Assembly: GCF_000025325.1 (NCBI RefSeq)
Contig: NC_013743.1
Location: forward strand, 682,001 to 746,000
Reading direction: 5' to 3'
Source: Haloterrigena turkmenica DSM 5511
GTDB lineage: Archaea; Halobacteriota; Halobacteria; Halobacteriales; Natrialbaceae
DNA: 64,000 nt
The stretch's first letter is position 1. Each line of letters starts with the position of its first letter. The translations under genes and the position numbers were made by a program. Below, piece after piece: positions 1-64,000 of the stretch. Under the pieces are notes generated by a model. It saw nothing but the letters and a program-made list of their open reading frames with translations, was not told the DNA's origin and did no database searches.

Positions 1-234
1 AGTTCTGAGAATACTACTGACAGGCGCACCGACACGTCCCCGCCCGGTCCCTCTCCGCCGCGCCCGACCGGTCGGGGAAAACCGACGGCTGCATCGGCTC
101 TCGACGGTCGGTTACTGCCGAGACGAAACCCCGCGGACTCGCTCTCGGTCTCGTCCGACCGGGGAGTATCCACGAACGTGTATTACGAATTCAAGACGAA
201 AGCGTTTTTGAGCACGGATACGGGGGTACAGGTA

Positions 235-486
235 ATGACCGCCTACACCGCGACGGTGACCGTTCGGCTCAAACACGGCGTCCTCGATCCCGAGGCAGAG
301 ACGACCCAGCAGGCCTTAGAGCGGCTGGGCTTCGACCTCGAGGACCTGCGTTCGGCGGACCGCTTCGAGGTCGATCTCGAGGCCGAATCGGCCGAGAGCG
401 CCCGCGAGCGCGCAGACGAGATGGCAGAACGGCTGCTGGCGAACCCGACCATCCACGACTACGACGTGGAGGTCGACGAGCGGTAG
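235..486 (+). CDS. purS: Phosphoribosylformylglycinamidine synthase subunit PurS
   Basis: PurS is the small structural subunit of the three-part FGAM synthase (PurS, PurQ, PurL) of de novo purine synthesis and helps carry ammonia from PurQ to PurL. The 83-residue product has the usual size and the family opening TVTVRLKHGVLDPEAET. The reading frame extends upstream to a GTG at 178, but homology begins at the ATG at 235, so that start was chosen. The stop codon directly abuts the purQ ATG, which implies an operon. PurL is not in the window. No clear purine operator is visible upstream; the first 234 bases hold no recognisable gene. Confidence 0.93.
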   Translation: MTAYTATVTVRLKHGVLDPEAETTQQALERLGFDLEDLRSADRFEVDLEAESAESARERADEMAERLLANPTIHDYDVEVDER

Positions 487-1179
487 ATGACGGTTTCCAT
501 CGTTCGCTTCGGCGGCTCGAACTGCGACCGGGACGCCGAGCGCGCCCTCGAGCACCTCGATATCGACGCCGAGATCGTCTGGCACGAGGACGGCCTGCCG
601 GCCGACACCTCGGGGATCGTCCTGCCGGGCGGGTTCTCCTACGGGGACTACCTGCGTGCGGGTGCGATGGCCGCGCGCTCGCCGATCATGGCCGAGGTCC
701 GCGAGGCCGCGGCCGAGGGGACACCCGTCCTCGGCGTCTGCAACGGCGCCCAGATCGGCTGCGAATCGGGCCTCACCGAGGGCGCCTTTACCACCAACGA
801 GAGCGCCCGCTTCCAGTGTGAACACGTCTACCTTCGCGTCGAGCGGGCGGACACGCCCTGGACCGCCGCCTACGACGAGGGCGACGTCATCGAGGTGCCC
901 ATCGCCCACGGCGAGGGACGCTACGAGATCGACGACGACCGCCTCGACGAACTCGAGGACGAGGGTCGCGTCCTCTTTCGCTACTGCAACGAGAACGGCG
1001 AGACCGGGCCCGAGGTCAATCCGAACGGCTCGAAACACAACGTCGCGGGCGTCCTCGGCGAGCGCGAGAGCGTCGCCGTGTTGATGCCCCACCCCGAGCG
1101 GGCGACGCTGCCCGACGTCGGTCCGACGGACGGACAGGGGATCCTCCGCGGCTTCGAACTGGCCGAAACGGAGGCGTAG
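487..1179 (+). CDS. purQ: Phosphoribosylformylglycinamidine synthase glutaminase subunit PurQ
   Basis: PurQ is a class I glutamine amidotransferase that releases ammonia from glutamine for FGAM synthesis with PurS and PurL in the cytoplasm. The 230-residue product shows the nucleophile loop GVCNGAQIG (Cys near residue 88), the oxyanion-side motif LPGGFSYGDYLRAG, and the C-terminal His-Glu pair in MPHPERA. The length matches the stand-alone archaeal/Gram-positive PurQ form. Its ATG follows the purS stop with no gap, so the two are probably translationally coupled. Confidence 0.95.
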   Translation: MTVSIVRFGGSNCDRDAERALEHLDIDAEIVWHEDGLPADTSGIVLPGGFSYGDYLRAGAMAARSPIMAEVREAAAEGTPVLGVCNGAQIGCESGLTEGAFTTNESARFQCEHVYLRVERADTPWTAAYDEGDVIEVPIAHGEGRYEIDDDRLDELEDEGRVLFRYCNENGETGPEVNPNGSKHNVAGVLGERESVAVLMPHPERATLPDVGPTDGQGILRGFELAETEA

Positions 1180-1323
1180 ACGTCCGCTGGACCCCATTAA
1201 TCACCCATTCGCCTTCCCCGTCGGAGTGCCGACCGCGCCACGACTCAATTTTTGAGTCGAGTCGAACAGTAATGACATGGCAGTTCGTTGAAGCCGGTAT
1301 ATCCAACTGGAGGGGACGAGCGC

Positions 1324-4300
1324 ATGGGATCTGAAACGGGGGTCGTCTACGTCTGTCCCGCCGCCGACGGGACCGTCCGAGAACTGCGCGAACGCGTCGG
1401 TCGAGTTACGACCGTCGACGCTATCGCGGAGCGTCAGGCCGTTCTCTCGAATGCCGACTGCGTCGTCGTCGGCGACGGCTCGCCCGACGCCGATCCGGTC
1501 GAGTGCTGTCGCCGGCTCCGGGACCAGTGGTCCGACCTTCCCGTGATCGTCTTTCCGGCCGACGGCAGCGAGTCGCTGGCCGGCGCGGTCGTCGCCGCCG
1601 GCGCTGACGGCTACGTTCCCCGCGCCGACGGTGTCGACACGCTCGCGAGCCGTCTCGACGCGCTCCTCGCGGACGACGGGACCGAGACGCCGACTGTCGA
1701 CTCCTCCGCGTCCGATTCGGCGACCGCGCTCTCGAGTCAACTCGAGTCGCTGATCGACCAATCGCCGTTCGCCATGATCGAGTGGTCCCTCGAGTTCGAC
1801 GCTGTGAGCTGGAATCCGGCGGCGACGGAGCTGTTCGGCTACACGGCGTCAGAGGCCCACGGTCGGGCCGCGACCGAACTGATCGTTCCCGCCGACATTC
1901 GGGACGAGATCCGCAAGCACTGGGAACACCTACTCGACGGGGAGTTCGACGGAAACTCCGCGTGGCGGACCAACGAGAACGTTCGCAAGGACGGGTCGAC
2001 GATCACCTGCGAGTGGCTCAACACGCCGCTGACCGACGACGACGGCGCGGTCGTCAGCGTCCTCTCGTTCGTTCAGGACGTCACCGCTGAACGCAAGCGC
2101 GCGAACGCCCTCGAGGCGCTGCAGGGGACGACCCGCGAGCTGATGCGCGCCGAGTCGGCCGACGAGATCGCGCGGATCGTCACCGATGCGACCGACCACG
2201 TCATCGACCGCCCCCTCGCGACGGTCCGGTTCCACGACGAGGATCGCGAGACGCTCGAACCCGCCGCAGTCAGCGAGACGCTCGACGAGGTCTCGGGCGA
2301 GATCGCCGCTCTCGGGCCGGGCGACGGGATACTCTGGCAGTCCTACGAGGACGGCGAACCGGCTATCGTCGAAGACGCCTGGACCGAGCGGCTCCCCTAC
2401 GATGTCGGGGTCGATGTCGGCACGACCGTTTTCCAGCCGCTGGGTGACCACGGGGTGCTGACGGTGGCATCGGTCGGCGACGCCGACCTCGATCCCGCCG
2501 AAATCCACCTCGTGCACGTCCTCGCCGCGACGGCCGAAGCCGCGCTCGACCGCGCCGCCCGCGAACGGGAACTCGAGCGGACCCAGACGATCGTCGAGAC
2601 GGTCGGTGACTGCGTCTACCAGCTCGATGCCGAGGGCCGGTTCGTCACCGTCAACGACACGATGGCGAAGACGTGTGACTACGGTCGCGACGCTCTCGTC
2701 GGCGAGCACATCTCGACGGTCCTCACCGACGAGAGCGTCGAGCGCGGACAGCGCCACATTCGCCGTCTCCGCTCGAACGATCGACGTATTGCGACCTACG
2801 AGGTCACGCTGGTGGGGCGCGACGGCGAACGCACCCCGGCCGAGGTCAACATGGCCCTGTTGCGCTCGGACGGCGAGATCGTGGGCTCGGCCGGCATCGC
2901 TCGCGATATCAGCGAACGCAAGCGGATGGAGCGAGAGCTGGTCAAACGGAAGGCGAAGATCGAGCGTCTTCACGAGATCGCCTCTCGCCTCGAGAACTGT
3001 CGGAGTCGACAGGAGATCTACGACTGCACCGTCGAGGCGGCCGAAGACGTCCTGAACTTCGACGTCTGCGTCGTCAAGCGTCTCGAGGGCGAACACCTCG
3101 TCACGGTGGCTCTCTCCTCGAAACTCGACGCCGAGTTCGACCGGCGGATGGGGATCGACGAGGGGATCGCCAGCAAGACGTATCGAACAGGGGGGACCTA
3201 CCGGATCGACGACCTCCGGACGGCGCCCGACGCCGCGCCGGTCGACGGCACGCTGCGCTCGGTGCTGTCCGTCCCGATCGGCGACCGGGGCGTGTTTCAG
3301 ACGGTCTCGAAGACGGTCGACTCGTTCAGTCGGGAGGACGAGGAGCTGGCGGAGCTCCTGTTGTCACACGTCACCGACGCGCTCGATCGACTCGCGTTCG
3401 AGGAGCAGTTGCGGGCGGAACGCGACCGGTTCGCGGCACTGTTCGAGAACGTCCCCGACGCCGTCGTCAGCGCGCGCCAGACGGCCGACGACGCGATCGT
3501 CGAGGCGGTCAACCCGGCGTTCGAACGAACGTTCGGCTACGAGGAGTCGGCGGTCGTCGATCAGTCCCTCGATCAAATCATCGTCCCGCCCAACAGGACC
3601 GCGGAGGCGGAAACGATCACCCGCCGCGGCGGCAACGGCGAGACCGTCGAGACCGAGGTCAAGCGGCGGACCGCCGACGGATTGCGCGATTTCATGATGC
3701 GCGTCGTTCCGGTCGACCGCGGCGAGTCGACCGACCACACGTTCGGCCTCTACACCGACGTCACCGACCGGAAACAACGGCAGAAGCGCGTCGAGATCCT
3801 GAACCGCGTCCTGCGCCACGACATGCGAAACGGTATGAACATCATCGACGGCTGCGCCGAGATGCTCGCCGACGCCGTTGACGACGACGATATCGAGTAC
3901 GCGACTACCATTCAGGAGCGGGCTAGCGAACTCGTCTCGCTCGCCGAGAAGACCCGCACCGTCGAGCGCGTCCTGGACCGCGAGCCGACGACGACGGGGC
4001 CGACCGACGTCGCCCAGACGATCGCGGAAACCGTCGACCGCCTCGAGTCCGACTATCCCGGCGTCACCGTCTCCCGTTCGGTCCCCGACCGGCTGTTCGT
4101 CCGGATCGACGCCTCGCTGGAGACGGCGCTCTACCAGGTGCTCGAGAACGCCGTCGAACACCACGACGGGACGGCGCCGACGATCGAGGTGTCGGTCTGC
4201 GACCGGAGCGACGACGGAATGCTCTCGCTGTCGGTCGCCGACGACGGGCCCGGAATGCCCGACGAGGAGCGGGAGCTACTCCAGGGCGACCGGGAGATCA

Positions 4301-4482
4301 CGCAACTGCGCCACGCCAGCGGGCTCGGCCTCTGGCTCGTCAACCTCGTCGTCACGCAGGCCGGCGGCCAGCTGTCCTTCGACGCGAACGAGCCGCGAGG
4401 CACCGTCGTCACGCTCGAGATTCCGCGCGCCGACACGGAGTTGGTGCAACCGACCGGGGACGAGGCGGCTACCGGCGACTAA
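1324..4482 (+). CDS. Multi-domain PAS/GAF sensor histidine kinase
   Basis: Large soluble haloarchaeal histidine kinase of 1052 residues. Order: a receiver-like domain (about 1-118) in which the usual phospho-Asp strand reads CVVVGDG, PAS (about 138-262), GAF (about 270-412), PAS (about 418-540), GAF (about 548-690), PAS (about 700-820), a phosphoacceptor region RVLRHDMRNGMN with His832, and an HATPase_c domain with LENAVEHH (N box), VADDGPGMP (G1) and GLGLWLVN (G2). No membrane segment is seen, so it should sense a cytosolic signal. The frame opens at a TTG at 1288, but the ATG at 1324 has a good Shine-Dalgarno GGAGG at 1309-1313 and is preferred. No cognate receiver gene is adjacent. Confidence 0.88.
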   Translation: MGSETGVVYVCPAADGTVRELRERVGRVTTVDAIAERQAVLSNADCVVVGDGSPDADPVECCRRLRDQWSDLPVIVFPADGSESLAGAVVAAGADGYVPRADGVDTLASRLDALLADDGTETPTVDSSASDSATALSSQLESLIDQSPFAMIEWSLEFDAVSWNPAATELFGYTASEAHGRAATELIVPADIRDEIRKHWEHLLDGEFDGNSAWRTNENVRKDGSTITCEWLNTPLTDDDGAVVSVLSFVQDVTAERKRANALEALQGTTRELMRAESADEIARIVTDATDHVIDRPLATVRFHDEDRETLEPAAVSETLDEVSGEIAALGPGDGILWQSYEDGEPAIVEDAWTERLPYDVGVDVGTTVFQPLGDHGVLTVASVGDADLDPAEIHLVHVLAATAEAALDRAARERELERTQTIVETVGDCVYQLDAEGRFVTVNDTMAKTCDYGRDALVGEHISTVLTDESVERGQRHIRRLRSNDRRIATYEVTLVGRDGERTPAEVNMALLRSDGEIVGSAGIARDISERKRMERELVKRKAKIERLHEIASRLENCRSRQEIYDCTVEAAEDVLNFDVCVVKRLEGEHLVTVALSSKLDAEFDRRMGIDEGIASKTYRTGGTYRIDDLRTAPDAAPVDGTLRSVLSVPIGDRGVFQTVSKTVDSFSREDEELAELLLSHVTDALDRLAFEEQLRAERDRFAALFENVPDAVVSARQTADDAIVEAVNPAFERTFGYEESAVVDQSLDQIIVPPNRTAEAETITRRGGNGETVETEVKRRTADGLRDFMMRVVPVDRGESTDHTFGLYTDVTDRKQRQKRVEILNRVLRHDMRNGMNIIDGCAEMLADAVDDDDIEYATTIQERASELVSLAEKTRTVERVLDREPTTTGPTDVAQTIAETVDRLESDYPGVTVSRSVPDRLFVRIDASLETALYQVLENAVEHHDGTAPTIEVSVCDRSDDGMLSLSVADDGPGMPDEERELLQGDREITQLRHASGLGLWLVNLVVTQAGGQLSFDANEPRGTVVTLEIPRADTELVQPTGDEAATGD

Positions 4483-4532
4483 TGGGGTCGTCTCCGAACG
4501 CAAAATAGCAGAGCGTCGGCGGCGACGACGAC

Positions 4533-5630
4533 TTAGCGAGTCAGCGGCTGGTTGAAACTCCGCTCGCGTTCCATCACGGTCTCCCAGGTCAGTTCGCACT
4601 CACAGGAGACCTGCTCGAAGACCGAGGGGTCCTGCCGGAGGTCGAAGTCCTTGATCGCCTTCTGGACGAGGTCGTCACACTCCGTGCAGTTGTGCGGTCC
4701 GCGGTCGGAGCCGTGGCCGACCGGGTCGGAGACGACGATCGCGTCGACGTCGGCCGTCTCCTCGAGCACGTGGGCGACCGACCAGAGCCACGGCGGGCGG
4801 TAGCCGTCGTTGAAGTAGAGCTCGTCGACCATCGTGTAGCGCTGGACGTTACAGGGGTTCATCGAGACGGTGTGACAGCCCTCGACGTCGGCACAGCGCT
4901 CGATCGACGAGATCATGTCGTCGACGGCCTCGGACTCGGTGAGGAACGGCGGCTTCATCAGGAGGTAGGCCTTGATCCCCGCCTCGGCGTCGTCGGCCTC
5001 GTCGTCCGCCGTCGCGGCCTCGGCGCAGGCGTCCTCGAAGTCCGCGAAGTCGAAGTACTTGTTCACGCAGTCGTGGCGGACGCGGTCGGTCGCCGTCTCG
5101 AGGCCGATCGCGATGTCCGTGTCGATCCCGTACCCGGTGAAGTCGCCGATCTTCTCACGATCGACGAAGTCCGGCAGCGACTCGAGGACGATCCGGTCGC
5201 GGTCGGCGAAGGTCTCGGCGATGGCGCGGCGGCTCTCCGCGCCGATCTCGCGCTCGTCCAGGAAGGAGCCGGAGGTGTAGATCTTGATGAGCTCGGCCGG
5301 CTCGTCGGCGTTCTCGTCTTCGTGTGCGAGACAGACGTCGATCTGGTCCATCAGCGCTTCGTGGCTGACGCTCCCGCCGTCGACGCTCTCGGCGACGTAG
5401 CCGCACATCGTACAGCCGCCGGCGCGGGCCCACCGGCAGCCCCCCGTGTTCAGAATGATCGTCAGGCTCCGCTTAACGCCGCCGGGGGTGTTGTCCTCGT
5501 CGAGCCAGACGCGGGTGGGCTCGTGGGGATCGTAGCTGGCCTCCTTGCGCGATCGGATCTCGCGCATGACCTGATTGTGGGCGTCCATGCCCTTGCCCTG
5601 CTCGTAGACATCGGGGCTCGGTTTGCTCAT
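4533..5630 (-). CDS. raSEA: Archaeosine synthase radical SAM subunit RaSEA
   Basis: Radical SAM enzyme that with ArcS converts the lysine adduct of preQ0 at tRNA position 15 to archaeosine. The 365-residue protein carries the atypical cluster motif of this family, CRWARAGGCTMCGY, and further conserved blocks such as IKIYTSGSFLD and SMNPCNVQRYTMVD. The frame can be opened at a TTG at 5642, but the ATG at 5630 (MSKPSPDVYEQ) is the natural start. Its partners arcS and tgtA lie near the right end of the window. Archaeosine is established as a D-loop stabiliser of archaeal tRNA. Confidence 0.9.
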   Translation of the reverse strand: MSKPSPDVYEQGKGMDAHNQVMREIRSRKEASYDPHEPTRVWLDEDNTPGGVKRSLTIILNTGGCRWARAGGCTMCGYVAESVDGGSVSHEALMDQIDVCLAHEDENADEPAELIKIYTSGSFLDEREIGAESRRAIAETFADRDRIVLESLPDFVDREKIGDFTGYGIDTDIAIGLETATDRVRHDCVNKYFDFADFEDACAEAATADDEADDAEAGIKAYLLMKPPFLTESEAVDDMISSIERCADVEGCHTVSMNPCNVQRYTMVDELYFNDGYRPPWLWSVAHVLEETADVDAIVVSDPVGHGSDRGPHNCTECDDLVQKAIKDFDLRQDPSVFEQVSCECELTWETVMERERSFNQPLTR

Positions 5631-5707
5631 TACGAGGGGCAAGCAGTCCGGCGCGTAAAGCGCCTTCGTCTGGGGTCACGAGTACAGCGCTACGATAGTG
5701 GCCGGCG

Positions 5708-6019
5708 TCACTCGGAGACGACGACACCGCCATCTGCGCCGACGCGAACGTCGTATCCGCAGTACGTGAAGCGGATCGTCGATTCGGTCCGTGCGCCGTC
5801 GGCAGCCGACGACTGAACGAGCGAATCCAACGCGTCGGGATCGATGGTGTCGTACAGCGGGGGTAACGCCAGCGGATCGGTCTCCTCGAGCGAGGCGACC
5901 CGTTCGATGATCTCCAGACTCGGTGTCTCGCTCGATGGCTCCGCAGAGAGAGCTGGTTTACTCATTACCTGATGGTCTCCTTCGATGGTCTCGTATCTAC
6001 TGTCGTATTCTTCCCCCAT
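5708..6019 (-). CDS. HalOD1 output-domain small protein
   Basis: 103-residue stand-alone HalOD1 protein, a haloarchaeal output domain usually found with signalling proteins. The signature LPPLYDTIDPDALDSLV lies at about residues 52-68, followed by a short beta-rich tail IRFTYCGYDVRVGADG. The first 35 residues look unstructured. The ATG at 6019 begins only a few bases after an AT-rich run, suggesting a short leader or leaderless mRNA. A second protein of this type is at 61078-61434. The biochemical activity of the family is unknown to me. Confidence 0.8.
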   Translation of the reverse strand: MGEEYDSRYETIEGDHQVMSKPALSAEPSSETPSLEIIERVASLEETDPLALPPLYDTIDPDALDSLVQSSAADGARTESTIRFTYCGYDVRVGADGGVVVSE

Positions 6020-6065
6020 TTATATTGGAACGGATATTTGGGGATCGACTATCCCTCGGATCCGG

Positions 6066-6734
6066 TCAGTCGTCGAACAGGTGGCGAAACACTTTGGCCA
6101 TGATCCGCCGCAGATGCGTCGATAGCGTCGATTGTGAAATATCGAGTTCGTCGGCGACTTCGGCCGCACTCGCGCCCTTCGGTTCGTAATAGCCCATTCG
6201 GGTCGCGGTCCGGGCGACCTCTCGCTGGCGTTCGGTGAGAGCGACCTCGGCGCGACCGCCGGAGACCGCATTCGCTCGCGATTCGGTGCTGTAAATCTTC
6301 TCAAGATCGAATCGAATGTTCTCCTCGCGACAGAACTCCCAGTAGTCGCCGAGCCGTTCTCGATCGGGCGCGTGTAATCGCAGTCCCCAGCCCCGGCCGA
6401 CGGTCTGACTGGAGAGCACCTGTAGTCCGAGATCGGCGATTTCGGGGGTCGTGAACTTCGTCTCTCGGGTGTGATAGATCTGGTAGACGCGGTGGTCTTG
6501 GAACTCCATCGTCACTTCCCATTCGGCTACCGTGTGATCGGTCTCGAGCGCGGAGTCGAACGCTCGAAAGTCGCAGTCCGTTACCGAATAAAAGAGGATC
6601 GATCCGGACCGATCGGGATAGGTCAACGGTTCCGATTCCACCACTATTTCCGCGCCGTCGACGGTCCGGATCGTCGGCGTCAGTGGGAGGTCGGGGTGAG
6701 AGATCGTCATTTCGGCGATGAAGCTCTGCGTCAT
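6066..6734 (-). CDS. HTH_10 (Bat-type) transcriptional regulator
   Basis: 222-residue regulator with an N-terminal beta-rich Bat-like domain and a C-terminal HTH_10 DNA-binding domain. The latter shows LTERQREVARTATRMGYYEPKG, in shorter form TERQREVARTATRMGYYEP, followed by ASAAEVADELDISQSTLSTH, typical of haloarchaeal bacterio-opsin-activator-like proteins. An upstream GTG at 6743 is possible, but the ATG at 6734 is preferred. No PAS or GAF sensor domain is present, so the ligand or signal is unknown. It lies downstream of, and in the same direction as, the small zinc-finger gene at 6855-7043. Confidence 0.85.
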   Translation of the reverse strand: MTQSFIAEMTISHPDLPLTPTIRTVDGAEIVVESEPLTYPDRSGSILFYSVTDCDFRAFDSALETDHTVAEWEVTMEFQDHRVYQIYHTRETKFTTPEIADLGLQVLSSQTVGRGWGLRLHAPDRERLGDYWEFCREENIRFDLEKIYSTESRANAVSGGRAEVALTERQREVARTATRMGYYEPKGASAAEVADELDISQSTLSTHLRRIMAKVFRHLFDD

Positions 6735-6854
6735 CGGTCTCACCTCGATGACGAGGGCACGAGACGGGAAAGTGTTGGGCTGCCACGCCGAGACGCGGCG
6801 ATGGCACTCGGGCCCCCGGAGCGACCTCCGGCTGGCCGTCCGTCGCCGACCGTC

Positions 6855-7043
6855 CTAGTCGAGTCGCATCTCTCGAGTTTCGATCGCGTCACAGGTCGGA
6901 CAGACGAACTGGTAGGTGACGCGGCTCCCGGTCGTCTGGACGCGCCAGCCCCCCTCCGTGTCGACGTAGCCACACGCCGGACATTTGGGGTCGGAGTCGA
7001 ACTTCGCCTTGAGTTGCTCGAAGGGTGACCGATAGGTAGACAT
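6855..7043 (-). CDS. HVO_0649-like small zinc-finger protein
   Basis: 62-residue protein with two CxxC pairs (PKCPACGYVD and VCPTCDA) about 25 residues apart, expected to bind one zinc ion. The arrangement and the opening YRSPFEQLKAKFDSDPKCP match the HVO_0649-type haloarchaeal family as I recall it. The frame is open further upstream, but the ATG at 7043 gives the family-like N terminus. Small zinc proteins of this group affect swarming, biofilm or regulation in Haloferax in some cases; no specific role can be read here. Confidence 0.75.
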   Translation of the reverse strand: MSTYRSPFEQLKAKFDSDPKCPACGYVDTEGGWRVQTTGSRVTYQFVCPTCDAIETREMRLD

Positions 7044-7153
7044 GTGTTTAGCTATGCTATGGCAACACATAACAACCTAGGGTACCAGTCCGATCGTTGA
7101 ACCGTCCGGCCGAGCACCGCGGTTCTTACGGCGTTGCCGTCCCAAGGAGCGCT

Positions 7154-9088
7154 ATGGAGAACGCCGATGCGGCGGAGAACGAGGGTCAGGTCGCGCCCGC
7201 AGTCGCTGCGCTCGAGGCCGTCGTTGACCCCGTCGTCGCCGTCGTCGACGGGACGATCACGTACGCGAACGACGCGGCGCTGACGGCTTTCGATCTGGCA
7301 GCATCGACCGAGAGCGAGGCCGACGACGAGGCCGGCGAGTGGGACGCGGCGAGCGCGCTCGACTCGTGGCCGCGACTCGAGACGGCCGTCGACGAGACGA
7401 CCGTCGGGACGGTCCGCCGGGTGCCCCTCGAGGACGAGACGTACGACGCGCGCGTCCACCGGGACGCGGCGATGGCGACGATCACGTTCGACCGCGAGCG
7501 CACCGCGAGCAGCGAGTCGGCGGCGGAGACCGACAGCGCGGCGCTCGGCGAGGGCGACCGGACGGTCAAGGATCGCGCGATCAACGAGGCGCCGGTCGGG
7601 ATCACTATCTCCGATCCAGATCTCGAGGACAACCCGCTGGTCTACGTCAACGACGCCTACCAGGAGATCACCGGCTACGGCTACGACGAGGTCGTCGGCC
7701 GGAACTGCCGGTTCCTGCAGGGAGAGGACTCCCAGGAGGTGGCCATCGCCGAGATGGCCGCGGCCATCGACGAGGAGCGGCCGGTCACCGTCGAACTGAA
7801 GAACTACCGCAAGGACGGCACCGAGTTCTGGAACGAAGTGACGATCGCGCCCGTCCGCGACGAAGACGGGACGGTCACCCACTACGTCGGCTTCCAGAAC
7901 GACGTGACGGCGCGCAAGGAGGCCGAACTCGCCCTCGAGCGCCGTACCGAGGAGCTCGACGATCTCTTAGAGCGCGTGGAGGGGCTGATCCAGGATGTCA
8001 CGGACGTCGTCGCGGGCTCGACGGACCGGTCGGAACTCGAGGCCGCGGTCTGCGAGCGGATCGCCGCGGAGGCGGGCTACGACGGCGCGTGGATCGGCGA
8101 GCGAAACCCCGCGACGGGGTCGATCGACGTCCGAGCGAGCGCCGGCGCGTGCGACGATCCGGAGGGTGAGCCGATCGACGCTGACCACCCCGCCGCCGCG
8201 GCGCTCGAGGAGCGCGCTGCTACGACCGAGGCGGTCGAGGAGGGGACTCACGCTGCGTTCCCGCTGTCGTACAACGGCATCGAGTACGGCGTGCTCACTG
8301 TCCGCACCGACCGGGACCGCGAAATCGACGAGCGCGAGCGGGTGATTCTCTCAGCGCTGGCCCGCGCGGTCGCCAGCGGCGTCAACGCCCGCGAGACCAG
8401 CCGCGTGCTCGAGACCGACGCCGTCGTCGCCGTCGAACTCACGCTGACCGATCGCTCGGTCGCGCCCGTCGCGCTCACCGCGGGAGCCGACTGCCGACTC
8501 GAGTACCGCCGCTCGGTCCACCGCACCGACGACGAGACCGCGTCGCTGTGTACCGTTACGGGCTCCGAGGCCACCGCGGCCGACCTCGTCGCAGCGGCCG
8601 ACGCCGCCGAACTGGACTGCCGGGTCGTCCTCGAGCGCGAGGGGGAGTGTCTGGTCGAACTCGCCGGCGGCGACGACCTCGTCGGCTGGCTCTCCGAGCG
8701 GGGCGTTCGCCTCCAGTCGATCGAGAGCGAGGACGGGCGGGCCCGCGTCACGCTCGAGATTCCGCGCTCGGCCAACGTCCGTTCGATCGTGGAGGCCCTC
8801 GAGGACCGGTACGCCGGGACCGACGTCATCTCGTTCCAGCAGCGCGAGCGCGAGGGCGAGACCCGCCAGGAGTTCGCGGCCCGCCTCGAGCGGGACCTGA
8901 CCGAGCGCCAGTTCGCCGCGCTCCAGCGGGCGTACCTGAGCGGCTACTTCGAGTGGCCGCGTCCGACGACGGGCGAGGATCTCGCCCAGTCGATGGGTGT
9001 CTCCCGGCCGACGTTCCACGAACACCTTCGAACCGCGGAAGCGAAGCTGTGTGGCGCGTTCTTCGGAGACACTGAGTCTTCGGGCTGA
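7154..9088 (+). CDS. LOV/PAS-GAF-HTH_10 Bat-like regulator, putative blue-light sensor
   Basis: 644-residue one-component regulator: a short PAS-like segment (about 1-120), a LOV-type PAS domain (about 147-262), a coiled linker, a GAF domain (about 290-410), a Bat-associated domain and a C-terminal HTH_10 (LTERQFAALQRAYLSGYFEW onward). The LOV core is intact: GRNCRFLQG with Cys185, the FMN-contact Asn in NYRKDGTEFWNEV and the Gln in YVGFQNDVT. These are the residues needed for a flavin-cysteine photoadduct. The ATG at 7154 has AAGGAG at 7144-7149; an upstream in-frame start at 7097 is less likely. Halobacterium Bat, which controls bacteriorhodopsin genes, has a similar layout. No rhodopsin gene is in the window. 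Confidence 0.85.
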   Translation: MENADAAENEGQVAPAVAALEAVVDPVVAVVDGTITYANDAALTAFDLAASTESEADDEAGEWDAASALDSWPRLETAVDETTVGTVRRVPLEDETYDARVHRDAAMATITFDRERTASSESAAETDSAALGEGDRTVKDRAINEAPVGITISDPDLEDNPLVYVNDAYQEITGYGYDEVVGRNCRFLQGEDSQEVAIAEMAAAIDEERPVTVELKNYRKDGTEFWNEVTIAPVRDEDGTVTHYVGFQNDVTARKEAELALERRTEELDDLLERVEGLIQDVTDVVAGSTDRSELEAAVCERIAAEAGYDGAWIGERNPATGSIDVRASAGACDDPEGEPIDADHPAAAALEERAATTEAVEEGTHAAFPLSYNGIEYGVLTVRTDRDREIDERERVILSALARAVASGVNARETSRVLETDAVVAVELTLTDRSVAPVALTAGADCRLEYRRSVHRTDDETASLCTVTGSEATAADLVAAADAAELDCRVVLEREGECLVELAGGDDLVGWLSERGVRLQSIESEDGRARVTLEIPRSANVRSIVEALEDRYAGTDVISFQQREREGETRQEFAARLERDLTERQFAALQRAYLSGYFEWPRPTTGEDLAQSMGVSRPTFHEHLRTAEAKLCGAFFGDTESSG

Positions 9089-9186
9089 CACTGCAGGGCT
9101 GAATGCCCGTCTTAACCGACTGTAGCCCGGCGCTAGCGGTTGGACGGTCGCCGAGGTTTATCTGTCCCTTCGTGATAGACCAGCCT

Positions 9187-9378
9187 ATGTTCCACCTCAC
9201 AACGGCGGTACCGCTTCAGACGGGCGGCGGGTTCCTGTACTGGGCAGTGATCTTCTTCGTCCTGGCGATCGTCGCGGCCGCCGTCGGCGCCCGCGGCGTC
9301 GCGGGGATCTCGATGGAGGTCGCGCGGATCTTCGTGCTGATCTTCATCATCCTCGCGATCGTCTCCCTGTTACTGTAG
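9187..9378 (+). CDS. DUF1328 family small membrane protein
   Basis: 63-residue hydrophobic protein with two membrane helices ([19 protein letters not shown] and the C-terminal [19 protein letters not shown]) joined by a Gly/Arg loop, the usual form of DUF1328. The frame extends upstream to 9103, but the N-terminal extension is not hydrophobic or conserved, and the ATG at 9187 gives the family length. Function is unknown; related bacterial proteins respond to stress. It is monocistronic between the LOV regulator and the first AOR gene. Confidence 0.75.
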
Positions 9379-9606
9379 CGGGCGACGGCCGCCGTGGAAT
9401 CGGCGACTCCGGCGGCCGACTCGAGTTAGTGTAGTTACGACGTCGCAGTATTTGCGAGTCCCACCCGATCCGTTAGTTCGATGCATCGTCCACTCGTCCC
9501 GCGATCGCTCGAGCGACGACTCGAGCGAGGTGATAACCGGATCCGGTTACACTAGGGTGAGAACGACTAACAGGATAGACGACTAATTGAACGGTGAGGA
9601 GTTATC

Positions 9607-11529
9607 ATGACTGATATCGGTGGATTCCAGGATCACGTCGCCCGCATCGATCTCTCGGAGGGGGAGGTCGCGTACGAGTCGATCGACGACGAGGACGCGA
9701 AGAAGTATATCGGCGCACGCGGCCTCGGGGTAAAGCACGTCTTCGAACAGGGTCCCGACGTCGACCCGCTCGGGCCAGACAACCTGCTGGCCTTCATGAA
9801 CGGGCCGCTGTCGGGGACGCAGACGACGATGAGCGGTCGGATCGCCGTCTGCACGAAATCGCCGTTGACGGGCACCGTCACGGACAGTCACCACGGCGGC
9901 TGGTCGGGTGCCCGGCTGAAGTGGGCCGGCTTCGACGGCCTGCTGTTCGAAGGCGAAGCCGACGAGCCGGTCTACGCCTACATCGAGGACGGCGAGGTCG
10001 AACTCCGAGACGCCTCTCACCTCTGGGGGGAGGGCTTCCACGACACGCGTGACACGATCGAGGAGGAGGTCGACGGCGCCTACGGCAAGAACCTCTCGAT
10101 CATGGGGATCGGCCCCGGCGGCGAGAACGGCGTCAAGTACGCCTGCATCATGAACGAGGACGATCGGGCCTCCGGTCGCGGCGGTACGGGCTGCGTCATG
10201 GGGTCGAAGAACCTCAAGGCGGTGGTCGTCAAGTCCGGGACGAAGATGCCCAAACCGGCGGACAAGGAGACGTTTATGGAGGGCCACCAGCAGGCGATGC
10301 AGGCCATCCAGGAGTCGGAGGTCACCGCGCCCAACGAGGGCGGCCTCTCGATGTACGGCACCAACGTCCTCATGAACATCGGCGAGGAGATGGACGGCCT
10401 CCCGACGAAGAACGGCCGGTACACCTCCACGGAGAGCATGCGCGAGGCCGAGGGCGCCGACATCGACGCCGAGCGCGTCTCCGGCGAGAACGTTCGCGAG
10501 AACATCCTCGTCGACGAACCGACCTGTCACTCCTGTCCGGTCGCCTGCAAGAAGGAAGTCGAGGTGACGGCGATGCACAAGGGCGAGGAGATGAACGTCC
10601 GCACGGAGTCCTACGAGTACGAATCGGCCTACGCGCTCGGCCCGAACTCCGGGCACACCGACCGGGACAAGATCGCCCTCATGATCGATCGCTGTAACGA
10701 CATGGGCGTCGACACTATCGAGACCGGAAACATGCTCGCGATGGCCATGGAGATGTCCGAGGAGGGCAAACTCGAGGACGAAGGCGAACTCGAGTGGGGC
10801 GACCACGAGACGATGCTCGAGCTGATCGAGCGCATCGCCTACCGCGAGGACGACCTCGCGGACCTGCTCGCCGAAGGGCCGCGCCGCGTCGCCGACCGGA
10901 AGGACGCCCACGACAACTCGCTCGCAGTCAAGGGCCAGACCATCGCGGCCTACGACCCCCGCTGTATGAAAGGGATGGGCATCGGCTACGCGACCTCGAA
11001 CCGCGGTGCCTGCCACCTGCGCGGGTACACGCCGGCCGCCGAAATCCTCGGCATCCCCGAGAAAGTCGACCCCTACGAGTACGAGGGCAAGGGCGAACTC
11101 ACCGCCCAGTTCCAGGACCTCCACGCGATCAGCGACTCGTTCGACATCTGCAAGTTCAACGCCTTCGCGGAGGGCATCGAGGAATACGTCACCCAGTACA
11201 ACGGGATGACCGGTCTCGACGTCACCGAGGACGAACTCCTCGAGGCCGGCGAGCGCATCTACAACCTCGAGCGCTACTACAACAATCTCGTCGGCTTCGA
11301 CGGCAGCGACGACTCGCTGCCAGAGCGCTTCCTCGAGGACGGCATCCCCGGCCAGGGTGCCAGTGAGGGCGAGTACTGCGAACTCGAGGAGATGAAAGAG
11401 GAGTACTACGACCACCGCGGCTGGGTCGACGGCGTCGTCCCCGACGAGAAACTCGACGACCTCGGAATCGATATCGGCCCCGGAACGGGTGTCTCCGCAG
11501 GCGACTCGGCGGCGCCGGCCGACGACTGA
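9607..11529 (+). CDS. aor: Tungsten-dependent aldehyde ferredoxin oxidoreductase, copy 1
   Basis: Oxidises aldehydes to carboxylic acids with ferredoxin as acceptor, using a bis-pterin tungsten (or molybdenum) centre and one [4Fe-4S] cluster in the cytoplasm. The 640-residue length is typical. Cluster ligands are visible as CHSCPVAC (Cys307, Cys310, Cys314) and Cys515 in DSFDICKFN; the N-terminal ARGLGVKHVFEQGPDVDP and GRGGTGCVMGSKNLKAVVVK blocks are family hallmarks. A Shine-Dalgarno GAGGAG sits just before the ATG. A close paralogue is at 34718-36649, with near-identical 3' DNA but a divergent middle. The physiological aldehyde is not readable from sequence. Confidence 0.92.
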   Translation: MTDIGGFQDHVARIDLSEGEVAYESIDDEDAKKYIGARGLGVKHVFEQGPDVDPLGPDNLLAFMNGPLSGTQTTMSGRIAVCTKSPLTGTVTDSHHGGWSGARLKWAGFDGLLFEGEADEPVYAYIEDGEVELRDASHLWGEGFHDTRDTIEEEVDGAYGKNLSIMGIGPGGENGVKYACIMNEDDRASGRGGTGCVMGSKNLKAVVVKSGTKMPKPADKETFMEGHQQAMQAIQESEVTAPNEGGLSMYGTNVLMNIGEEMDGLPTKNGRYTSTESMREAEGADIDAERVSGENVRENILVDEPTCHSCPVACKKEVEVTAMHKGEEMNVRTESYEYESAYALGPNSGHTDRDKIALMIDRCNDMGVDTIETGNMLAMAMEMSEEGKLEDEGELEWGDHETMLELIERIAYREDDLADLLAEGPRRVADRKDAHDNSLAVKGQTIAAYDPRCMKGMGIGYATSNRGACHLRGYTPAAEILGIPEKVDPYEYEGKGELTAQFQDLHAISDSFDICKFNAFAEGIEEYVTQYNGMTGLDVTEDELLEAGERIYNLERYYNNLVGFDGSDDSLPERFLEDGIPGQGASEGEYCELEEMKEEYYDHRGWVDGVVPDEKLDDLGIDIGPGTGVSAGDSAAPADD

Positions 11530-11602
11530 TCGCCGACACGACGCGGTCGGCCGGATCGTCGGGCCGTTCGGAGACGGCGTTTCCGCGATAGCGTTCCGGA
11601 CG

Positions 11603-12370
11603 ATGGCTTCGCGATACAACTTCGGTGTCTATCACTGGCGGCGACGGTTCCGTTCGATAGCTGTCGCGCTCGTCGCGGCCGTCGTCGGTGTCGCCGTCCG
11701 ACGGCGGACGAACGACGCTCGAGTTCGGCTGGCCGCGGCCGGGGTGACGATCGGTGCGGCCGGTTACATCGTCCGCGTGCTGCGTCGCCTCCTGTCGCCG
11801 CCACCGTGGGCGCTCGAGCGAGCGAAGTACGACGCGCTCGCGACGCGACTCCCGCTGGCCGACGCGGATCGCGTTCTCGACGTCGGCTGTGGGACGGGCC
11901 GGTCGCTCGCGGGGCTCGCTCCGCACGCGTCGCCCGATTCGGTCGCGATCGGCCTCGACGTCTTCGACGATCGCATCATTCTCGGGAACGGGCCGGCGCT
12001 CGCGCGGCGCAACGCCGACCGCGCCGGGCTCGCGGCGACCCCGATCATCGGCGACGCAGCGGCGCTCCCGCTCGCGGCCGATTCGATCCCCGTCGTCACC
12101 GCCTGCCGCGTCCTCCACGACCTCGAGGCGACGGCCGCGGATCGAACGCTGCGCGAGATCCGCCGCGTGTGCGAACCCGACGGAACGCTCGGGATTCTCG
12201 AGTTGCCGTTGACCCCCGACGGCGTTTCCCGTCATCCCGAACCCTACTGGACAGATCGCGTCACCGCGGCGGGCTTCCGAATCGAGTCGCTCGAGCGACT
12301 CGAACGCGATACCGGGACCCCCTATATCGTGATCGTCGCGACGCCGCGAATCGAGAGTGACGACGGATGA
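11603..12370 (+). CDS. Membrane-anchored class I SAM-dependent methyltransferase
   Basis: 255-residue protein with one or two N-terminal membrane segments (about residues 15-55) followed by a Rossmann methyltransferase domain. Motif I is VLDVGCGTGRSLAGLAP and the later strand motifs include IIGDAAALPLAADS and CEPDGTLGILELPL. The substrate is unknown. The start at 11603 was chosen because the longer frame overlaps the end of the AOR gene and the extension is Arg-rich and atypical. It follows aor by 73 bases and may be cotranscribed. Confidence 0.75.
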   Translation: MASRYNFGVYHWRRRFRSIAVALVAAVVGVAVRRRTNDARVRLAAAGVTIGAAGYIVRVLRRLLSPPPWALERAKYDALATRLPLADADRVLDVGCGTGRSLAGLAPHASPDSVAIGLDVFDDRIILGNGPALARRNADRAGLAATPIIGDAAALPLAADSIPVVTACRVLHDLEATAADRTLREIRRVCEPDGTLGILELPLTPDGVSRHPEPYWTDRVTAAGFRIESLERLERDTGTPYIVIVATPRIESDDG

Positions 12371-12506
12371 CCCGCCCGCCGCCGGCTCCCGCCGGCCGGA
12401 CCGCCGGCAGGCATCGACTCGAGACGGTCACCGGAAACGGACTACTTAACGGAACGTACAAATCCTTTATTCCGGGGTTCGTGGTTAGCACCTCCTGTGG
12501 GAGATA

Positions 12507-13586
12507 ATGGCAAACATACGCTACGATCGCCGCCGATTCCTCGCCGTCGCGGGGGGCGTAACTTCGACCGTCGCTGGCTGTCTCGGCGGTCCAGGTGAGA
12601 GCGACTCGAGCGATACCGCCGACGGCGAGCCCACCGTCACCGACGTCTCGCTGCTGCTCAACTGGCGGATCAGCGGGCTGCACGCGCCCTACGTCGCGGC
12701 CCGTGAGAACGGATTTTACGCGGACGAGGGGTTCGAGAGCGTCGATATCGAGAGCGGGGACGGCTCGGACTTCGCCGCGAATCAGGCCGGACTGGGGAAC
12801 GTCGAGTTCGCGATCACGAGCGCCGATCAACTGCTGAACGTCAACAGCCGCGGTCTCTCGCCGCGCTGCGTCGCGGTCGTCATGCAGCGCAACCCGAACG
12901 TGGTCTTCGCGACCCGCGACGGATTCGGCGAGCTGACCGACCCCGAGCAACTCGAGGGAACGACCGTCGGCAGCGGTCCCGGGATGGTCCGCCAGATGAC
13001 CGAGGCGTACCTCGATCGCCACGGCGTCCTCGAGAGCGTCGACTACGTCGACGCCGGTTTCGACACCGTCCAGCAGCTGCTCGCGGGCGACCTCGACGCC
13101 GCCGGCGGCGTGTTCGGCGACGTCGTCGACGCCGAACATCAAGGCGCGACGGTCGACGTGCTCTCGATCGACGAGACGATCCGCTCGTACGGCCACCTCA
13201 TCGCGACCGACGCGGACTTCGCCGGTTCGAACGAGGCGACCGTCCGCTCGTTTCTCCGCGCGACCGCGAGGGGTGCCGCCTGGGCGAGCACCAACCCCGC
13301 TGACGCGGTCGACCTCCTCGTCGACGCCCAGCCCGAACTCGAGGAGGTCCGCGAGAACCAGGCCGACAAGTGGGATCGGATGCACGCCGAGTACATGTTC
13401 TCGGAGACCGTCCGCGAGCGCGGCTGGGGATACAGCGAATCGGGACCGTGGGAGGAGACCTACGAGACGCTCGCGGCGGCCGACGTCTTCGAGGACGACG
13501 TCGATCCCGAAACGGTGTGGACGAACGACTACCTCGATGATGAGTCCGAACACATCGCCGACTACGCGGCACGGGTCGAATCGTAA
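12507..13586 (+). CDS. Tat lipoprotein substrate-binding protein, NMT1/THI5-SsuA type
   Basis: 359-residue exported solute receptor for an ABC importer. The N terminus has a twin-arginine signal and haloarchaeal lipobox: RRRFLAVAGGVTSTVAGCLGG, in short RRRFLAVAGG then AGCLGG, so it should be anchored outside the membrane by a lipid on Cys25. The mature part is an NMT1/THI5-like domain (LLLNWRISGLHAPYVAARE, ITSADQLLNVNSRG, TVGSGPGMVRQMTE). This fold binds pyrimidines, sulfonates, flavins and other small organics, so the ligand is open. GGGAG precedes the ATG. It heads a two-gene unit with the permease at 13698 and shares C-terminal motifs with the cytosolic protein at 17543-18817. Confidence 0.85.
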   Translation: MANIRYDRRRFLAVAGGVTSTVAGCLGGPGESDSSDTADGEPTVTDVSLLLNWRISGLHAPYVAARENGFYADEGFESVDIESGDGSDFAANQAGLGNVEFAITSADQLLNVNSRGLSPRCVAVVMQRNPNVVFATRDGFGELTDPEQLEGTTVGSGPGMVRQMTEAYLDRHGVLESVDYVDAGFDTVQQLLAGDLDAAGGVFGDVVDAEHQGATVDVLSIDETIRSYGHLIATDADFAGSNEATVRSFLRATARGAAWASTNPADAVDLLVDAQPELEEVRENQADKWDRMHAEYMFSETVRERGWGYSESGPWEETYETLAAADVFEDDVDPETVWTNDYLDDESEHIADYAARVES

Positions 13587-13697
13587 CCGCCCGCGAGCCT
13601 CGAGGCCCGCCGCGAACCGGTGGCCGATCGAGGGACAGCGGATTCGACGGAGCCGACGGAACGGCACCGAACCGACGCCGGAAACGGAGCGAAATCG

Positions 13698-14597
13698 ATG
13701 AGCGACGGACGGAGTGAGTCGATGCCCGACGGTGATAGACCGGGAACGGGAGCGGGAGCGATGCCCGATGGTCGAACCGACCGCCACCGCCATCGCCCGG
13801 TCCGGACGCCGTCGATCGGGCGATCGCGATCCGTCCGCGATCGAGTCGCGCCCGTCGGGAAACGCGTCGGACCGCCGGCGCTCGTCCTCGTCGTTCTGCT
13901 CGCCGCGTGGCAGGCGGCCGTCGTCGCCACCGGGCTCCCGACGCTGCTGCTTCCGTCGCCGACCGACGTCGCGACCGCGCTGCTCGAGACGTATCCGACC
14001 CTGCTCGGCGATGCGGTCGTGACGGGCGTCACCGCCGCAGCGGGGCTGCTCGCCGGCGGTCTCGTCGGCTTCGCGCTCGCGTTCGCGATGACTTACTCGC
14101 GGACGGCGACGCGGACGCTGGTGCCCTACGTCGTCGCCTTACGGATCGCGCCGCTGATCGCCGTCGCGCCGCTGCTGTTCCTCTGGTTCGGCCGCGGAAT
14201 CCCGGCACGGGCGCTGCTCGTCGCGACGCTGACCGTCTTCCCGATGACGATCGCCGCGCTCGACGGACTGCGGGAGACGCCGGCGGCGTACCTCGACCTC
14301 GCCGACTCCGTGGGCGCGTCGCGGCTCGAGACCTTCCTGTTCGTCCGCGTGCCGGCCGCCGCGCCGAGCGTCGTCGCCGGGTTCAAGATCGCGGCCACGC
14401 TGTCGGTCATCGGCGCGGTCGTCGCCGAGTTCGTCACGCTCCGGGCCGGGCTGGGCTACCGGGTGTTCGACACGGCGACGTACCTCGAGACGGCCGAGAC
14501 CTACGCCGCGCTGGTCGTCCTCGCGGCGCTGGGGATCGGGTTCTATCTGGTCCCGGTGGCGCTCGAGCGGTTGCTGTGGTCGGCTTCCGAACGATAG
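13698..14597 (+). CDS. ABC transporter permease (SsuC/TauC type), copy 1
   Basis: 299-residue inner-membrane permease with about six helices and the BPD_transp_1 coupling loop around TPAAYLDLADSVGASRLETF. The first 55 residues are hydrophilic and Arg-rich, unusual for the family. Starts at 13620 (GTG) or 13722 are possible; the ATG at 13698 has GGAG eight bases upstream. It lies 111 bases after the lipoprotein receptor and has no ATPase next to it, so it probably uses the ATPase at 16770-17546. Confidence 0.85.
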   Translation: MSDGRSESMPDGDRPGTGAGAMPDGRTDRHRHRPVRTPSIGRSRSVRDRVAPVGKRVGPPALVLVVLLAAWQAAVVATGLPTLLLPSPTDVATALLETYPTLLGDAVVTGVTAAAGLLAGGLVGFALAFAMTYSRTATRTLVPYVVALRIAPLIAVAPLLFLWFGRGIPARALLVATLTVFPMTIAALDGLRETPAAYLDLADSVGASRLETFLFVRVPAAAPSVVAGFKIAATLSVIGAVVAEFVTLRAGLGYRVFDTATYLETAETYAALVVLAALGIGFYLVPVALERLLWSASER

Positions 14598-14730
14598 TCG
14601 CGAACGGTAGCGGCTCTCAGATGCGCGTGCCGGTTTCGACACCGCGTAATGGAACGCGCGTATTCGGCACCGAGGACAGGTAGAAGATCGCCCCGAACGA
14701 TACAGACGTCTGGATCGGGCGTTACGGCTC

Positions 14731-15597
14731 CTAACTCACACGTTCGTACACGCCCTGGACGACGGCGATCCGGTCTTCTTCGAGGTTCCGGACGACGTTC
14801 GCCGCTTTGACCGGCGTTTCCGATCCCATCAGGAGGTTGAGTCCGAGCGGTGGCGGCGCGTCCGCTGGCCGCGATCGCATCGACTCCACCACGTTCCGAA
14901 ACCACTCGAGGCTCGGCCCCGTGACGTCCCTCCAGGCGATCTCGTCGAAGCCGCGACCGAGGACGATCTCCCGGAGTCGCTCGGGCGGATCGAGGTGGCT
15001 GAGGGACGCATCCGACGCCCAGGGGACCGGGAACACCGGTTCGCCCCGCGGCCCGGCATAGATTTCGTACAGTGCGAGCGTACCCCCTGGTCTGCAGACG
15101 CGCCCCGCTTCCTCGACCGCCGCTTCCGTGGCCTCGACGTTCAGCAACGTGTGCTCGAACCAAACGACGTCGAACGTCTCGTCCTCGAACGGCAGGTCGA
15201 GGGCGTTTCCGCGCTGGAAGCGGACCTCGTCGGTCAACCCCACTCGATCGGTAAAGAGCGTCGCAGCCCGACAGTACTCCTCGACGATATCGATTCCGAC
15301 GACGTCGCAACCGAACTCGGAAGCGAGGGTGCGAGCGGGCCCACCGATCCCGCACCCGATGTCGAGGACGCGAGAGTTGGCTTCGACCGCCGCGAGGTCG
15401 GCGACTTCTCGGGTCGCCTCGCGGCCGCGGATGTGGAACTCGTCGAACGACGCGATATCGTCCCGAGTGAGCGCGTCGACGTCTTTCCCGGCGGCTTCGA
15501 GGGCGGCGAGGATTTCGTCGCCGAGGTCGGTCACTCCGTAGTGTTCGTTCAAGGCCGCTTCGCGGGGGCTGTCCGCTTTCGATTCATCGCTCGTCAT
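14731..15597 (-). CDS. SAM-dependent methyltransferase (UbiE/sterol-methyltransferase-like)
   Basis: 288-residue soluble methyltransferase. Motif I is VLDIGCGIGGPARTLASEF, motif II region VVGIDIVEEYCRAA, and post-motif GRVCRPGGTLALYEI. The N terminus (ALNEHYGVTDLGDEILAALE) resembles small-molecule methyltransferases of the sterol/tocopherol group. The ATG at 15597 is used; the longer frame starts at 15627. It lies between the two halves of the ABC system but its product gives no clear link to transport. The substrate is unknown. Confidence 0.8.
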   Translation of the reverse strand: MTSDESKADSPREAALNEHYGVTDLGDEILAALEAAGKDVDALTRDDIASFDEFHIRGREATREVADLAAVEANSRVLDIGCGIGGPARTLASEFGCDVVGIDIVEEYCRAATLFTDRVGLTDEVRFQRGNALDLPFEDETFDVVWFEHTLLNVEATEAAVEEAGRVCRPGGTLALYEIYAGPRGEPVFPVPWASDASLSHLDPPERLREIVLGRGFDEIAWRDVTGPSLEWFRNVVESMRSRPADAPPPLGLNLLMGSETPVKAANVVRNLEEDRIAVVQGVYERVS

Positions 15598-15996
15598 GTC
15601 GTACCCTCCCTCGACAGGAGACGTCACAGTGGCCGGCCACCGCGTTGCTCCCGTCGTCTCTCGAGTCGGCCATCATCTTCGGTTCCCTGGCACGACATCG
15701 ACTGAGTGCGGTGAGTTCCTGCGGCAGGACATCTCGATTTCCCGTGGACGTCGTTCGTATAGTTCCATTCTAGATGGCTATGGCATCAGGCACCATAGCG
15801 TTTACACGACCGTCGCTGATTCGCGGTTGATTTCGTCTCAGCAGGATGGGCGCGAGATCTGCCCCTCTGTATGCAGCAGGCGGTTTTCGGCGGACGGCTG
15901 GTTATCGATAGTCGGTCCGGTAACTGCTTCGCCTGTACTCGTCGCGGGATTCGCGAGCGACGACGAAGAAGGAACATCGACGACTACCTGTCGCGA
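15598..15996. other. Intergenic region with a short inverted repeat
   Basis: About 400 bases without a convincing gene, between two minus-strand units. It carries the promoter side of the methyltransferase. A perfect 7-base inverted repeat, GCTATGG at 15777-15783 and CCATAGC at 15793-15799 with a 9-base spacer, lies about 180 bases upstream of the methyltransferase start and could be an operator. No TATA box was placed with confidence. Confidence 0.4.
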
Positions 15997-16773
15997 TCAA
16001 CCCGCCATTTCGAGCCCCAGCCACCGCTTCACACCGCGCTGGACGAGCACCACCGCCCCGTACAGTGCCAGTCCCAGTGCCAGCAACACCGCGAGCGCCG
16101 CGAGCATGACGTCCGGGCGGACGTTCTCCGAGCCCATCAGGATCAGAAAGCCCAGTCCGCGGTCCGCGATCACCCACTCCGCGACGACCGCGCCCACCAC
16201 CGCGAGGGTCACCGACTGCTTGAGCCCCGCGAAGACGTCCGGCAGCGCGTACGGGAGGTCGACGTAGACGATCCGCTCGAGCGGGCCGGCGTCGACCGAC
16301 CGCAGCAGGTCGCGGTGGGCCGACGGGGCGCGCTCGAGGCCGGCGGCGGTGCTCAGCACGAGCGGGAAGAAGGTGATGAGCGCGACGAAGACGACGGCGG
16401 TCTCCGTTCCCGTCCCGAGGTAGATTAACAGCAGCGGCGCGACGGCGATCTTCGGCAGGACTCTGACGGCCACCAGATAGGGGTAGACCGCCGTCCGGAA
16501 CCAGGGGAGGTAGGCGACGAGCACCGCCAGCAGGAAGCCGGCCGCGATCCCGACGCTGCCGCCGTAGAGGACCGTCTCGAGGGTATACCAGGCGTTGTGT
16601 GCGTACAGTGTCGGATTCCCCGTCAGTCGAGCGACGACGGCGCCCGGCGAGGGCAGGACGAACGACGGTACGTCGCCGACGACCGTCACCGCCCACCAGC
16701 ACAGCGCGGCGACGGCCAGCGCGGCGGTCGGGAAGAACACGTCGCCCGCGAGCGTCCGGATTCGCGCCGTCAT
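15997..16773 (-). CDS. ABC transporter permease (SsuC/TauC type), copy 2
   Basis: 258-residue permease with about six membrane helices and the coupling-loop region RAPSAHRDLLRSVDAGPLER followed by VDLPYALPDVFAGLKQ. The start at 16773 overlaps the end of the ATPase gene as ATGA, a strong sign of translational coupling. It is only moderately similar to the permease at 13698, so the transporter may use a permease heterodimer or there may be two importers sharing one ATPase. No exported binding protein is in this cluster. Confidence 0.88.
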   Translation of the reverse strand: MTARIRTLAGDVFFPTAALAVAALCWWAVTVVGDVPSFVLPSPGAVVARLTGNPTLYAHNAWYTLETVLYGGSVGIAAGFLLAVLVAYLPWFRTAVYPYLVAVRVLPKIAVAPLLLIYLGTGTETAVVFVALITFFPLVLSTAAGLERAPSAHRDLLRSVDAGPLERIVYVDLPYALPDVFAGLKQSVTLAVVGAVVAEWVIADRGLGFLILMGSENVRPDVMLAALAVLLALGLALYGAVVLVQRGVKRWLGLEMAG

Positions 16774-17546
16774 CGGTCTCGCCCTCGATCTCGCTCCCGG
16801 TCTCGGTCGTGGGCCTCGTGAAGCGTCCGTCGGACGGTCGCAACTTGTTCCTGGAACGCCCGCGAGCCGAAGACGTCCGCGTCCCGCGGTTCGGGCAGGT
16901 CGATTTCGTAGGCGGCCTCGATCCGGCCCGGTCGCCCGCAGACGACGAGACAGCGATCGGCGAGAAACACCGCTTCGGGAACGCTGTGAGTGACGAAGAC
17001 GACCGTCTTCCGCTCGCGGCGCCAGACGTCCCGGATCTCGACCCCGAGTTCGTCGCGTGTGATCTCGTCGAGTTCGCCGAACGGCTCGTCCATCAGGAGC
17101 ACGTCCGCGCCGAGGTGGAGCGCGCGAGCGATCGCGACCCGCTGGCGCATCCCGCCGGAGAGCGCCGCCGGTCGGGCGTCCGCGAACCCCCCGAGGCCCA
17201 TCGTCTCCAGCAGCGCCCGCGCGTCGGCCTCGTCGGGTTCCTCGCCGGCCAGTCGCCGGAGAAAGGTGACGTTCTCGAGGGCGGTCTTCCACTGGAAGAG
17301 AGTGTGGCGCTGGAAGACGAAGCCGAGGTCGGCACCGGCCTGTGCGGCCGCGGGCGGCTTCCCGTCGATGCGCACGCGGCCGGTCGTCGGCGTCTGGAGG
17401 CCGCCGATCGTCCGCAGCAGCGTCGTCTTCCCGCAGCCCGACGGACCGACGACCGTGACGAACTCGCCGTCGTCGATCCGGAGATCGACGTCTTCGATCG
17501 CGGTGATATCGTCGAACCGAACCGTGACGTCCGCGAGATCGATCAC
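16770..17546 (-). CDS. ABC transporter ATP-binding protein (SsuB/TauB type)
   Basis: 258-residue ATPase that energises import. Walker A is GPSGCGKTT, the Q loop is VFQRHTLFQW, the signature is LSGGMRQRVAIARAL, Walker B is VLLMDEPFGELD and the switch His is in FVTHSVPEAV. The last 20 residues are a charged Arg/Asp run (DRDRERDRGRDR). It starts with GTG at 17546 overlapping the upstream stop as GTGA, and its own stop overlaps the permease start as ATGA. It is the only ATPase for the two permeases in this region. Confidence 0.92.
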   Translation of the reverse strand: MIDLADVTVRFDDITAIEDVDLRIDDGEFVTVVGPSGCGKTTLLRTIGGLQTPTTGRVRIDGKPPAAAQAGADLGFVFQRHTLFQWKTALENVTFLRRLAGEEPDEADARALLETMGLGGFADARPAALSGGMRQRVAIARALHLGADVLLMDEPFGELDEITRDELGVEIRDVWRRERKTVVFVTHSVPEAVFLADRCLVVCGRPGRIEAAYEIDLPEPRDADVFGSRAFQEQVATVRRTLHEAHDRDRERDRGRDR

Positions 17547-18817
17547 GCCGCATCACCGAGCAGCGAACCCTGCGCTAAGGCCGTTCGGAGGCGGTCCCAC
17601 ATCTCGGGTCGATGCCAGCCCCAGCCGCGTTCGCGGACGGCGTCGCTGCTGCCGAAGTCGGACGCCGCGCGAGCGAACGTTCGCCGAATTCGCTCCGGCG
17701 GGTCGTCGCTCTCCGCGGCGATCCGCTCGGCCGCCGGGCCGGGATCGCGACGCGCCGCGGCCCAGCCGCCGGTCGTCCCCGCGAGGACGTTCCCGATCTC
17801 CCGCGCCCGCTCGTCGAGCGTCCGCTTATGGGCGACGATCGTCGGCCCGTAGATCGGGAAGTGATCGGTAATCGGGAGCACGTCGACGGTCGCTCCATCT
17901 CGCTCGAGCTCTCGCGGATCGGCGATCGATCCGGTCACGACGTCGGCCTCGCCGCGACGGAGGGCGTCGCGCTCCTCGCCGTTCGTATCGACGACGGTGA
18001 CGTCCTTGTCGAACGCTCTCTGCGAGAGAAAGAGTCGTCCGAGCAGGCGCGTCTCGGCGTTCGGCGGCATGCCGACTCGTCGGCCCTCGAGCTGATCGAC
18101 GCTGCGCAGGGGCTCACCGAACGCCTCGCGGACGGTGTAGAGGACGGTCATCGCCCGCTGGTAGAGCGGCGCGACCGGGACGATCGGCTCGCCGGCCTCG
18201 CGGGCGCGGACGACCGTCGCGGCGCCGGCGAGGGCCAACTCCGCCGTTCCCGAGACGACGCGCTCGAGCGCTCGCCGGGAGCCGTCACGATGCTCGAGCC
18301 GGACGTCGATTCCGAACGCGTCGTACCACTCGGCCGCGATCGCCGCGTATATCGGGAGGTGAAGCGCGTTCGGTCGCCAGTTCAGCGCGAGTTCGATCGG
18401 CGAGTCTGACGGTGCTGCCGCGCCGGACCGCGGTTCCACTGTCGCGCCGCCGCGGAAGCCATCGGCGAGTTCGAGCAGCGCCCGTGCGTGACTCTCGTAG
18501 GTCGTTTCGATCGTCGGCTCGATGCCGGCGGTCGGTCGCCACGCGGTCCGCGGTCGACCGCCGGACGCGGCCGCGTTGACGGTCGTCCGCTCGACCAGGT
18601 CGCGGGACTCGAGTCGCGCCATCGCCTCGCTGATCGTCGTTCGGTTCACACCGGTGCCGATCTGCAGGTGAACGTTCGTCGTCGGATCGGTCTCGCGCTC
18701 GGCTCGCAGGAGCAGATACGCGAGGAGTCGGGCCGGCGTTCGCCCGATCCCGGCCGCGATACTGTCGACGACCGGGTCGTCCTCGTCGTCGAGTGCCCAG
18801 ACGGAACGCGTTCGCAT
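17543..18817 (-). CDS. Winged-helix regulator fused to a cytosolic NMT1/THI5-like binding domain
   Basis: 424-residue protein with no signal peptide. Residues about 20-100 form a winged helix (TNVHLQIGTGVNRTTISEAM then ARLESRDLVERTTV). Residues about 135-410 are an NMT1/THI5-type solute-binding domain (ELALNWRPNALHLPIYAAIA, RRVGMPPNAETRLLGRLF). It shares end-of-domain motifs with the lipoprotein at 12507: VRERGWGWHRPEMWD here and VRERGWGYSESGPWE there. The simplest reading is a transcription factor that senses in the cytosol the ligand imported by this transporter. It is first in a coupled three-gene unit with the ATPase and permease, and is divergent from the PQQ locus. Confidence 0.85.
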   Translation of the reverse strand: MRTRSVWALDDEDDPVVDSIAAGIGRTPARLLAYLLLRAERETDPTTNVHLQIGTGVNRTTISEAMARLESRDLVERTTVNAAASGGRPRTAWRPTAGIEPTIETTYESHARALLELADGFRGGATVEPRSGAAAPSDSPIELALNWRPNALHLPIYAAIAAEWYDAFGIDVRLEHRDGSRRALERVVSGTAELALAGAATVVRAREAGEPIVPVAPLYQRAMTVLYTVREAFGEPLRSVDQLEGRRVGMPPNAETRLLGRLFLSQRAFDKDVTVVDTNGEERDALRRGEADVVTGSIADPRELERDGATVDVLPITDHFPIYGPTIVAHKRTLDERAREIGNVLAGTTGGWAAARRDPGPAAERIAAESDDPPERIRRTFARAASDFGSSDAVRERGWGWHRPEMWDRLRTALAQGSLLGDAA

Positions 18818-18978
18818 TGAGACATGATATCAATCCACGCCCAATTGCATAAGGCTAGCACTACGTGCGAGAAGTGTACCCGAACACGGCAGCATCGACA
18901 CGCGGGGTCCGTCCTCGGATTCGCCGTCGGTGACTGGCCCGCGTGAGTTTTGGCTACCCTACTGGATGGTGCGTTCAG

Positions 18979-19026
18979 TTAGATATTCATTTCTGCTGTC
19001 TCCGTATTAGTTTAGATATTATATTT
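18979..19026 (+). promoter_or_regulatory. Direct repeats and TATA-like box upstream of the PQQ locus
   Basis: Two copies of TTAGATATT at 18979-18987 and 19012-19020 are 33 bases apart, about three helical turns. The second copy runs into a TATA-like stretch (TATTATATTTTG) that would place a transcript start near 19045-19055. The surrounding 100 bases are distinctly AT-rich. The same 273-base gap separates the divergent winged-helix/binding-domain regulator from the PQQ operon, so this is a candidate operator for it. Confidence 0.4.
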
Positions 19027-19090
19027 TGATGCCGATTCCATTGATAAGTATTATCCAAACACGTGATGGCTCATTATGTGTGGTGGTAAC

Positions 19091-19993
19091 ATGAGTCAGA
19101 CACCAACGACGTCGAACACGAAACTCGCAGAACGAGGCGATCTGGCAACGGTGCTCGGCGTCGATACGGCGGGTGAGGAGGACGTAACGTGGACGAACCT
19201 CGCGGGGCGGGTCGAACCGCGACCGGATCCAACGTTCGCCTCGAGGGGGGCGACGATCCGCGATGACCTCGGCGACCGACTCGATCCCGACCTGCTCGAG
19301 CGCGAGCGCGAGCGGATCGCGGACGAGATCGGTCGGCTGCCGGACGTCCGCGCGGCGGGCGTTCCGGACGAGCCCGAGGGGCTGTATACGGAGGTAGCCG
19401 AACCCGGTTGGCGCCTCTACGACCACCTGCTCGAGGTAGGGTTCTTCGAGCGCCTCGACGAGACCCTGCCGCGGTTCACGGCCGAGCACGTCGAGACCAC
19501 GGCACGCGAGCTGGTCCTGACGGAACCGCTCTCGTCGGCGCTCGACGACGTCGGCTTCGACGAGGGCGAGAAGACGGCGCTGCTTTCCGCCGTCGCCAAC
19601 GACAGCGAACGGCTCTCTCGGTGGGTACCGTCGAATCAGATTCCGGACGACGTCGAGTTCGATACATCGACGATTCCCCCGTTACATCAGCGGGCGATGG
19701 GCGGAGCGCTGCTGTGGATCCGCGGTCTCGACAGACACCTCTGGCAGAACGAGGTGCTCGTCACCGAGGAGATCCTCGACGATGCGGCGTGGTACGTCAA
19801 GGCGATGCTGGGCGGCCTGTTCGTCTCGGCGACCGCCGCTCACGATCTCGCCACAGCGGAACGGTTCACGGACGAACAGCTGACCGCCGCGCTCACCGCG
19901 GGGACGGCCGTACAGATCGTCAGTCAGGAAGAGCTGCTGCACGCCGTCTTCTACATCACGGACGAGATGCGCGCGCCGAGCGAACTGAGGTGA
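19091..19993 (+). CDS. Hypothetical protein heading the PQQ dehydrogenase operon
   Basis: 300-residue soluble, acidic protein that I do not recognise. It has no cysteine in the 300-residue form, no signal peptide and no clear membrane span; the second half is helical (GALLWIRGLDRHLWQNEVLV, ILDDAAWYVKAMLGGLFVSA). An ATG at 19076 is also possible; 19091 is preferred because GGTGG precedes it. Its stop region holds the Shine-Dalgarno GAGGTGA of the PQQ dehydrogenase, whose ATG is 8 bases on, so the two are cotranslated and may form a complex. A maturation or partner role is inference only. Confidence 0.6.
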   Translation: MSQTPTTSNTKLAERGDLATVLGVDTAGEEDVTWTNLAGRVEPRPDPTFASRGATIRDDLGDRLDPDLLERERERIADEIGRLPDVRAAGVPDEPEGLYTEVAEPGWRLYDHLLEVGFFERLDETLPRFTAEHVETTARELVLTEPLSSALDDVGFDEGEKTALLSAVANDSERLSRWVPSNQIPDDVEFDTSTIPPLHQRAMGGALLWIRGLDRHLWQNEVLVTEEILDDAAWYVKAMLGGLFVSATAAHDLATAERFTDEQLTAALTAGTAVQIVSQEELLHAVFYITDEMRAPSELR

Positions 19994-20000
19994 TTATCCC

Positions 20001-21710
20001 ATGGCACTTCGCAACGACAGGGCCGTTCAGGCCGCACGCGACATCGAACTGGTAGAGATCGAGGACGGCTATACGCTGGTCGGTGGGCCGGAGGAATCGA
20101 TCACGCAGCAACACGACAGCGACCGAATCCCGGAGGTCGACGTCGATCAGGAGATGTTGAGCAACTCGGGCGAGGATCCGGAATCGTGGCTGATGTACGG
20201 CGGCAACTACGAACAGCACCGGGTCACGACCGCCGATCTCATCACGCCCGACACCGTCTCCGACCTCGAGCTCGAGTACGAGCTGTCGGTCGGCACCGGC
20301 TCGAGCATGGAGGGGACGCCGATCGTGGTCCCGGGCGACCCGCCGGTCATGTACCAGACCAACGGGCCGAATCACATGAAGGCGATCGACCCCCGCGAGG
20401 GGGAGGTCCTCTGGAGCTACACCTACGCGGTCCCGATGGGGGTCGAACTCTGCTGTGACGACAACAACCGCGGGGCCGCCGTCTGGGGCGACAAGGTCTA
20501 CATGACGACGCTCGACTCGGGGGTCGTCGCACTGAACCGGTACACCGGCGAAGAGGAGTGGTACACGAGCACCGCCGATCACGAGGTCGGCTACTCCGCG
20601 ACGTGGGCGCCCGTGATCCACGACGGGACGATCTACACCGGAAGCGCCGGCGGCGAGTACGGCGTCCTCGGATTCGAGGCCGCGATCGACGCGGAGAGCG
20701 GCGAGATCCAGTGGCAGACCGACACGCTCCCCGAGGACGAGTGGGTCGGAGCGAGCCGGGAACACGGTTGCGGGACGACCTGGATGACGCCGACGATCGA
20801 CGAGGAACGGGGAGTCCTCTACACGGCGGTCGCGAACCCCGGACCGGACTTCGACGGAACGGTGCGGCCGGGACCGAACTTCCCGACCTGCGGTACGATC
20901 GCGCTGGACTTAGAGAGCGGCGAGTTCCAGTGGGGTTTCCAGAGCAGTCCCCACGACGTCTGGGACTACGACGCGGTCGCGCCGCGAGTGCTGCTGCGCG
21001 ACGTGGACGTCGACGACGGCCCGTCGGAGATGGTCGTCGGCTCCGACAAGACCGGCTGGGTCTACATGATGGACGCCGAGTCCGGACAGCTCCACGAGCG
21101 AAGCCAGGAGATCTGCCAGCACATCAATATGTGGGAGATGATCCCCCACATCAGCGCGGACGAGCGGATCCCGTTCGTTCCCGGCGCACCGGGCGGAAAC
21201 GACTGGCAGCCGCCGTCGTACAACCCCGAGACGGGGTACGTGTACGTCGTCCACCAAAACTTCCCACAGGACCTCTACTGGCGCTACGAGGAGTACAGCG
21301 AGGGCAACCCCTACTGGGGCGGCGGCCTGGACGATCCGGCCTCCGAGATGCCCGATGAGTGGAACGAGTCGATTACGGCCTTCGCCGCGGTCGATCCCGC
21401 GACGGGCGAGCGCGTCTGGCGCGACTGGATCGAGAGCGAAGACGAGTTCTACATGTGGGGCGGCTCGATGTCGACGGCGACGGGCCTGGTCTTCAACGGG
21501 ACCCAGAACGGAAATCTCGTCGCCTACGACGGCGAGAGCGGCGACCGCCTCTGGGAGCACGAGTTCGACGTCCCGATCAGCGCCTCGCCGATGAGCTGGT
21601 ACGACCCCGGCGAGGAGAAGCAGTACGTGGCCGTCCAAGTCGGCGGCAGCGGCTGGCTCCGACAGGGAACCCGCGGCGACACGCTCGCCGTGTTCTCGAT
21701 GGGGGCCTGA
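20001..21710 (+). CDS. PQQ-dependent alcohol dehydrogenase with lanthanide-type active site
   Basis: 569-residue quinoprotein beta-propeller related to methanol/ethanol dehydrogenases. The adjacent-cysteine pair is Cys151-Cys152 (CCDDNNRG). The metal and catalytic set is complete: Glu219 in GGEYGVLG, Asn279 in VANPGPD, the catalytic-base Asp322 in WDYD, and Asp324 two residues later. In characterised XoxF/PedH enzymes that extra Asp coordinates a lanthanide; calcium enzymes have Ala or Ser there. No signal peptide is present although family members are normally exported, and the start is fixed by the strong GAGGTGA. A likely electron acceptor, a cupredoxin, is the next gene. The substrate (methanol, ethanol or other alcohol) cannot be told from sequence. 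Confidence 0.85.
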   Translation: MALRNDRAVQAARDIELVEIEDGYTLVGGPEESITQQHDSDRIPEVDVDQEMLSNSGEDPESWLMYGGNYEQHRVTTADLITPDTVSDLELEYELSVGTGSSMEGTPIVVPGDPPVMYQTNGPNHMKAIDPREGEVLWSYTYAVPMGVELCCDDNNRGAAVWGDKVYMTTLDSGVVALNRYTGEEEWYTSTADHEVGYSATWAPVIHDGTIYTGSAGGEYGVLGFEAAIDAESGEIQWQTDTLPEDEWVGASREHGCGTTWMTPTIDEERGVLYTAVANPGPDFDGTVRPGPNFPTCGTIALDLESGEFQWGFQSSPHDVWDYDAVAPRVLLRDVDVDDGPSEMVVGSDKTGWVYMMDAESGQLHERSQEICQHINMWEMIPHISADERIPFVPGAPGGNDWQPPSYNPETGYVYVVHQNFPQDLYWRYEEYSEGNPYWGGGLDDPASEMPDEWNESITAFAAVDPATGERVWRDWIESEDEFYMWGGSMSTATGLVFNGTQNGNLVAYDGESGDRLWEHEFDVPISASPMSWYDPGEEKQYVAVQVGGSGWLRQGTRGDTLAVFSMGA

Positions 21711-21751
21711 GGGGATCGACAGACGACCAACAACCGACACAGAACACAACT

Positions 21752-23356
21752 ATGACCAACGAACAACGCTCACGCGAGGACGTTTCCCGTCGCGGCGTGC
21801 TGAAGGGAACGGCGGCGCTGGCCGGGACGGCCGCGCTCACGGGCCGTGCCGGCGCCTACCGCGACGTCGTCGACTACCCGCTGCCGGCCGCGCAGGGCGA
21901 TGTCGAGGGCCGGACGCTCTCGCTGCTCGGCATCGTCGGCGGCTGGGTCGGCGTCGCGCCCGCGGAGATCGACGGCGCTTCGAACCCGCCGCTGCGACTG
22001 ATGGAAGGCGTAGAGAACGAGATCATCTGGACGAACGGCGACGGCTCGCGCCACAACTTCACCATCGGTGACGACCAGGACGAAGTGATCGAGGCGACCG
22101 AGTTCGTGGAGGAACAGGGCGAGTCCACCTCGCTCACGATCACTCCCGAGGAGGGAATGGCCCAGTACTACTGCATCCCGCATCCGGTTCAGATGCGCGG
22201 TCCGATCGAACTGGTCGATCCGGGGGAGGTCCACGAACTCAGCGTCCGCGTCGAGGACGAGAACGGCGACCCGCTGGGCGCGGAGGTCTTCGTCGGCGAT
22301 CACCACTCCTTCTCCAACGTCGTCGCCCGAGGGGGTCCGGACCAGGAAGGCCAGAGCGGAGAGTCGCAGGAATTGGAACCGGGCGACGACGAAGGCGGCA
22401 ACCAGACGGCCAGCAACGAAACAGTCGGTAACGAAACGGCAGGTAATGAGACGGTCGGCAACGAAACGGCAGGTAATGAGACGGTCGGCAACGAAACGGC
22501 AGGTAACGAGACGGTCGGCAACGAAACGGCAGGTAACGAGACGGCCGGCAACGAAACGGCCAGTGACGGCGTTCAGGAGGAGGAAACGCCGGCCGACGAG
22601 GACGCGCCGGCGATCGCCCGTTTCGACATGCTCGAGGACGGCGAGTACGACCTCGAGGTCTGGACCTACGGCCACGAGCGGGTCACCGACACGGTGACGA
22701 TCGACGGTGAGGATCAGGAGATCACAGTCACGCTGCCCGCAACGGATCCGGGCGAACCGACCGAGACCTTCTCGATGCGTCTCGAGGAGGGCCAGTGGGT
22801 CGGACAGGAGCCCGAGGCGATCGCCGACCAGACCAACCCGACGCTCGAACTCGAGGCGGACGAGACCTACGCGATCGAGTGGGAGAACGGGATCGGTCGC
22901 CTCCAGCCCGAGGGGGAGAACCGGGTCTTCGAACCTCTTCCCGGCCACAACTTCGTGATCGCCAGCGGCGGCGACACCAACGAGTGGAACACGTACGTCC
23001 GGTCGGACTTCCTCAGCGAGGAGGGCGAGACCCAGACCGTCGAGTTCGTCGCCAACGAGCAGATGGGCGTCTACTTAGACCAGTCGCAACTCGAGGCGGT
23101 CGGCGAGATCGCCATCGGCGGTGCGGCCGACGGCGAGGCGGTCCCCGCCGGCGACGAGACGGCCGGTAACGAGACGGGTGGCAACGAGACGGCCGAGGGA
23201 ATCGGCAACGAAACGGATGGCAATGAGACGCTCGAGACGGTCGACAACGAGACGCTCGAGACGGCAGACAACGAGACGATCGAAGCCGCCGGAAACGAGA
23301 CGGAGGGCAACGAGACGCTCGAGACCCCCGGCAACGAGACGGGCGACGACGACTGA
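21752..23356 (+). CDS. Tat-exported blue-copper (halocyanin-like) protein with sequon repeats
   Basis: 534-residue secreted protein. It has a twin-arginine signal (SRRGVLKGTAALAGTAALTG, residues about 12-31). A first cupredoxin domain has type 1 copper ligands His101, Cys141, His144 and Met148 in the pattern CxxHxxxM. A linker of tandem Asn-Glu-Thr sequons (about 220-270) is followed by a carboxypeptidase-like segment. A second cupredoxin-like domain keeps GHNF but lacks the Cys/His/Met ligands, and a C-terminal tail is again rich in NET sequons. It starts 41 bases after the PQQ dehydrogenase, so it is the probable electron acceptor. The repeats suggest heavy N-glycosylation at the cell surface. 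Confidence 0.85.
   Translation: MTNEQRSREDVSRRGVLKGTAALAGTAALTGRAGAYRDVVDYPLPAAQGDVEGRTLSLLGIVGGWVGVAPAEIDGASNPPLRLMEGVENEIIWTNGDGSRHNFTIGDDQDEVIEATEFVEEQGESTSLTITPEEGMAQYYCIPHPVQMRGPIELVDPGEVHELSVRVEDENGDPLGAEVFVGDHHSFSNVVARGGPDQEGQSGESQELEPGDDEGGNQTASNETVGNETAGNETVGNETAGNETVGNETAGNETVGNETAGNETAGNETASDGVQEEETPADEDAPAIARFDMLEDGEYDLEVWTYGHERVTDTVTIDGEDQEITVTLPATDPGEPTETFSMRLEEGQWVGQEPEAIADQTNPTLELEADETYAIEWENGIGRLQPEGENRVFEPLPGHNFVIASGGDTNEWNTYVRSDFLSEEGETQTVEFVANEQMGVYLDQSQLEAVGEIAIGGAADGEAVPAGDETAGNETGGNETAEGIGNETDGNETLETVDNETLETADNETIEAAGNETEGNETLETPGNETGDDD
22411..22560 (+). repeat. 30-base tandem repeat encoding NET sequons
   Basis: Five units with a period of exactly 30 bases. Units 22441-22470 and 22471-22500 are identical, 22501-22530 and 22531-22560 differ by one or two bases, and 22411-22440 is a degenerate unit. 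Each encodes two Asn-Glu-Thr glycosylation sequons (VGNETAGNET). The near identity points to recent expansion and possible length variation between strains. Confidence 0.9.
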
Positions 23357-23490
23357 CGCCGGTCCGCCGTCCGACACCGGTCGGTTTTTCGGTGTGGCTC
23401 CGACGCGCACAGCGCGTCCGCCGGGTCGAAACCCGATCGAGCGCGTCGCACCGTCCGCGTCCGCGGAGTCGCGAGCGAAAGCCGCGCCCG

Positions 23491-24612
23491 TCACGCGTAG
23501 TTCGCGATCCAGTAGCCGACATAGAGCGCGAGCAGCGCCGCGCCGCCCGCTCGCGTCACTCGACCGCGAGCGAGCAGCCCGGCGACGACGAGCAGACACG
23601 CGGCGAGAAACGGCCAGTGGACCGTCATCACCGCGCCCGCGGTATCGATGGGGCGCAGCAACGCGATGAGGCCGACGTTGGCCGTCACGTAGAACACCGT
23701 GCTCCCGACGACGTTCCCCACGGCGAGGTGCGCTCGGCCCTGTCGAACCGGTTCGACGGTGAGCGCCAACTCCTCGATCGAGGCGATAAAGGAGAGCACC
23801 GTCGCGCCGAACGCGAGCCCTGAGATGCCAAGCGCCACGAAGATCCCTTCGGCGCTCACCACGGTGAGTCCGGAGCCGATCGTCATGCCGACGATCGCGA
23901 GGAGCGCGACGGCGAGGCTGAACCGTCCGCTTTTCCCCTCGAGGTCGGGGACGAACTCGTCGAGGTCCAGATCGAGATCGAGGTCGCGATCCGCGCGTCG
24001 GTCGTCGCGCTCCGAACCGAGAGCGGGCGCTCGATCGCCACCGTTGGGTTCCGCGCCCGCACCTGCGACCGCTGTCGATTCCGCCGCTGCGCCCGCCTCC
24101 GCGTCCGCCTCGAGGTCGACGACCTCTTCGACCTCTCCCGAGAGCAGGAACGTCGTCTCCGACCGTCGTTCGCGCCAGAAGATGCCGGCGAGCAGCGGGA
24201 CGAACAGGACCGTCAGGATCGCGCCGTCCGTCCAGTCGAGCGTGCCGTCGAGCGAGAGCGCGAACGCCGGGAGGGGGACGAGAACGAGCAACAGCAGGTA
24301 GATCCGGGGGACGGTCATCCGAAACGGGACGGCCAGCCCCGCGACGCCGACGGCGACCGCGAGGACGAACAGCGACTCGCCGAACACCGTCCCGAGCGCG
24401 AGGGACGGGAGGTCGACGAACGCCGCCGTAACGCCGAGGATCGCGTTCTCGAGGTCGATTCCGGCGAGGAGGACCGCGAGGAAAAACCCGGAGATGCCGA
24501 GAGAGACGGCGCTCCGGGCGACGGCCTCGATGAAGACCTCGACGCACCAGATCACGAGGACGACGCCCGTCAGAAACAGGGCGGCGAGACCGACGAGCTC
24601 CGCGGCGCTCAT
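23491..24612 (-). CDS. CaCA-family cation exchanger, copy 1
   Basis: 373-residue membrane protein with about ten helices split by a long acidic cytosolic loop (about 155-225, including a DLDLDLDLDE run). The second alpha-repeat is clear: FIASIEELALTVEPVRQG and GNVVGSTVFYVTANVG, matching the Na+/Ca2+ exchanger consensus. The first alpha-repeat (GFFLAVLLAGIDLENAILGV) is degenerate. It lies 95 bases downstream of a paralogue in the same direction. Ion specificity (Ca2+, or another cation with Na+ or H+) is not readable. Confidence 0.78.
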   Translation of the reverse strand: MSAAELVGLAALFLTGVVLVIWCVEVFIEAVARSAVSLGISGFFLAVLLAGIDLENAILGVTAAFVDLPSLALGTVFGESLFVLAVAVGVAGLAVPFRMTVPRIYLLLLVLVPLPAFALSLDGTLDWTDGAILTVLFVPLLAGIFWRERRSETTFLLSGEVEEVVDLEADAEAGAAAESTAVAGAGAEPNGGDRAPALGSERDDRRADRDLDLDLDLDEFVPDLEGKSGRFSLAVALLAIVGMTIGSGLTVVSAEGIFVALGISGLAFGATVLSFIASIEELALTVEPVRQGRAHLAVGNVVGSTVFYVTANVGLIALLRPIDTAGAVMTVHWPFLAACLLVVAGLLARGRVTRAGGAALLALYVGYWIANYA

Positions 24613-24707
24613 ACGGAGACCGAACGGCGCCGGCGAACTTAATTCCCGAAGCCGCGTTCAGCGTTTCGAGACGGCCGTCCCGCGACGGTCGTCGGCGATC
24701 CGAACGC

Positions 24708-25805
24708 TCAGTCCGGAACCGGGACGCCGCCGAAGACGAGGAGTGCGACGATCCAGTACGCGACGTACAGTCCGACCAGTAGGTAACCGTGCCCCCGCCG
24801 GAGTCGCCCCGTGGCGATGGCGTAGGCGGCGACCGCGGTCAGGACGATCACCGCCGGGAGGTGGAAGACGAGCACGGACGACGGAATCACGACGTCCGCG
24901 ACGAGCGCGATGACGCCGACGTTCGCCGTGACGGAAAACATCACGCTGCCGACGACGTGACCGATCCCGATCTCCGGGATCCCCCGTCGGACCGGTTCGA
25001 TCGTCAACAGCAGGTTCTCGAACGTCAGAACCAGCGTGAGCACGGTTGCGCCGAAGACCGTCTCCTCGATCCCCCACGACGCGATGATCGCTTCCGAACC
25101 CGCCTCGAGCAGGAGCGCGCCCGCGGCGACCCCGACGAGCGCGAGCAGCGACAGTCCGAGCCAGAACGCCCCTTCGTGGCGCGATCCGGTGACGAACCGG
25201 TCCTCGGGAATCTCCTCGAGAATCGTTCCGCGGTCGATGTTCGCGAGGTCGAGTCGGTCGATCGGCACGCCGCCGTCGGCCTCGATGCGTTCCGCGATCT
25301 CCGAGTCCCTGAACACCGGGACGTCGCGCTGGTACTCCCGACCGACGACGTAGCCGAGGAGGGCGACGAACGCCGCGACGAGGACGAGGCCGTGGACGAC
25401 GCCGAGCGTGCCCGCGAGGACGAACGGAACCAGGAGAAACGGCGAGAGGACGAACAGCACCAGGTAATCCCCGGGCACCTCTACGGGAAACGGCCGAACG
25501 ATCGCCGCCACCGCCAGCGTGATCCCGGTGATCGCGAGGGCGGTCCCGAACGCCGTCCCGAGCGCGACTCGCTCGAGACCGCCCGCGCCGAACACCAGTG
25601 CGACGACGGTGTCGTCGAACTCGAAGCCCGTGAAGATGATCGCGAGCGTGAAGATCGAGACGCCGAGACCGATCGCGGCCCGAGTGAGGTAGCTGATGAG
25701 TTTCTCGACGCTGTAGGTGAGCACGACCGCGCCGGCGGCGAGGACGACGTACGCGAACCACGGCCCCTGGCCCTCGATGGCGCTCTCGAGGAGGTCTTCG
25801 ACCAT
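24708..25805 (-). CDS. CaCA-family cation exchanger, copy 2
   Basis: 365-residue exchanger-like membrane protein. The second alpha-repeat region reads TFENLLLTIEPVRRGIPEIG and GHVVGSVMFSVTANVG; the first is IFTLAIIFTGFEFDDTVVAL. A hydrophilic loop lies at about 155-210. It is first in a two-gene unit with its paralogue at 23491, which suggests a heteromeric or functionally paired exchanger. Its position beside a metal-dependent PQQ enzyme is suggestive but not evidence of shared function. Confidence 0.78.
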   Translation of the reverse strand: MVEDLLESAIEGQGPWFAYVVLAAGAVVLTYSVEKLISYLTRAAIGLGVSIFTLAIIFTGFEFDDTVVALVFGAGGLERVALGTAFGTALAITGITLAVAAIVRPFPVEVPGDYLVLFVLSPFLLVPFVLAGTLGVVHGLVLVAAFVALLGYVVGREYQRDVPVFRDSEIAERIEADGGVPIDRLDLANIDRGTILEEIPEDRFVTGSRHEGAFWLGLSLLALVGVAAGALLLEAGSEAIIASWGIEETVFGATVLTLVLTFENLLLTIEPVRRGIPEIGIGHVVGSVMFSVTANVGVIALVADVVIPSSVLVFHLPAVIVLTAVAAYAIATGRLRRGHGYLLVGLYVAYWIVALLVFGGVPVPD

Positions 25806-26025
25806 GGGCTACCGGATGTTACCTGATACCATATAGCTAACAACCCGGAGAGAGAATTCCGTTGGAAATCTATACACGCGTCGCGGACTGATCGCCGGAG
25901 CGACCGTCGGGACGGACGAACCGACGGCCGTCGAGTGAACTCCCGTCGTCGGGGCTGGGTCCGCTCGTTTTCGACGCGAAAATCAGTCGTTCAGGTCGGA
26001 GCGCGAAGACCGCTGAACGCCGTCG

Positions 26026-26445
26026 TTACGGAGAGCGTTCGTCGAATCTGTCGACGCCCGACTCCGCGACGTCCATGTCCTGCTCGACCGCGCCGCCGCT
26101 AACGCCGATCGCCCCGACGATGTCACCGTCCCGCTCCAACGGATAGCCGCCGCCGAAAATGACCATCCGTCCCTGGTTGGTATTCTGCAGGCCGTAGAGC
26201 GATTTGCCTGGCCGGGTCGGATCGGCCAGATCGTGCGTCGGCATGTCCAGGGCGGCCGCCGTGTAGGCCTTGTTCCGCGAAATATCGATCGACGCGAGCC
26301 ACGCGCCGTCCATCCGGTGTTGGGCGACGAGATTGCCCTCGGAATTCGAGACCGCGATCACCATCGGATTGTCGATCTCTTCCGCTCGCTGCTCGGCCGC
26401 GTCGATGACCTCCTTCGCCGTCTCGAGTTGTACTGACTCAACCAT
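26026..26445 (-). CDS. GlcG/HbpS family protein (DUF336)
   Basis: 139-residue protein of the GlcG/HbpS fold, some members of which bind haem or cobalamin or act as accessory proteins of oxidation pathways. Conserved blocks are AVSNSEGNLVAQHRMDGAWL, DISRNKAYTAAALDMPTHDL and the glycine-rich FGGGYPLERDGDIVGAIGVSG. No signal peptide is seen. An upstream start at 26475 is possible, but the ATG at 26445 fits the family. DUF336 genes often occur near PQQ alcohol dehydrogenases and glycolate or diol oxidation genes in bacteria, which fits this setting. Confidence 0.82.
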   Translation of the reverse strand: MVESVQLETAKEVIDAAEQRAEEIDNPMVIAVSNSEGNLVAQHRMDGAWLASIDISRNKAYTAAALDMPTHDLADPTRPGKSLYGLQNTNQGRMVIFGGGYPLERDGDIVGAIGVSGGAVEQDMDVAESGVDRFDERSP

Positions 26446-26785
26446 GCGGAAGGCTACCACACTTCGAGGATTCATAAATACCCGCCATGGAAAGCCGACT
26501 AGATACTGTCAGTGATCAATGGGAAATCGAGCGACGAGACTGTCGCTCTCGCTGGTGGTTTTCCGGCGACCATCGCGACGTGCGACCTCGTCTCGTGACG
26601 GCGATCGCGCGCAACGGACGAGGGAGAACGAGGCGGCCGACCGACGGTTCCAGTCACCAGCAGAGTGGGCGTGCTAGCACGCTTTCCACGGACCGAACGG
26701 GTGGTGACGGATCCGACTCGAGCGCAGCGACCACGCGAAGGTTTACAACGGAGTTCGTAGTCCGTTCATCGAGGTTTGATAACCA
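26446..26785. other. Intergenic region with a 14-base palindrome
   Basis: About 340 bases with no gene, between the divergent GlcG-like and zinc dehydrogenase genes. A perfect 14-base palindrome, GCGTGCTAGCACGC, is at 26669-26682, about 105 bases before the dehydrogenase start, and may be a regulator site. GAGG at 26771-26774 serves as a Shine-Dalgarno for the gene at 26786. Confidence 0.45.
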
Positions 26786-27952
26786 ATGTCAATGGACGCC
26801 GTCGTCTATCAGGGACCGCAGGAGGTAGCCGTCGAGTCGGTCGACGAGCCCGAGATCGAACACGAGAACGACATTATCGTCGATATCACGACGACGTGCA
26901 TCTGTGGATCGGACCTCCACATGTACGAGGGGCGGACCGCGGCCGATCCGGGGATCGTCTTCGGGCACGAGAACATGGGCAACGTGATCGAGACCGGTGA
27001 CGCCGTCACGTCGCTCGAGGAGGGTGACCGCGTCGTGATGCCGTTCAACGTCGCCTGCGGGTTCTGCCGCAACTGTGAGAACGGGTATACCGGGTTCTGT
27101 ACCAACGTCAATCCCGGCTTCGCCGGCGGCGCGTACGGCTACGTCGCGATGGGACCGTACAAGGGCGGACAGGCCGAGAAACTCCGGGTTCCCTACGCCG
27201 ACTTCAACGCGTTGAAACTGCCGGAGGGCAACGAACACGAGGACGCCTTCGCGCTCCTCGCGGACATCTTCCCGACGGGATGGCACGGTACCCGACTCGC
27301 GAACCTGCAACCCGGCGAATCGATCGCGATCTTCGGGGCCGGTCCCGTCGGCCTGATGGCCGCCTACAGCGCCAAGATCCAGGGCGCATCGGAGATCTAC
27401 GTCGTCGATCGCGTCGAGAGCCGCCTCGAGATGGCCGAGGACCACTGCGACGCTCGCCCGATCAATTTCGAGGAGAGCGATCCAGTCGAGCAGATCAAGG
27501 ACGTACACGGCGGCGGCGTCGACAACGGCGTCGACGCGGTGGGGTATCAAGCGATCGACCCCGAGACGGATCCGGGTGACGACGCGTACGATCCGGCCCG
27601 AGAAAACCCCGCGGTCGTGCTCAACCAGCTCATCCAGGCCGTCCGACCGACCGGCGAGCTCGGGATCCCGGGGTTGTACGTCCCGTCGGACCCCGGCGCG
27701 CCCGACGAGATGGCGGCCCAGGGCCGACTCGGTATCGACTTCGGCAAACTCTTCGAGAAGGGGCTGAAGTTGGGCACCGGCCAGTGTAACGTCAAGGAGT
27801 ACAACCGGGAGCTGCGTGACATGATCATCGAGGGACGCGCCGACCCAAGCTGGGTCGTCTCCCACCGCGTCGACCTCGATCGCGCTCCGGAGATGTACGA
27901 GAAGTTCGACGAGCGCGAGGAGGGCGTTATCAAGGTCCTGCTCGAGCCGTAG
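26786..27952 (+). CDS. Zinc alcohol dehydrogenase, glutathione-independent formaldehyde dehydrogenase type
   Basis: 388-residue medium-chain dehydrogenase most like the NAD-linked formaldehyde dehydrogenase/dismutase group. The catalytic zinc region shows CICGSDLHMYEG and GHENMGNV. The structural zinc lobe has four cysteines in CGFCRNCENGYTGFC, the substrate-side motif is LADIFPTGWHG, and the Rossmann turn is IFGAGPVGLMAAYSA. Residues 200-300 include the long insertion (QAIDPETDPGDDAYDPAREN) seen in this subgroup. It would convert formaldehyde (or another aldehyde/alcohol) to formate with NAD+. An ATG at 26792 is an alternative start. Confidence 0.85.
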   Translation: MSMDAVVYQGPQEVAVESVDEPEIEHENDIIVDITTTCICGSDLHMYEGRTAADPGIVFGHENMGNVIETGDAVTSLEEGDRVVMPFNVACGFCRNCENGYTGFCTNVNPGFAGGAYGYVAMGPYKGGQAEKLRVPYADFNALKLPEGNEHEDAFALLADIFPTGWHGTRLANLQPGESIAIFGAGPVGLMAAYSAKIQGASEIYVVDRVESRLEMAEDHCDARPINFEESDPVEQIKDVHGGGVDNGVDAVGYQAIDPETDPGDDAYDPARENPAVVLNQLIQAVRPTGELGIPGLYVPSDPGAPDEMAAQGRLGIDFGKLFEKGLKLGTGQCNVKEYNRELRDMIIEGRADPSWVVSHRVDLDRAPEMYEKFDEREEGVIKVLLEP

Positions 27953-28043
27953 CCGTCTCGCCGTCGGTTCCGGTCGGTAGCGGTCGTCTCGAAGCGACCG
28001 ATCGGACCGGGCCCTCGCCGCGGTCCGCGGGTGTGCCCCGACG

Positions 28044-28205
28044 TCAGCTTCGCATCCACGCCATCGGGTGTTCGTCGCGGAGGTGATCCTGATACCGTTT
28101 GATCAGTTCCGGATAGGATTCCGCGATCACGTGCCACTCGCAGTGATCGCACGCTCGTTCGACCGTATCGTCCGCGTTACTGACGTATCCGCCCTTCCGA
28201 TTCAT
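28044..28205 (-). CDS. Small CxxC-HxxxxH zinc-finger protein
   Basis: 53-residue protein that encodes ACDHCEWHVIAE and YQDHLRDEHP, giving Cys19, Cys22, His41 and His46, a plausible zinc finger of C2H2 type. The ATG at 28205 lies just after a T-rich stretch (ATTTTTAT on the plus strand), consistent with a nearby promoter. The orientation is opposite to the neighbouring dehydrogenase. No function is known; haloarchaea have many such microproteins. Confidence 0.7.
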   Translation of the reverse strand: MNRKGGYVSNADDTVERACDHCEWHVIAESYPELIKRYQDHLRDEHPMAWMRS

Positions 28206-28361
28206 TTTTATCGTCGTTCCATTGAGATCGCATAGCGCTTCCGGCCCGTCCGACGCTCACTCGCGTTCGATGCCGCCGTGACTTCGCTCCGTCGCTTGCG
28301 ACCGGCCGGAGCCAACTCGAGCGGAGAAACGGGTATACCGCCGGCCGGCGTAGCCCGACGC

Positions 28362-28520
28362 ATGTGCCAGTACTGCAGCTACTCCCTCCACGACGGCTGG
28401 ACGCGGCTGCTCGAGTACGACGACGTCTACCAGAACGCCCTCTCCGACCGAGCGACGGACCAGTCGACTCACGGCTTCCACGAGTCCTGGGACGAACTCA
28501 GCGACCAACTGGAGTCGTAG
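28362..28520 (+). CDS. Small CxxC-containing hypothetical protein
   Basis: 52-residue acidic protein beginning MCQYCSYSLHDGWTRLLEYD and ending in HESWDELSDQLES. A single CxxC pair near the N terminus could take part in zinc binding as a dimer or in redox chemistry. The ATG at 28362 gives the CxxC at the very N terminus; a longer frame from 28278 is Arg-rich and less likely. I do not recognise the family. Confidence 0.55.
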   Translation: MCQYCSYSLHDGWTRLLEYDDVYQNALSDRATDQSTHGFHESWDELSDQLES

Positions 28521-28534
28521 GGATCGGGAAGCGG

Positions 28535-29656
28535 TCATAGCGGGAACGGATCGACCGACGGTTCCATCTCCGCCACTTCGTCGCCCGCGATCACGCACGC
28601 CTCGAGTTCCTCTCGAATCCGCTCTTCATCCATCTCTCGGCCGATGAACACCAGTTGCGTGCGCCGGTCGTCGTCGGGCCGCCACTCGCCGATCGGACCG
28701 GCCCTGACGGACGGGCCGGCCTGGCTGACGCCGATCACGTCCTCGCGGTCCGCGACGTAACAGACGCCCTTGGCGCGAACGATCGATCCGTCCCACTCCT
28801 CGAGCCAGTCCGCGAGTCGCTCCGGGTGAAACGGTCGGTCGGACCGGAAGACGAACGACGAGACGCCGTGCATCTCGGCAGCGGTGCGCTCTCCGTTGTG
28901 GGCGTCCGGCCCGTCTCCGTGATCGTGGCCCTCGCCACGCAGGTGACGTTTCCAGCCCTGCGAGCGCTTGGCCGACTCGAAGTCGAACCGACCGGTGTCG
29001 AGGACGACGTCCGGATCGATCTCGCAGTAGCTCGTTCGGAGCCGTTTCGCTCGCGGTTGGAGGGTCTCGACGACCGCTTCGATCTCCTCGAGGACGTCGT
29101 CGGGAACCATGTCGGACTTGTTGAGCAGCAGGACGTCGCAGAACTCGATCCCCTCGACGAGGACCTCGCTCAACGGTCGGTCGGCGTCGGGTTGTGCACC
29201 CTCCGGAAGCCGCTCTCCGGCGTCGAACTCCTTCCAGAACCCGTACGTATCGAGAACGGTCACCATCGTGTCCAATCGAAACAGCGTCGTCGGATCGACG
29301 TCGCTCTCGTCGGTCCCCTCGGTGAAGACCTGTGCCACGGGAATCGGCTCGCTGATCCCCGAGGACTCGACCAGCAGGTAGTCAAACGTTCGGCGTTCCG
29401 CCAGCCGCCTTGCTTCCTCGAGGAGATCTCCCCGTAACCGACAGCAGATACAGCCGTTCGAGAGGTCCACGATCCCGTCCTCATCGTTTTCCCGCGCGAT
29501 GCGGTCCGCATCGACGTTGATCTCTCCCATGTCGTTGACGATCACCGCTATCCGCCGTCCGCCCGGATTCGACAGCACGTGATTGATCAACGTCGTCTTT
29601 CCCGCTCCGAGGTAGCCGCTGACGACGGTGACGGGAATTGGGCCGTTCTCTGTCAT
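28535..29656 (-). CDS. CobW/COG0523 GTPase, putative metal chaperone
   Basis: 373-residue G3E GTPase. Walker A is GYLGAGKTTLINHVL, the metal-binding loop is NGCICC, Walker B-side ESSGISEP and the guanine motif NKSD are present, followed by a CobW C-terminal domain. A His-rich stretch (GEGHDHGDGPDAHNGE, about residues 246-261) is likely another metal site. Family members insert or deliver Zn, Co or other metals to apo-enzymes. It lies between a zinc dehydrogenase and an ArsR regulator on the same strand, so metal-responsive control is plausible. Confidence 0.88.
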   Translation of the reverse strand: MTENGPIPVTVVSGYLGAGKTTLINHVLSNPGGRRIAVIVNDMGEINVDADRIARENDEDGIVDLSNGCICCRLRGDLLEEARRLAERRTFDYLLVESSGISEPIPVAQVFTEGTDESDVDPTTLFRLDTMVTVLDTYGFWKEFDAGERLPEGAQPDADRPLSEVLVEGIEFCDVLLLNKSDMVPDDVLEEIEAVVETLQPRAKRLRTSYCEIDPDVVLDTGRFDFESAKRSQGWKRHLRGEGHDHGDGPDAHNGERTAAEMHGVSSFVFRSDRPFHPERLADWLEEWDGSIVRAKGVCYVADREDVIGVSQAGPSVRAGPIGEWRPDDDRRTQLVFIGREMDEERIREELEACVIAGDEVAEMEPSVDPFPL

Positions 29657-29837
29657 ACGGTATCTCCTATCACGACAGGAGCGCTACTAAGTGACCGGTC
29701 GGGATCCGCCGACAGTATCGAACGCGGGACTATTAGGTGTCGATCGGACGAGTCTCGGGACGACCGCGTTGCGTCACTGCTCGAGCGGCGACCGCTGCCG
29801 TGACGGCGGACACGAACCGTGCCGGCGATCCGATCGC

Positions 29838-30131
29838 TCACCGATCGGACGGTTCCGACGCGTTGATCTCGTCGGCCTGCAGGACGAACGTCCGCTCCGG
29901 CGGCGGTGCGATCCGTAACTCGAGTGAACTCGTGAGTCGGTAGTACTTCCGGTTGCCGCGCATATACCACTCGACTAAGCCGGCGTCCTCGAGCGTCGAG
30001 AGGTGGTGGACGGCGCTCGTTCCGTCCATGCCGACCGCCTCGGCGAGTTCGGAGACGTACTTCGGCCCCCGGGAGAGTTCGCGCAGAATCTCGAGTCGGG
30101 TCCCGTTCCCCAGTACCTCGATCAGGGACAT
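29838..30131 (-). CDS. ArsR-type winged-helix regulator
   Basis: 97-residue regulator with a winged helix: LGNGTRLEILRELSRGPKYV then SELAEAVGMDGTSAVHHLST and wing residues EWYMRGNRKYYRL. No cysteine is present, so metal sensing through thiols is unlikely. It is upstream of the CobW gene in the same direction (181-base gap) and divergent from the amphi-Trp gene; either could be its target. Confidence 0.82.
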   Translation of the reverse strand: MSLIEVLGNGTRLEILRELSRGPKYVSELAEAVGMDGTSAVHHLSTLEDAGLVEWYMRGNRKYYRLTSSLELRIAPPPERTFVLQADEINASEPSDR

Positions 30132-30244
30132 GGAGTCACGTGGGTCGCCGGCCCAAGAAGGATTTCGCCGGTACGCTCCCCCTACATACAGGATTCGAAG
30201 GACGTTGGTGCAGGTTTATGCCAATAAGTGTGGTACCAAACACC

Positions 30245-30547
30245 ATGTCGGATCGAGTTACCCTTCCGGAAGACCGCGATCGAGACCGGCGGACGATCAC
30301 CGACGGGTTCTTCGAACGAGAAGTCTACCTCTCGCGGCAGGAGACGGCCGCCTTCCTCCGGGAGCTCGCCGATCAACTCGAGGCCGACACGACGGTGACG
30401 GTCGCGGGGTCGACGTGGGAGATCCCCTTCGAGTACCGCGATCCGGTCGAGGTCGAGATCGAGTTCGCCAGCAAGCGCGAGCGCGAACTCGAGATCGAAC
30501 TCGAGTTCACCGAACGGGGCGACGGGTCGGATCTCTCCGTCCGCTGA
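30245..30547 (+). CDS. Amphi-Trp domain protein
   Basis: 100-residue acidic protein matching the amphi-Trp domain: YLSRQETAAFLRELADQLEA followed by a beta hairpin with TWEIPFEYRDPVEVEIEF and a charged amphipathic C terminus. The ATG at 30245 starts at MSDRVTLPED; a longer frame from 30140 overlaps the opposite gene's promoter and is not favoured. The role of the domain is not established. Confidence 0.8.
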   Translation: MSDRVTLPEDRDRDRRTITDGFFEREVYLSRQETAAFLRELADQLEADTTVTVAGSTWEIPFEYRDPVEVEIEFASKRERELEIELEFTERGDGSDLSVR

Positions 30548-30562
30548 CGGCCCTGGCGAGGG

Positions 30563-31126
30563 CTAGTCCCGGTCCTTCCACAGCCGCCAGAGCGCGCGGT
30601 ACAGCGTCCACATGTCGCAGTCGAATCGGTCCGCCAGCGAGCGACAGGTCTCGAGGTACGGCTCGTAGTCCGCGACCGACGGCGGCTCGGGGTACAGTTC
30701 GGACAGTTGCTCGCAGTCAGCGAGGACCGCCCACTCGCGCTCGCTGACGACGATGCACCGCTCGGGATCGGTAAAGAACAGGAACGCCGACGCCACCGGG
30801 ACGTCGACGCCCTCGAGGGCAGTCAGTCGGTCGATTCGATCGGCCGGATCGGTCGCGGCGGCGACGTCGGTGATCGCGTCCCGAACGGTCTCGAACTCGT
30901 TTCGTCCGAACCGATCTTCGCGCTCCCGACGGCGGGCGTCGGGGATCGCACCGAGGAGGCGACGGTAGTACCACTGGACGACCCACTCGGCGTCGCGTCG
31001 ACTGAACTCGCCCGCGGCGAATGCGTCCGGAAGCGTCTCGATCGACTCCCGTTCGACGGGATAGAGGGGTTCGCGCTCACGGTACTCGTCGGCTTTCGCC
31101 TCAACCAGTGATCGGGTGAGCTCCAT
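30563..31126 (-). CDS. Hypothetical protein, possible helix-hairpin-helix fold
   Basis: 187-residue soluble helical protein, rich in Arg, Glu and Trp. A segment LTALEGVDVPVASAFLFFTD resembles the hairpin and following helix of HhH-GPD DNA glycosylases, but no catalytic Lys/Asp or iron-sulfur cysteines are evident, so this is weak. The ATG at 31126 (MELTRSLVEAKADEYRE) was chosen over an upstream start at 31237. It is convergent with the amphi-Trp gene and divergent from the formate dehydrogenase gene. Confidence 0.55.
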   Translation of the reverse strand: MELTRSLVEAKADEYREREPLYPVERESIETLPDAFAAGEFSRRDAEWVVQWYYRRLLGAIPDARRREREDRFGRNEFETVRDAITDVAAATDPADRIDRLTALEGVDVPVASAFLFFTDPERCIVVSEREWAVLADCEQLSELYPEPPSVADYEPYLETCRSLADRFDCDMWTLYRALWRLWKDRD

Positions 31127-31346
31127 CGCCGTTGGTACGATTTGGCACGCGTGGCCGTGAGCGTTCCCCCTCTGTCTCGCTTCGGCGACGAGCAGCGGGG
31201 TTCGATCCGACGTTCGTTCGATACGGATCGCGTCCATTCGGTAATTGGTATCGATTTTCGCGATATGTGCTAGAAAGACTCATGGGTGCGGACGAAGTCA
31301 GTCCACGTGGCACCGAACCGCAGGCCGACAGCCAGAACTTAGACCA

Positions 31347-33503
31347 ATGTCCAGCGATCAGCAAGAGCACCACGATCCGGTCGAGACGATCTGCCCGTAC
31401 TGCGGCGTCGGGTGTGGCATTCAGATTCAGCAGGGCGACGACCCCGGCGACGTCCAGTTCATGCCGTGGGGCGACGCGCCGGTCAACGAGGGCCGCATCT
31501 GCATCAAGGGCGGCGCAGCAACGGAAGTGATCGACCACGAAGACCGACTCACCGAACCGCAGATCAAGGAGGACGGCGAGTTCCGCGAGGCGACCTGGGA
31601 GGAGGCCTACGAGTACGTCGTCGACGAACTCGAGCGGATCCGCGCCGAGTACGGCCCGGACGCGATGGGCTTTTTCGGCTCCTCGAAGACGATGAACGAG
31701 GAGAACTACCTCCTCCAGAAGCTCGCGCGCCGGTACGGAACGAACAACGTCGATAACTGCACGCGGATGTGCCACGCCTCGACGGTCTGGGCGCTGCGGA
31801 CCAGTCTGGGCGCCGGCGCGATGACCAACAGCATGCGCGACCTCCGCGAGGAGTGCGACCTGTTCTGGATTCAGGGAGCCAATCCCGGCGAGCAACACCC
31901 CATCGCCAACAGCCAGTACTTCCGACAGGCGGTCCTGGACGGCGCGACCGTGATTCAGGTCGATCCGCACGCGAACAAGACGACGCGGTCGTTCAAGATC
32001 GACGACACGGAGCGCCACCAGCACCTCCAGTTGAATCCCGGCACCGACATCCCGCTGCTGAATATCGTCCTGAAGACGATCCTCGAGCACCACGAGGACC
32101 ATCCCGAAGACGGTTGGATCGACGAGGAGTTCGTCGAAGATCGCACGGAGGGGTTCGACCACCTGAAAGAGACCCTCGAGGAGTTCGACAAGGAGGCCGC
32201 GGCCGAGGAGTGTGGCCTCCCGCTCGAGGAGATCGAACTCGCGGCGGAGAAGTACGCGGCGGCCGACAACGCGGCCATCTTCACGGGGATGGGGATGAGC
32301 CAGCACGCCTGCGGCGTCGACAACGTGCAAAACGAGATCAACCTGGCGCTGATCACCGGCAACCTCGGCCGGCCCGGGACGGGGGTCAACCCGCTACGCG
32401 GTCAGAACAACGTCCAGGGGACCTGCGACGTCGGCGCGATGCCGAACGTCCTCCCGGGCTATCAGCTGGTCGACGACGACGAGGCCCGCGAGTCCGTCGA
32501 GGACGTCTGGGGGTTCGAGATTCCGGACGAGCCGGGACTGACGAACGTCGAAATCTCCTACGCGGCCGGCGACTCGATTCAGGGGCTGTACGTCATGGGC
32601 GAGAATCCCGTGATGAGCGAGCCCGACGCTAACGCCGTCGCCGAGCGCCTCGCGGACCTCGAGTTCACGGTCGTCCAGGACATCTTCCCGACCGAAACCG
32701 CGGAATTCGCCGATGTGCTCCTCCCGGCGACGACTTGGGCCGAACGCGGCGGCACCGTCACTAACACCGATCGTCGCGTCCAGCGCATGCGCGGCGTCGA
32801 GAAAGTCCACGAGAACACGAAGCACGACCTCGAGATCCTGACCGAAGTCGGGAAGCGGCTCTTCGACGACGGCGACGACCTGTTTGATTTCGACGACCCG
32901 GAAGAAGTCTTCGAGGAACTGCGGCAGGTCTGCCCGAGCTACCACGGGATGACCTACGACCTGCTCGGCGAGGAGGGGCTGCACTGGCCCTGCTACGAAC
33001 TCGGCGACGAGGGCGATCCGTTCCTCTACGAGGAGGAGTTCGAGACCGAGAGCGGACTGGGCCACATCGAGGGCGTCCAGCACACCCCGCCCGCCGAAAC
33101 CCCGGACGACGAGTACCCGCTGATCCTCACGACCGCGCGCCTCGAGGAACACTACAACACGGGGACGATGAGCACCCGATCGCCGACGCTCAATCGCCAG
33201 ACGCCGGAGAACTTCGTCGACGTCCATCCCGACGACGCCGAGCGCTACGGGATCGAGGACGGCGAGTACGTCCGGCTCCACTCGCGACGCGGCGAGATCA
33301 CGCTCGAGGCTCACGTCACCGAGGACACCAAGGAAGGGGTCGTCTGGACGACGCCGCACTTCGCGGCCGCCTCTGCCAACCGGCTCACGAACCACGTCCT
33401 CGACGAGCGGGCGAAGATCCCCGAGTACAAGGCCGCGGCCGCGGAGATCGAGGTCGACGTCGAACCGCTCGGCGAGACCGCCGATCCGGCGGCCGACGAC
33501 TGA
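31347..33503 (+). CDS. Formate dehydrogenase catalytic subunit (molybdopterin oxidoreductase)
   Basis: 718-residue molybdopterin enzyme of the FdhF/FdhA type, oxidising formate to CO2. The N-terminal [4Fe-4S] motif has Cys16, Cys19, Cys23 and Cys52 (CPYCGVGCG). The metal-ligand position is Cys142 in TRMCHASTV, so it is a cysteine and not a selenocysteine enzyme. Later blocks include FWIQGANPGEQHPIANSQYF, TGMGMSQHACGVDN and LRGQNNVQGTCDVGAMPNVL, strongly like formate dehydrogenases, and a C-terminal MopB domain from about 590. The frame is open from 31245, but the ATG at 31347 starts at the family N terminus. No beta, gamma or NAD-binding subunit gene is adjacent. Confidence 0.9.
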   Translation: MSSDQQEHHDPVETICPYCGVGCGIQIQQGDDPGDVQFMPWGDAPVNEGRICIKGGAATEVIDHEDRLTEPQIKEDGEFREATWEEAYEYVVDELERIRAEYGPDAMGFFGSSKTMNEENYLLQKLARRYGTNNVDNCTRMCHASTVWALRTSLGAGAMTNSMRDLREECDLFWIQGANPGEQHPIANSQYFRQAVLDGATVIQVDPHANKTTRSFKIDDTERHQHLQLNPGTDIPLLNIVLKTILEHHEDHPEDGWIDEEFVEDRTEGFDHLKETLEEFDKEAAAEECGLPLEEIELAAEKYAAADNAAIFTGMGMSQHACGVDNVQNEINLALITGNLGRPGTGVNPLRGQNNVQGTCDVGAMPNVLPGYQLVDDDEARESVEDVWGFEIPDEPGLTNVEISYAAGDSIQGLYVMGENPVMSEPDANAVAERLADLEFTVVQDIFPTETAEFADVLLPATTWAERGGTVTNTDRRVQRMRGVEKVHENTKHDLEILTEVGKRLFDDGDDLFDFDDPEEVFEELRQVCPSYHGMTYDLLGEEGLHWPCYELGDEGDPFLYEEEFETESGLGHIEGVQHTPPAETPDDEYPLILTTARLEEHYNTGTMSTRSPTLNRQTPENFVDVHPDDAERYGIEDGEYVRLHSRRGEITLEAHVTEDTKEGVVWTTPHFAAASANRLTNHVLDERAKIPEYKAAAAEIEVDVEPLGETADPAADD

Positions 33504-33640
33504 TCGACGCTCACTGCCGGGTGTCGTCAGTTCGGAACTCGAGGTCCCCGAACCGCTCGCGGTTCATCGTGGTGATTCCCTTATTTTCTATATACAAAAC
33601 ATAACATGCTAAGGTGAAAGGTCGGAATCGTCGCCGGCGG

Positions 33641-34495
33641 TCACGCCCCGCCGTCCCCCGCCGATACCCACTCGAGGAGCGGACTGGACTCGCCGACGGC
33701 GAGCGCGGCGATCGATCGCTCGCAGGTCTCGCAGTCGGTCTCGAGGGCCACCCGCGGCCGTCGACAGCAGTGTTCGACGCGCTCGCAGCGCGTCTCGAGA
33801 CGACCGTCGCAGGCGGGACAGCGCTCCCGGAGGAGTCGCAGCCCCGTGAGCACGTCGCGGCGATCCGCCGGCTCGAGCGTCTCCCAGCCGTTCAGGCGGG
33901 TCCGGAGTTCTCGGTCCGCGGCGACGTCGGCCGCGAGCGCCGCGTCCGATTCCCACCTGAGCCGCTTCGTCCCGTTGAGTTCGACGGTAGCCTCGCCGTA
34001 CGAGTCGATCTCGTCGGCGTCGACGAGGGGTGCAACGGCGTCTGCGGCCGATTCCACCGCGCCGCCGGCCGGGAGGCGGTCGGTCCATCGCTCCCGGAAG
34101 TCGTCGGTCAGGCGGAGCCCGTCACCGTTCGCCGTCGAGCGCACTACGTCGGCCGCTGAGAGGGTCTCGACGGCGGCCCCGAGGTCAGCCGTCTCGATCG
34201 CCGGCCGTCGTTCGGGCTCCGGGGCGTCGGCTTTGCCGAACCACGCGAGGATCCGGTCGGGGAGGTAGCGCCGCGTGAGCGTCGGCGTGCCCGGAATCAG
34301 ATAGCCTCGGAGGTAGACGAGAAGCAGACAGCACGCGAACGCGATCGCGCCGACGAGCGCGGAGCCCGCGATACCGATCCCGACCGCGAGGACGAACGCG
34401 ATCGCGACGTTCACTGCCGTACACGGGAGACACCGGTTCTCACCGGTGTACTCCGGTTGTTCGAGTCGCGCGAACGCGTCGGGGACGTCGATCAC
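33641..34495 (-). CDS. Hypothetical membrane protein with a C-terminal cysteine cluster
   Basis: 284-residue protein with two closely spaced N-terminal helices (about residues 27-65), a charged middle and a C-terminal cysteine-rich segment: ERCPACDGRLETRCERVEHC, then CETCERS. Cysteines near the N terminus (NRCLPCTAV) add a further CxxC. It looks like a haloarchaea-restricted membrane protein with a zinc-ribbon tail. Function is unknown. It is convergent with the formate dehydrogenase and divergent from the second AOR. Confidence 0.65.
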   Translation of the reverse strand: MIDVPDAFARLEQPEYTGENRCLPCTAVNVAIAFVLAVGIGIAGSALVGAIAFACCLLLVYLRGYLIPGTPTLTRRYLPDRILAWFGKADAPEPERRPAIETADLGAAVETLSAADVVRSTANGDGLRLTDDFRERWTDRLPAGGAVESAADAVAPLVDADEIDSYGEATVELNGTKRLRWESDAALAADVAADRELRTRLNGWETLEPADRRDVLTGLRLLRERCPACDGRLETRCERVEHCCRRPRVALETDCETCERSIAALAVGESSPLLEWVSAGDGGA

Positions 34496-34681
34496 CGGGA
34501 CTCACCGCCAACGACTACGCGCCGAACGGCGAAAAAAGGCCACCGCCCGACGACCGTCTGCGTCGACTCGAATCGCCGTCTCTCACTTTATCCAGCAGAT
34601 CTCTGGTATGATTTCGGAACAGTTCGTTGATATTCGTTCCACGACTATCGGTCGTTCGTAATGAATGTGAGGCAACAACTA

Positions 34682-34709
34682 ACACACTTCGGCGGGAAGA
34701 GCCGAGTGT
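34682..34709 (+). promoter_or_regulatory. Inverted repeat just before the second AOR gene
   Basis: CACACTTCGGC at 34682-34692 and GCCGAGTGTG at 34700-34709 form a near-perfect stem (one bulged T) around a 7-base loop. The right arm ends 8 bases before the ATG, so it could sequester the ribosome-binding region or be an operator. The first AOR gene lacks this repeat and instead has a normal GAGGAG Shine-Dalgarno. Confidence 0.45.
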
Positions 34710-34717
34710 GAACGACG

Positions 34718-36649
34718 ATGACTGAACTCGGCGGATTCCAAGACAACGTCGCACGTATCGATCTGAGCGATGGGGAGGTGAACTACGAGTCGATCGACGA
34801 CGAGGACGCGGAGAAGTATATCGGGGCTCGCGGCCTCGGTGTGAAGTACGTCTTCGAACAGGGTCCTGACGTCGATCCGCTCGGGCCGGACAACCTGCTG
34901 GCCTTCATGAACGGGCCGCTGTCGGGAACGCAGGTAACGATGAGCGGTCGGATCGCCATCTGCACGAAATCACCGCTGACGGGCACCGTCACGGACAGCC
35001 ACCACGGCGGCTGGTCGGGTGCCCGGCTGAAGTGGGCCGGCTTCGACGGCCTGCTGTTCGAGGGACAGGCCGACGAGCCGGTCTACGCCTTCGTCGAGGA
35101 CGGCGAGGTCGAACTCCGGGACGCCTCCCACCTCTGGGGGAAGGGCGTCCACGAGACCCGCGATACGATCGAGGAGGAGGTCGAGGGAGCCTTCGGCAAG
35201 AACCTCTCGATCATGGCGATCGGTACCGCGGGCGAGAACCTCGTTCGCTTCGGGAACATCATGAACGAGGACGATCGGGCTTCCGGTCGCGGCGGCACCG
35301 GCTGTGTCGCCGGCTCGAAGAACCTCAAGGCGGTGGTCGTCAAGTCCGGGACGAAGATGCCCAAACCGGCGGACAAGGAGACGTTCATGGAGGGCCACCA
35401 GCAGGCGATGCAGGCCATTCAGGAGTCGGAAGTCACCGCACCCAACGAGGGCGGCCTCTCGATGTACGGCACCAACGTCCTCATGAACATCACGGAAGAG
35501 ATGGACGGCCATCCGACGAAGAACGGCGTCTACACCTCAGGGAACGCCTACAACGAGAGCGAGGCCGATCGACCGCACGACCTCGACGCCGACCGCATCA
35601 GCGGCGAGAACGTTCGGGAGAACATCCTCGTCGACGAGCCGACCTGTCACTCCTGTCCGGTCGCCTGCAAGAAGGAGGTCGAAGTCGACGTGATGCACAA
35701 GGGCGAGGACATGAACATCCGGATGGAGTCCTACGAGTACGAGTCCGCGTGGGCGCTCGGGACGAACTCCGCCAACGACGACCGAGATCAGATCGCCCTC
35801 ATGATCGACCGCTGTAACGACTTCGGGATGGACACCATCGACACGGGCAACATGCTCGCGATGGCCATGGAGATGAGCGAGAAGGGGAACGTCGACGAGG
35901 ACGTCAACTGGGGCGATACCGAACAGATGGTCGAGATGATCGAGCGCATCGCCCACCGCGACGGCGACCTCCCCGACGCGCTCGCGGAGGGCGCCGAGGG
36001 CGCGGCCGAGCGGTTCGACGCCCACGACTGCCGACTGGACGTCAAGGGCGAGACCATCGCCGCCTACGATCCCCGCTGCCTGAAGGGGATGGGCATCGGC
36101 TACGCGACCTCGAACCGCGGTGCCTGCCACCTGCGCGGGTACACCCCCGCTGCGGAGATCCTGGGTATCCCGGAGAAGGTCGACCCCTACGAGTGGGAGG
36201 GGAAGGGCGAACTCACCGCCCAGTTCCAGGACCTCCACGCCATCTCGGACAGCTTCGACATCTGCAAGTTCAACGCCTTCGCGGAGGGCATCGAGGAGTA
36301 CGTCACCCAGTACAACGGGATGACCGGTCTCGACGTCACCGAGGACGAACTCCTCGAGACCGGCGAGCGCATCTACAACCTCGAGCGCTACTACAACAAT
36401 CTCGTCGGCTTCGACGGCAGCGACGACTCGCTACCCGAGCGCTTCCTCGAGGACGGCATTCGCGGCCAGGGTGCCAGCGAGGGCGAGTACTGTGAACTCG
36501 AGGAGATGAAGGAGGAGTACTACGACCACCGCGGCTGGGTCGACGGCGTCGTCCCCGACGAGAAACTCGACGACCTCGGCATCGACATCGGCCCCGGAAC
36601 GGGCGTCTCCGCGGGCGATAGCGGCGCTGCGGCACCGGGCGACGACTGA
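34718..36649 (+). CDS. aor: Tungsten-dependent aldehyde ferredoxin oxidoreductase, copy 2
   Basis: 643-residue paralogue of the enzyme at 9607-11529, with the same reaction (aldehyde to acid, ferredoxin-linked). Cluster ligands are Cys310, Cys313, Cys317 and Cys516. The N- and C-terminal thirds are almost identical to copy 1 at DNA level. The region around residues 260-295 differs (VYTSGNAYNESEADRPHDLD here, RYTSTESMREAEGADID in copy 1), as does residues 385-440, which could change substrate range or regulation. It lies downstream of the formate dehydrogenase, which supports a role in aldehyde handling. Confidence 0.92.
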   Translation: MTELGGFQDNVARIDLSDGEVNYESIDDEDAEKYIGARGLGVKYVFEQGPDVDPLGPDNLLAFMNGPLSGTQVTMSGRIAICTKSPLTGTVTDSHHGGWSGARLKWAGFDGLLFEGQADEPVYAFVEDGEVELRDASHLWGKGVHETRDTIEEEVEGAFGKNLSIMAIGTAGENLVRFGNIMNEDDRASGRGGTGCVAGSKNLKAVVVKSGTKMPKPADKETFMEGHQQAMQAIQESEVTAPNEGGLSMYGTNVLMNITEEMDGHPTKNGVYTSGNAYNESEADRPHDLDADRISGENVRENILVDEPTCHSCPVACKKEVEVDVMHKGEDMNIRMESYEYESAWALGTNSANDDRDQIALMIDRCNDFGMDTIDTGNMLAMAMEMSEKGNVDEDVNWGDTEQMVEMIERIAHRDGDLPDALAEGAEGAAERFDAHDCRLDVKGETIAAYDPRCLKGMGIGYATSNRGACHLRGYTPAAEILGIPEKVDPYEWEGKGELTAQFQDLHAISDSFDICKFNAFAEGIEEYVTQYNGMTGLDVTEDELLETGERIYNLERYYNNLVGFDGSDDSLPERFLEDGIRGQGASEGEYCELEEMKEEYYDHRGWVDGVVPDEKLDDLGIDIGPGTGVSAGDSGAAAPGDD

Positions 36650-36727
36650 GTTCGGCGTCTCCCGACCGGTTTCTTTTGTGGACCGCAGATAGCGTGGTCA
36701 GTACAGGCGAAAGGGTGTGCACTCACC

Positions 36728-37020
36728 GTGAGCGAACGAAGTGAGCGAACGGGCCGAGGAACCCCCGAAGCCGCGCCATTGGCGCGGCTTCGGGGGTGAC
36801 GTGGTTCGAAAGACGCTATGCGTCTTTCGTCATCAAGCGAGACGGCTTTGCCGTCTCGAACGACCGCGCTTTTCATCAACGCTAAGCGGAATCTTCGATC
36901 CCGCGAGGTCGTCGGTGCGAAGCGCCGACTGCAAGCGATTCCGAAGGAATCGCCCAGTCCAAAAGAGCGCGAATCGCTCTTTTGAGGATTTTGCCGAGTG
37001 CGGTCGCGAAGCGACCGCAC
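36728..37020 (+). repeat. Array of seven consecutive hairpins in non-coding DNA
   Basis: After a direct repeat GTGAGCGAAC (36728-36737, 36741-36750) come seven stem-loops. Arms are 36761-36777/36781-36797 (17 bp), 36807-36816/36820-36829 (10 bp), 36838-36846/36850-36858 (9 bp), 36911-36918/36922-36929 (8 bp, one G-T pair), 36935-36942/36946-36953 (8 bp), 36961-36969/36975-36983 (9 bp) and 36998-37007/37011-37020 (10 bp). Six have loops of exactly 3 bases (ATT, TAT, TTT or GAA). No gene is seen between 36650 and 37090. The first hairpin, 110 bases after the AOR stop, could also terminate transcription. Confidence 0.85.
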
Positions 37021-37090
37021 GCAGCGCGAAAGGTTGGTGAGCGACGTAGTTAGCCCCCAGTATCAAACCGGCGCGAGTGGAACGGTTCAC

Positions 37091-37726
37091 ATGGCGACCG
37101 AACGGTCCGACGTCAGGATCCACGAGCCGCGGGGCGACAACCAGTGGCTCACCGGGCTCGTGTTCGTCGCGCTCGCGGCCCAGTTCATGACCGTCAGCAT
37201 GCTCGCCGCGTCGATGGCACCCGGCTACGATTTCGCGCAGGGGGCGATCAGCGATCTCGGCGTGATCGACGAGACGGCGCCGCTGTTCAACGCGTCGCTG
37301 GTCGCCGCCGGCGCGCTGAACCTCGTCGGCGGCTACCTCTTCTACCGCTCACACGGCACACGATGGATTCTGGCCGTCTACGTACTCGCCGCCATCGGGG
37401 CGACCGGCGCGGGCGCCGTCCCGCTCGACACCGGCGACCTCCACGGGCTGTTCGCCCTCGCGGCCTTCCTCGGATTCAACCTCGAGGCGATCGCCAGCGG
37501 GACTCGCGTCGCCGGCCCGATGAAGGCGATTTCGGTCCTCGCCGGGGTCGTCGGACTCGCCTTCGTCGCGGTGATGGCCGTCGGCGACGCCGGCACTCCT
37601 GCGGTCTTCGGCCCGATCGGCCACGGCGGCGCGGAGCGGCTGATCGTCTACCCGCCGATGCTGTGGCTGCTGGCCTTCGGCGGCTATCTGCTGGCCGAGC
37701 CGCCGATTGACGCTGCCGCGGACTGA
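37091..37726 (+). CDS. DUF998 family membrane protein
   Basis: 211-residue hydrophobic protein with six predicted helices, matching DUF998: GYDFAQGAISDLGVIDETAP is the conserved N-terminal loop and ERLIVYPPMLWLLAFGGYLL the last helix. The ATG at 37091 is used; the frame is open from 36998 into the hairpin array. Function is unknown. It sits alone between two non-coding stretches. Confidence 0.82.
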   Translation: MATERSDVRIHEPRGDNQWLTGLVFVALAAQFMTVSMLAASMAPGYDFAQGAISDLGVIDETAPLFNASLVAAGALNLVGGYLFYRSHGTRWILAVYVLAAIGATGAGAVPLDTGDLHGLFALAAFLGFNLEAIASGTRVAGPMKAISVLAGVVGLAFVAVMAVGDAGTPAVFGPIGHGGAERLIVYPPMLWLLAFGGYLLAEPPIDAAAD

Positions 37727-38204
37727 CTCGAGTACGGCCCCGCTCGAGGATGTGCCGGTTACTCGCTCGCGGATCGCGCCTCGAGCGAACCGACGGCGGA
37801 TCCGATACGAGGGGCCCTCGGTCGGCGGTACAGCACGTAGTTCCTCGTGAAGATGGGAGGCCGTCCTGCCCACCGTGGCAACAGGGATTTCCACACCCAC
37901 CCCAGCCGATTCGCTCGCTCCTTGCAGTCGCTCGCTCATCCAGAGGAAGACGCTTCGCGACTTCCAGGCCTTCACTCACAGGTTCGCGAAGACCTCGCAC
38001 GACATCGATGACCGTTCTCGCATTTGCTCACGGGTCACTTCGTTCCCCGTTCGCTTTCGAGGTGCTCCCGTCGGTCGCACCTCGCTCCCCTCGGACGGCC
38101 AATAGCGCGCGCCACCGCAACGGTAAACTGTCGAATCAGTAGTCGACCACTAGAAGCGCGAGCGCCGATGAACGTATCCCCGCTCCGTTCCTACGGGGTC
38201 TCCC
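37727..38204. other. Gene-poor region with inverted repeat CTTCGCGA
   Basis: About 480 bases with no convincing gene; reading frames on both strands have atypical composition. It contains alternating tracts rich in TCGCTCGCTC and an 8-base perfect inverted repeat, CTTCGCGA at 37953-37960 and TCGCGAAG at 37984-37991. It may be a decayed mobile-element remnant or structured non-coding DNA; no transposase motif was found. Confidence 0.45.
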
Positions 38205-38837
38205 ATGATGGCTACGACCCACGTCTTCGCGGGACTCGCGATCGCCGCCGCCGTCGCCGTCGTCGCGCCGCAGTTCGCGGTCGTCGTCGCGAGCGCGGCG
38301 ATCCTCGGGGGGCTGCTCCCCGACTTCGACCTCTACGCGGGCCACCGGAAGACGCTCCACTTCCCCGTCTACTACGGCGCGCTCGCGGTTCCCGCGAGCC
38401 TCATCGCCGTCCTCGTCCCGACCGACGTGACCGTCGGCCTCGCGGTCTTCCTCCTCGCTGCTGGACTCCACTCCGCGAGCGATCGGTTCGGCGGCGGCCT
38501 CGAGCTGAAACCCTGGCGGGCGACCTCCCAGCGGGCGGTCTACAGTCACTATCACGGCCGGTGGCTCGCGCCTCGCCGGTGGATCCGTTATGACGGCGCA
38601 CCCGAGGACCTCCTCCTCGCGGGTGTCCTCTCGATCCCCGCCCTGCTCGTCTTTGAGGCGCCGATTCGGACGGTCGCGCTCGCCCTCCTCGCTATTTCTG
38701 TCGGCTACACGGTCGTGCGAAAACCCCTCGTCAGCGTCGCCCAGCGGCTCCTCGAGCGCGCGCCGGATACCATCCTCTCGATCGTGCCGGACCGGCTGCT
38801 CCCGCTCGAGGATGACTTCGAGCAGACGGCCGATTGA
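38205..38837 (+). CDS. LexA-binding/YdjM-type putative metal-dependent hydrolase (DUF457)
   Basis: 210-residue membrane protein with about four helices. The DUF457 signature residues are visible: THVFAGLAIA, LGGLLPDFDLYAGHRKTLHF and LHSASDRFGGGLE, giving the conserved His/Asp set expected to bind a metal ion. The C-terminal third is soluble. Bacterial YdjM is SOS-linked but the reaction is not established. ATGs at 38205 and 38208 are adjacent. Confidence 0.8.
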   Translation: MMATTHVFAGLAIAAAVAVVAPQFAVVVASAAILGGLLPDFDLYAGHRKTLHFPVYYGALAVPASLIAVLVPTDVTVGLAVFLLAAGLHSASDRFGGGLELKPWRATSQRAVYSHYHGRWLAPRRWIRYDGAPEDLLLAGVLSIPALLVFEAPIRTVALALLAISVGYTVVRKPLVSVAQRLLERAPDTILSIVPDRLLPLEDDFEQTAD

Positions 38838-38967
38838 GCCGTCGAGCCGTCGCTACTGGCTAAGTACGGTAGTTCAAAAGATCGATCCGCGGGCCGTCGG
38901 GACGTCCGCTACGACGTGATCCGAGCAGTGGTGTTCCCAGCGGCTCGTCCGGTCACGTCGGGGGACG

Positions 38968-39354
38968 TTAGTCGTCGGCGACGGCGTAGTTCGCGCTGGC
39001 GTCGGTTTCGGCGTCGGGTTTCGTCATCTCGATCTCGATCTCGCCGCCGTCGATCGAGACGTGGACGTCGTCGAAGGACTTCCGGTACTCGGTCGCGTGT
39101 TTGCCGGAGGTGTTGATCCGGACGCGCTCCTCGACGAGTTCGGCCTCGGTCAGTTTCTCGACCTTGCGGTAGGCCGTCGACATCGGAATGTCACACTGCT
39201 CGGACAGTTCCGTCGCGGTCAGCGACTCCTCGCTCGTCGCCTCGAGGATGGCGCGGCAGGCGTCGTCGTCTAGCGCACCGAGCACGGCGCCGGCGTCGAT
39301 CGCGTCGTCGGTTGCGGGCCATCCTCGCTTCGTGGTGGAGTTCGTAGCGGACAT
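38968..39354 (-). CDS. Winged-helix transcriptional regulator
   Basis: 128-residue regulator with a winged helix: LGALDDDACRAILEATSEES then LTATELSEQCDIPMSTAYRK and VEKLTEAELVEERVRINTSG, followed by an acidic beta-rich tail (GEIEIEMTKPDAETD). It resembles haloarchaeal ArsR-like regulators paired with HTH_10 proteins. The ATG at 39354 is preferred to the GTG at 39363. It is divergent from the HTH_10 gene at 39586, and the shared 231-base gap holds a TATA-like CTTTATATG at 39414-39422. Confidence 0.82.
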   Translation of the reverse strand: MSATNSTTKRGWPATDDAIDAGAVLGALDDDACRAILEATSEESLTATELSEQCDIPMSTAYRKVEKLTEAELVEERVRINTSGKHATEYRKSFDDVHVSIDGGEIEIEMTKPDAETDASANYAVADD

Positions 39355-39585
39355 CGTCTTCACTCTCTACTATCGGCCGGACCCCCTCCAAATGAGTCCC
39401 ACTAAATCTGGGTCCTTTATATGCGGATGCGAAAACCGGCGTGTGGCGTGCTATCGAGCTGGTTCCGCGTGGGGGCGAATGGTGGGTTCCGTGGTACCCA
39501 CCAGCACGACCCCCGAAATGTCGGGTGTCGCCGGCGAGCGAGACGGGACGCAGGGTTTAGGAGGCCGGCTCCCCCAGCAGTAGCT

Positions 39586-40254
39586 ATGCCTTCGGGGATT
39601 CGAGCGGAGATCAAGATCGACGATCCGGCCGACTGCGTCGTCACGGCGGCCTCGGCGGCGGCGAGCGGTCGCGTCCTCTCCGTCTCGAAGAGCACGAATC
39701 CGGACGCGCCCGAGCGCGTCACCGAGGAGTTCACGCTCGAGGCCGAGGAGTATCCCGACGAGTTCGATGTGGACGCCGACGTCGACATCGAACCGGTCTT
39801 CTCCTACGGCTCGAGCGAGGTGTATCGGTTCGGTCGCGAACTGGGGTGGGGCTGTCCCTGCGAGTGTATCGAACGCCACGACTCGCCGCTGGTCGACGTC
39901 CGCACGAAGGGGGCGTCGTTGTATCTGACCTTCCACGCGTCGGATATGCACGGCCTCCAGGCGATCATCGGCGACCTCAAGGAGCGGTACTCGAACCTCG
40001 ACGTCCAACGGCTGTTGCAGTCCCAGCAGGACCACGGCGAGCGCAACCTCGTCTTCGTCGACCGGAGCACCCTGACCGCCCGCCAGCTCGAGGTCCTCGA
40101 GACGGCCCACCGAATGGGCTACTTCGAGCACCCGAAGCGAGCCAACGCGGGCGAGGTCGCCGAGGAGCTCGGGATCACTAGCACGACGTTCACCGAACAC
40201 CTCGCGGCCGCGCAAACGAAACTCCTCGACGCGATCCTCGAGTACGACGACTGA
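39586..40254 (+). CDS. HTH_10 (Bat-type) transcriptional regulator with a cysteine motif
   Basis: 222-residue regulator. The N-terminal half is a Bat-like sensor domain that includes a CPCEC cysteine cluster (GWGCPCECIERHD, about residues 88-100), a possible metal or redox site. The C-terminal HTH_10 reads LTARQLEVLETAHRMGYFEH followed by ANAGEVAEELGITSTTFTEH. The longer frame from 39421 is rejected because its N terminus is Arg-rich and passes over a promoter-like region. Several haloarchaeal proteins of this form control DMSO or other anaerobic respiration genes, but no target can be assigned here. Confidence 0.83.
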   Translation: MPSGIRAEIKIDDPADCVVTAASAAASGRVLSVSKSTNPDAPERVTEEFTLEAEEYPDEFDVDADVDIEPVFSYGSSEVYRFGRELGWGCPCECIERHDSPLVDVRTKGASLYLTFHASDMHGLQAIIGDLKERYSNLDVQRLLQSQQDHGERNLVFVDRSTLTARQLEVLETAHRMGYFEHPKRANAGEVAEELGITSTTFTEHLAAAQTKLLDAILEYDD

Positions 40255-40388
40255 GCGCGCCGATCGTTCATGATTCAAAAACGCTTCGGGACCTACTGCG
40301 GATCGGCGTCGAACCGCAACCCTATATATAGTGGACGCACAGCTATGAACGTAGACGATCCACGAGACACACGGAATACGCCCCTCTC

Positions 40389-40538
40389 ATGAGCAGATAC
40401 GAATTTACCTGTCCAGAATGCGGCCAAGCGATCGAGGTCAACGAGGAGATGCGCGAGGCCACGCTCGAGCACGGGTGTCCGGTCTGCGGTGCGGACGTGA
40501 CGACCGCGGCCTTCGTCGCCGAGCAACAGACGAACTGA
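40389..40538 (+). CDS. Small two-knuckle zinc-ribbon protein
   Basis: 49-residue protein with two CPxCG knuckles, FTCPECGQAIEV and HGCPVCGADV, forming a classic zinc ribbon. A TATATATA stretch at 40323-40330 lies about 60 bases upstream. Such proteins are common in haloarchaea and may bind nucleic acids or protein partners; function unknown. Confidence 0.75.
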   Translation: MSRYEFTCPECGQAIEVNEEMREATLEHGCPVCGADVTTAAFVAEQQTN

Positions 40539-40579
40539 GAACTCGATCGCTACGCGCCGATGGCACCTACCTGCCGACG

Positions 40580-41032
40580 TCACTCCTCGCGATCGACTTC
40601 GGTTCGCCGTCCTTCCAGGGTGTCCGGATCGAGTCGGTAGAGTTCGATATCCAGATCTTCCTTCCCCTGCGCCCAGATCTCGAACAGCGGCCGCTTCGCC
40701 TCCCCGTACTGGGCGATCTGGTCCGGCGTCAACTCCGCCGGCGGAATGTCCTCTAACCGCCCCGTCGCGATGACGCTCCGGTAGGTCGAGTCCTGCTCGT
40801 CGTAGACGACGAGCCGCGCCGTCGGCGAGGACTCGAGGAACGCTCGTTTCTCGCTTTCCGGCGTCGACACCAGCCGCATATAGAACACGCGCTCGTCGTC
40901 GTCGTACCCGTACGAGATCGGAATCGCGTAGGGGTCGTCGGTCCGTGCGAGCGATAACACCCCCGTCTCGTGGTCGCCGAGGAAGTCGTCGATCTCCGCG
41001 TCGGCCATGTCGGTCTCCTGATCGATAGCCAT
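40580..41032 (-). CDS. Pyridoxamine 5'-phosphate oxidase family (FMN-binding) protein
   Basis: 150-residue split-barrel flavoprotein of the haloarchaeal PNPOx-like group. Characteristic segments are FLGDHETGVLSLARTDDPYA, PISYGYDDDERVFYMRLVST and ARLVVYDEQDSTYRSVIATG. It probably binds FMN or F420, but the substrate is unknown and it need not be a true PdxH. The ATG at 41032 is preferred to the upstream start at 41080. Further ATGs at about 41008 could also serve. Confidence 0.82.
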   Translation of the reverse strand: MAIDQETDMADAEIDDFLGDHETGVLSLARTDDPYAIPISYGYDDDERVFYMRLVSTPESEKRAFLESSPTARLVVYDEQDSTYRSVIATGRLEDIPPAELTPDQIAQYGEAKRPLFEIWAQGKEDLDIELYRLDPDTLEGRRTEVDREE

Positions 41033-41116
41033 CGTCTCAGTGCATTGAGCAAGGGTGAACACGCTCTTTATAGTTGCCATCGGCGTCGGCCGCCGGTTCG
41101 GCCCGGCGCCGCCCGC

Positions 41117-41614
41117 TCACCGGTCCGTGTCACCGTCGGTCATGCCGCTGTCGGTCGTCTCCCTCGAGTCACCGTCCGCCGCGTCCGAGGGGCCGTCCTC
41201 GCGCGGGCCGTCCGAGTCCTCTCCTCCTCCAGCGTCCGATTCGTCCCCGTTCGCGCCGCTCGTCCCGATACAGACCGGTTCTCGGATCTCGAGGGCCGTC
41301 TCGAACGTCTCCTCGCGGTCGGTTCGGCGCCCGATCCGCAGCAGTTGCTCCTCGTGTGCGCGGCGGACGGCCGACCGCTCGCGGTCGGTCATGCCGAGTT
41401 CCTCGCCCAACTGTTCCCAGTGTCCCCACTCGACCAGAAACGCCTCGCGCCGGTCGTCCGCGTGGACGCGCTCGTACTCCCGCCGGTAGCGCTCGCGGTC
41501 GGCCGCCAGACGGCTCTGGGCGCGGTCGACGAGTTCCGGCAGCCGCGTCGGCGCGACGCTCGCCTTCGCCGCCGTGAGCACGAGGATCTGGCCCTCGATC
41601 GGCTCGTCCGACAT
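41117..41614 (-). CDS. Hypothetical protein with acidic disordered tail
   Basis: 165-residue soluble protein. The first 105 residues are helical and charged (VDRAQSRLAADRERYRREYE, EWGHWEQLGEELGMTDRERS); the last 50 are a low-complexity Asp/Gly/Ser tail typical of disorder in halophiles. No family was recognised. Its start is 5 bases after the stop of the gene at 41620, so the two are cotranscribed. Confidence 0.6.
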   Translation of the reverse strand: MSDEPIEGQILVLTAAKASVAPTRLPELVDRAQSRLAADRERYRREYERVHADDRREAFLVEWGHWEQLGEELGMTDRERSAVRRAHEEQLLRIGRRTDREETFETALEIREPVCIGTSGANGDESDAGGGEDSDGPREDGPSDAADGDSRETTDSGMTDGDTDR

Positions 41615-41619
41615 CGATA

Positions 41620-41880
41620 TCAGCCACCCGCGCGCATCGCCTTCTGGGCGAAGTCGTCGACGAGCGACTCGAGGCGCTGTTCGTCGCCCTCGAAGACGAC
41701 CGTCACTTCGGTCAGTTGCAGCGACGGGCCGATACCGACTTTCTCGGAGGAGAGCGTCGCCGTCCAGTCCTCGCCCGCGACGGTGTCGTCGTCGACCCGC
41801 TCGCCGCCGAGGTTCGTCAGGTACCGGATCGCCAGCCGTTCGGAGATGCCGCGAAAGGAGCGTTCGACGCGCGTTGCCAT
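41620..41880 (-). CDS. Hypothetical small protein, conserved-looking
   Basis: 86-residue protein with an alpha-beta pattern: ISERLAIRYLTNLGGERVDD, then TATLSSEKVGIGPSLQLTEV and TVVFEGDEQRLESLVDDFAQ. The central strands resemble a small ferredoxin-like or ACT-like fold, but no named family was recognised. The ATG at 41880 is used because the longer frame is composed of atypical Arg-rich sequence. It is likely in one transcript with azlCD upstream (68-base gap) and the gene at 41117. Confidence 0.6.
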   Translation of the reverse strand: MATRVERSFRGISERLAIRYLTNLGGERVDDDTVAGEDWTATLSSEKVGIGPSLQLTEVTVVFEGDEQRLESLVDDFAQKAMRAGG

Positions 41881-41948
41881 GGTCGCCGATACGGCGGCCG
41901 ATCGGATAAACTCGAGCGTGGCGGCAGCGCCGCGTCGACCCACGACGA

Positions 41949-42263
41949 TCAGAACAGGGTCCGCAGCGAGACCACGGCGACGACGCCGGTCACCAGCGCG
42001 AGGATGATGCTCTCGGTCCGCCACATCACCGCCAGCACGAGCGCGGCCGCGCCCCACTCGGCCGGCCCACCGGACGCCAGCTCCGGCCCGAGGACGGCGA
42101 TCACGATCGCCCCCGGCAGGACGTCAAGCCCCGCCTGCAGGCGGTCGCTCACCTCGACGTGGCGGACGAGCCAGATGCCGCCGACCTTCGCGACGACGGT
42201 GACGACGGTCATCGCGAGGATGACGACGACGACCAGCGGATCCAGCGAGAGGACGTCAGCCAT
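41949..42263 (-). CDS. azlD: AzlD family branched-chain amino acid exporter subunit
   Basis: 104-residue membrane protein with four helices, the small partner of AzlC in LIV-E type export. Typical features are the motif VVTVVAKVGGIWLVRHVEVS and a C-terminal hydrophobic helix. Its ATG lies inside the end of azlC (8-base overlap), so the two subunits are translationally coupled and should act as a complex. Confidence 0.85.
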   Translation of the reverse strand: MADVLSLDPLVVVVILAMTVVTVVAKVGGIWLVRHVEVSDRLQAGLDVLPGAIVIAVLGPELASGGPAEWGAAALVLAVMWRTESIILALVTGVVAVVSLRTLF

Positions 42264-43026
42264 CGTGTCTCACCACCTCGACGACGGCCGCGGCGAACCC
42301 GCCGAGGGGGATGTACCACTGGCCCGGGAGGACGGTCGCGGCGAGGACGCTCGTGGCCAGCGCGACGAGCCACGGCGCCAGCGTCGACCGGCCGTCCCAG
42401 AGCTCGACGGCGAGCGCGACGAAGACGGCCGCGAGGATGAAGTCGACGCCGTACCGCGCCGGATCGCCCACGGATTCGCCGGCGAGGACGCCGAGGACGG
42501 TCGACGCGACCCAGCACAGCCAGAGCGCGATCCCGCTGCCCAGCAGGAAGGCGCCGCGGCGACTCCCCGACGCGAGCTCCTGCATCGACAGCGCCCAGTT
42601 CTCGTCGGCCATGAGTACGAGACTCGAGTAGATCTCGCCCGGCGAGAGGTGGCGAAACCACGACTGCAGCGCCGCGCCCATCAGAGCGTAGCGCACGTTG
42701 ACCGCGAACGTCGTGGCGACGATCGCCGCGATCGGGAGCGGGTCCGCCCACAGTTCGACGGCGATGATCTGGGAGGCGCCCGCGAAGACGGTCATGCTCA
42801 TCAGCGCCGCCTCCGCGAGGCTCAGCCCCGCCTGGTTCGCGAGGACGCCGAACGCGACCCCGTAGCCGCCGACGCCGACGGCGACCGGCAGACAGGCCAG
42901 AAAGCCGGCCCGCAGCCCATCCCAGCCGAACGTGACGCGCCCCGGGTCCGAATCCGGTCCGTCGCCGCCGGTCGCGTCGCTCGCGGTGGTCGGAGCGGCC
43001 GCATCGGGTTCGGTGTCCGTCGCCAT
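42256..43026 (-). CDS. azlC: AzlC family branched-chain amino acid exporter subunit
   Basis: 256-residue membrane protein with about seven helices. AzlC hallmarks include LPVAVGVGGYGVAFGVLANQ, MSMTVFAGASQIIAVELWAD and NVRYALMGAALQSWFRHLSP. The first 35 residues are a disordered acidic extension. Start at the ATG 43026; a GTG at 43044 is possible. It is upstream of and overlaps azlD. AzlCD proteins export branched-chain amino acids or analogues in characterised bacteria. Confidence 0.88.
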   Translation of the reverse strand: MATDTEPDAAAPTTASDATGGDGPDSDPGRVTFGWDGLRAGFLACLPVAVGVGGYGVAFGVLANQAGLSLAEAALMSMTVFAGASQIIAVELWADPLPIAAIVATTFAVNVRYALMGAALQSWFRHLSPGEIYSSLVLMADENWALSMQELASGSRRGAFLLGSGIALWLCWVASTVLGVLAGESVGDPARYGVDFILAAVFVALAVELWDGRSTLAPWLVALATSVLAATVLPGQWYIPLGGFAAAVVEVVRHDG

Positions 43027-43125
43027 CGCGTCGTTCTGTTTCACTCTCGACGGATCGTCGACTAAACGTTCTCGGAACCGGCGTCGGGTTGTGGCTCGTT
43101 CCCGTTCGACTCGGCACCGAACCGC

Positions 43126-44529
43126 TCACGGGGTGTGCCGATCTTCGACCGACTCGCGCAGCGGCGGCCGTTCGTCTCGCGTCGAAGACGCGTGCACGTC
43201 GGCGTTCGCGTCCGCCACCGCGTCGACGGGCGCCGCTTCGCGCCAGTCGACCGGTTGCTCGGCGCCGCTGGCGCGGTAGCCGAGGTCGGCCGGTCCCACT
43301 CCCTTGAGGACGCCCCGGTCGAGTTCGGTGAGGACGTCCTGCACGAAGGGCCAGGGGTCGTCGCGGCTCAGGAGATCGAAGTTGGGCTGCTCGTAACAGG
43401 AGCGGCCGATCGCCCGAAGCGTGTCCGCGATCGACGGGCGATCGATGAGGTCGGAGTCGTCGTGCAAGTGGCTCAGGACGTGGGCCAGTTCGCCCTTGAG
43501 ATAGTGACAGCCGACGCCGACGTCGTAGCCATCGTCGATCTCGTCGGCGCGACCGGTCGCCATCTGCCAGTAGTACCGCGGAAAGTCGGCGCCCATCCGC
43601 GCGTTCGCGGCGAGCGAGGTCCACAGGCGGGGGTTGATCTCCGTGAGGTAGAACTCGCCAGTCCCGGGGTGGCGCATGTATTCGATACAGGCGAGGCCGT
43701 GCCACTCGAGTTCATCGAGCAGCGACAGCGCGGCGTCCTCGAGGTCATCGTTGTGGATCGATTCGCGGTAGACGCCGCCGCCACCGGTGTAGGACGCCCC
43801 GCGGAACTGCCTGTGCTGGACCGTCGCCACGGGCTCGCCGCGCTCGTAGAGGGCACCGACCATGTACTCCTCGTCGATCGGGACGAACTCCTGGACGATC
43901 GGATCGTGGCCGAACGTCTCGCGCAGCGACACCGGCTCCACCGCTGCGCCCGGCCGCAGGTGTTCGACGGTCTTGCTCTGCCGCACTCGCCCCGGTGGAA
44001 CCGACTCGACGTACTCGTCGACGAGAAGATTGTATCGGGACTTGACGACCGATGGCCGAGCGATCGTATCGACCGCCTCGAGCGGTCGCGTCTCGGGAAC
44101 CGGGACGTCGGCGGTCTCGGCCGCCTCGGCCAGCCGAACCCGATCGTGAACGCGGCGGAGCGTCTCGAGGGTCGGCCACGGCGTCGCGACGTGTTCGGCG
44201 AAGGCGTCTCGGTACTTCGAGAGAACGAACGCGTCCGGCTCGCGGGTGGGAACGACGGTCCGAACGTCCTCGCGCCGAGCGAGCGCGAACAGGGCCGTCG
44301 CGTACCCCTCGAGGTCGGTCGCCGGATCGGGAACCAGCACGGCTTCGTCGCAGTGTCTCGAACAGAACGACTTCGCCGTCGGTTCCTCGGAGACGACGAT
44401 CGTGTGAACGCCGGTCGGTGACAGCGAGCGGAGACAGCAGTCGGAACTCGGGACGGAGACGGCCGGGACGACGATCGAGCCGCGATCGCTCCCGGCGCGC
44501 TCGCGGCTTCGGGTGAGTTGATCGGACAT
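43126..44529 (-). CDS. ATP-grasp carboxylate-amine ligase
   Basis: 467-residue ATP-grasp enzyme. The N-terminal pre-ATP-grasp domain covers about 1-120 (TGVHTIVVSEEPTAKSFCSR). The ATP-grasp part shows PSVVKSRYN (nucleotide Lys), VQEFVPIDEEYMVGALYERG and the metal-binding EINPRLWTSLA near residue 320. A 60-residue acidic tail closes it. It should ligate a carboxylate to an amine or thiol with ATP; the substrates are unknown. No partner biosynthetic genes lie next to it apart from the small ubiquitin-like gene upstream. Confidence 0.82.
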   Translation of the reverse strand: MSDQLTRSRERAGSDRGSIVVPAVSVPSSDCCLRSLSPTGVHTIVVSEEPTAKSFCSRHCDEAVLVPDPATDLEGYATALFALARREDVRTVVPTREPDAFVLSKYRDAFAEHVATPWPTLETLRRVHDRVRLAEAAETADVPVPETRPLEAVDTIARPSVVKSRYNLLVDEYVESVPPGRVRQSKTVEHLRPGAAVEPVSLRETFGHDPIVQEFVPIDEEYMVGALYERGEPVATVQHRQFRGASYTGGGGVYRESIHNDDLEDAALSLLDELEWHGLACIEYMRHPGTGEFYLTEINPRLWTSLAANARMGADFPRYYWQMATGRADEIDDGYDVGVGCHYLKGELAHVLSHLHDDSDLIDRPSIADTLRAIGRSCYEQPNFDLLSRDDPWPFVQDVLTELDRGVLKGVGPADLGYRASGAEQPVDWREAAPVDAVADANADVHASSTRDERPPLRESVEDRHTP

Positions 44530-44767
44530 TTATCTAGAAGCTCGAGTGACGTCTCCAGTGCCGCTTTCGATAGACGGGTCGCATGAGACTGCAAGTGTCG
44601 AAATAAGGAGTCTCCGTCGATATGATAGGTGACCGGCGCGGACGCTACTGGAGGGCGACTCGATCGTCTCTCGAGAACCGGTTCGACGACAGCCGACGAC
44701 CGGCGTCGTCGGGAGTCGGCCGTCGGTATCGACGGGCGCGCGATAGTACCGACGGACCGCGATACGG

Positions 44768-45058
44768 CTACCCGCCCGCGACCGGCGGGAACACCGAGAG
44801 CCGGTGGCCGTCTTCGAGCGGCGTCTCCGGGCCCGCCATGTGAGTCACGTCGCGGCCGTTCTTCAGCACGCTCAACTGCGGCCTGATCGCTCGCCCCGAC
44901 TCGTCTTCTTCGATCAACTGCCCCTCGAGTCCCTCGTACTCGGCCTCGAGGGCGGCCAGCACGTCGCCGACCGTGGCGTCGTCGTCGAACGTTTCGGTCC
45001 GTTCCTTCTCGCCGACGGCCTCTCGGAAGGTCGCGAAAAATCGCAATTCGAGCTCCAT
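44768..45058 (-). CDS. Ubiquitin-like SAMP1/MoaD family protein
   Basis: 96-residue beta-grasp protein ending in the diglycine FPPVAGG needed for adenylation. In Haloferax SAMP1 of this type is both a protein modifier and the sulfur carrier for molybdopterin synthase. Conserved parts are ELELRFFATFREAVGEK and GDVLAALEAEYEGLEGQL. Two AORs and a formate dehydrogenase in the window need a pterin cofactor, which fits a MoaD-like role, though the E1 (UbaA) and MoaE genes are not here. Confidence 0.85.
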   Translation of the reverse strand: MELELRFFATFREAVGEKERTETFDDDATVGDVLAALEAEYEGLEGQLIEEDESGRAIRPQLSVLKNGRDVTHMAGPETPLEDGHRLSVFPPVAGG

Positions 45059-45126
45059 ATTTATCGATGATCACGGAATCGCATAAGTTCGGGTGGCTTC
45101 CGTCGCCGATCTGGCTCGCGGATCGA

Positions 45127-45477
45127 TCAGGCGACCGAGGCCGCCGCCGAGGACGTGTAGCTGACGGCGTCGAACTCGGCGGTCTCGAGCGCGTCGTCGA
45201 TCGCGCCGGCGCCGCGCTCCGCCGCCGCGTCGGCGTCCTCGGCGTCGACGACGACGGTCACGGAGAACTCGAGGGCGATCGTGTACGGATCGAAGGGCGC
45301 GGTCGGATGCTCGTACACGTCGGCGTCGTCGATCTCCCAGTCGGAGATGGTTCCCTCGGCCGCGAGGCGCTCGAGGTTCTCAGCGAGTTGGTCGGTCGCG
45401 TCGTCGCAGGCGGTCGTGTCGCTTCCCCCGTGGAGGGTGATCCGTGTCGTCCCGGCCCGCGAAACTGCAAACTCCAT
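45127..45477 (-). CDS. Hypothetical alpha-beta protein
   Basis: 116-residue acidic protein with an N-terminal strand region (EFAVSRAGTTRITLHGG), a helix ACDDATDQLAENLERLAAEG and a strand pair ALEFSVTVVVDAEDADAAAE. A repeat of beta-alpha units suggests a ferredoxin-like fold. Its frame is open far upstream, but the ATG at 45477 begins the non-repetitive, acidic part and is the only plausible start. Same strand as the SAMP1 gene, 68 bases upstream of it. Function unknown. Confidence 0.6.
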   Translation of the reverse strand: MEFAVSRAGTTRITLHGGSDTTACDDATDQLAENLERLAAEGTISDWEIDDADVYEHPTAPFDPYTIALEFSVTVVVDAEDADAAAERGAGAIDDALETAEFDAVSYTSSAAASVA

Positions 45478-45565
45478 ACTTCCTCCTATCAACCGCGCGA
45501 ATTTGAAGCCTTGGTCTGTATTCACACGCCGCCGTCCGCGACGGACCGACCGCCGCGATTCCGCG

Positions 45566-46681
45566 TTAGTCGTCGCGAACCGCGTCGTACAGCGCCGCCA
45601 ACTGCTCGAGCGAGTGATCGACCGCGAGCATGTCTCGGCGACGCCGACAGAGGTCCGAGAGCCGCTCGCGTTCGGCCAGCGTCCGGCGGATCGCCCACCG
45701 AAACGCCTCGCGGTCGCCGGGCGCGTACCGGTAGCCGGTCTCGCCCTCGATGACGCCGTCCGCCAGCGCCCCGGCGTCGGCGGCGACGACCGGCGTCCCG
45801 CAGGCGGTCGCCTCGAGCGCGACCAGGCCCTGCGTCTCGACCGGACTCGGGAAGACGAACGCGTCGAGCGCCGAGTAGAACGCCGGCAGTTCTTCGCGCT
45901 CGAGGAAGCCGAGAAATCGGACGTCGGCGTCGGTCGCCGCGGCACGACCCTCGAGGTCGTCGCGGGCGGGCCCGTCGCCGGCGATGACGAGCGTCCAGTC
46001 GGTGCCGTCGACGGCGTCGATCGCCTCCTCGAGGTTCTTTTCGGGGCCGTGCCGGCCCGTGTAGCCCAACAGCGGCCCCTCGCCCGAGAGGCCGTAGCGC
46101 TCCCGAACGGGCGTCGACTCGACCGGCCGGAAGAAGTCGACGTCGATGCCGTTCGAGACGATCGTCGCGTCGATGTCCGCACCGACGCGCTCGAGCAGAT
46201 GCCATCGGGCGAACGACGTCGGCACGGTCACGTGATCGACGCGTTCGAAGAACGCCCGCTCGTAGGCGCGGCAGACGCGCTTGAGCGGCTCGACTGCTCC
46301 GTCGGGGACGTGCTGGTTCACGCGGTCCTCGAGGAGCGTGTGGTAGGTTGCGACGACGGGAACGTCGCGCTCGCGCGCGAATCGAACGCCCGCGAACCCG
46401 ACCGTGAAGGGCGTGTGGACGTGGACGATGTCGGGTGTGTCGAGGCCGTCGGGAGCCACCGGCACTCCGAGACGATAGCGCGGGTACAGCGGCGCGCCGA
46501 CGCTCGGGAGCGCGTACTCCCCGTCGCCGGGCTCGTATCCGTCCATCTCGGGGAAGACGATCGCCATCGATCCCCGACGGCGGGTCCATCGCTCGCGCCA
46601 GAGCGCGACCGTGTAAGTGACGCCGTTGACCGTCGGTCGGTAGAGGTCGGTGAACGCGGCGACGACGTTCGTCTTCGCCAT
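45566..46681 (-). CDS. GT4-family glycosyltransferase
   Basis: 371-residue GT-B enzyme that transfers a sugar from a nucleotide donor. N-terminal acceptor side: FTDLYRPTVNGVTYTVALWR and IVHVHTPFTVGFAGVRFARE. C-terminal donor side: GYTGRHGPEKNLEEAIDAVD, GDGPARDDLEGRA, and the ExxxxxxxE motif FPSPVETQGLVALEATACGT. It resembles diacylglycerol glucosyltransferases and mannosyltransferases, so a membrane glycolipid or surface glycan role is likely; acceptor unknown. ATGs at 46681 and 46696 are both possible. Confidence 0.85.
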   Translation of the reverse strand: MAKTNVVAAFTDLYRPTVNGVTYTVALWRERWTRRRGSMAIVFPEMDGYEPGDGEYALPSVGAPLYPRYRLGVPVAPDGLDTPDIVHVHTPFTVGFAGVRFARERDVPVVATYHTLLEDRVNQHVPDGAVEPLKRVCRAYERAFFERVDHVTVPTSFARWHLLERVGADIDATIVSNGIDVDFFRPVESTPVRERYGLSGEGPLLGYTGRHGPEKNLEEAIDAVDGTDWTLVIAGDGPARDDLEGRAAATDADVRFLGFLEREELPAFYSALDAFVFPSPVETQGLVALEATACGTPVVAADAGALADGVIEGETGYRYAPGDREAFRWAIRRTLAERERLSDLCRRRRDMLAVDHSLEQLAALYDAVRDD

Positions 46682-46767
46682 CGCTCGACGCTCCATCGCC
46701 GCCCGTCAAAGCCGTTGCGAAAGCGACAGCTCCGCTCGAACGGCGATTTCTCGCTCGCGACTCGTCG

Positions 46768-47286
46768 TCAATCGTCGGCCGCGACGGAGTCGGTGGTACC
46801 GGATCGTCGGCGATCGATCCGGAACGTCACGTCGTGGTCCGCGAGTAGCGATCGCACCCGCTCGACGCCGCCCTCGGTGTCCCACCCCTCGCACGTGTAG
46901 TGTCTGTACGGGTGGCGCAGCCACGAGTACTCGCGGTGGGCGAACACGTCGACGGCGTCGGCGCCGTCCTGAAACAGCGCGACGTGGAGTTGCCACGTCG
47001 CCAGCGGCGACCGCCGTCGGGCCCAGCTACCGGCCGACAGCCGGCCGTCGCGGTGGACCTTCAGCGAGGCGATCGGTTCCGGTTCGAACGCCATCGCCTC
47101 GAGGTCCGCGCGGAACGACTCGAGACCGTACGGGATCGTCCCGACGTACTCGTCGGGGTGCTGGAGACACTGTGCGAACCCGCCGAGGGGCTCCTTGATG
47201 CGGTGAAGCGTCGGAAGGACGCGACGGCGCACGCGGGTCGTCAGATCGATCGCGTCGGCGGCGTCGCGGTCGTCGGTCGAGGCCAC
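46768..47286 (-). CDS. Hypothetical haloarchaeal protein
   Basis: 172-residue soluble protein with conserved-looking Trp/Tyr/His-rich segments: FAQCLQHPDEYVGTIPYGLE, SWARRRSPLATWQLHVALFQ and FAHREYSWLRHPYRHYTCEG. No domain was recognised. It is on the same strand as the glycosyltransferase, 86 bases upstream of it, and may be cotranscribed. Confidence 0.65.
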   Translation of the reverse strand: MASTDDRDAADAIDLTTRVRRRVLPTLHRIKEPLGGFAQCLQHPDEYVGTIPYGLESFRADLEAMAFEPEPIASLKVHRDGRLSAGSWARRRSPLATWQLHVALFQDGADAVDVFAHREYSWLRHPYRHYTCEGWDTEGGVERVRSLLADHDVTFRIDRRRSGTTDSVAADD

Positions 47287-47443
47287 GGGTCACCTGTCGG
47301 GAGCGAGCGCAAAATCGTTGTGGCTCCCGGCGATCCGACGCACGGAATCGGTCAACGAGCATGAATTCCACAGCCGGAGGACTATATAGTCCTCCAGAAC
47401 TGGCGTCTCGAGGGAGCCGAGCGCCGGTGGCGGCCGGTGCCCG

Positions 47444-47830
47444 CTACAGATCCTGCAGCCGGATGCCGTCCTCGACCAGCCGAGCGTTGCGCTCGCGCTC
47501 GAGGTGATCGGCGAGGTCGTCGTGATCGTAGAGCTGGGCGATGACGTCGGTGTACAGCGTCCGCCATGCGATCGCGTAGATCGGCGACTGGCCCCACGCA
47601 CGCAGTTCCGGCACGAGATCGTCGTAGGTGTCGCGGCGCTCCTCGAAGCGCTCGATCGCCTCGAGGACGCGGCCGGCCGCCTCGCGGTCGTCGTCGGCGT
47701 CTTCGATCGCGCGATTCAACCGCTGTTCCCAGCCGGCGACGGCCTCCTGCATGTCCGCTGCAGCGGTCTCGTCGTCTTCCGGCAGTCGATCGAGGACGGG
47801 TCTTGGCACACCGAGTGTGAGTTCGTCCAT
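47444..47830 (-). CDS. Hypothetical helical protein
   Basis: 128-residue acidic, mostly helical protein (MQEAVAGWEQRLNRAIEDAD, RVLEAIERFEERRDTYDDLV, YTDVIAQLYDHDDLADHLER). No cysteine or known motif. The ATG at 47830 (MDELTLGVPRPVL) is preferred to the start at 47857. Family not recognised. Confidence 0.62.
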   Translation of the reverse strand: MDELTLGVPRPVLDRLPEDDETAAADMQEAVAGWEQRLNRAIEDADDDREAAGRVLEAIERFEERRDTYDDLVPELRAWGQSPIYAIAWRTLYTDVIAQLYDHDDLADHLERERNARLVEDGIRLQDL

Positions 47831-47903
47831 ACCGCGAGTATGGGACGCGGTCGGCAAGAAAGTACGGTCGCGTGGCGCCGTCCCGCGGCCACTGGTCTCG
47901 TCC

Positions 47904-48779
47904 CTACGGCCACGCCGCCAGCATCACTTCGTCGACGTACTCGTCGTCGATGCGGTACTGCTCCTCGTGAACGCCCTCGCGCCGCCAGCCGTTGTCCTCG
48001 AGGAACTCGACGGCGGTCTCGTTGGTCGCCGGCAGGTTCTGGTAACACTTCCGGTAGCCGGCGTCGCCGGCCCACTCGAGGCCGTACTCGAGGAGGCTCG
48101 AGCCGATCCCCTCGCGCCGGAACGCGGGCGCGACGCCGAGGGTGAGTTCGGCGGTGTGAGAAAGCGACGGCAGTTCGTGGGCGTCGAGGTGGAGCCAGCC
48201 GACGACGTCGGAGTCGGTGTCCGCGCCGGCTCCGGTGGCCGCGTCGACGTCCGATTCGTCGTCGCCACCGCCCTCATCGGATTCCGACTCGAGACTCGCG
48301 ACGAAACAGACCCGCGAGCGCTCCTCGTTGGCCCGCACCAGCGCCGAATCCCGCTCGAGTTGCGTCGCGACGTTCTCGGCGACGATGTAGGGGCCCTCGT
48401 CGGCGACCTCGCGCATCGTCTCGACGATCCCCTCACGGTCTTCCTCACGCGCCGGCCGCACCGTGACGGTCGCGTCCTCGAGAGCCAGTTCCGTCGGCGT
48501 TCCGCCGAGCGCGAGGCGGATCTTCCCGTCGGATTCGGTCAGGTATCCCCGCTCCGTCAGTGCTTGGACACAGGACTCGAGGTCCTCGGCGGGCGGACAG
48601 ATCGATTCGGTGTAGGTGCCGGATCGGGCCGGTTTCGAGTGGGTCGTCCCCGACTCGATGCGGATCGCTCGCGCCAGTTCGGCGGGCTCGACGGCTCCGT
48701 TTCGTTCGACGTACTCGTAGATCGTCCGTTCCAGTTCGTCGTCGAACTCTTCGGGCGACATCCGCGGCTGGACGCTCAT
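47904..48779 (-). CDS. GNAT acetyltransferase with an N-terminal winged-helix-like domain
   Basis: 291-residue protein. Residues about 8-95 resemble a winged helix (ELERTIYEYVERNGAVEPAE, CVQALTERGYLTESDGKIRL). Residues about 105-285 are a GNAT acetyltransferase with the acetyl-CoA loop RREGIGSSLLEYGLEWAGDA and KCYQNLPATNETAVEFLEDN. A disordered acidic insert (about 170-205) interrupts the domain. The substrate, protein or small molecule, is unknown. Start at the ATG 48779; a longer frame from 48833 is less likely. Confidence 0.82.
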   Translation of the reverse strand: MSVQPRMSPEEFDDELERTIYEYVERNGAVEPAELARAIRIESGTTHSKPARSGTYTESICPPAEDLESCVQALTERGYLTESDGKIRLALGGTPTELALEDATVTVRPAREEDREGIVETMREVADEGPYIVAENVATQLERDSALVRANEERSRVCFVASLESESDEGGGDDESDVDAATGAGADTDSDVVGWLHLDAHELPSLSHTAELTLGVAPAFRREGIGSSLLEYGLEWAGDAGYRKCYQNLPATNETAVEFLEDNGWRREGVHEEQYRIDDEYVDEVMLAAWP

Positions 48780-49983
48780 ACCCCCACGACCACCAACGGG
48801 CGGTATTATTATGGACGCCGTATCGTTCCGCAATCGGCCATGACGCCGGCCGAAATCCGTCGTTCCTCGCAGCTGTGAATCGTTTCATTCCGCGGCCGAC
48901 CCCGCCGCGGTCCGCTAATCGCACGTTAGGTTCGGCCACGGAGCGAGTTCGTCCCCCTCTTCGCGACGGAGACCGGTTCGGGCCTCGCCTCGAGTCGGTC
49001 ACTCGAGAGCGGATGAACCCGCTGGCAGCAGTTCGGACACGAGTCGCTGCTTGCTACCGCCGGAATCGAATTCTATATCGCGTTATGTGATTTATCGGTA
49101 GTGGCGAGGCCGTTGACTCGCTCCCAGTGACTCGTCGCGGATTCGCGACGAACGGGGTGAGAGCGCGGTCTCGAGTCGGTTCCCTCGCGATAGCGTTGGC
49201 GATCCGGGTCTCAACCACACCGGGCGACCTCAACCGGTTGCCCGGTTCGAATCGATGCGGAGACGGTATCGAACGCGGGTCATCGATTCAGCGTCGCCGA
49301 CCGCGTGAGCGAACACGACCGATCGTCCGAGCCACTCCCCTCGACACCAGATACTGAGCGGTCACCGATCGACCGATCGACTGGTGCCGTAGCGGCCGGT
49401 TGAAGCTGTAACTCTGCAGGCGTTCCGACGGAATTGGCTGACCGGCAGCCCATCGCTTCGGACCAACGGGCGCGAGGCTCGATATCGGGCGTTCGATCTC
49501 GAGGGCCATTCCAACGCCTCGAGCGCCGGGGTTCGAGGGGCGAATCGACCGTCGCTCGCCGGCGGTTCTCGAGTCGAGCCGTCGGTCGCGATCCGCTGGC
49601 TCGTGCGGTTCGGTGCCGAAACGATCGCCGTTTCGGTGACCGCGAACCGGCGACCGTTCGCGTATCGAGTATCGTGCGGCCGTTTCGAGTACGGTGAGCG
49701 ACCGCTTCTCGGTCGAACGGCCGGTCGATGATCGCCGCTATCGGACCGTTCACTCCGTCGGCCGGTTGTTCACAGCCGTCGAACGGCCGCGTCCGAAGCG
49801 GCCGAGGGATATCCCACCATAGACTGCCCAAATCAGTTCCGCTCGAGTCTGTGGCTATCGTCCCGTCCCGAGCCAAAACACTACCTATAAACCACATACG
49901 GCGATACAGAATCACTGATCGTTTCGGAAGTTTCGGAATCGGGACGGCATCGTTTACAACGGCCGACGTGTAACCGAATCGGT
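48780..49983. other. 1.2-kb region without recognisable genes, upstream of an orc gene
   Basis: No reading frame on either strand has haloarchaeal acidic composition; those present translate to Arg/Ser-rich shadow-like sequence. The DNA is rich in CGATCG-type words. Close to the orc gene are a TATA-like CTATAAA at 49893-49899 and a doubled TTTCGGAA in GTTTCGGAAGTTTCGGAATC (49920-49939). No origin-recognition box could be identified by eye, so an origin is possible but not shown. Decayed coding DNA is another option. Confidence 0.45.
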
Positions 49984-51006
49984 GTGATCGTCGACGGCCG
50001 CGTCCTGCGCGAGGATTTCGTGCCCAGCGAGGTGGTTCACCGCCACGACGAGGTGAACCTCCTCTCGGAGTCCCTGGAGCCGCTGCTGTCCGACCGGCGG
50101 GCCGACCCCGCCTTCCTGTTCGGCCCGACCGGCGTCGGGAAGACCTGCATCGCCAGATACGCGCTCGCCCAGTTGCGCGAGCAGGAGCCGTCGATCGACG
50201 TCGCCTACGTCAACTGCTGGCAGGAGTACACCCGATTTCGAGTGCTCTACGGCGTCCTCGAGGCGGTCGGCCGGACCGCCGACATCCACCGCTCGACGCC
50301 GAAGGACGAACTGTTCGATCGGTTGCGCGAGACGGACGCCCGGCCCGTGGTCGCTATTTTGGACGAGGTCGACCAGCTCGAGGAAACGGCCGCGCTCTAC
50401 GACCTCCACCGGCTGGGACACGTCTCGCTGGTATTAATCGCCAATCGCGAGGAGGAGCTGTTCGCGAGCTTCGACGACCGGGTCCGCTCGCGGCTGCGGG
50501 CGGGGACTCGCGTCCGGTTCGACCGCTACGGGACCGACGAACTCGCCGCGATTCTCGCCGAACGGGCGGAGAAGGCCCTCGAGCCCGGCGTTGTGAGCGA
50601 CGGCCAGTTGCGGACGATCGCCGACGCCGCGTCGGGCGACGCCCGCGTTGGAATCGGCATCCTCCGGTCGGCCGCCCGCCGCGCGAGCCGGCAGGGACTC
50701 GAGTCGGTGACCGACGACGTCCTCGAGGCGGCGATCCCGGACGCGCGGACGGCGATCCGGCGCAAGACTGTCGAGGGGCTGATCGAACACCAGCGTGTGC
50801 TGTACGACGTCATCGCCGAGGCCGGCGAGATCGACCCGGGCGACCTCTACGAGGAGTACGAGCGGCGGGTCGACGACCCCAAGACCGAGCGGACGCTTCG
50901 CAACTACCTGACGAAGATGGTCCACTACGACCTGATCGAGGCCGTCGGCGAGCGCCGCGGGCGGACCTATCGACTCGTCGACGGCGATGCGGTCGGCCGC
51001 GAGTAA
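49984..51006 (+). CDS. Orc1/Cdc6-type AAA+ ATPase paralogue
   Basis: 340-residue initiator-like protein. Walker A is FGPTGVGKTCIARYAL, Walker B VVAILDEVDQLEE, sensor 1 VLIANREEELFASFDDRVRS and sensor 2 GDARVGIGILRSAARRASRQ. A C-terminal winged helix follows (about 255-335). It starts at GTG 49984. It is shorter than main haloarchaeal Orc1 proteins (around 400 residues). Haloarchaea carry many such paralogues and only some bind origins, so the role is uncertain. Confidence 0.88.
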   Translation: MIVDGRVLREDFVPSEVVHRHDEVNLLSESLEPLLSDRRADPAFLFGPTGVGKTCIARYALAQLREQEPSIDVAYVNCWQEYTRFRVLYGVLEAVGRTADIHRSTPKDELFDRLRETDARPVVAILDEVDQLEETAALYDLHRLGHVSLVLIANREEELFASFDDRVRSRLRAGTRVRFDRYGTDELAAILAERAEKALEPGVVSDGQLRTIADAASGDARVGIGILRSAARRASRQGLESVTDDVLEAAIPDARTAIRRKTVEGLIEHQRVLYDVIAEAGEIDPGDLYEEYERRVDDPKTERTLRNYLTKMVHYDLIEAVGERRGRTYRLVDGDAVGRE

Positions 51007-51122
51007 CGGACGCCCCAACGTTCTGTCCGTATGACTGTCAGACGGCGGTGAAACTGGACACAGGCGATGAATTCGAGCACTACATTTATACTCGTTAGTC
51101 GATTTTTGGATAGCAATCCACT

Positions 51123-51626
51123 ATGGCAGCTGTCGATTCTTCGATAGGTCAGCAGGCCCTCGAGTCGCCCGATCACGGTCGGGTGCTGGACGACGCCGCC
51201 GGTAGAGGCGTCCTCAAGATGGAGTACGCAGTGGCTCTCGAAAATGCGCTGACGGATCTCGAGGACGTGTTGACCGATCTCGAGGAACGAACCGAGAAGA
51301 CGGGTGCCAAAATCACCGTCGACTCGTTTTCCCGCCGTGACGGCGATCCGGGCCGGCTCCGGCAGGAACTCCGGAACCCGCTGGACAGCGCGATCACGTA
51401 CGCCGGTCAGCAGACCCCACGTATATCTGTGCTCGCGGATAAGCATAGACAAGAGTGGACGATTTCAGTTCGCGACCGGGGGATCGGGATCGATCCGGCG
51501 GACGCAGATCGCCTCTTCCAGGTGTTCGACCGACTCCACAGCAGCGAGGCATCCGAGCGAACCGGAACCGTGCCGGCGCCGTCCGAGACCGACACCGCGA
51601 CTGGAACCACGACCGACTATGAGTGA
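51123..51626 (+). CDS. Degenerate histidine-kinase ATPase fragment (likely pseudokinase)
   Basis: 167-residue product resembling only the C-terminal part of a haloarchaeal kinase. The N box reads [11 protein letters not shown], where active kinases have an Asn in the NAIKY segment, so the magnesium ligand is missing. G1 ([20 protein letters not shown]) is kept, but the G2 glycine box is absent and replaced by a Ser/Thr/Glu tail. No phosphoacceptor His domain is present. It overlaps the next gene by 8 bases, so it is probably still translated. It may be a decaying kinase or a non-catalytic partner for the receivers downstream. Confidence 0.7.
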
Positions 51627-52083
51627 TTCGAGACAGTTCAAACCGGAGCCAGCACAGATCCTGTTAGTCGAGGACAATCCGGGTGACGTCCGACTGACCG
51701 AAGAAGCGTTCAAACAGGGCCGCATCGAGAACGACCTCCACGTCGTCTCCGACGGCAACGAGGCGCTGGAGTTTCTCTACCAGCGCGGCGAGTACGAGGA
51801 CGCGCCGCGACCGGATCTCATCCTTCTGGACCTCAACCTCCCGCGGAAGGACGGCGAGGACGTCCTCGAGGAGCTCAAGGGGGATTCGGAGCTACGATCG
51901 ATCCCGGTGATCGTCCTGACGAGTTCCCGAGCCGAGGAGGACGTCGTCAGGTCGTACGAACTCCACGCCAACGCCTACCTGACGAAGCCGGTCGATCCGG
52001 ACGACTTCATCGAGACGGTTCGGGCGTTCGAGAAGTTCTGGTTCTCCGTCGTCCGGCTTCCGCCGGAGGGTGAGGGCCAATGA
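51619..52083 (+). CDS. Single-domain response regulator (RcpA-like REC)
   Basis: 154-residue receiver domain with no output domain. [18 protein letters not shown] is the acidic start, the phospho-Asp lies in [19 protein letters not shown], the switch Thr/Ser in [13 protein letters not shown] and the Lys in AYLTKPVDP. The form resembles haloarchaeal and cyanobacterial Rcp1-type regulators. It is coupled to the truncated kinase gene by an 8-base overlap and to the next gene by ATGA. Confidence 0.9.
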
Positions 52084-53774
52084 GCGGAACGGACACGCGG
52101 GCCGACACGGACGAAACGACCGCCGAGGTCGATACCCTGGATATCCTGCTGATCGAGGACAACCCCGGCGACGCGCGCCTGATCCAGGAGATGCTCCGGG
52201 GCACCGAGGAGCTCGCCCAGCGGGTCAGCTCCGACGAATCGGCGGGGCGAACGCCGGAAATCACCCGCGAGAACCGCCTCGAGGACGGCCTCGAGATGCT
52301 CGAGGGGGCCCCGGTCGACGTCGTCCTGCTGGACCTGAATCTGCCCGATAGCGAGGGGTTACAGACGCTCGAGACGGTCCACGCCGAGAGCGAGTCGACG
52401 CCGATCGTCGTGCTGACGGGCGTCCGCGACCAGCAGGTCGGCGTGCAAGCGATCCAGCGGGGTGCACAGGACTTCCTCGTCAAGGACGAGGTGACCAGCG
52501 AACTGCTGGTGCGGACGATCCACCACGCGATCGAGCGCGCCCGGCAAGAACGGGAACGCCGCCGTCAGCGCGAGCAACTCGAGGCGTTGAACCGGCTCAA
52601 CAAGATCGGCCACGACATCACTCACGCGGTGATCACGACCGAAACGCGGGCCGATCTGGAACAACAGGTCTGCGACCGGCTCGCCGAGTCCGACGCCTAT
52701 CGGTTCGCGTGGATCGGCGGCGTCAACCCGGGCAGCGATCGCGTCGTTCCGAAGGCGGCCGCGGGCGTCGAGGACGGCTACCTCGACGCCGTCGAGGTCA
52801 GCGTCGACGAGGACGACGTGACCGGACAGGGACCATCGGGGAAGGCGATCCGGACCGGATCAGTGCAGGTGATGAGCGACGCGCAATCCGACCCCGAGTT
52901 CGAGCCGTGGCGTGAGGAGGCGATCGAGCGCGGCTACCGGTCGACCGCGGCGATTCCGATCGTCCACGAGGATCTGGTCTACGGCGTATTGAACGTCTAC
53001 TCCGAGTCGCCGCGGGCGTTCGAGGGGCCGGAGACGACCATCCTCGCCCGGATCGGCGACGTCATCGCCCACGCGATCACGGCGATCGAGCGCAAGGACG
53101 CGCTGGTCAGCGACGCCGTCATCGAACTCGAGTTCCGCGTCGAGGAACTGGCCCAGCCGCTGATTCAGCTGTCGACGACGGAGGAGTGTACGATCGCGTT
53201 CGAGCAGCTGATCCATGGGGACGAGACGCTGCTCGCGTACGGCTCGGCTCACGAAGTCGATCAGGATGCGTTTCAGGAGGCGGTCGACGAGACCGACGGC
53301 TTCGGCGACGTCCGCTTCCTCGCGGTCAGGCGCGACGCCTTCGAGTTCGAACTCGTGGCGCCGGCGGCCGTCTCGCTGTTCGAGACGATCGCGACCCACG
53401 GCGGCCGCGTCCAGTCGGCGACCATCGACGACGGCGAGTTCCGCTTCGTCGTCGAACTCCCGCGAGGTCGGGACACCCGCCAGATGATCGAACTCATCAA
53501 GGAACAGCGCGACGACGTCACCTACCTCGCCCAGCGGACCCGCGAGCGCGGCGACCGAAGCGATTCGGGCTCGTCGTCGGTCCTCGAGGACGATCTCACC
53601 GAGAAGCAGCGGGCGGCCCTCGAGACGGCCTACTTCGCGGGCTACTTCGACTGGCCCCGCGAGAGCACCGGCGAGGAGATCTCCGAGCGACTCGGCATCG
53701 CGCCGGCGACGTTCAACCAGCACCTCCGAACGGCCGAGCGGAAGTTCTTCGATTCGGTGCTCGGCGAGCAGTAG
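52080..53774 (+). CDS. REC-GAF-HTH_10 response regulator
   Basis: 564-residue transcription factor. A receiver domain (about 20-150) carries [18 protein letters not shown] and [18 protein letters not shown], followed by a coiled linker (about 150-190). A GAF domain (about 195-345) carries [21 protein letters not shown] Bat-associated domain precedes a C-terminal HTH_10 ([20 protein letters not shown], then [20 protein letters not shown]). It begins in an ATGA overlap with the receiver gene. Phosphorelay plus ligand sensing would control unknown targets; the kinase that phosphorylates it is not the degenerate one upstream. Confidence 0.9.
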
Positions 53775-53950
53775 TCGGCGACCGCGTCCCGATTTTTGAG
53801 ACGGTTCCGTGCTCGATCGTTCGTGACGCGCTCGCGATCGAGGACGCACTCACGTGGACCGATCACGATCGAGAGATGTCACGCCCCGTAGTCGGCGGAC
53901 GGATACCGGACCGACTGCGGGCGGAGTTTTAGGTCGTGCGAAAAATTGTA

Positions 53951-53971
53951 AGTATATTGAAAAGTTATATG
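53951..53971 (+). promoter_or_regulatory. TATA region of dpsA
   Basis: An AT-rich stretch with AGTATATTGAAAAGTTATAT ends about 29 bases before the dpsA ATG, so the transcript would start at or very near the start codon (short leader or leaderless). No DtxR-type box is visible inside this stretch. Confidence 0.55.
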
Positions 53972-53998
53972 TAGGTGGGTGTTCTCTGCTAGGGTGTA

Positions 53999-54544
53999 AT
54001 GAGTACGCAGAAGTCCGTTCAGCAGGAGGCCGGCACCGTCGAGGAGAACGCGCTCAGACTCGAGCCCGAGAAGGCCGAGCAGATCATCGAGGCGCTGAAC
54101 CGCGACCTCGCGGATTCCTACGTCCTCTACCACCAGCTCCACAAGCACCACTGGAACGTCGAGGGCGCGGAGTTCCTCGATATTCACGTCTTCCTCCAGG
54201 AGGTCTACGAGGACGTCGAGGAGGCGGCCGACGATCTCGCCGAGCGGCTCCAGGCGCTGGGCGGCGTTCCGCACGCGAACATGACGACGCTGGCCGAGAA
54301 AGCCACCGTCGAGCCCGAGGACGAGGACGTCTACGACATCCGGACGTCGCTCGAGAACGACCTCGAGATGATGGGCGACATCATCGAGAGCAACCGCCAG
54401 CACATCGAACTCGCCGAGAACTTAGGCGACCACGCGACCGCCCAGATGCTCCGCGAGCAGCTCGTGACCATCGAGGAACACGCCCACCACATCGAGCACT
54501 ACCTCGAGGACGACACGCTGGTCCTCGAGTCGGCGACGAACTAA
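53999..54544 (+). CDS. dpsA: DNA-protecting ferritin-like protein DpsA
   Basis: 181-residue Dps that oxidises Fe(II) and stores iron in a 12-subunit shell, protecting DNA from oxidative damage. The ferroxidase segment is HQLHKHHWNVEGAEFLDIHV followed by FLQEVYEDVEEAADDLAERL. Size and acidic character match Halobacterium DpsA. It is next to a DtxR-type repressor and its iron box at 55106, which fits joint iron control. In Halobacterium dpsA is known to respond to iron through DtxR-family regulators. Confidence 0.94.
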   Translation: MSTQKSVQQEAGTVEENALRLEPEKAEQIIEALNRDLADSYVLYHQLHKHHWNVEGAEFLDIHVFLQEVYEDVEEAADDLAERLQALGGVPHANMTTLAEKATVEPEDEDVYDIRTSLENDLEMMGDIIESNRQHIELAENLGDHATAQMLREQLVTIEEHAHHIEHYLEDDTLVLESATN

Positions 54545-54571
54545 CGGGCCAGTCGACGCGAACTCCCGCGA

Positions 54572-54973
54572 CTACTCGACGGACGGCGGCCGTTCGTCCG
54601 CCACCGCTTTTTCCGCATCGAGCAGTGTTTCGGCGACCCGGTCGGTGACGACCGAACTGACGCTTCCCACGAGTTCCATCGCTTCTCGCCGCGGCTCCGG
54701 GAGCTCGAGGACGTCCCGAAAGAACGCCGACAGGACGACGTAGCGCTCGTAGAGCTCGGCGGCCGTCTCCCGCCCGCGGTCGGTGAGCGTCGCCCCCTCG
54801 TACGGTTCGTACTCGAGATAGCCCTGCGTCTCGAGTCGCTGCAGGGTCTCCGTCGCGGTCGACGGCGACCGGTCGAGCTCCTCGGCGACGTAGCCGGGCG
54901 CGATCGGTTCCTCGTCGCCCGCTTCCCGGATCGCGCGATAGATCACCAGCAGGTACTGGGGTGCGTCGGTCAT
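54572..54973 (-). CDS. DtxR/MntR-family metal-dependent repressor
   Basis: 133-residue regulator with an N-terminal winged helix (EEPIAPGYVAEELDRSPSTA, TETLQRLETQGYLEYEPYEG) and a dimerisation/metal domain LTDRGRETAAELYERYVVLS. There is no SH3-like third domain, so it is the short MntR/SirR form. The ATG overlaps the stop of the 43-codon leader reading frame (54970-55101) as ATGA. The likely target includes its own promoter box at 55106-55121. Metal specificity, Fe or Mn, cannot be assigned. Confidence 0.88.
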   Translation of the reverse strand: MTDAPQYLLVIYRAIREAGDEEPIAPGYVAEELDRSPSTATETLQRLETQGYLEYEPYEGATLTDRGRETAAELYERYVVLSAFFRDVLELPEPRREAMELVGSVSSVVTDRVAETLLDAEKAVADERPPSVE

Positions 54974-55101
54974 GCGCGACGGCGGCGGTACTGATCGGCG
55001 GGCGGCTGGGTCCCACTGTCGGGCGCATCGAGCGAGCGCTCGTACGCCGGCGGGGCCGACGGTCGTCTCGGACTGCGCTTCCGAACCGAATCGCCTTCCA
55101 T
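54970..55101 (-). CDS. Possible 43-residue leader peptide upstream of the DtxR gene
   Basis: Short reading frame beginning MEGDSVRKRSPRRPSAP and ending QYRRRRA, rich in Arg and Pro. Its ATG lies 4 bases downstream of the DtxR-type box and about 27 bases after a TATA-like element (CTTTAAC on the minus strand), so a transcript would start at this ATG. Its stop overlaps the repressor start as ATGA. It may be a regulatory leader, a way to bring ribosomes to the repressor start, or not translated at all. Confidence 0.45.
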   Translation of the reverse strand: MEGDSVRKRSPRRPSAPPAYERSLDAPDSGTQPPADQYRRRRA

Positions 55102-55105
55102 GCGA

Positions 55106-55121
55106 TTTAGGCTTACCTAAA
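55106..55121 (-). promoter_or_regulatory. DtxR/IdeR-type iron box
   Basis: Palindrome TTTAGGCTTACCTAAA with perfect 6-base arms and a CTTA centre, close to the known DtxR/IdeR consensus half-site TTAGG. It covers the expected transcription start of the DtxR-family gene, so bound repressor would block the promoter (autoregulation). Confidence 0.75.
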
Positions 55122-55272
55122 ACGTTAAAGTAGTTGCGACTATCGACTATTCGAGCTCGACCCATCGAGGGCGGGATTTCGACGGCGTCGATCGATCTCC
55201 GAGTCCCTCCACCGAACGGCGTGGTCACTCGTTCGGAGTCTCCGTCACTGCGTCGATCGGTCCGTCCGGCGA

Positions 55273-56136
55273 TCACGCCGACTCGAGACGGCGGCGGAGT
55301 CGGCCGGCGAGGTTCCGCAGGAGGACGCGACTCGAGAACCGGAGCGTCCGCCGCCGGTCACGGTAATAGAACGGTCCGAGTTCCGCGTCGGAGATCGACC
55401 GAGATTCGATGGTCGGGTCGCGCAGGTTCTCGATGCCCTCGGACAGGAGACGGATCTGGAGCGCCGCGAGACGATCGAAGACGTCCCAGAGCGTCCGGCA
55501 GTCGGCGATGCTCGTCTCCTCGTAGGCGACGAGCTCGCCGCCGTCGATCGACTCGTTCAGCCGCTGGAGCGTCGTTCCGGCTCGATCCCGCCCGTCGTGA
55601 AAGATCGCCGGCGGCCCCATCCCGCGATAGCGACGGATATTCGCCGGATGGAAGCTCACTACGCCGTGCTCCGGCGCGGTCAGGACGTCGCCGCGGAGCA
55701 GTCCGAACCCGAAGCGGACGACGACGTCGCAGCGATCCGCGAGCCGGGAGACGATCCCCGGCGGGAGCTCGTTCCAGCCGTCTTCGGTCCGCGGCCGACA
55801 TCGGACGTGATCCGCGTCGGCGAGCGCGTCGACGCTCTCGGTCGCGCGTCGGTGCCACAGCGGCCGCTCGTCGCCGAACAGCCGTCCGAGGCTTCGCTCC
55901 GCGAGGACGGCTGTCCACGCTCGCTCCTCGCGAAAGACCTCGACGAGTTCGACGACGTCTGCGAGCGAGAGGCGGTCCTTCCCGCCGTCCCACGACTCGT
56001 CCCCGACCGCTGTGCCGGCGGCGTTATGGACGACGAGCGGAATCTCGATGTCGACGGCGGCCTCGCGGCGGAGTCGCTCGAGCGCGCGGACTTGCCACTC
56101 GTAGAGGGACGGTTCCGCCAGTACGCCGACCGTCAT
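55273..56136 (-). CDS. Formyltransferase-family protein
   Basis: 287-residue protein of the methionyl-tRNA/GART formyltransferase superfamily. The conserved region is GVVSFHPANIRRYRGMGPPA then the RLNESIDGGELVAYEETSI segment, which contains the catalytic-type Asp. Its His-Pro motif matches the usual Asn-x-His loop only in part (FHPAN). A basic C-terminal tail (FSSRVLLRNLAGRLRRRLES) is unusual. The formyl acceptor is unknown; sugar-nucleotide or amino-sugar acceptors are common in the superfamily. Start at the ATG 56136, with two longer alternatives up to 56196. Confidence 0.78.
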   Translation of the reverse strand: MTVGVLAEPSLYEWQVRALERLRREAAVDIEIPLVVHNAAGTAVGDESWDGGKDRLSLADVVELVEVFREERAWTAVLAERSLGRLFGDERPLWHRRATESVDALADADHVRCRPRTEDGWNELPPGIVSRLADRCDVVVRFGFGLLRGDVLTAPEHGVVSFHPANIRRYRGMGPPAIFHDGRDRAGTTLQRLNESIDGGELVAYEETSIADCRTLWDVFDRLAALQIRLLSEGIENLRDPTIESRSISDAELGPFYYRDRRRTLRFSSRVLLRNLAGRLRRRLESA

Positions 56137-56291
56137 CTGCCCACCCCTGGACATGCAGCGGACTACCGGCATTCTACCCTTTGTTACTTGCGCCATTCTC
56201 GTCGAATATTCATCCGAAATAGAGACACTCCGTGTGAGGGACGAGTTCGGCGGCCGAAAGGTCGAGGTGTTCGGCGGTCGAACGACCGGCT

Positions 56292-56432
56292 GTGAGCGAC
56301 GGAACCGACGACCGCAGTGACGACGGTGACGGAACCGCCGCGCGTCGCGAGTGCGACGTTTGCGGGGAGTCCGTACCCGCGGCGATCTACCGCGAGCACC
56401 TGCTCAAGGAGTGTCCGGGCGACCCTCGTTGA
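56292..56432 (+). CDS. Small zinc-finger protein
   Basis: 46-residue protein starting at GTG 56292: an acidic disordered half (SDGTDDRSDDGDGTAARR) followed by ECDVCGESVPAAIYREHLLK and ECPGDPR. Cys21, Cys24, His36 and Cys41 form a C2HC zinc finger. It lies 70 bases before panE on the same strand and may be cotranscribed. Confidence 0.68.
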   Translation: MSDGTDDRSDDGDGTAARRECDVCGESVPAAIYREHLLKECPGDPR

Positions 56433-56502
56433 TGGCCTCGAGTCCGAACGCCGGTCTCACGCTGCCCGCAATCCCTTTCACCGATCTCTCCGTACGGTCC
56501 GT

Positions 56503-57423
56503 ATGAAATACGCCGTGTTCGGCGCCGGCGGTGTCGGCGGCTACCTCGGCGCGCGACTCGCCGACGCGGGCCACGACGTTCACCTGATTGCGCGAGGCGA
56601 CCACCTCGAGGCCCTCCGGACCGACGGGTTGTGCCTCGAGAGCGTTGCCGGCGACACGACCGTCGATCTCCCTGCGACCGACGATCCGACCGATATCGGG
56701 CCCTGTGACTACGTGCTGTTCTGCGTGAAGTCGTACGATACGCGCGACGCCGCCGGCGACCTTGAGCCGCTGCTCGAGGACGGGACGGCCGTCGTCTCCT
56801 TTCAGAACGGCGTCGACAATGAACAGTGGCTCGCCGAGGAAATCGGCGACGAGCGCGTCGTCGGCGGCGTGGCCTACATCTTCTCGACGATCGGTGAGCC
56901 GGGCGTCGTCGAGCACACCGGCGGCCCGGCGCGGTTCGTCTACGGCGAACTCGACGGGCGGCGAACGGAGCGGATCGAGGCGCTCGACGACGCGCTGACG
57001 GACTGCGAGGGCGTCGACGCGGTGCTGGCCGACGACGTCCGCGTCGAACTCTGGCGGAAGTTCGCGTTCATCTGTGCGCAGGCCGGAATGACCGCCGCGA
57101 CTCGGCTCCTGGTCGGCGAGATCCGGGACGTCGACGCCTCGTGGGAGATGTACCGGCGGCTCCTCGAGGAGGTCTGCACCGTCGCTCGGGCGGAGGGCGT
57201 CGACCTCCCGGACGGACTCGTCGACGAGTGGCTCGAGTTCGCCCGGGAGCTGGATCCAGAGATGTCCTCCTCGCTGCAGTACGACCTGACTCACGGCAAG
57301 CCGATGGAGCTCGACGCGCTCCACGGCTCGGTCGTCCGTCACGCGGCCGACTGCGGCGTCGACGTGCCGATGAACGAGGCCGTCCACGCGATCCTCCGTC
57401 CGTGGGCCGACCGGAACCAGTAG
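56503..57423 (+). CDS. panE: 2-dehydropantoate 2-reductase (ketopantoate reductase)
   Basis: 306-residue NADPH-dependent reductase of the PanE/ApbA family, needed for pantothenate and hence coenzyme A. Rossmann motif VFGAGGVGGYLGARLADAGH, conserved VLFCVKSYDTRDAAGDLEPL and VVSFQNGVDNEQWLAEEIG, the catalytic-Lys region ELWRKFAFICAQAGMTA, and the C-terminal SSLQYDLTHGKPMELDALHG block are all present. The frame is open from 56317, but the ATG at 56503 starts exactly at the Rossmann strand. Confidence 0.9.
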   Translation: MKYAVFGAGGVGGYLGARLADAGHDVHLIARGDHLEALRTDGLCLESVAGDTTVDLPATDDPTDIGPCDYVLFCVKSYDTRDAAGDLEPLLEDGTAVVSFQNGVDNEQWLAEEIGDERVVGGVAYIFSTIGEPGVVEHTGGPARFVYGELDGRRTERIEALDDALTDCEGVDAVLADDVRVELWRKFAFICAQAGMTAATRLLVGEIRDVDASWEMYRRLLEEVCTVARAEGVDLPDGLVDEWLEFARELDPEMSSSLQYDLTHGKPMELDALHGSVVRHAADCGVDVPMNEAVHAILRPWADRNQ

Positions 57424-57549
57424 GAGACGGCGACGCGTGAGCAGCGGACCGACGCCTCGAGAGCGGGGGATGAACTGGGAGGTAGAAACGTTCTCCCGCA
57501 GTGAGACGCGGGGAAAACGCTATGCATACCGTTGGACTCACACCGACCA

Positions 57550-57693
57550 GTGACGGGACAGCACGGCTCTCGGCTCTGGGAGTGTCCGGAATGTGGGCGC
57601 TCGGTGAACCGTTTCGTGAACGGCTGTCGGTGTCCGTCCTGTCGGGAGACCGTCGCCGACGAGTGTGACTGCGAGACGGTTCTCACGGCCTGA
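57550..57693 (+). CDS. Small cysteine-rich zinc-ribbon protein
   Basis: 47-residue protein starting at GTG 57550 with seven cysteines: WECPECGRSVNRF, GCRCPSCRET and ECDCETV. Cys12, Cys15, Cys28 and Cys31 make a standard ribbon; the extra cysteines at 26, 39 and 41 are unusual. It lies between panE and arcS (which is convergent). Function unknown. Confidence 0.66.
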   Translation: MTGQHGSRLWECPECGRSVNRFVNGCRCPSCRETVADECDCETVLTA

Positions 57694-57800
57694 CCGCGAG
57701 GTCCCGCCTCGAGTTGCAGGTAGCGATTTTCGGCTCGAGTTGCAAGCTGCAATTTTCGGCTCGCGTTCCGCGGTTTCGGCCGCTCTCTCGAGCGCGCTCG

Positions 57801-59558
57801 CTACTTCTCTTCGACGTGGCGGATCTCGCAGGCGATTCCCCGAGAGCTCTCGCACATTTCGCGGCCGAACATCTCCGCGCGGCCGACGGCGAAGGCCTTC
57901 GGCCCCTCGACGACGACCTCGTCGCCGACGCGGATCTCGTCGTCGGCGTCGACGACGCCCGGCGCGAGCACGCTGCCGTGGGGGACGAAGCCGTCGATCT
58001 CGACGCGCTTGGTGGGCGCGTCGCCCTCGACCCACCGCTTCGCGCCCTCGAGCGTGAAGGAGAGCGTGCCGTACTGAGGGACCATCGTCGCCAGCTGGGT
58101 CTCCTCGCTATCGCGGACCTGGATCTTCGGGTAGCGACTGGTCGTCTGGATGTCGTCGAAGAGGTCGTCGCCGGCGCCGTCGCCGAGCAGGTAGTCCGCG
58201 ATGGCGCGGACGGTGTTGTGCTCGCGCTCGCGCTTGGAGTACTTCAGTTCGCCCGACAGCGCCGTTCCGAGATTGGAAAGGGACTCGTCGTCGGTGGGGT
58301 GGCCGCCCTCGGGGACGGTGTACGTGATATCGAGGTCGAGGGCCTCCTCGACGCGTCCGACGATGTCGCGGTAGCCCTCGTCGGGGACGTGGGCGATGAT
58401 CTCGGGGTAGTCGTTGCGCTCGAGGTAGCGCCGCAGGACCTCGCTCACGAACTCCTTCTCGTCTTCGGACCACCGCCCCGTGACGACGGTGTCGTAGTGT
58501 TGGGCCGGATAGGTCGTCTCGAGTTCCTGCGGGACGACCCCGATGGGGCTGGTCATCGAGACGAGGTGGGCTCGCCACTGGATGACGTCGTGGAACTGGC
58601 CGTGGCTCTGGGATTCGCTGTACGGCTTCGTTGCCGAACAGGGGACCAGCACCAGCGGATTCCGAAAGCGATTCTGGTAGCGCGTGGTCACGCGGTCGGC
58701 GTACCGCTGGATCTCGACGCGTCGGAGGGTGTCCTCGGTCGCGGCGGTGATCTCCGCGTCCCGGAGGATCGGCGTTCGCTCCTCGAGGTAGCCCCACTCC
58801 GAATCCAGTTCGCGCACGGCGGCGGTGAGCCACTGGTCGTGGCGGGCCTGTCCCTCGACGTAGTCCCGGAGGCGGCCGTCGCGGATGCGTCGGCGGACGA
58901 TGCCGAGTTCGGCCGCGAGGGCGTTTCGGTTGTGCTCGGCGCAGTCCTCGCGGGTGAACTCCTCGCGGGGCTGCTGGCAGGCCGAACACGAGCAGGGGAG
59001 TTCCTCGAGGTCCTCGAGGAAGTACGCCTCGTCGGTCGTGAGATAGCGGCCCTCGGTGCCCTTCACGACCGCGGCGGTCTCGTCGAAGAGGTCGACACCG
59101 GCGTAGGCCAGCACGGCGACGTTGCGCGGCGTGGCGACGCCCGAGAAGTAGAGGGCGGTGTCGGTCGGAATCTCCTCGCGGACGTTCACGACGGCCTCGA
59201 CCAGCGCCGCGCCGTGACCCGTAATCGACTGGACGTCCGAGACGGCGTAGGCGTCGGTGCCCTGCTCGTCGACGTGCTCGCTCGAGACGACCGCGACGCT
59301 GGGGTAGTCGACATCGGGCTGGTCGACCGCGAAGGACTCCCGGACTTCCTCAGCGGTGCCGCCGGGGAACGCCCGGTGGGGGAGGACAGTGAGTGTCGAT
59401 TCGTTGCCCTCGGGAAGCTCCCGATCGGCGCTCCACAGCGAGCCCGCGTCCTCGAGGACGTCGTCGACGAGCGCGGGGGTCGTCACGGGCGACTCGAGGC
59501 GGAGTTCGCCCACGCGAGCGGCCCCGTCGCGCTCGTGGACTTCGAAGTAGTCGGTCAT
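57801..59558 (-). CDS. arcS: Archaeosine synthase subunit alpha ArcS (TgtA2)
   Basis: 585-residue paralogue of TgtA that attaches lysine to preQ0 in tRNA, acting with RaSEA to make archaeosine. The family-specific motif PCSATKPYSESQSH is present near residue 325. A zinc-type region CSCSACQQPREEFTREDC lies near residue 190, and a C-terminal PUA domain covers about 505-585 (KRVEIDGFVPHGSVLAPGVV, ending RHVEEK). The ATG at 59558 starts at MTDYFEVHERDG; the frame opens farther up at 59630. tgtA is 2 kb away on the same strand and raSEA near the left end. Confidence 0.93.
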   Translation of the reverse strand: MTDYFEVHERDGAARVGELRLESPVTTPALVDDVLEDAGSLWSADRELPEGNESTLTVLPHRAFPGGTAEEVRESFAVDQPDVDYPSVAVVSSEHVDEQGTDAYAVSDVQSITGHGAALVEAVVNVREEIPTDTALYFSGVATPRNVAVLAYAGVDLFDETAAVVKGTEGRYLTTDEAYFLEDLEELPCSCSACQQPREEFTREDCAEHNRNALAAELGIVRRRIRDGRLRDYVEGQARHDQWLTAAVRELDSEWGYLEERTPILRDAEITAATEDTLRRVEIQRYADRVTTRYQNRFRNPLVLVPCSATKPYSESQSHGQFHDVIQWRAHLVSMTSPIGVVPQELETTYPAQHYDTVVTGRWSEDEKEFVSEVLRRYLERNDYPEIIAHVPDEGYRDIVGRVEEALDLDITYTVPEGGHPTDDESLSNLGTALSGELKYSKREREHNTVRAIADYLLGDGAGDDLFDDIQTTSRYPKIQVRDSEETQLATMVPQYGTLSFTLEGAKRWVEGDAPTKRVEIDGFVPHGSVLAPGVVDADDEIRVGDEVVVEGPKAFAVGRAEMFGREMCESSRGIACEIRHVEEK

Positions 59559-59665
59559 ACCCGATATGGGCGGGGGAGCGCGAAAGAGGCTGTCGGTCGC
59601 GACGCCGGAATCGCAACGAACCGAGAACACTCCGTGTCCGAATGTAATGATTAATACAGCCGAGA

Positions 59666-59674
59666 AAATTATAT
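59666..59674 (+). promoter_or_regulatory. TATA box of the 36-residue zinc-ribbon gene
   Basis: AAATTATAT sits about 27-35 bases before the ATG at 59701, the right distance for a leaderless or near-leaderless haloarchaeal transcript. Confidence 0.5.
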
Positions 59675-59700
59675 GAACGTCGAGTTCCTTGCCTCTATCA

Positions 59701-59811
59701 ATGACGGAATACTACACGTGTTCGAACTGTGGATCCGAACTCCACTACCAGACGACGAAGCACAACGGCTGCCCGGACTGCGGAACCGTTCCGCTTCACA
59801 GCGCCGACTAA
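59701..59811 (+). CDS. Micro zinc-ribbon protein (36 residues)
   Basis: 36-residue protein with YTCSNCGSELHYQ and NGCPDCGTVPLHSAD, a minimal two-knuckle zinc ribbon with almost nothing else. A TATA box at 59666 supports leaderless expression. Such proteins are often missed in annotation. Function unknown. Confidence 0.72.
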   Translation: MTEYYTCSNCGSELHYQTTKHNGCPDCGTVPLHSAD

Positions 59812-59989
59812 GGGCTCGCCGGGCGATCGGTCGCTCGCGCTACCTGATCAATCGTCGTGAGCGTGCCGTGTGTAGGCCGGCCACGTCGCTATTTGCTGTT
59901 CTATTCGATCGAATGTGCGAGTCGGTAGCAGAGGTCAGGTGAGCCCGCGACATCAGGGCTCTCTACCCGATTCCGCGAAACCGGCCCCT

Positions 59990-60367
59990 CTAGGCGATTC
60001 CACGGAATCGCGCCGTCGCCGACGTCCGTCCCCGGTTGAACGAGAGGATCTCGAGTTCGATCACGTCGCCGACCGAGAGATTGCCGGGAATCTCCTCGAC
60101 GAAGACGACAAACCCCTCGATTTTGCAGACGGCCCGCCGCTCGCCGGTGTGGTGTTCCGTGAACTCGTGGACGGCGGCCTCCCTGACGTCGCCGAGATCG
60201 ACCGGGGGCTCGCGCTCCTGGGCCGCTTTGTGTTTCTCGTAGGACTGCTGTCGTCCCGCCGACCGACCGCCCCGGACGCGCTTGCGAAGCCACGATCCGA
60301 CGACGAGAACGACGAGCACACCCGCGACGAGGCCGAACACACCGACGGGCGACGCGGCACCGAGCAT
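59990..60367 (-). CDS. Membrane-anchored TRAM domain protein
   Basis: 125-residue protein with one N-terminal membrane helix (VFGLVAGVLVVLVVGSWLRK), a basic linker, and a C-terminal TRAM domain of about 60 residues (GFVVFVEEIPGNLSVGDVIE then ILSFNRGRTSATARFRGIA). TRAM is an RNA-binding OB fold, so this would tether RNA or a translation-related factor to the membrane. Stand-alone archaeal TRAM proteins act as RNA chaperones. Confidence 0.82.
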   Translation of the reverse strand: MLGAASPVGVFGLVAGVLVVLVVGSWLRKRVRGGRSAGRQQSYEKHKAAQEREPPVDLGDVREAAVHEFTEHHTGERRAVCKIEGFVVFVEEIPGNLSVGDVIELEILSFNRGRTSATARFRGIA

Positions 60368-60489
60368 ACGCGAGGGTGGCGTCGCGTGTACCTTTGCTGT
60401 TCCGATGCCGCGCCGTCACGGCACCGTCGGCGCCGGCGCGGCGACAGGCCGAACCAAAAGCGCTTGCTGCTGGCCCCGAAATTAGTGCT

Positions 60490-60963
60490 ATGGCGTTCGA
60501 ACTCGACGAGATCGACAGGGGGATTCTCCATCGGCTACAGGGCGACGCCCGCCACACGACGGCGGCAGATATCTCCGGTGAAGTTGGCGTCACGGCCAAC
60601 ACCGTCCGAAACCGGATTCAGCGACTCGAGGAGGCGGGCGTGATCACCGGCTACGTCCCGATCATCGACTACGAGCGGACGGCGAAGTCGATACACATGG
60701 TCGTCCAGTGTACGGTGCCGATCCACGAGCGCGGCGACCTGGCCGAGACGGCCCTCGAGGTCGACGGCGTCGTCGGCGTCCGCGAACTCATGACCGGACA
60801 CCGGAATCTCCGGGTCGACCTCGCCGCCGAGAACAGCGACGAGGTCACGGCCGCCGTCAGTCGCCTCCAGCGCGCCGGACTCGAGATCGAGGCGGAGGAA
60901 CTCGTCAAAGCCGAGTACCACCAGCCGTTCGATCACTTCGGAACCGACGCCGTCGATAGCTAA
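60490..60963 (+). CDS. Lrp/AsnC family transcriptional regulator
   Basis: 157-residue regulator with an N-terminal HTH (LDEIDRGILHRLQGDARHTT, GEVGVTANTVRNRIQRLEEA) and a ligand-binding ACT-like RAM domain (VVQCTVPIHERGDLAETALE, GVVGVRELMTGHRNLRVDLA). The start at 60490 is the family ATG; an upstream start at 60376 adds atypical residues. Effector unknown. It is divergent from the TRAM gene. Confidence 0.88.
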   Translation: MAFELDEIDRGILHRLQGDARHTTAADISGEVGVTANTVRNRIQRLEEAGVITGYVPIIDYERTAKSIHMVVQCTVPIHERGDLAETALEVDGVVGVRELMTGHRNLRVDLAAENSDEVTAAVSRLQRAGLEIEAEELVKAEYHQPFDHFGTDAVDS

Positions 60964-61077
60964 CTGCGAGCCCCACTCGTTCTCGATCTCCTCTCAAATC
61001 CCGGTGTAAATTTCGGAAACCGAGATTAGTAGCGATATTACTGCGTTAAGCCGAGAATAGCCGCTAGCCTTTTATGC

Positions 61078-61434
61078 ATGGATCGGATTGAGTATGACGT
61101 GAGTAATTCATTCATCGGTTCGACCGACGACGGGTTCGACGGGGACATCAGTATCGCCGTCGTCACCGCGATCGCAGCGAAGCGCGGCGTCGAACCGACC
61201 GAACTCCCGCCCCTCTACGAGTCGATCGATCCCGACGCCCTGGACGCCCTCTTCGCGCCGACGCGAACGGGCGGTCCCCGGCGCGGTCGACTCGAGTTCA
61301 CCTACGACGGCCACGCGGTCGTCGTCGAGTGTGGCTCCGGCCTCGAGATCACGATCGACGGCACCCCCGCGACGGCCGAGCCGGTTTCGGCGGACAGAGC
61401 CGATCGGTTCGGCGAATCCCGGACCGGCGTCTGA
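61078..61434 (+). CDS. HalOD1 output-domain small protein, second copy
   Basis: 118-residue HalOD1 protein like that at 5708-6019. The signature ELPPLYESIDPDALDALF lies at about residues 40-57, followed by the beta-rich part LEFTYDGHAVVVECGSGLEI. The ATG at 61078 follows TTTTATGC. It is monocistronic. The acidic N terminus differs from the first copy, so separate regulation or partners are likely. Confidence 0.82.
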   Translation: MDRIEYDVSNSFIGSTDDGFDGDISIAVVTAIAAKRGVEPTELPPLYESIDPDALDALFAPTRTGGPRRGRLEFTYDGHAVVVECGSGLEITIDGTPATAEPVSADRADRFGESRTGV

Positions 61435-61591
61435 AACGCCGGTCGACCGTGACGCTGCCGTCGTCTCCGCGTCAGCCGATCGCTGAATTGCTTTTTTCTC
61501 GAGCGGTTACGGGAGTGAGAAGAGAACGTCCCGTACGTTAACGCGAGGTGATCCCTGTCAGTCGCGACGCTGGTCCGCTCGAGGCCGTCGA

Positions 61592-63067
61592 TCAGTCCTC
61601 AGTGAAATCGATTAGCTCGACCGACTCGGGAACGCGCTCGAGGACGTCGGCGGGCCAGCCGCGGTGTCCGAGCGCGAGGTCGGCGTCGGGGTTCGTCTCG
61701 GCGAGTCGCGCGACGCCGTCCGCCGCGGCCGACAGGGCCGCGCGGTCGGTCCGCTCGGGAACCTCGGCCGTGAGCGGGTAGGACCGCGAGAGCGCCCGCG
61801 GGAAGGGGCCGAACGGCGGTTCGACTCGCCAGGAGTCGTCGAACTCGTCGCCCCGGGCCGGCTGCCCCTCGGTGAGAAACAGCGAGTCAGGGACGGACAG
61901 ACGCTCGAGGCGCTGGTGGTGGCGGACGACCTCCGACCGGCGGGCGCTCTCCGACGAGACGTGGAAGAACGCGCCCTTGGAGACGGGATCTGAGCGCTCG
62001 AGTTGGTCGGCGTGGTCGAGCAGCGCCCGGTAGCCGTCGAGCATCGTCGGGTGCGAGCGGGCGCGTTGCTCGACCAGTTCCAGCAGGTTGCCCGCGCGAA
62101 TGGCCTGTTTGATCCGGCGGATCTCCGCGAACGTGACGTGGAGGTTGTGGGCGGCCAGTTCCTCCTCGCGTTCGTCGTCCGGCAGCGCGCGGAGGTCGTC
62201 GGGCGAGTGGCTGGTACAGACGGAACACGAACACGGCAGGTACTCGAGGTCCTCGAGCAGCCGCGTGCCGCGGACCGTGAGGTAGCGGTCGTCGCGGGCG
62301 TAGAGCGCGTAGGCGGCGGAGTCGAACAGGTCACAGCCCATCGCGACGCCGAGTGCGAACATCATGGGGTGGCCGGCGCCGAAGAGGTGGACCGGCGCGT
62401 CGGCGCCCAGGCCGCGCTTGGCGGCGGCGACGGCGTCGACCATGTCGTCGTAGCGGTAGTCGTTCATCAGGGGGACGACCGCGCCGACGGGGAAGACGTC
62501 GAGGTCGGTGCCGTCGGCGTGGCGACCGGCCGCCTCGCGGAGGTCTGGGTAGGTCGATCCCTGCACGGGCGCGCTGACGAGCATGTCGCCCGTGTCGACG
62601 TCCTCGGCGATCTCGAGGCGTTCCTGGGTCGTCTCGAGTTCCTCCTCGGCCCGCTGACGGGGGACGTCCGGCGGCGTCGGAATGTCGACGGGCGTGGCGA
62701 TGTCGGAACCGATCGCGTGCTGGAACTCGAGGATCTCCTCGGTCGTGACGTCGATGTCGCCGTACTCGGAGAGCTGGAAGGAGCCCGAATCGGTCATGAT
62801 CGCGCCCGGGAAATCGAGCAGCTCGTGGAGGCCGTCGGCTAACGCCTGTTTGCGGACGTCGTCGGTCCCGTGGATGATGTAGGAATTCGTGATGAGGATC
62901 TCGGCGCCGAACTCGTCGGCGAGACGACGAGGGGCGATCGTGTCCAGATTCGGATTGATCACCGGGAGCAACGCCGGCGTTTCGACGGTGACGTCGGCCC
63001 GCGGAACGGTGAGTTCGCCGATACGTCCGCCCGCGTCAGTGTCCCGGAGTTCGAAGCACTCGCGCAT
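61592..63067 (-). CDS. tgtA: tRNA-guanine(15) transglycosylase TgtA
   Basis: 491-residue archaeosine tRNA-guanine transglycosylase that exchanges guanine-15 in tRNA for preQ0. Catalytic region [20 protein letters not shown], base-binding [20 protein letters not shown], and the zinc site [20 protein letters not shown] are present. The C-terminal third (about 350-491) matches the archaeal TgtA C1 domain but ends without the usual PUA domain; haloarchaea commonly split this. The ATG at 63067 is the natural start, although the frame opens at 63235. The product feeds ArcS/RaSEA. Confidence 0.93.
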
Positions 63068-63418
63068 CGACTCCCCCTTCGCCCGTCGGACGTAAGTCAG
63101 TGAAGGTTTGCGACCGATCAGCTGTCGGGATGGTATAATTTCTGGGGACGACGGCACCGAACGCGCCAGTAAACGTCTCATTCCGTCCGGTCTGGTATAA
63201 TCCGCCATCGTCTGCAAGCACAAGTTCGATTTCACTCACCGAAGTGACAATTACCATCCGATTTGCCTCGCTCGACTCCGGATCCGTGACCGTCATCGAT
63301 CGAGATAGGTGAACGCGGGATTAGGGACCGTTGCACGATTCCAACACTACTTTTCTCCGAGATAATCTCGAAACAGTCGACTCGTTTTAGCCGTAAACCG
63401 GTGGTAGGATCTATCGCA
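63068..63418. other. Divergent promoter region between tgtA and the secreted-protein gene
   Basis: About 350 bases with no gene. The 8-base sequence GGTATAAT occurs twice, at 63132-63139 and 63194-63201. Read on the minus strand the first copy is a TATA-like ATTATACC about 65 bases before the tgtA start. A TTTTAGCC stretch near 63385 may serve the plus-strand gene. Nothing else was recognised. Confidence 0.4.
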
Positions 63419-64000
63419 ATGGTTTCACGACTACAGAAGCTCGGCGTCGCGTTCGTCGCACTGATGGTCGCACTGTCCGGGGGTCCTGCCCTGGCCGGTG
63501 CGTCATCGGGCGCGAACGACGATGCCGGAGACATGGGCGAGTCGAGCGCGACACTCGAGAACGTGCAGGTCGAGACGCTCGAGCTCGACAACGTCACCGT
63601 CGAGAACGCGACGATCGAGGAGCTGAACGTCTCGGAGTTCGACGCCAACGTGACGGCGCTGCAGGAAGAACTGGACGGTAACCAATCGAACGCCTCCGAG
63701 GATAACGCCACGGGCGAGGCGAACCTCACTGGCATCGAGTTCGAGCACCTCGAACTCGAGGACGTCGAACTCGAGGAGTTCGAGGAGATGAACGAGTCGG
63801 AGAACGCGACGAATGACTCCGTGATGAACGAGACTGAGGACAACGAGTCCGAAGATGACGGTCTCGGTCTCGACGACAACGAGTCCGAGGACAACGAAAG
63901 CGAGAACGAGTCCAGCGGTCAGAGCCTGATCAACGAGAGCACCGAGAACGTTACGATCCAGAACCTGACCATCGAAACGATGGACGTCGGGGAGCTGACC
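63419..64000 (+). CDS. Secreted sequon-rich surface protein (cut by window end)
   Basis: At least 194 residues, open at the window edge. It starts MVSRLQKLGVAFVALMVALSG with a Sec-type signal peptide ending near ALAGASS. The mature part alternates LENVQVETLELDNVTVENAT-like short strands with very many N-x-S/T sequons in acidic linkers (NESENATNDS, NESEDNESENESS). The pattern of hydrophobic residues (L-x-N-V-x-V) suggests a beta-helix or stacked-strand surface domain. It resembles the Asn-Glu-Thr linker of the cupredoxin at 21752. Function unknown, and no C-terminal sorting signal can be checked. Confidence 0.72.
   Translation, partial: MVSRLQKLGVAFVALMVALSGGPALAGASSGANDDAGDMGESSATLENVQVETLELDNVTVENATIEELNVSEFDANVTALQEELDGNQSNASEDNATGEANLTGIEFEHLELEDVELEEFEEMNESENATNDSVMNETEDNESEDDGLGLDDNESEDNESENESSGQSLINESTENVTIQNLTIETMDVGELT

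Follow-up and report, generated by a model that had tools for sequence, protein, structure and literature searches.

The window analysed here, a 64,000-nucleotide stretch of Haloterrigena turkmenica DSM 5511 DNA, has no gene by codon-usage scoring between a stop codon at 36649 and an ATG at 37091, and a dense row of inverted repeats lies in this interval (Table 1). The open reading frame ending at 36649, recognised on sight from its sequence, presumably encodes an aldehyde ferredoxin oxidoreductase-like protein. A second stretch of this gene, 94% identical, is found at 11186-11529 of the window, and additional copies are present on other contigs as well as in the other Haloterrigena genomes.

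The original prediction had described seven tandem inverted repeats at this place, six perfect and one with a single G-T pair, and had called the array non-coding; both statements held when we re-examined the locus. Its account of the loops was right in that most have three bases, but one has five. It had overlooked an eighth hairpin, the left hairpin with its tandem G.A steps, and a long-range pairing that joins 36877-36880 with 37033-37036 and 36989-36994 with 37026-37031. The hairpins are real and far above chance: with a perfect hairpin defined as a stem of at least 8 bp and a loop of 3-5 nt, Markov controls of the whole window gave 14-33 such hairpins per 64 kb, so about 0.1 is expected by chance in 260 bp. 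Against shuffles, the 311-nt segment has a folding z-score of -8.7 for RNA and -7.8 for DNA, and no shuffle equals it.

Table 1. Hairpins, modules and core parts of the array, in window coordinates
Feature	Position	Strand	Structure or remark
Left hairpin, two tandem G.A steps	36726-36752	+	CCGT-GA-GC-GA-AC-(GAA)-GT-GA-GC-GA-ACGG
Perfect hairpin	36761-36797	+	17-bp stem, loop ATT; variable module with variants at orthologous and other loci
Two-hairpin junction module	36801-36864	+	GTGGTT-(36807-36829)-TCATCAAG-(36838-36858)-AACGAC
Perfect hairpin	36807-36829	+	10-bp stem, loop TAT
Perfect hairpin	36838-36858	+	9-bp stem, loop TTT
Conserved T-tract GCTTTTCAT	36868-36876	+	directly 5' of the core; in nearly all copies
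Left arm CAAC, outer stem	36877-36880	+	pairs with GTTG 37033-37036; arm covariation
Inserted multi-hairpin block	36882-36988	+	CTAA-(36886-36904)-GAGGTC-(36913-36931)-TGCAA-(36935-36953)-CCAGTC-(36960-36984)-AGGA; 89-97% identity across five loci of the window's genome
Eighth hairpin, one A-C mismatch	36886-36904	+
Hairpin with one G-T pair	36913-36931	+
Perfect hairpin	36935-36953	+	8-bp stem, loop GAA
Perfect hairpin	36960-36984	+	10-bp stem, 5-nt loop CGAAT
TTTTGC, 5' side of inner core helix	36989-36994	+	search pattern, model column
Apical hairpin of core, perfect	36998-37020	+	10 bp, GTGCGGTCGC-GAA-GCGACCGCAC
GCGAAA (3' side of core helix, one T-G pair)-G-GTTG	37026-37036	+	right core edge

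A dispersed element with a covarying core

Rather than a one-off array, the hairpins form a single long copy of a dispersed, modular, non-coding haloarchaeal element. Its conserved core (36877-37036 in the window) consists, in order, of a 4-nt arm, G, TTTTGC, CGA, a hairpin, GCAGM, GCAAAA, G and the complementary arm, and comparison of copies shows that one or more hairpin or junction modules can be inserted in it. The GA-tandem hairpin, its inner pairs varying, stands before most copies. The junction module, which is closed by a GTGGTT/AACGAC helix with one G.G mismatch, is of a type present in other copies and also outside the element: in L057 and L076, GTGGTT-hairpin-TCATCA-hairpin-AACGAC stands apart from any core, so modules seem common to several elements. 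A different intergenic layout, in which three hairpins are separated by the fixed spacers TCATCCAC/AGCTGCT/GCATCA/AACGAC followed by GAAGACCTCGCACGA, is seen in L044 (1114-1276) and L062 (1095-1269), with similar unfolded traces at 37910-38010 of the window, and is perhaps a second family of like style.

Recurrence of the segment in haloarchaea, which had been suggested as a check, is extensive. A DNA search gave 29 matches in the window's genome and matches in 5/5 other genomes of the genus, and the core pattern occurs at 95 places in named genomes; among the matches listed, all hosts are haloarchaea (including Natrinema, Natronorubrum, Halobacterium, Halomarina and Halorubrum) except one, an Anaerolineales record that is likely a chance match. 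With a covariance model of the core, the window copy scores E = 2.9e-10, and a class-wide sample yields matches in 125 of 194 genomes (51 of 65 genera), with up to 27 per genome and about 20 typically. In the window's genome the model gives 24 matches, every one of them on the main chromosome; for the 18 strongest of these, p = 0.002 if matches were spread by length. Plasmid records yielded few core matches and phage records none, and the core pattern was without a match in the IMG/VR viral collection. Among Rfam covariance models, none matched the window stretch at E <= 1, even at lax thresholds, and none matched 16 other element loci at E <= 0.5. We found no description of the family in the open-licence literature; an earlier one may exist in subscription papers.

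On the + strand of the window, the core folds into a 4-bp outer stem, usually a G.G mismatch, the TTTTGC/GCAAAA helix, an internal loop and the apical hairpin. The original prediction, which saw in the array a structured nucleic acid and more than a terminator, had staked itself beforehand on compensatory change in the stems, and such change is strong. Across 64 distinct cores, 91.9% of cells are paired in the proposed structure (74.1% in shuffles), 214 cells carry double changes (83 in shuffles), and the covariation score is 0.405, against 0.110 in shuffled data, with 0/500 shuffles reaching it; sliding the partners by 1-3 columns lowers the score to 0.025-0.085. The six TTTTGC/GCAAAA pairs are invariant and uninformative, because they are fixed by the search pattern. 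The signal sits in the arms and the apical hairpin, both of which are free to vary: 8/10 pairs of the apical hairpin (helix 2) have changes on both sides, and in a separate count the arms are paired in 150/168 cases, whereas 1000 shuffles average 110 and never exceed 123. Mismatches within stems are biased (G.A 55 vs T.C 3; G.T 8 vs A.C 2), which identifies the window + strand as the folding strand. The fold is compatible with RNA or with folded single-stranded DNA. A kink-turn reading of the core was dropped on inspection, since the A in the GA step varies between copies, and a U.A-U triple-helix reading was set aside on inspection as lying beyond sequence tests.

A stable non-coding RNA is a serious rival to the boundary element that we favour below. 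The element would then be an independent structured RNA, transcribed from the + strand and present in about 20 diverged copies per genome, with modular junctions of changing size. Strong covariation, long-range closing arms, insertion of whole junction modules and the tolerance of G-U and tandem G.A on one strand only all favour such an RNA, and the left gene points away in 23/70 copies, leaving space for a promoter. However, 91 copies aligned on their left hairpin show neither an A+T peak nor a promoter at a conserved place upstream of it, no terminator follows the core, and + strand transcription there would run antisense into a gene. The loops described below are likewise unlike a selected RNA loop, and overall we consider the RNA rather unlikely.

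Gene ends and the boundary proposal

In 59 of 115 distinct cores, the stop codon of an opposite-strand gene lies within 40 nt of the right edge, mostly at 4-10 nt (51 at 4-9), compared with 58 of 1900 random positions (3%). About half of the copies are without an adjoining opposite-strand stop codon, among them the window copy, which is less typical in that both its neighbours are + strand genes, the ATG on its right being about 55 nt away. Some copies that stand off stop codons (L059, L085, L096, L102 and similar ones) share extra flanks, with CAGTACAGGCGGAG on the left and GCACGTGTAGT on the right, and in L059 both motifs occur together on each side.

With 1.2 Mb of chromosome stretches from one genome as the intergenic baseline, and with neighbour counts that pool related species, convergent gene pairs surround 32/70 copies (21% of intergenic regions; p 4e-6) and divergent pairs only 2/70 (24% of intergenic regions; p 2e-6). 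The neighbours gyrB, engB, the polD (DNA polymerase D) large subunit and tbsP recur in different genera; other genes beside a core include TFS, pan2, thermosome and methionine adenosyltransferase. At the gyrB locus, the element is present in five of six Haloterrigena, the sixth (genome G001) having only a short spacer, and the arms change jointly between species (CGAC/GTCG, CAAA/TTTG, CGAAA/TTTCG). In L061 (1158-1617), two cores stand back to back in the space separating convergent genes, and the right edge of each faces the stop codon of one of these genes. Opposite element orientations between the same convergent pair were also seen in different species (L041 vs L055, L063, L068 and L071; L008 vs L061).

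Our tentative reading, to which we give a probability of about 0.45, is that the element, anchored where transcription units end and with modules inserted into its core, may be a REP/BIME-like folded boundary, which would probably limit read-through between these units. The T-tracts on both sides of the core could act as archaeal terminators, one for each of the adjoining transcripts, while the fold would lower read-through and antisense transcription between neighbours. A limit on read-through is suggested because of the gene-end position, the T-tracts at both core edges and the role of T-stretches in haloarchaea, T-stretch termination being established in Haloferax (PMC7237163). The haloarchaeal T-stretch terminators (Berkemer et al. 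2020, PMC7237163) resemble the element in having T-tracts close behind stop codons and, upstream of some termination sites, hairpins; they differ in that the folded core here lies beyond or between T-tracts and belongs to a recurrent sequence family. Against a boundary speak the copies without an adjoining opposite-strand stop codon, the T-tracts of just four T, and the fact that a purely DNA terminator would need no strand-specific pairing. The element is structurally new; the comparisons show directly its family, fold, folding strand, position bias, homogenisation within genomes and flipping hairpins, and it is its termination or boundary function that we infer.

REP/BIME elements are defined by a GTAG or CGTC tag beside a 20-40 nt palindrome, together with a RAYT transposase. 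The GTAG/CGTC tags do not occur in the conserved core, where the flanks are CGA/GCAGM and TTTTGC/GCAAAA, and no intact Y1/RAYT-type transposase was found in the window's genome. The likeness lies elsewhere: the bacterial elements, treated in PMC3733652 and PMC2817692, are short, multi-copy extragenic palindromes of mosaic make-up, enriched at gene 3' ends, and each of these traits is found here. Unlike them, the present element is archaeal, its stems vary while the structure is kept, and it has nested junctions and long-range arms.

Copying, mobility and inverted loops

Inserted-module blocks have a mean identity of 0.84 between loci within a genome and 0.67 at the same locus across species (20 and 11 pairs from hand-chosen loci with differing layouts), a difference which implies that copies are homogenised. 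Conversion-like copying would account for this, although homogenisation is also an expected outcome of transposition, and a non-autonomous mobile element was among the original suggestions. In its fullest form this would be a PATE- or REP-like element of IS200/IS605 type, with the 4-nt arms as guide and cleavage sequences. Part of the suggestion stood, in that copies are dispersed and homogenised within genomes, the gyrB site is empty in one species, and the same convergent genes hold the element in opposite orientations (L041 against its four counterparts); the arms, moreover, are arranged beside a subterminal hairpin, and haloarchaeal PATEs offer a precedent (PMC3119063). Against mobility, identical housekeeping gene-end positions are kept across genera, the own-genome matches are all on the main chromosome, with few in plasmid records and none in phage or IMG/VR records, and the sole Y1 transposase match (PF01797, in the window's genome) is a 38-codon fragment. 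An old mobile element of this type is weakened by the missing intact Y1 transposase, although a TnpA below detection or in other species could exist. At the window locus, genomes G002 and G004 have unrelated-looking sequence in place of the element, which leaves no clean junction to read; gyrB offers the better empty site.

The PATEs of Haloquadratum (PMC3119063) are likewise haloarchaeal, non-coding and multi-copy, with palindromes near an end and no terminal inverted repeats seen. The element described here differs in being mostly chromosomal and anchored at gene ends, with many modules and a core that covaries across 51 genera, and no IS605 relative or intact TnpA was found for it. PATEs and IS200/IS605 elements are marked by subterminal palindromes, without terminal inverted repeats or target duplication; here a right-end palindrome is present, and on the left neither an element boundary nor a target motif could be defined. 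All in all, we judge a mobile element to be improbable.

The loops have a history of their own. Among hairpins with the same stem and flanks, 89 pairs (not independent of one another) differ by a flip, the loop being reverse-complemented, 72 by a single substitution, and 117 are identical. Single hairpins flip from GAA to TTC even between orthologous loci; at gyrB, two species differ by TTC versus GAA in GGGTCAGC, and GCGAGTTCGC occurs with TGC and with GCA. Nearly all loops are triloops, and 180/247 are GNA or TNC in an even, strand-symmetric split (GNA 92, TNC 88), which is the feature that fits a selected RNA loop poorly. GNA triloops closed by C-G are described as extraordinarily stable in DNA by Yoshizawa et al. 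(1997), as cited in PMC7432603. The flipping suggests that DNA hairpins form in the cell, and flips may arise through extruded hairpins or through template switching.

Taken further, template switching at very stable DNA hairpins might make and perfect intergenic palindromes as a by-product without function. Flips are as frequent as single substitutions and occur between orthologues too, which speaks for such a process, and so does the abundance of GNA/TNC loops in intergenic hairpins (46/88, vs 12/113 coding) and of intergenic hairpins themselves, which are 4-7 fold above Markov expectation. It leaves unexplained the covariation of the separated arms (36877-36880 with 37033-37036), the conserved spacers, the strand-specific G.A pairs and the gene-end position; the conserved arm pairing argues against it as the whole story, and we hold it to be very improbable. 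A broader description, of an undescribed class-wide haloarchaeal family of structured RNA, or of single-stranded DNA that folds, present about 20 times per genome, with exchangeable junction modules, tandem G.A helices and hairpins inverting in the genome, strikes us as somewhat unlikely.

If the boundary proposal is true, most haloarchaea share a gene-end family that stands beside gyrB, polD and the proteasome ATPase and is missing from Rfam. In the hairpins whose GNA/TNC loops flip, the genomes seem to have kept a natural record of hairpin formation by DNA inside living, high-salt cells, a process that strain comparisons would make measurable.
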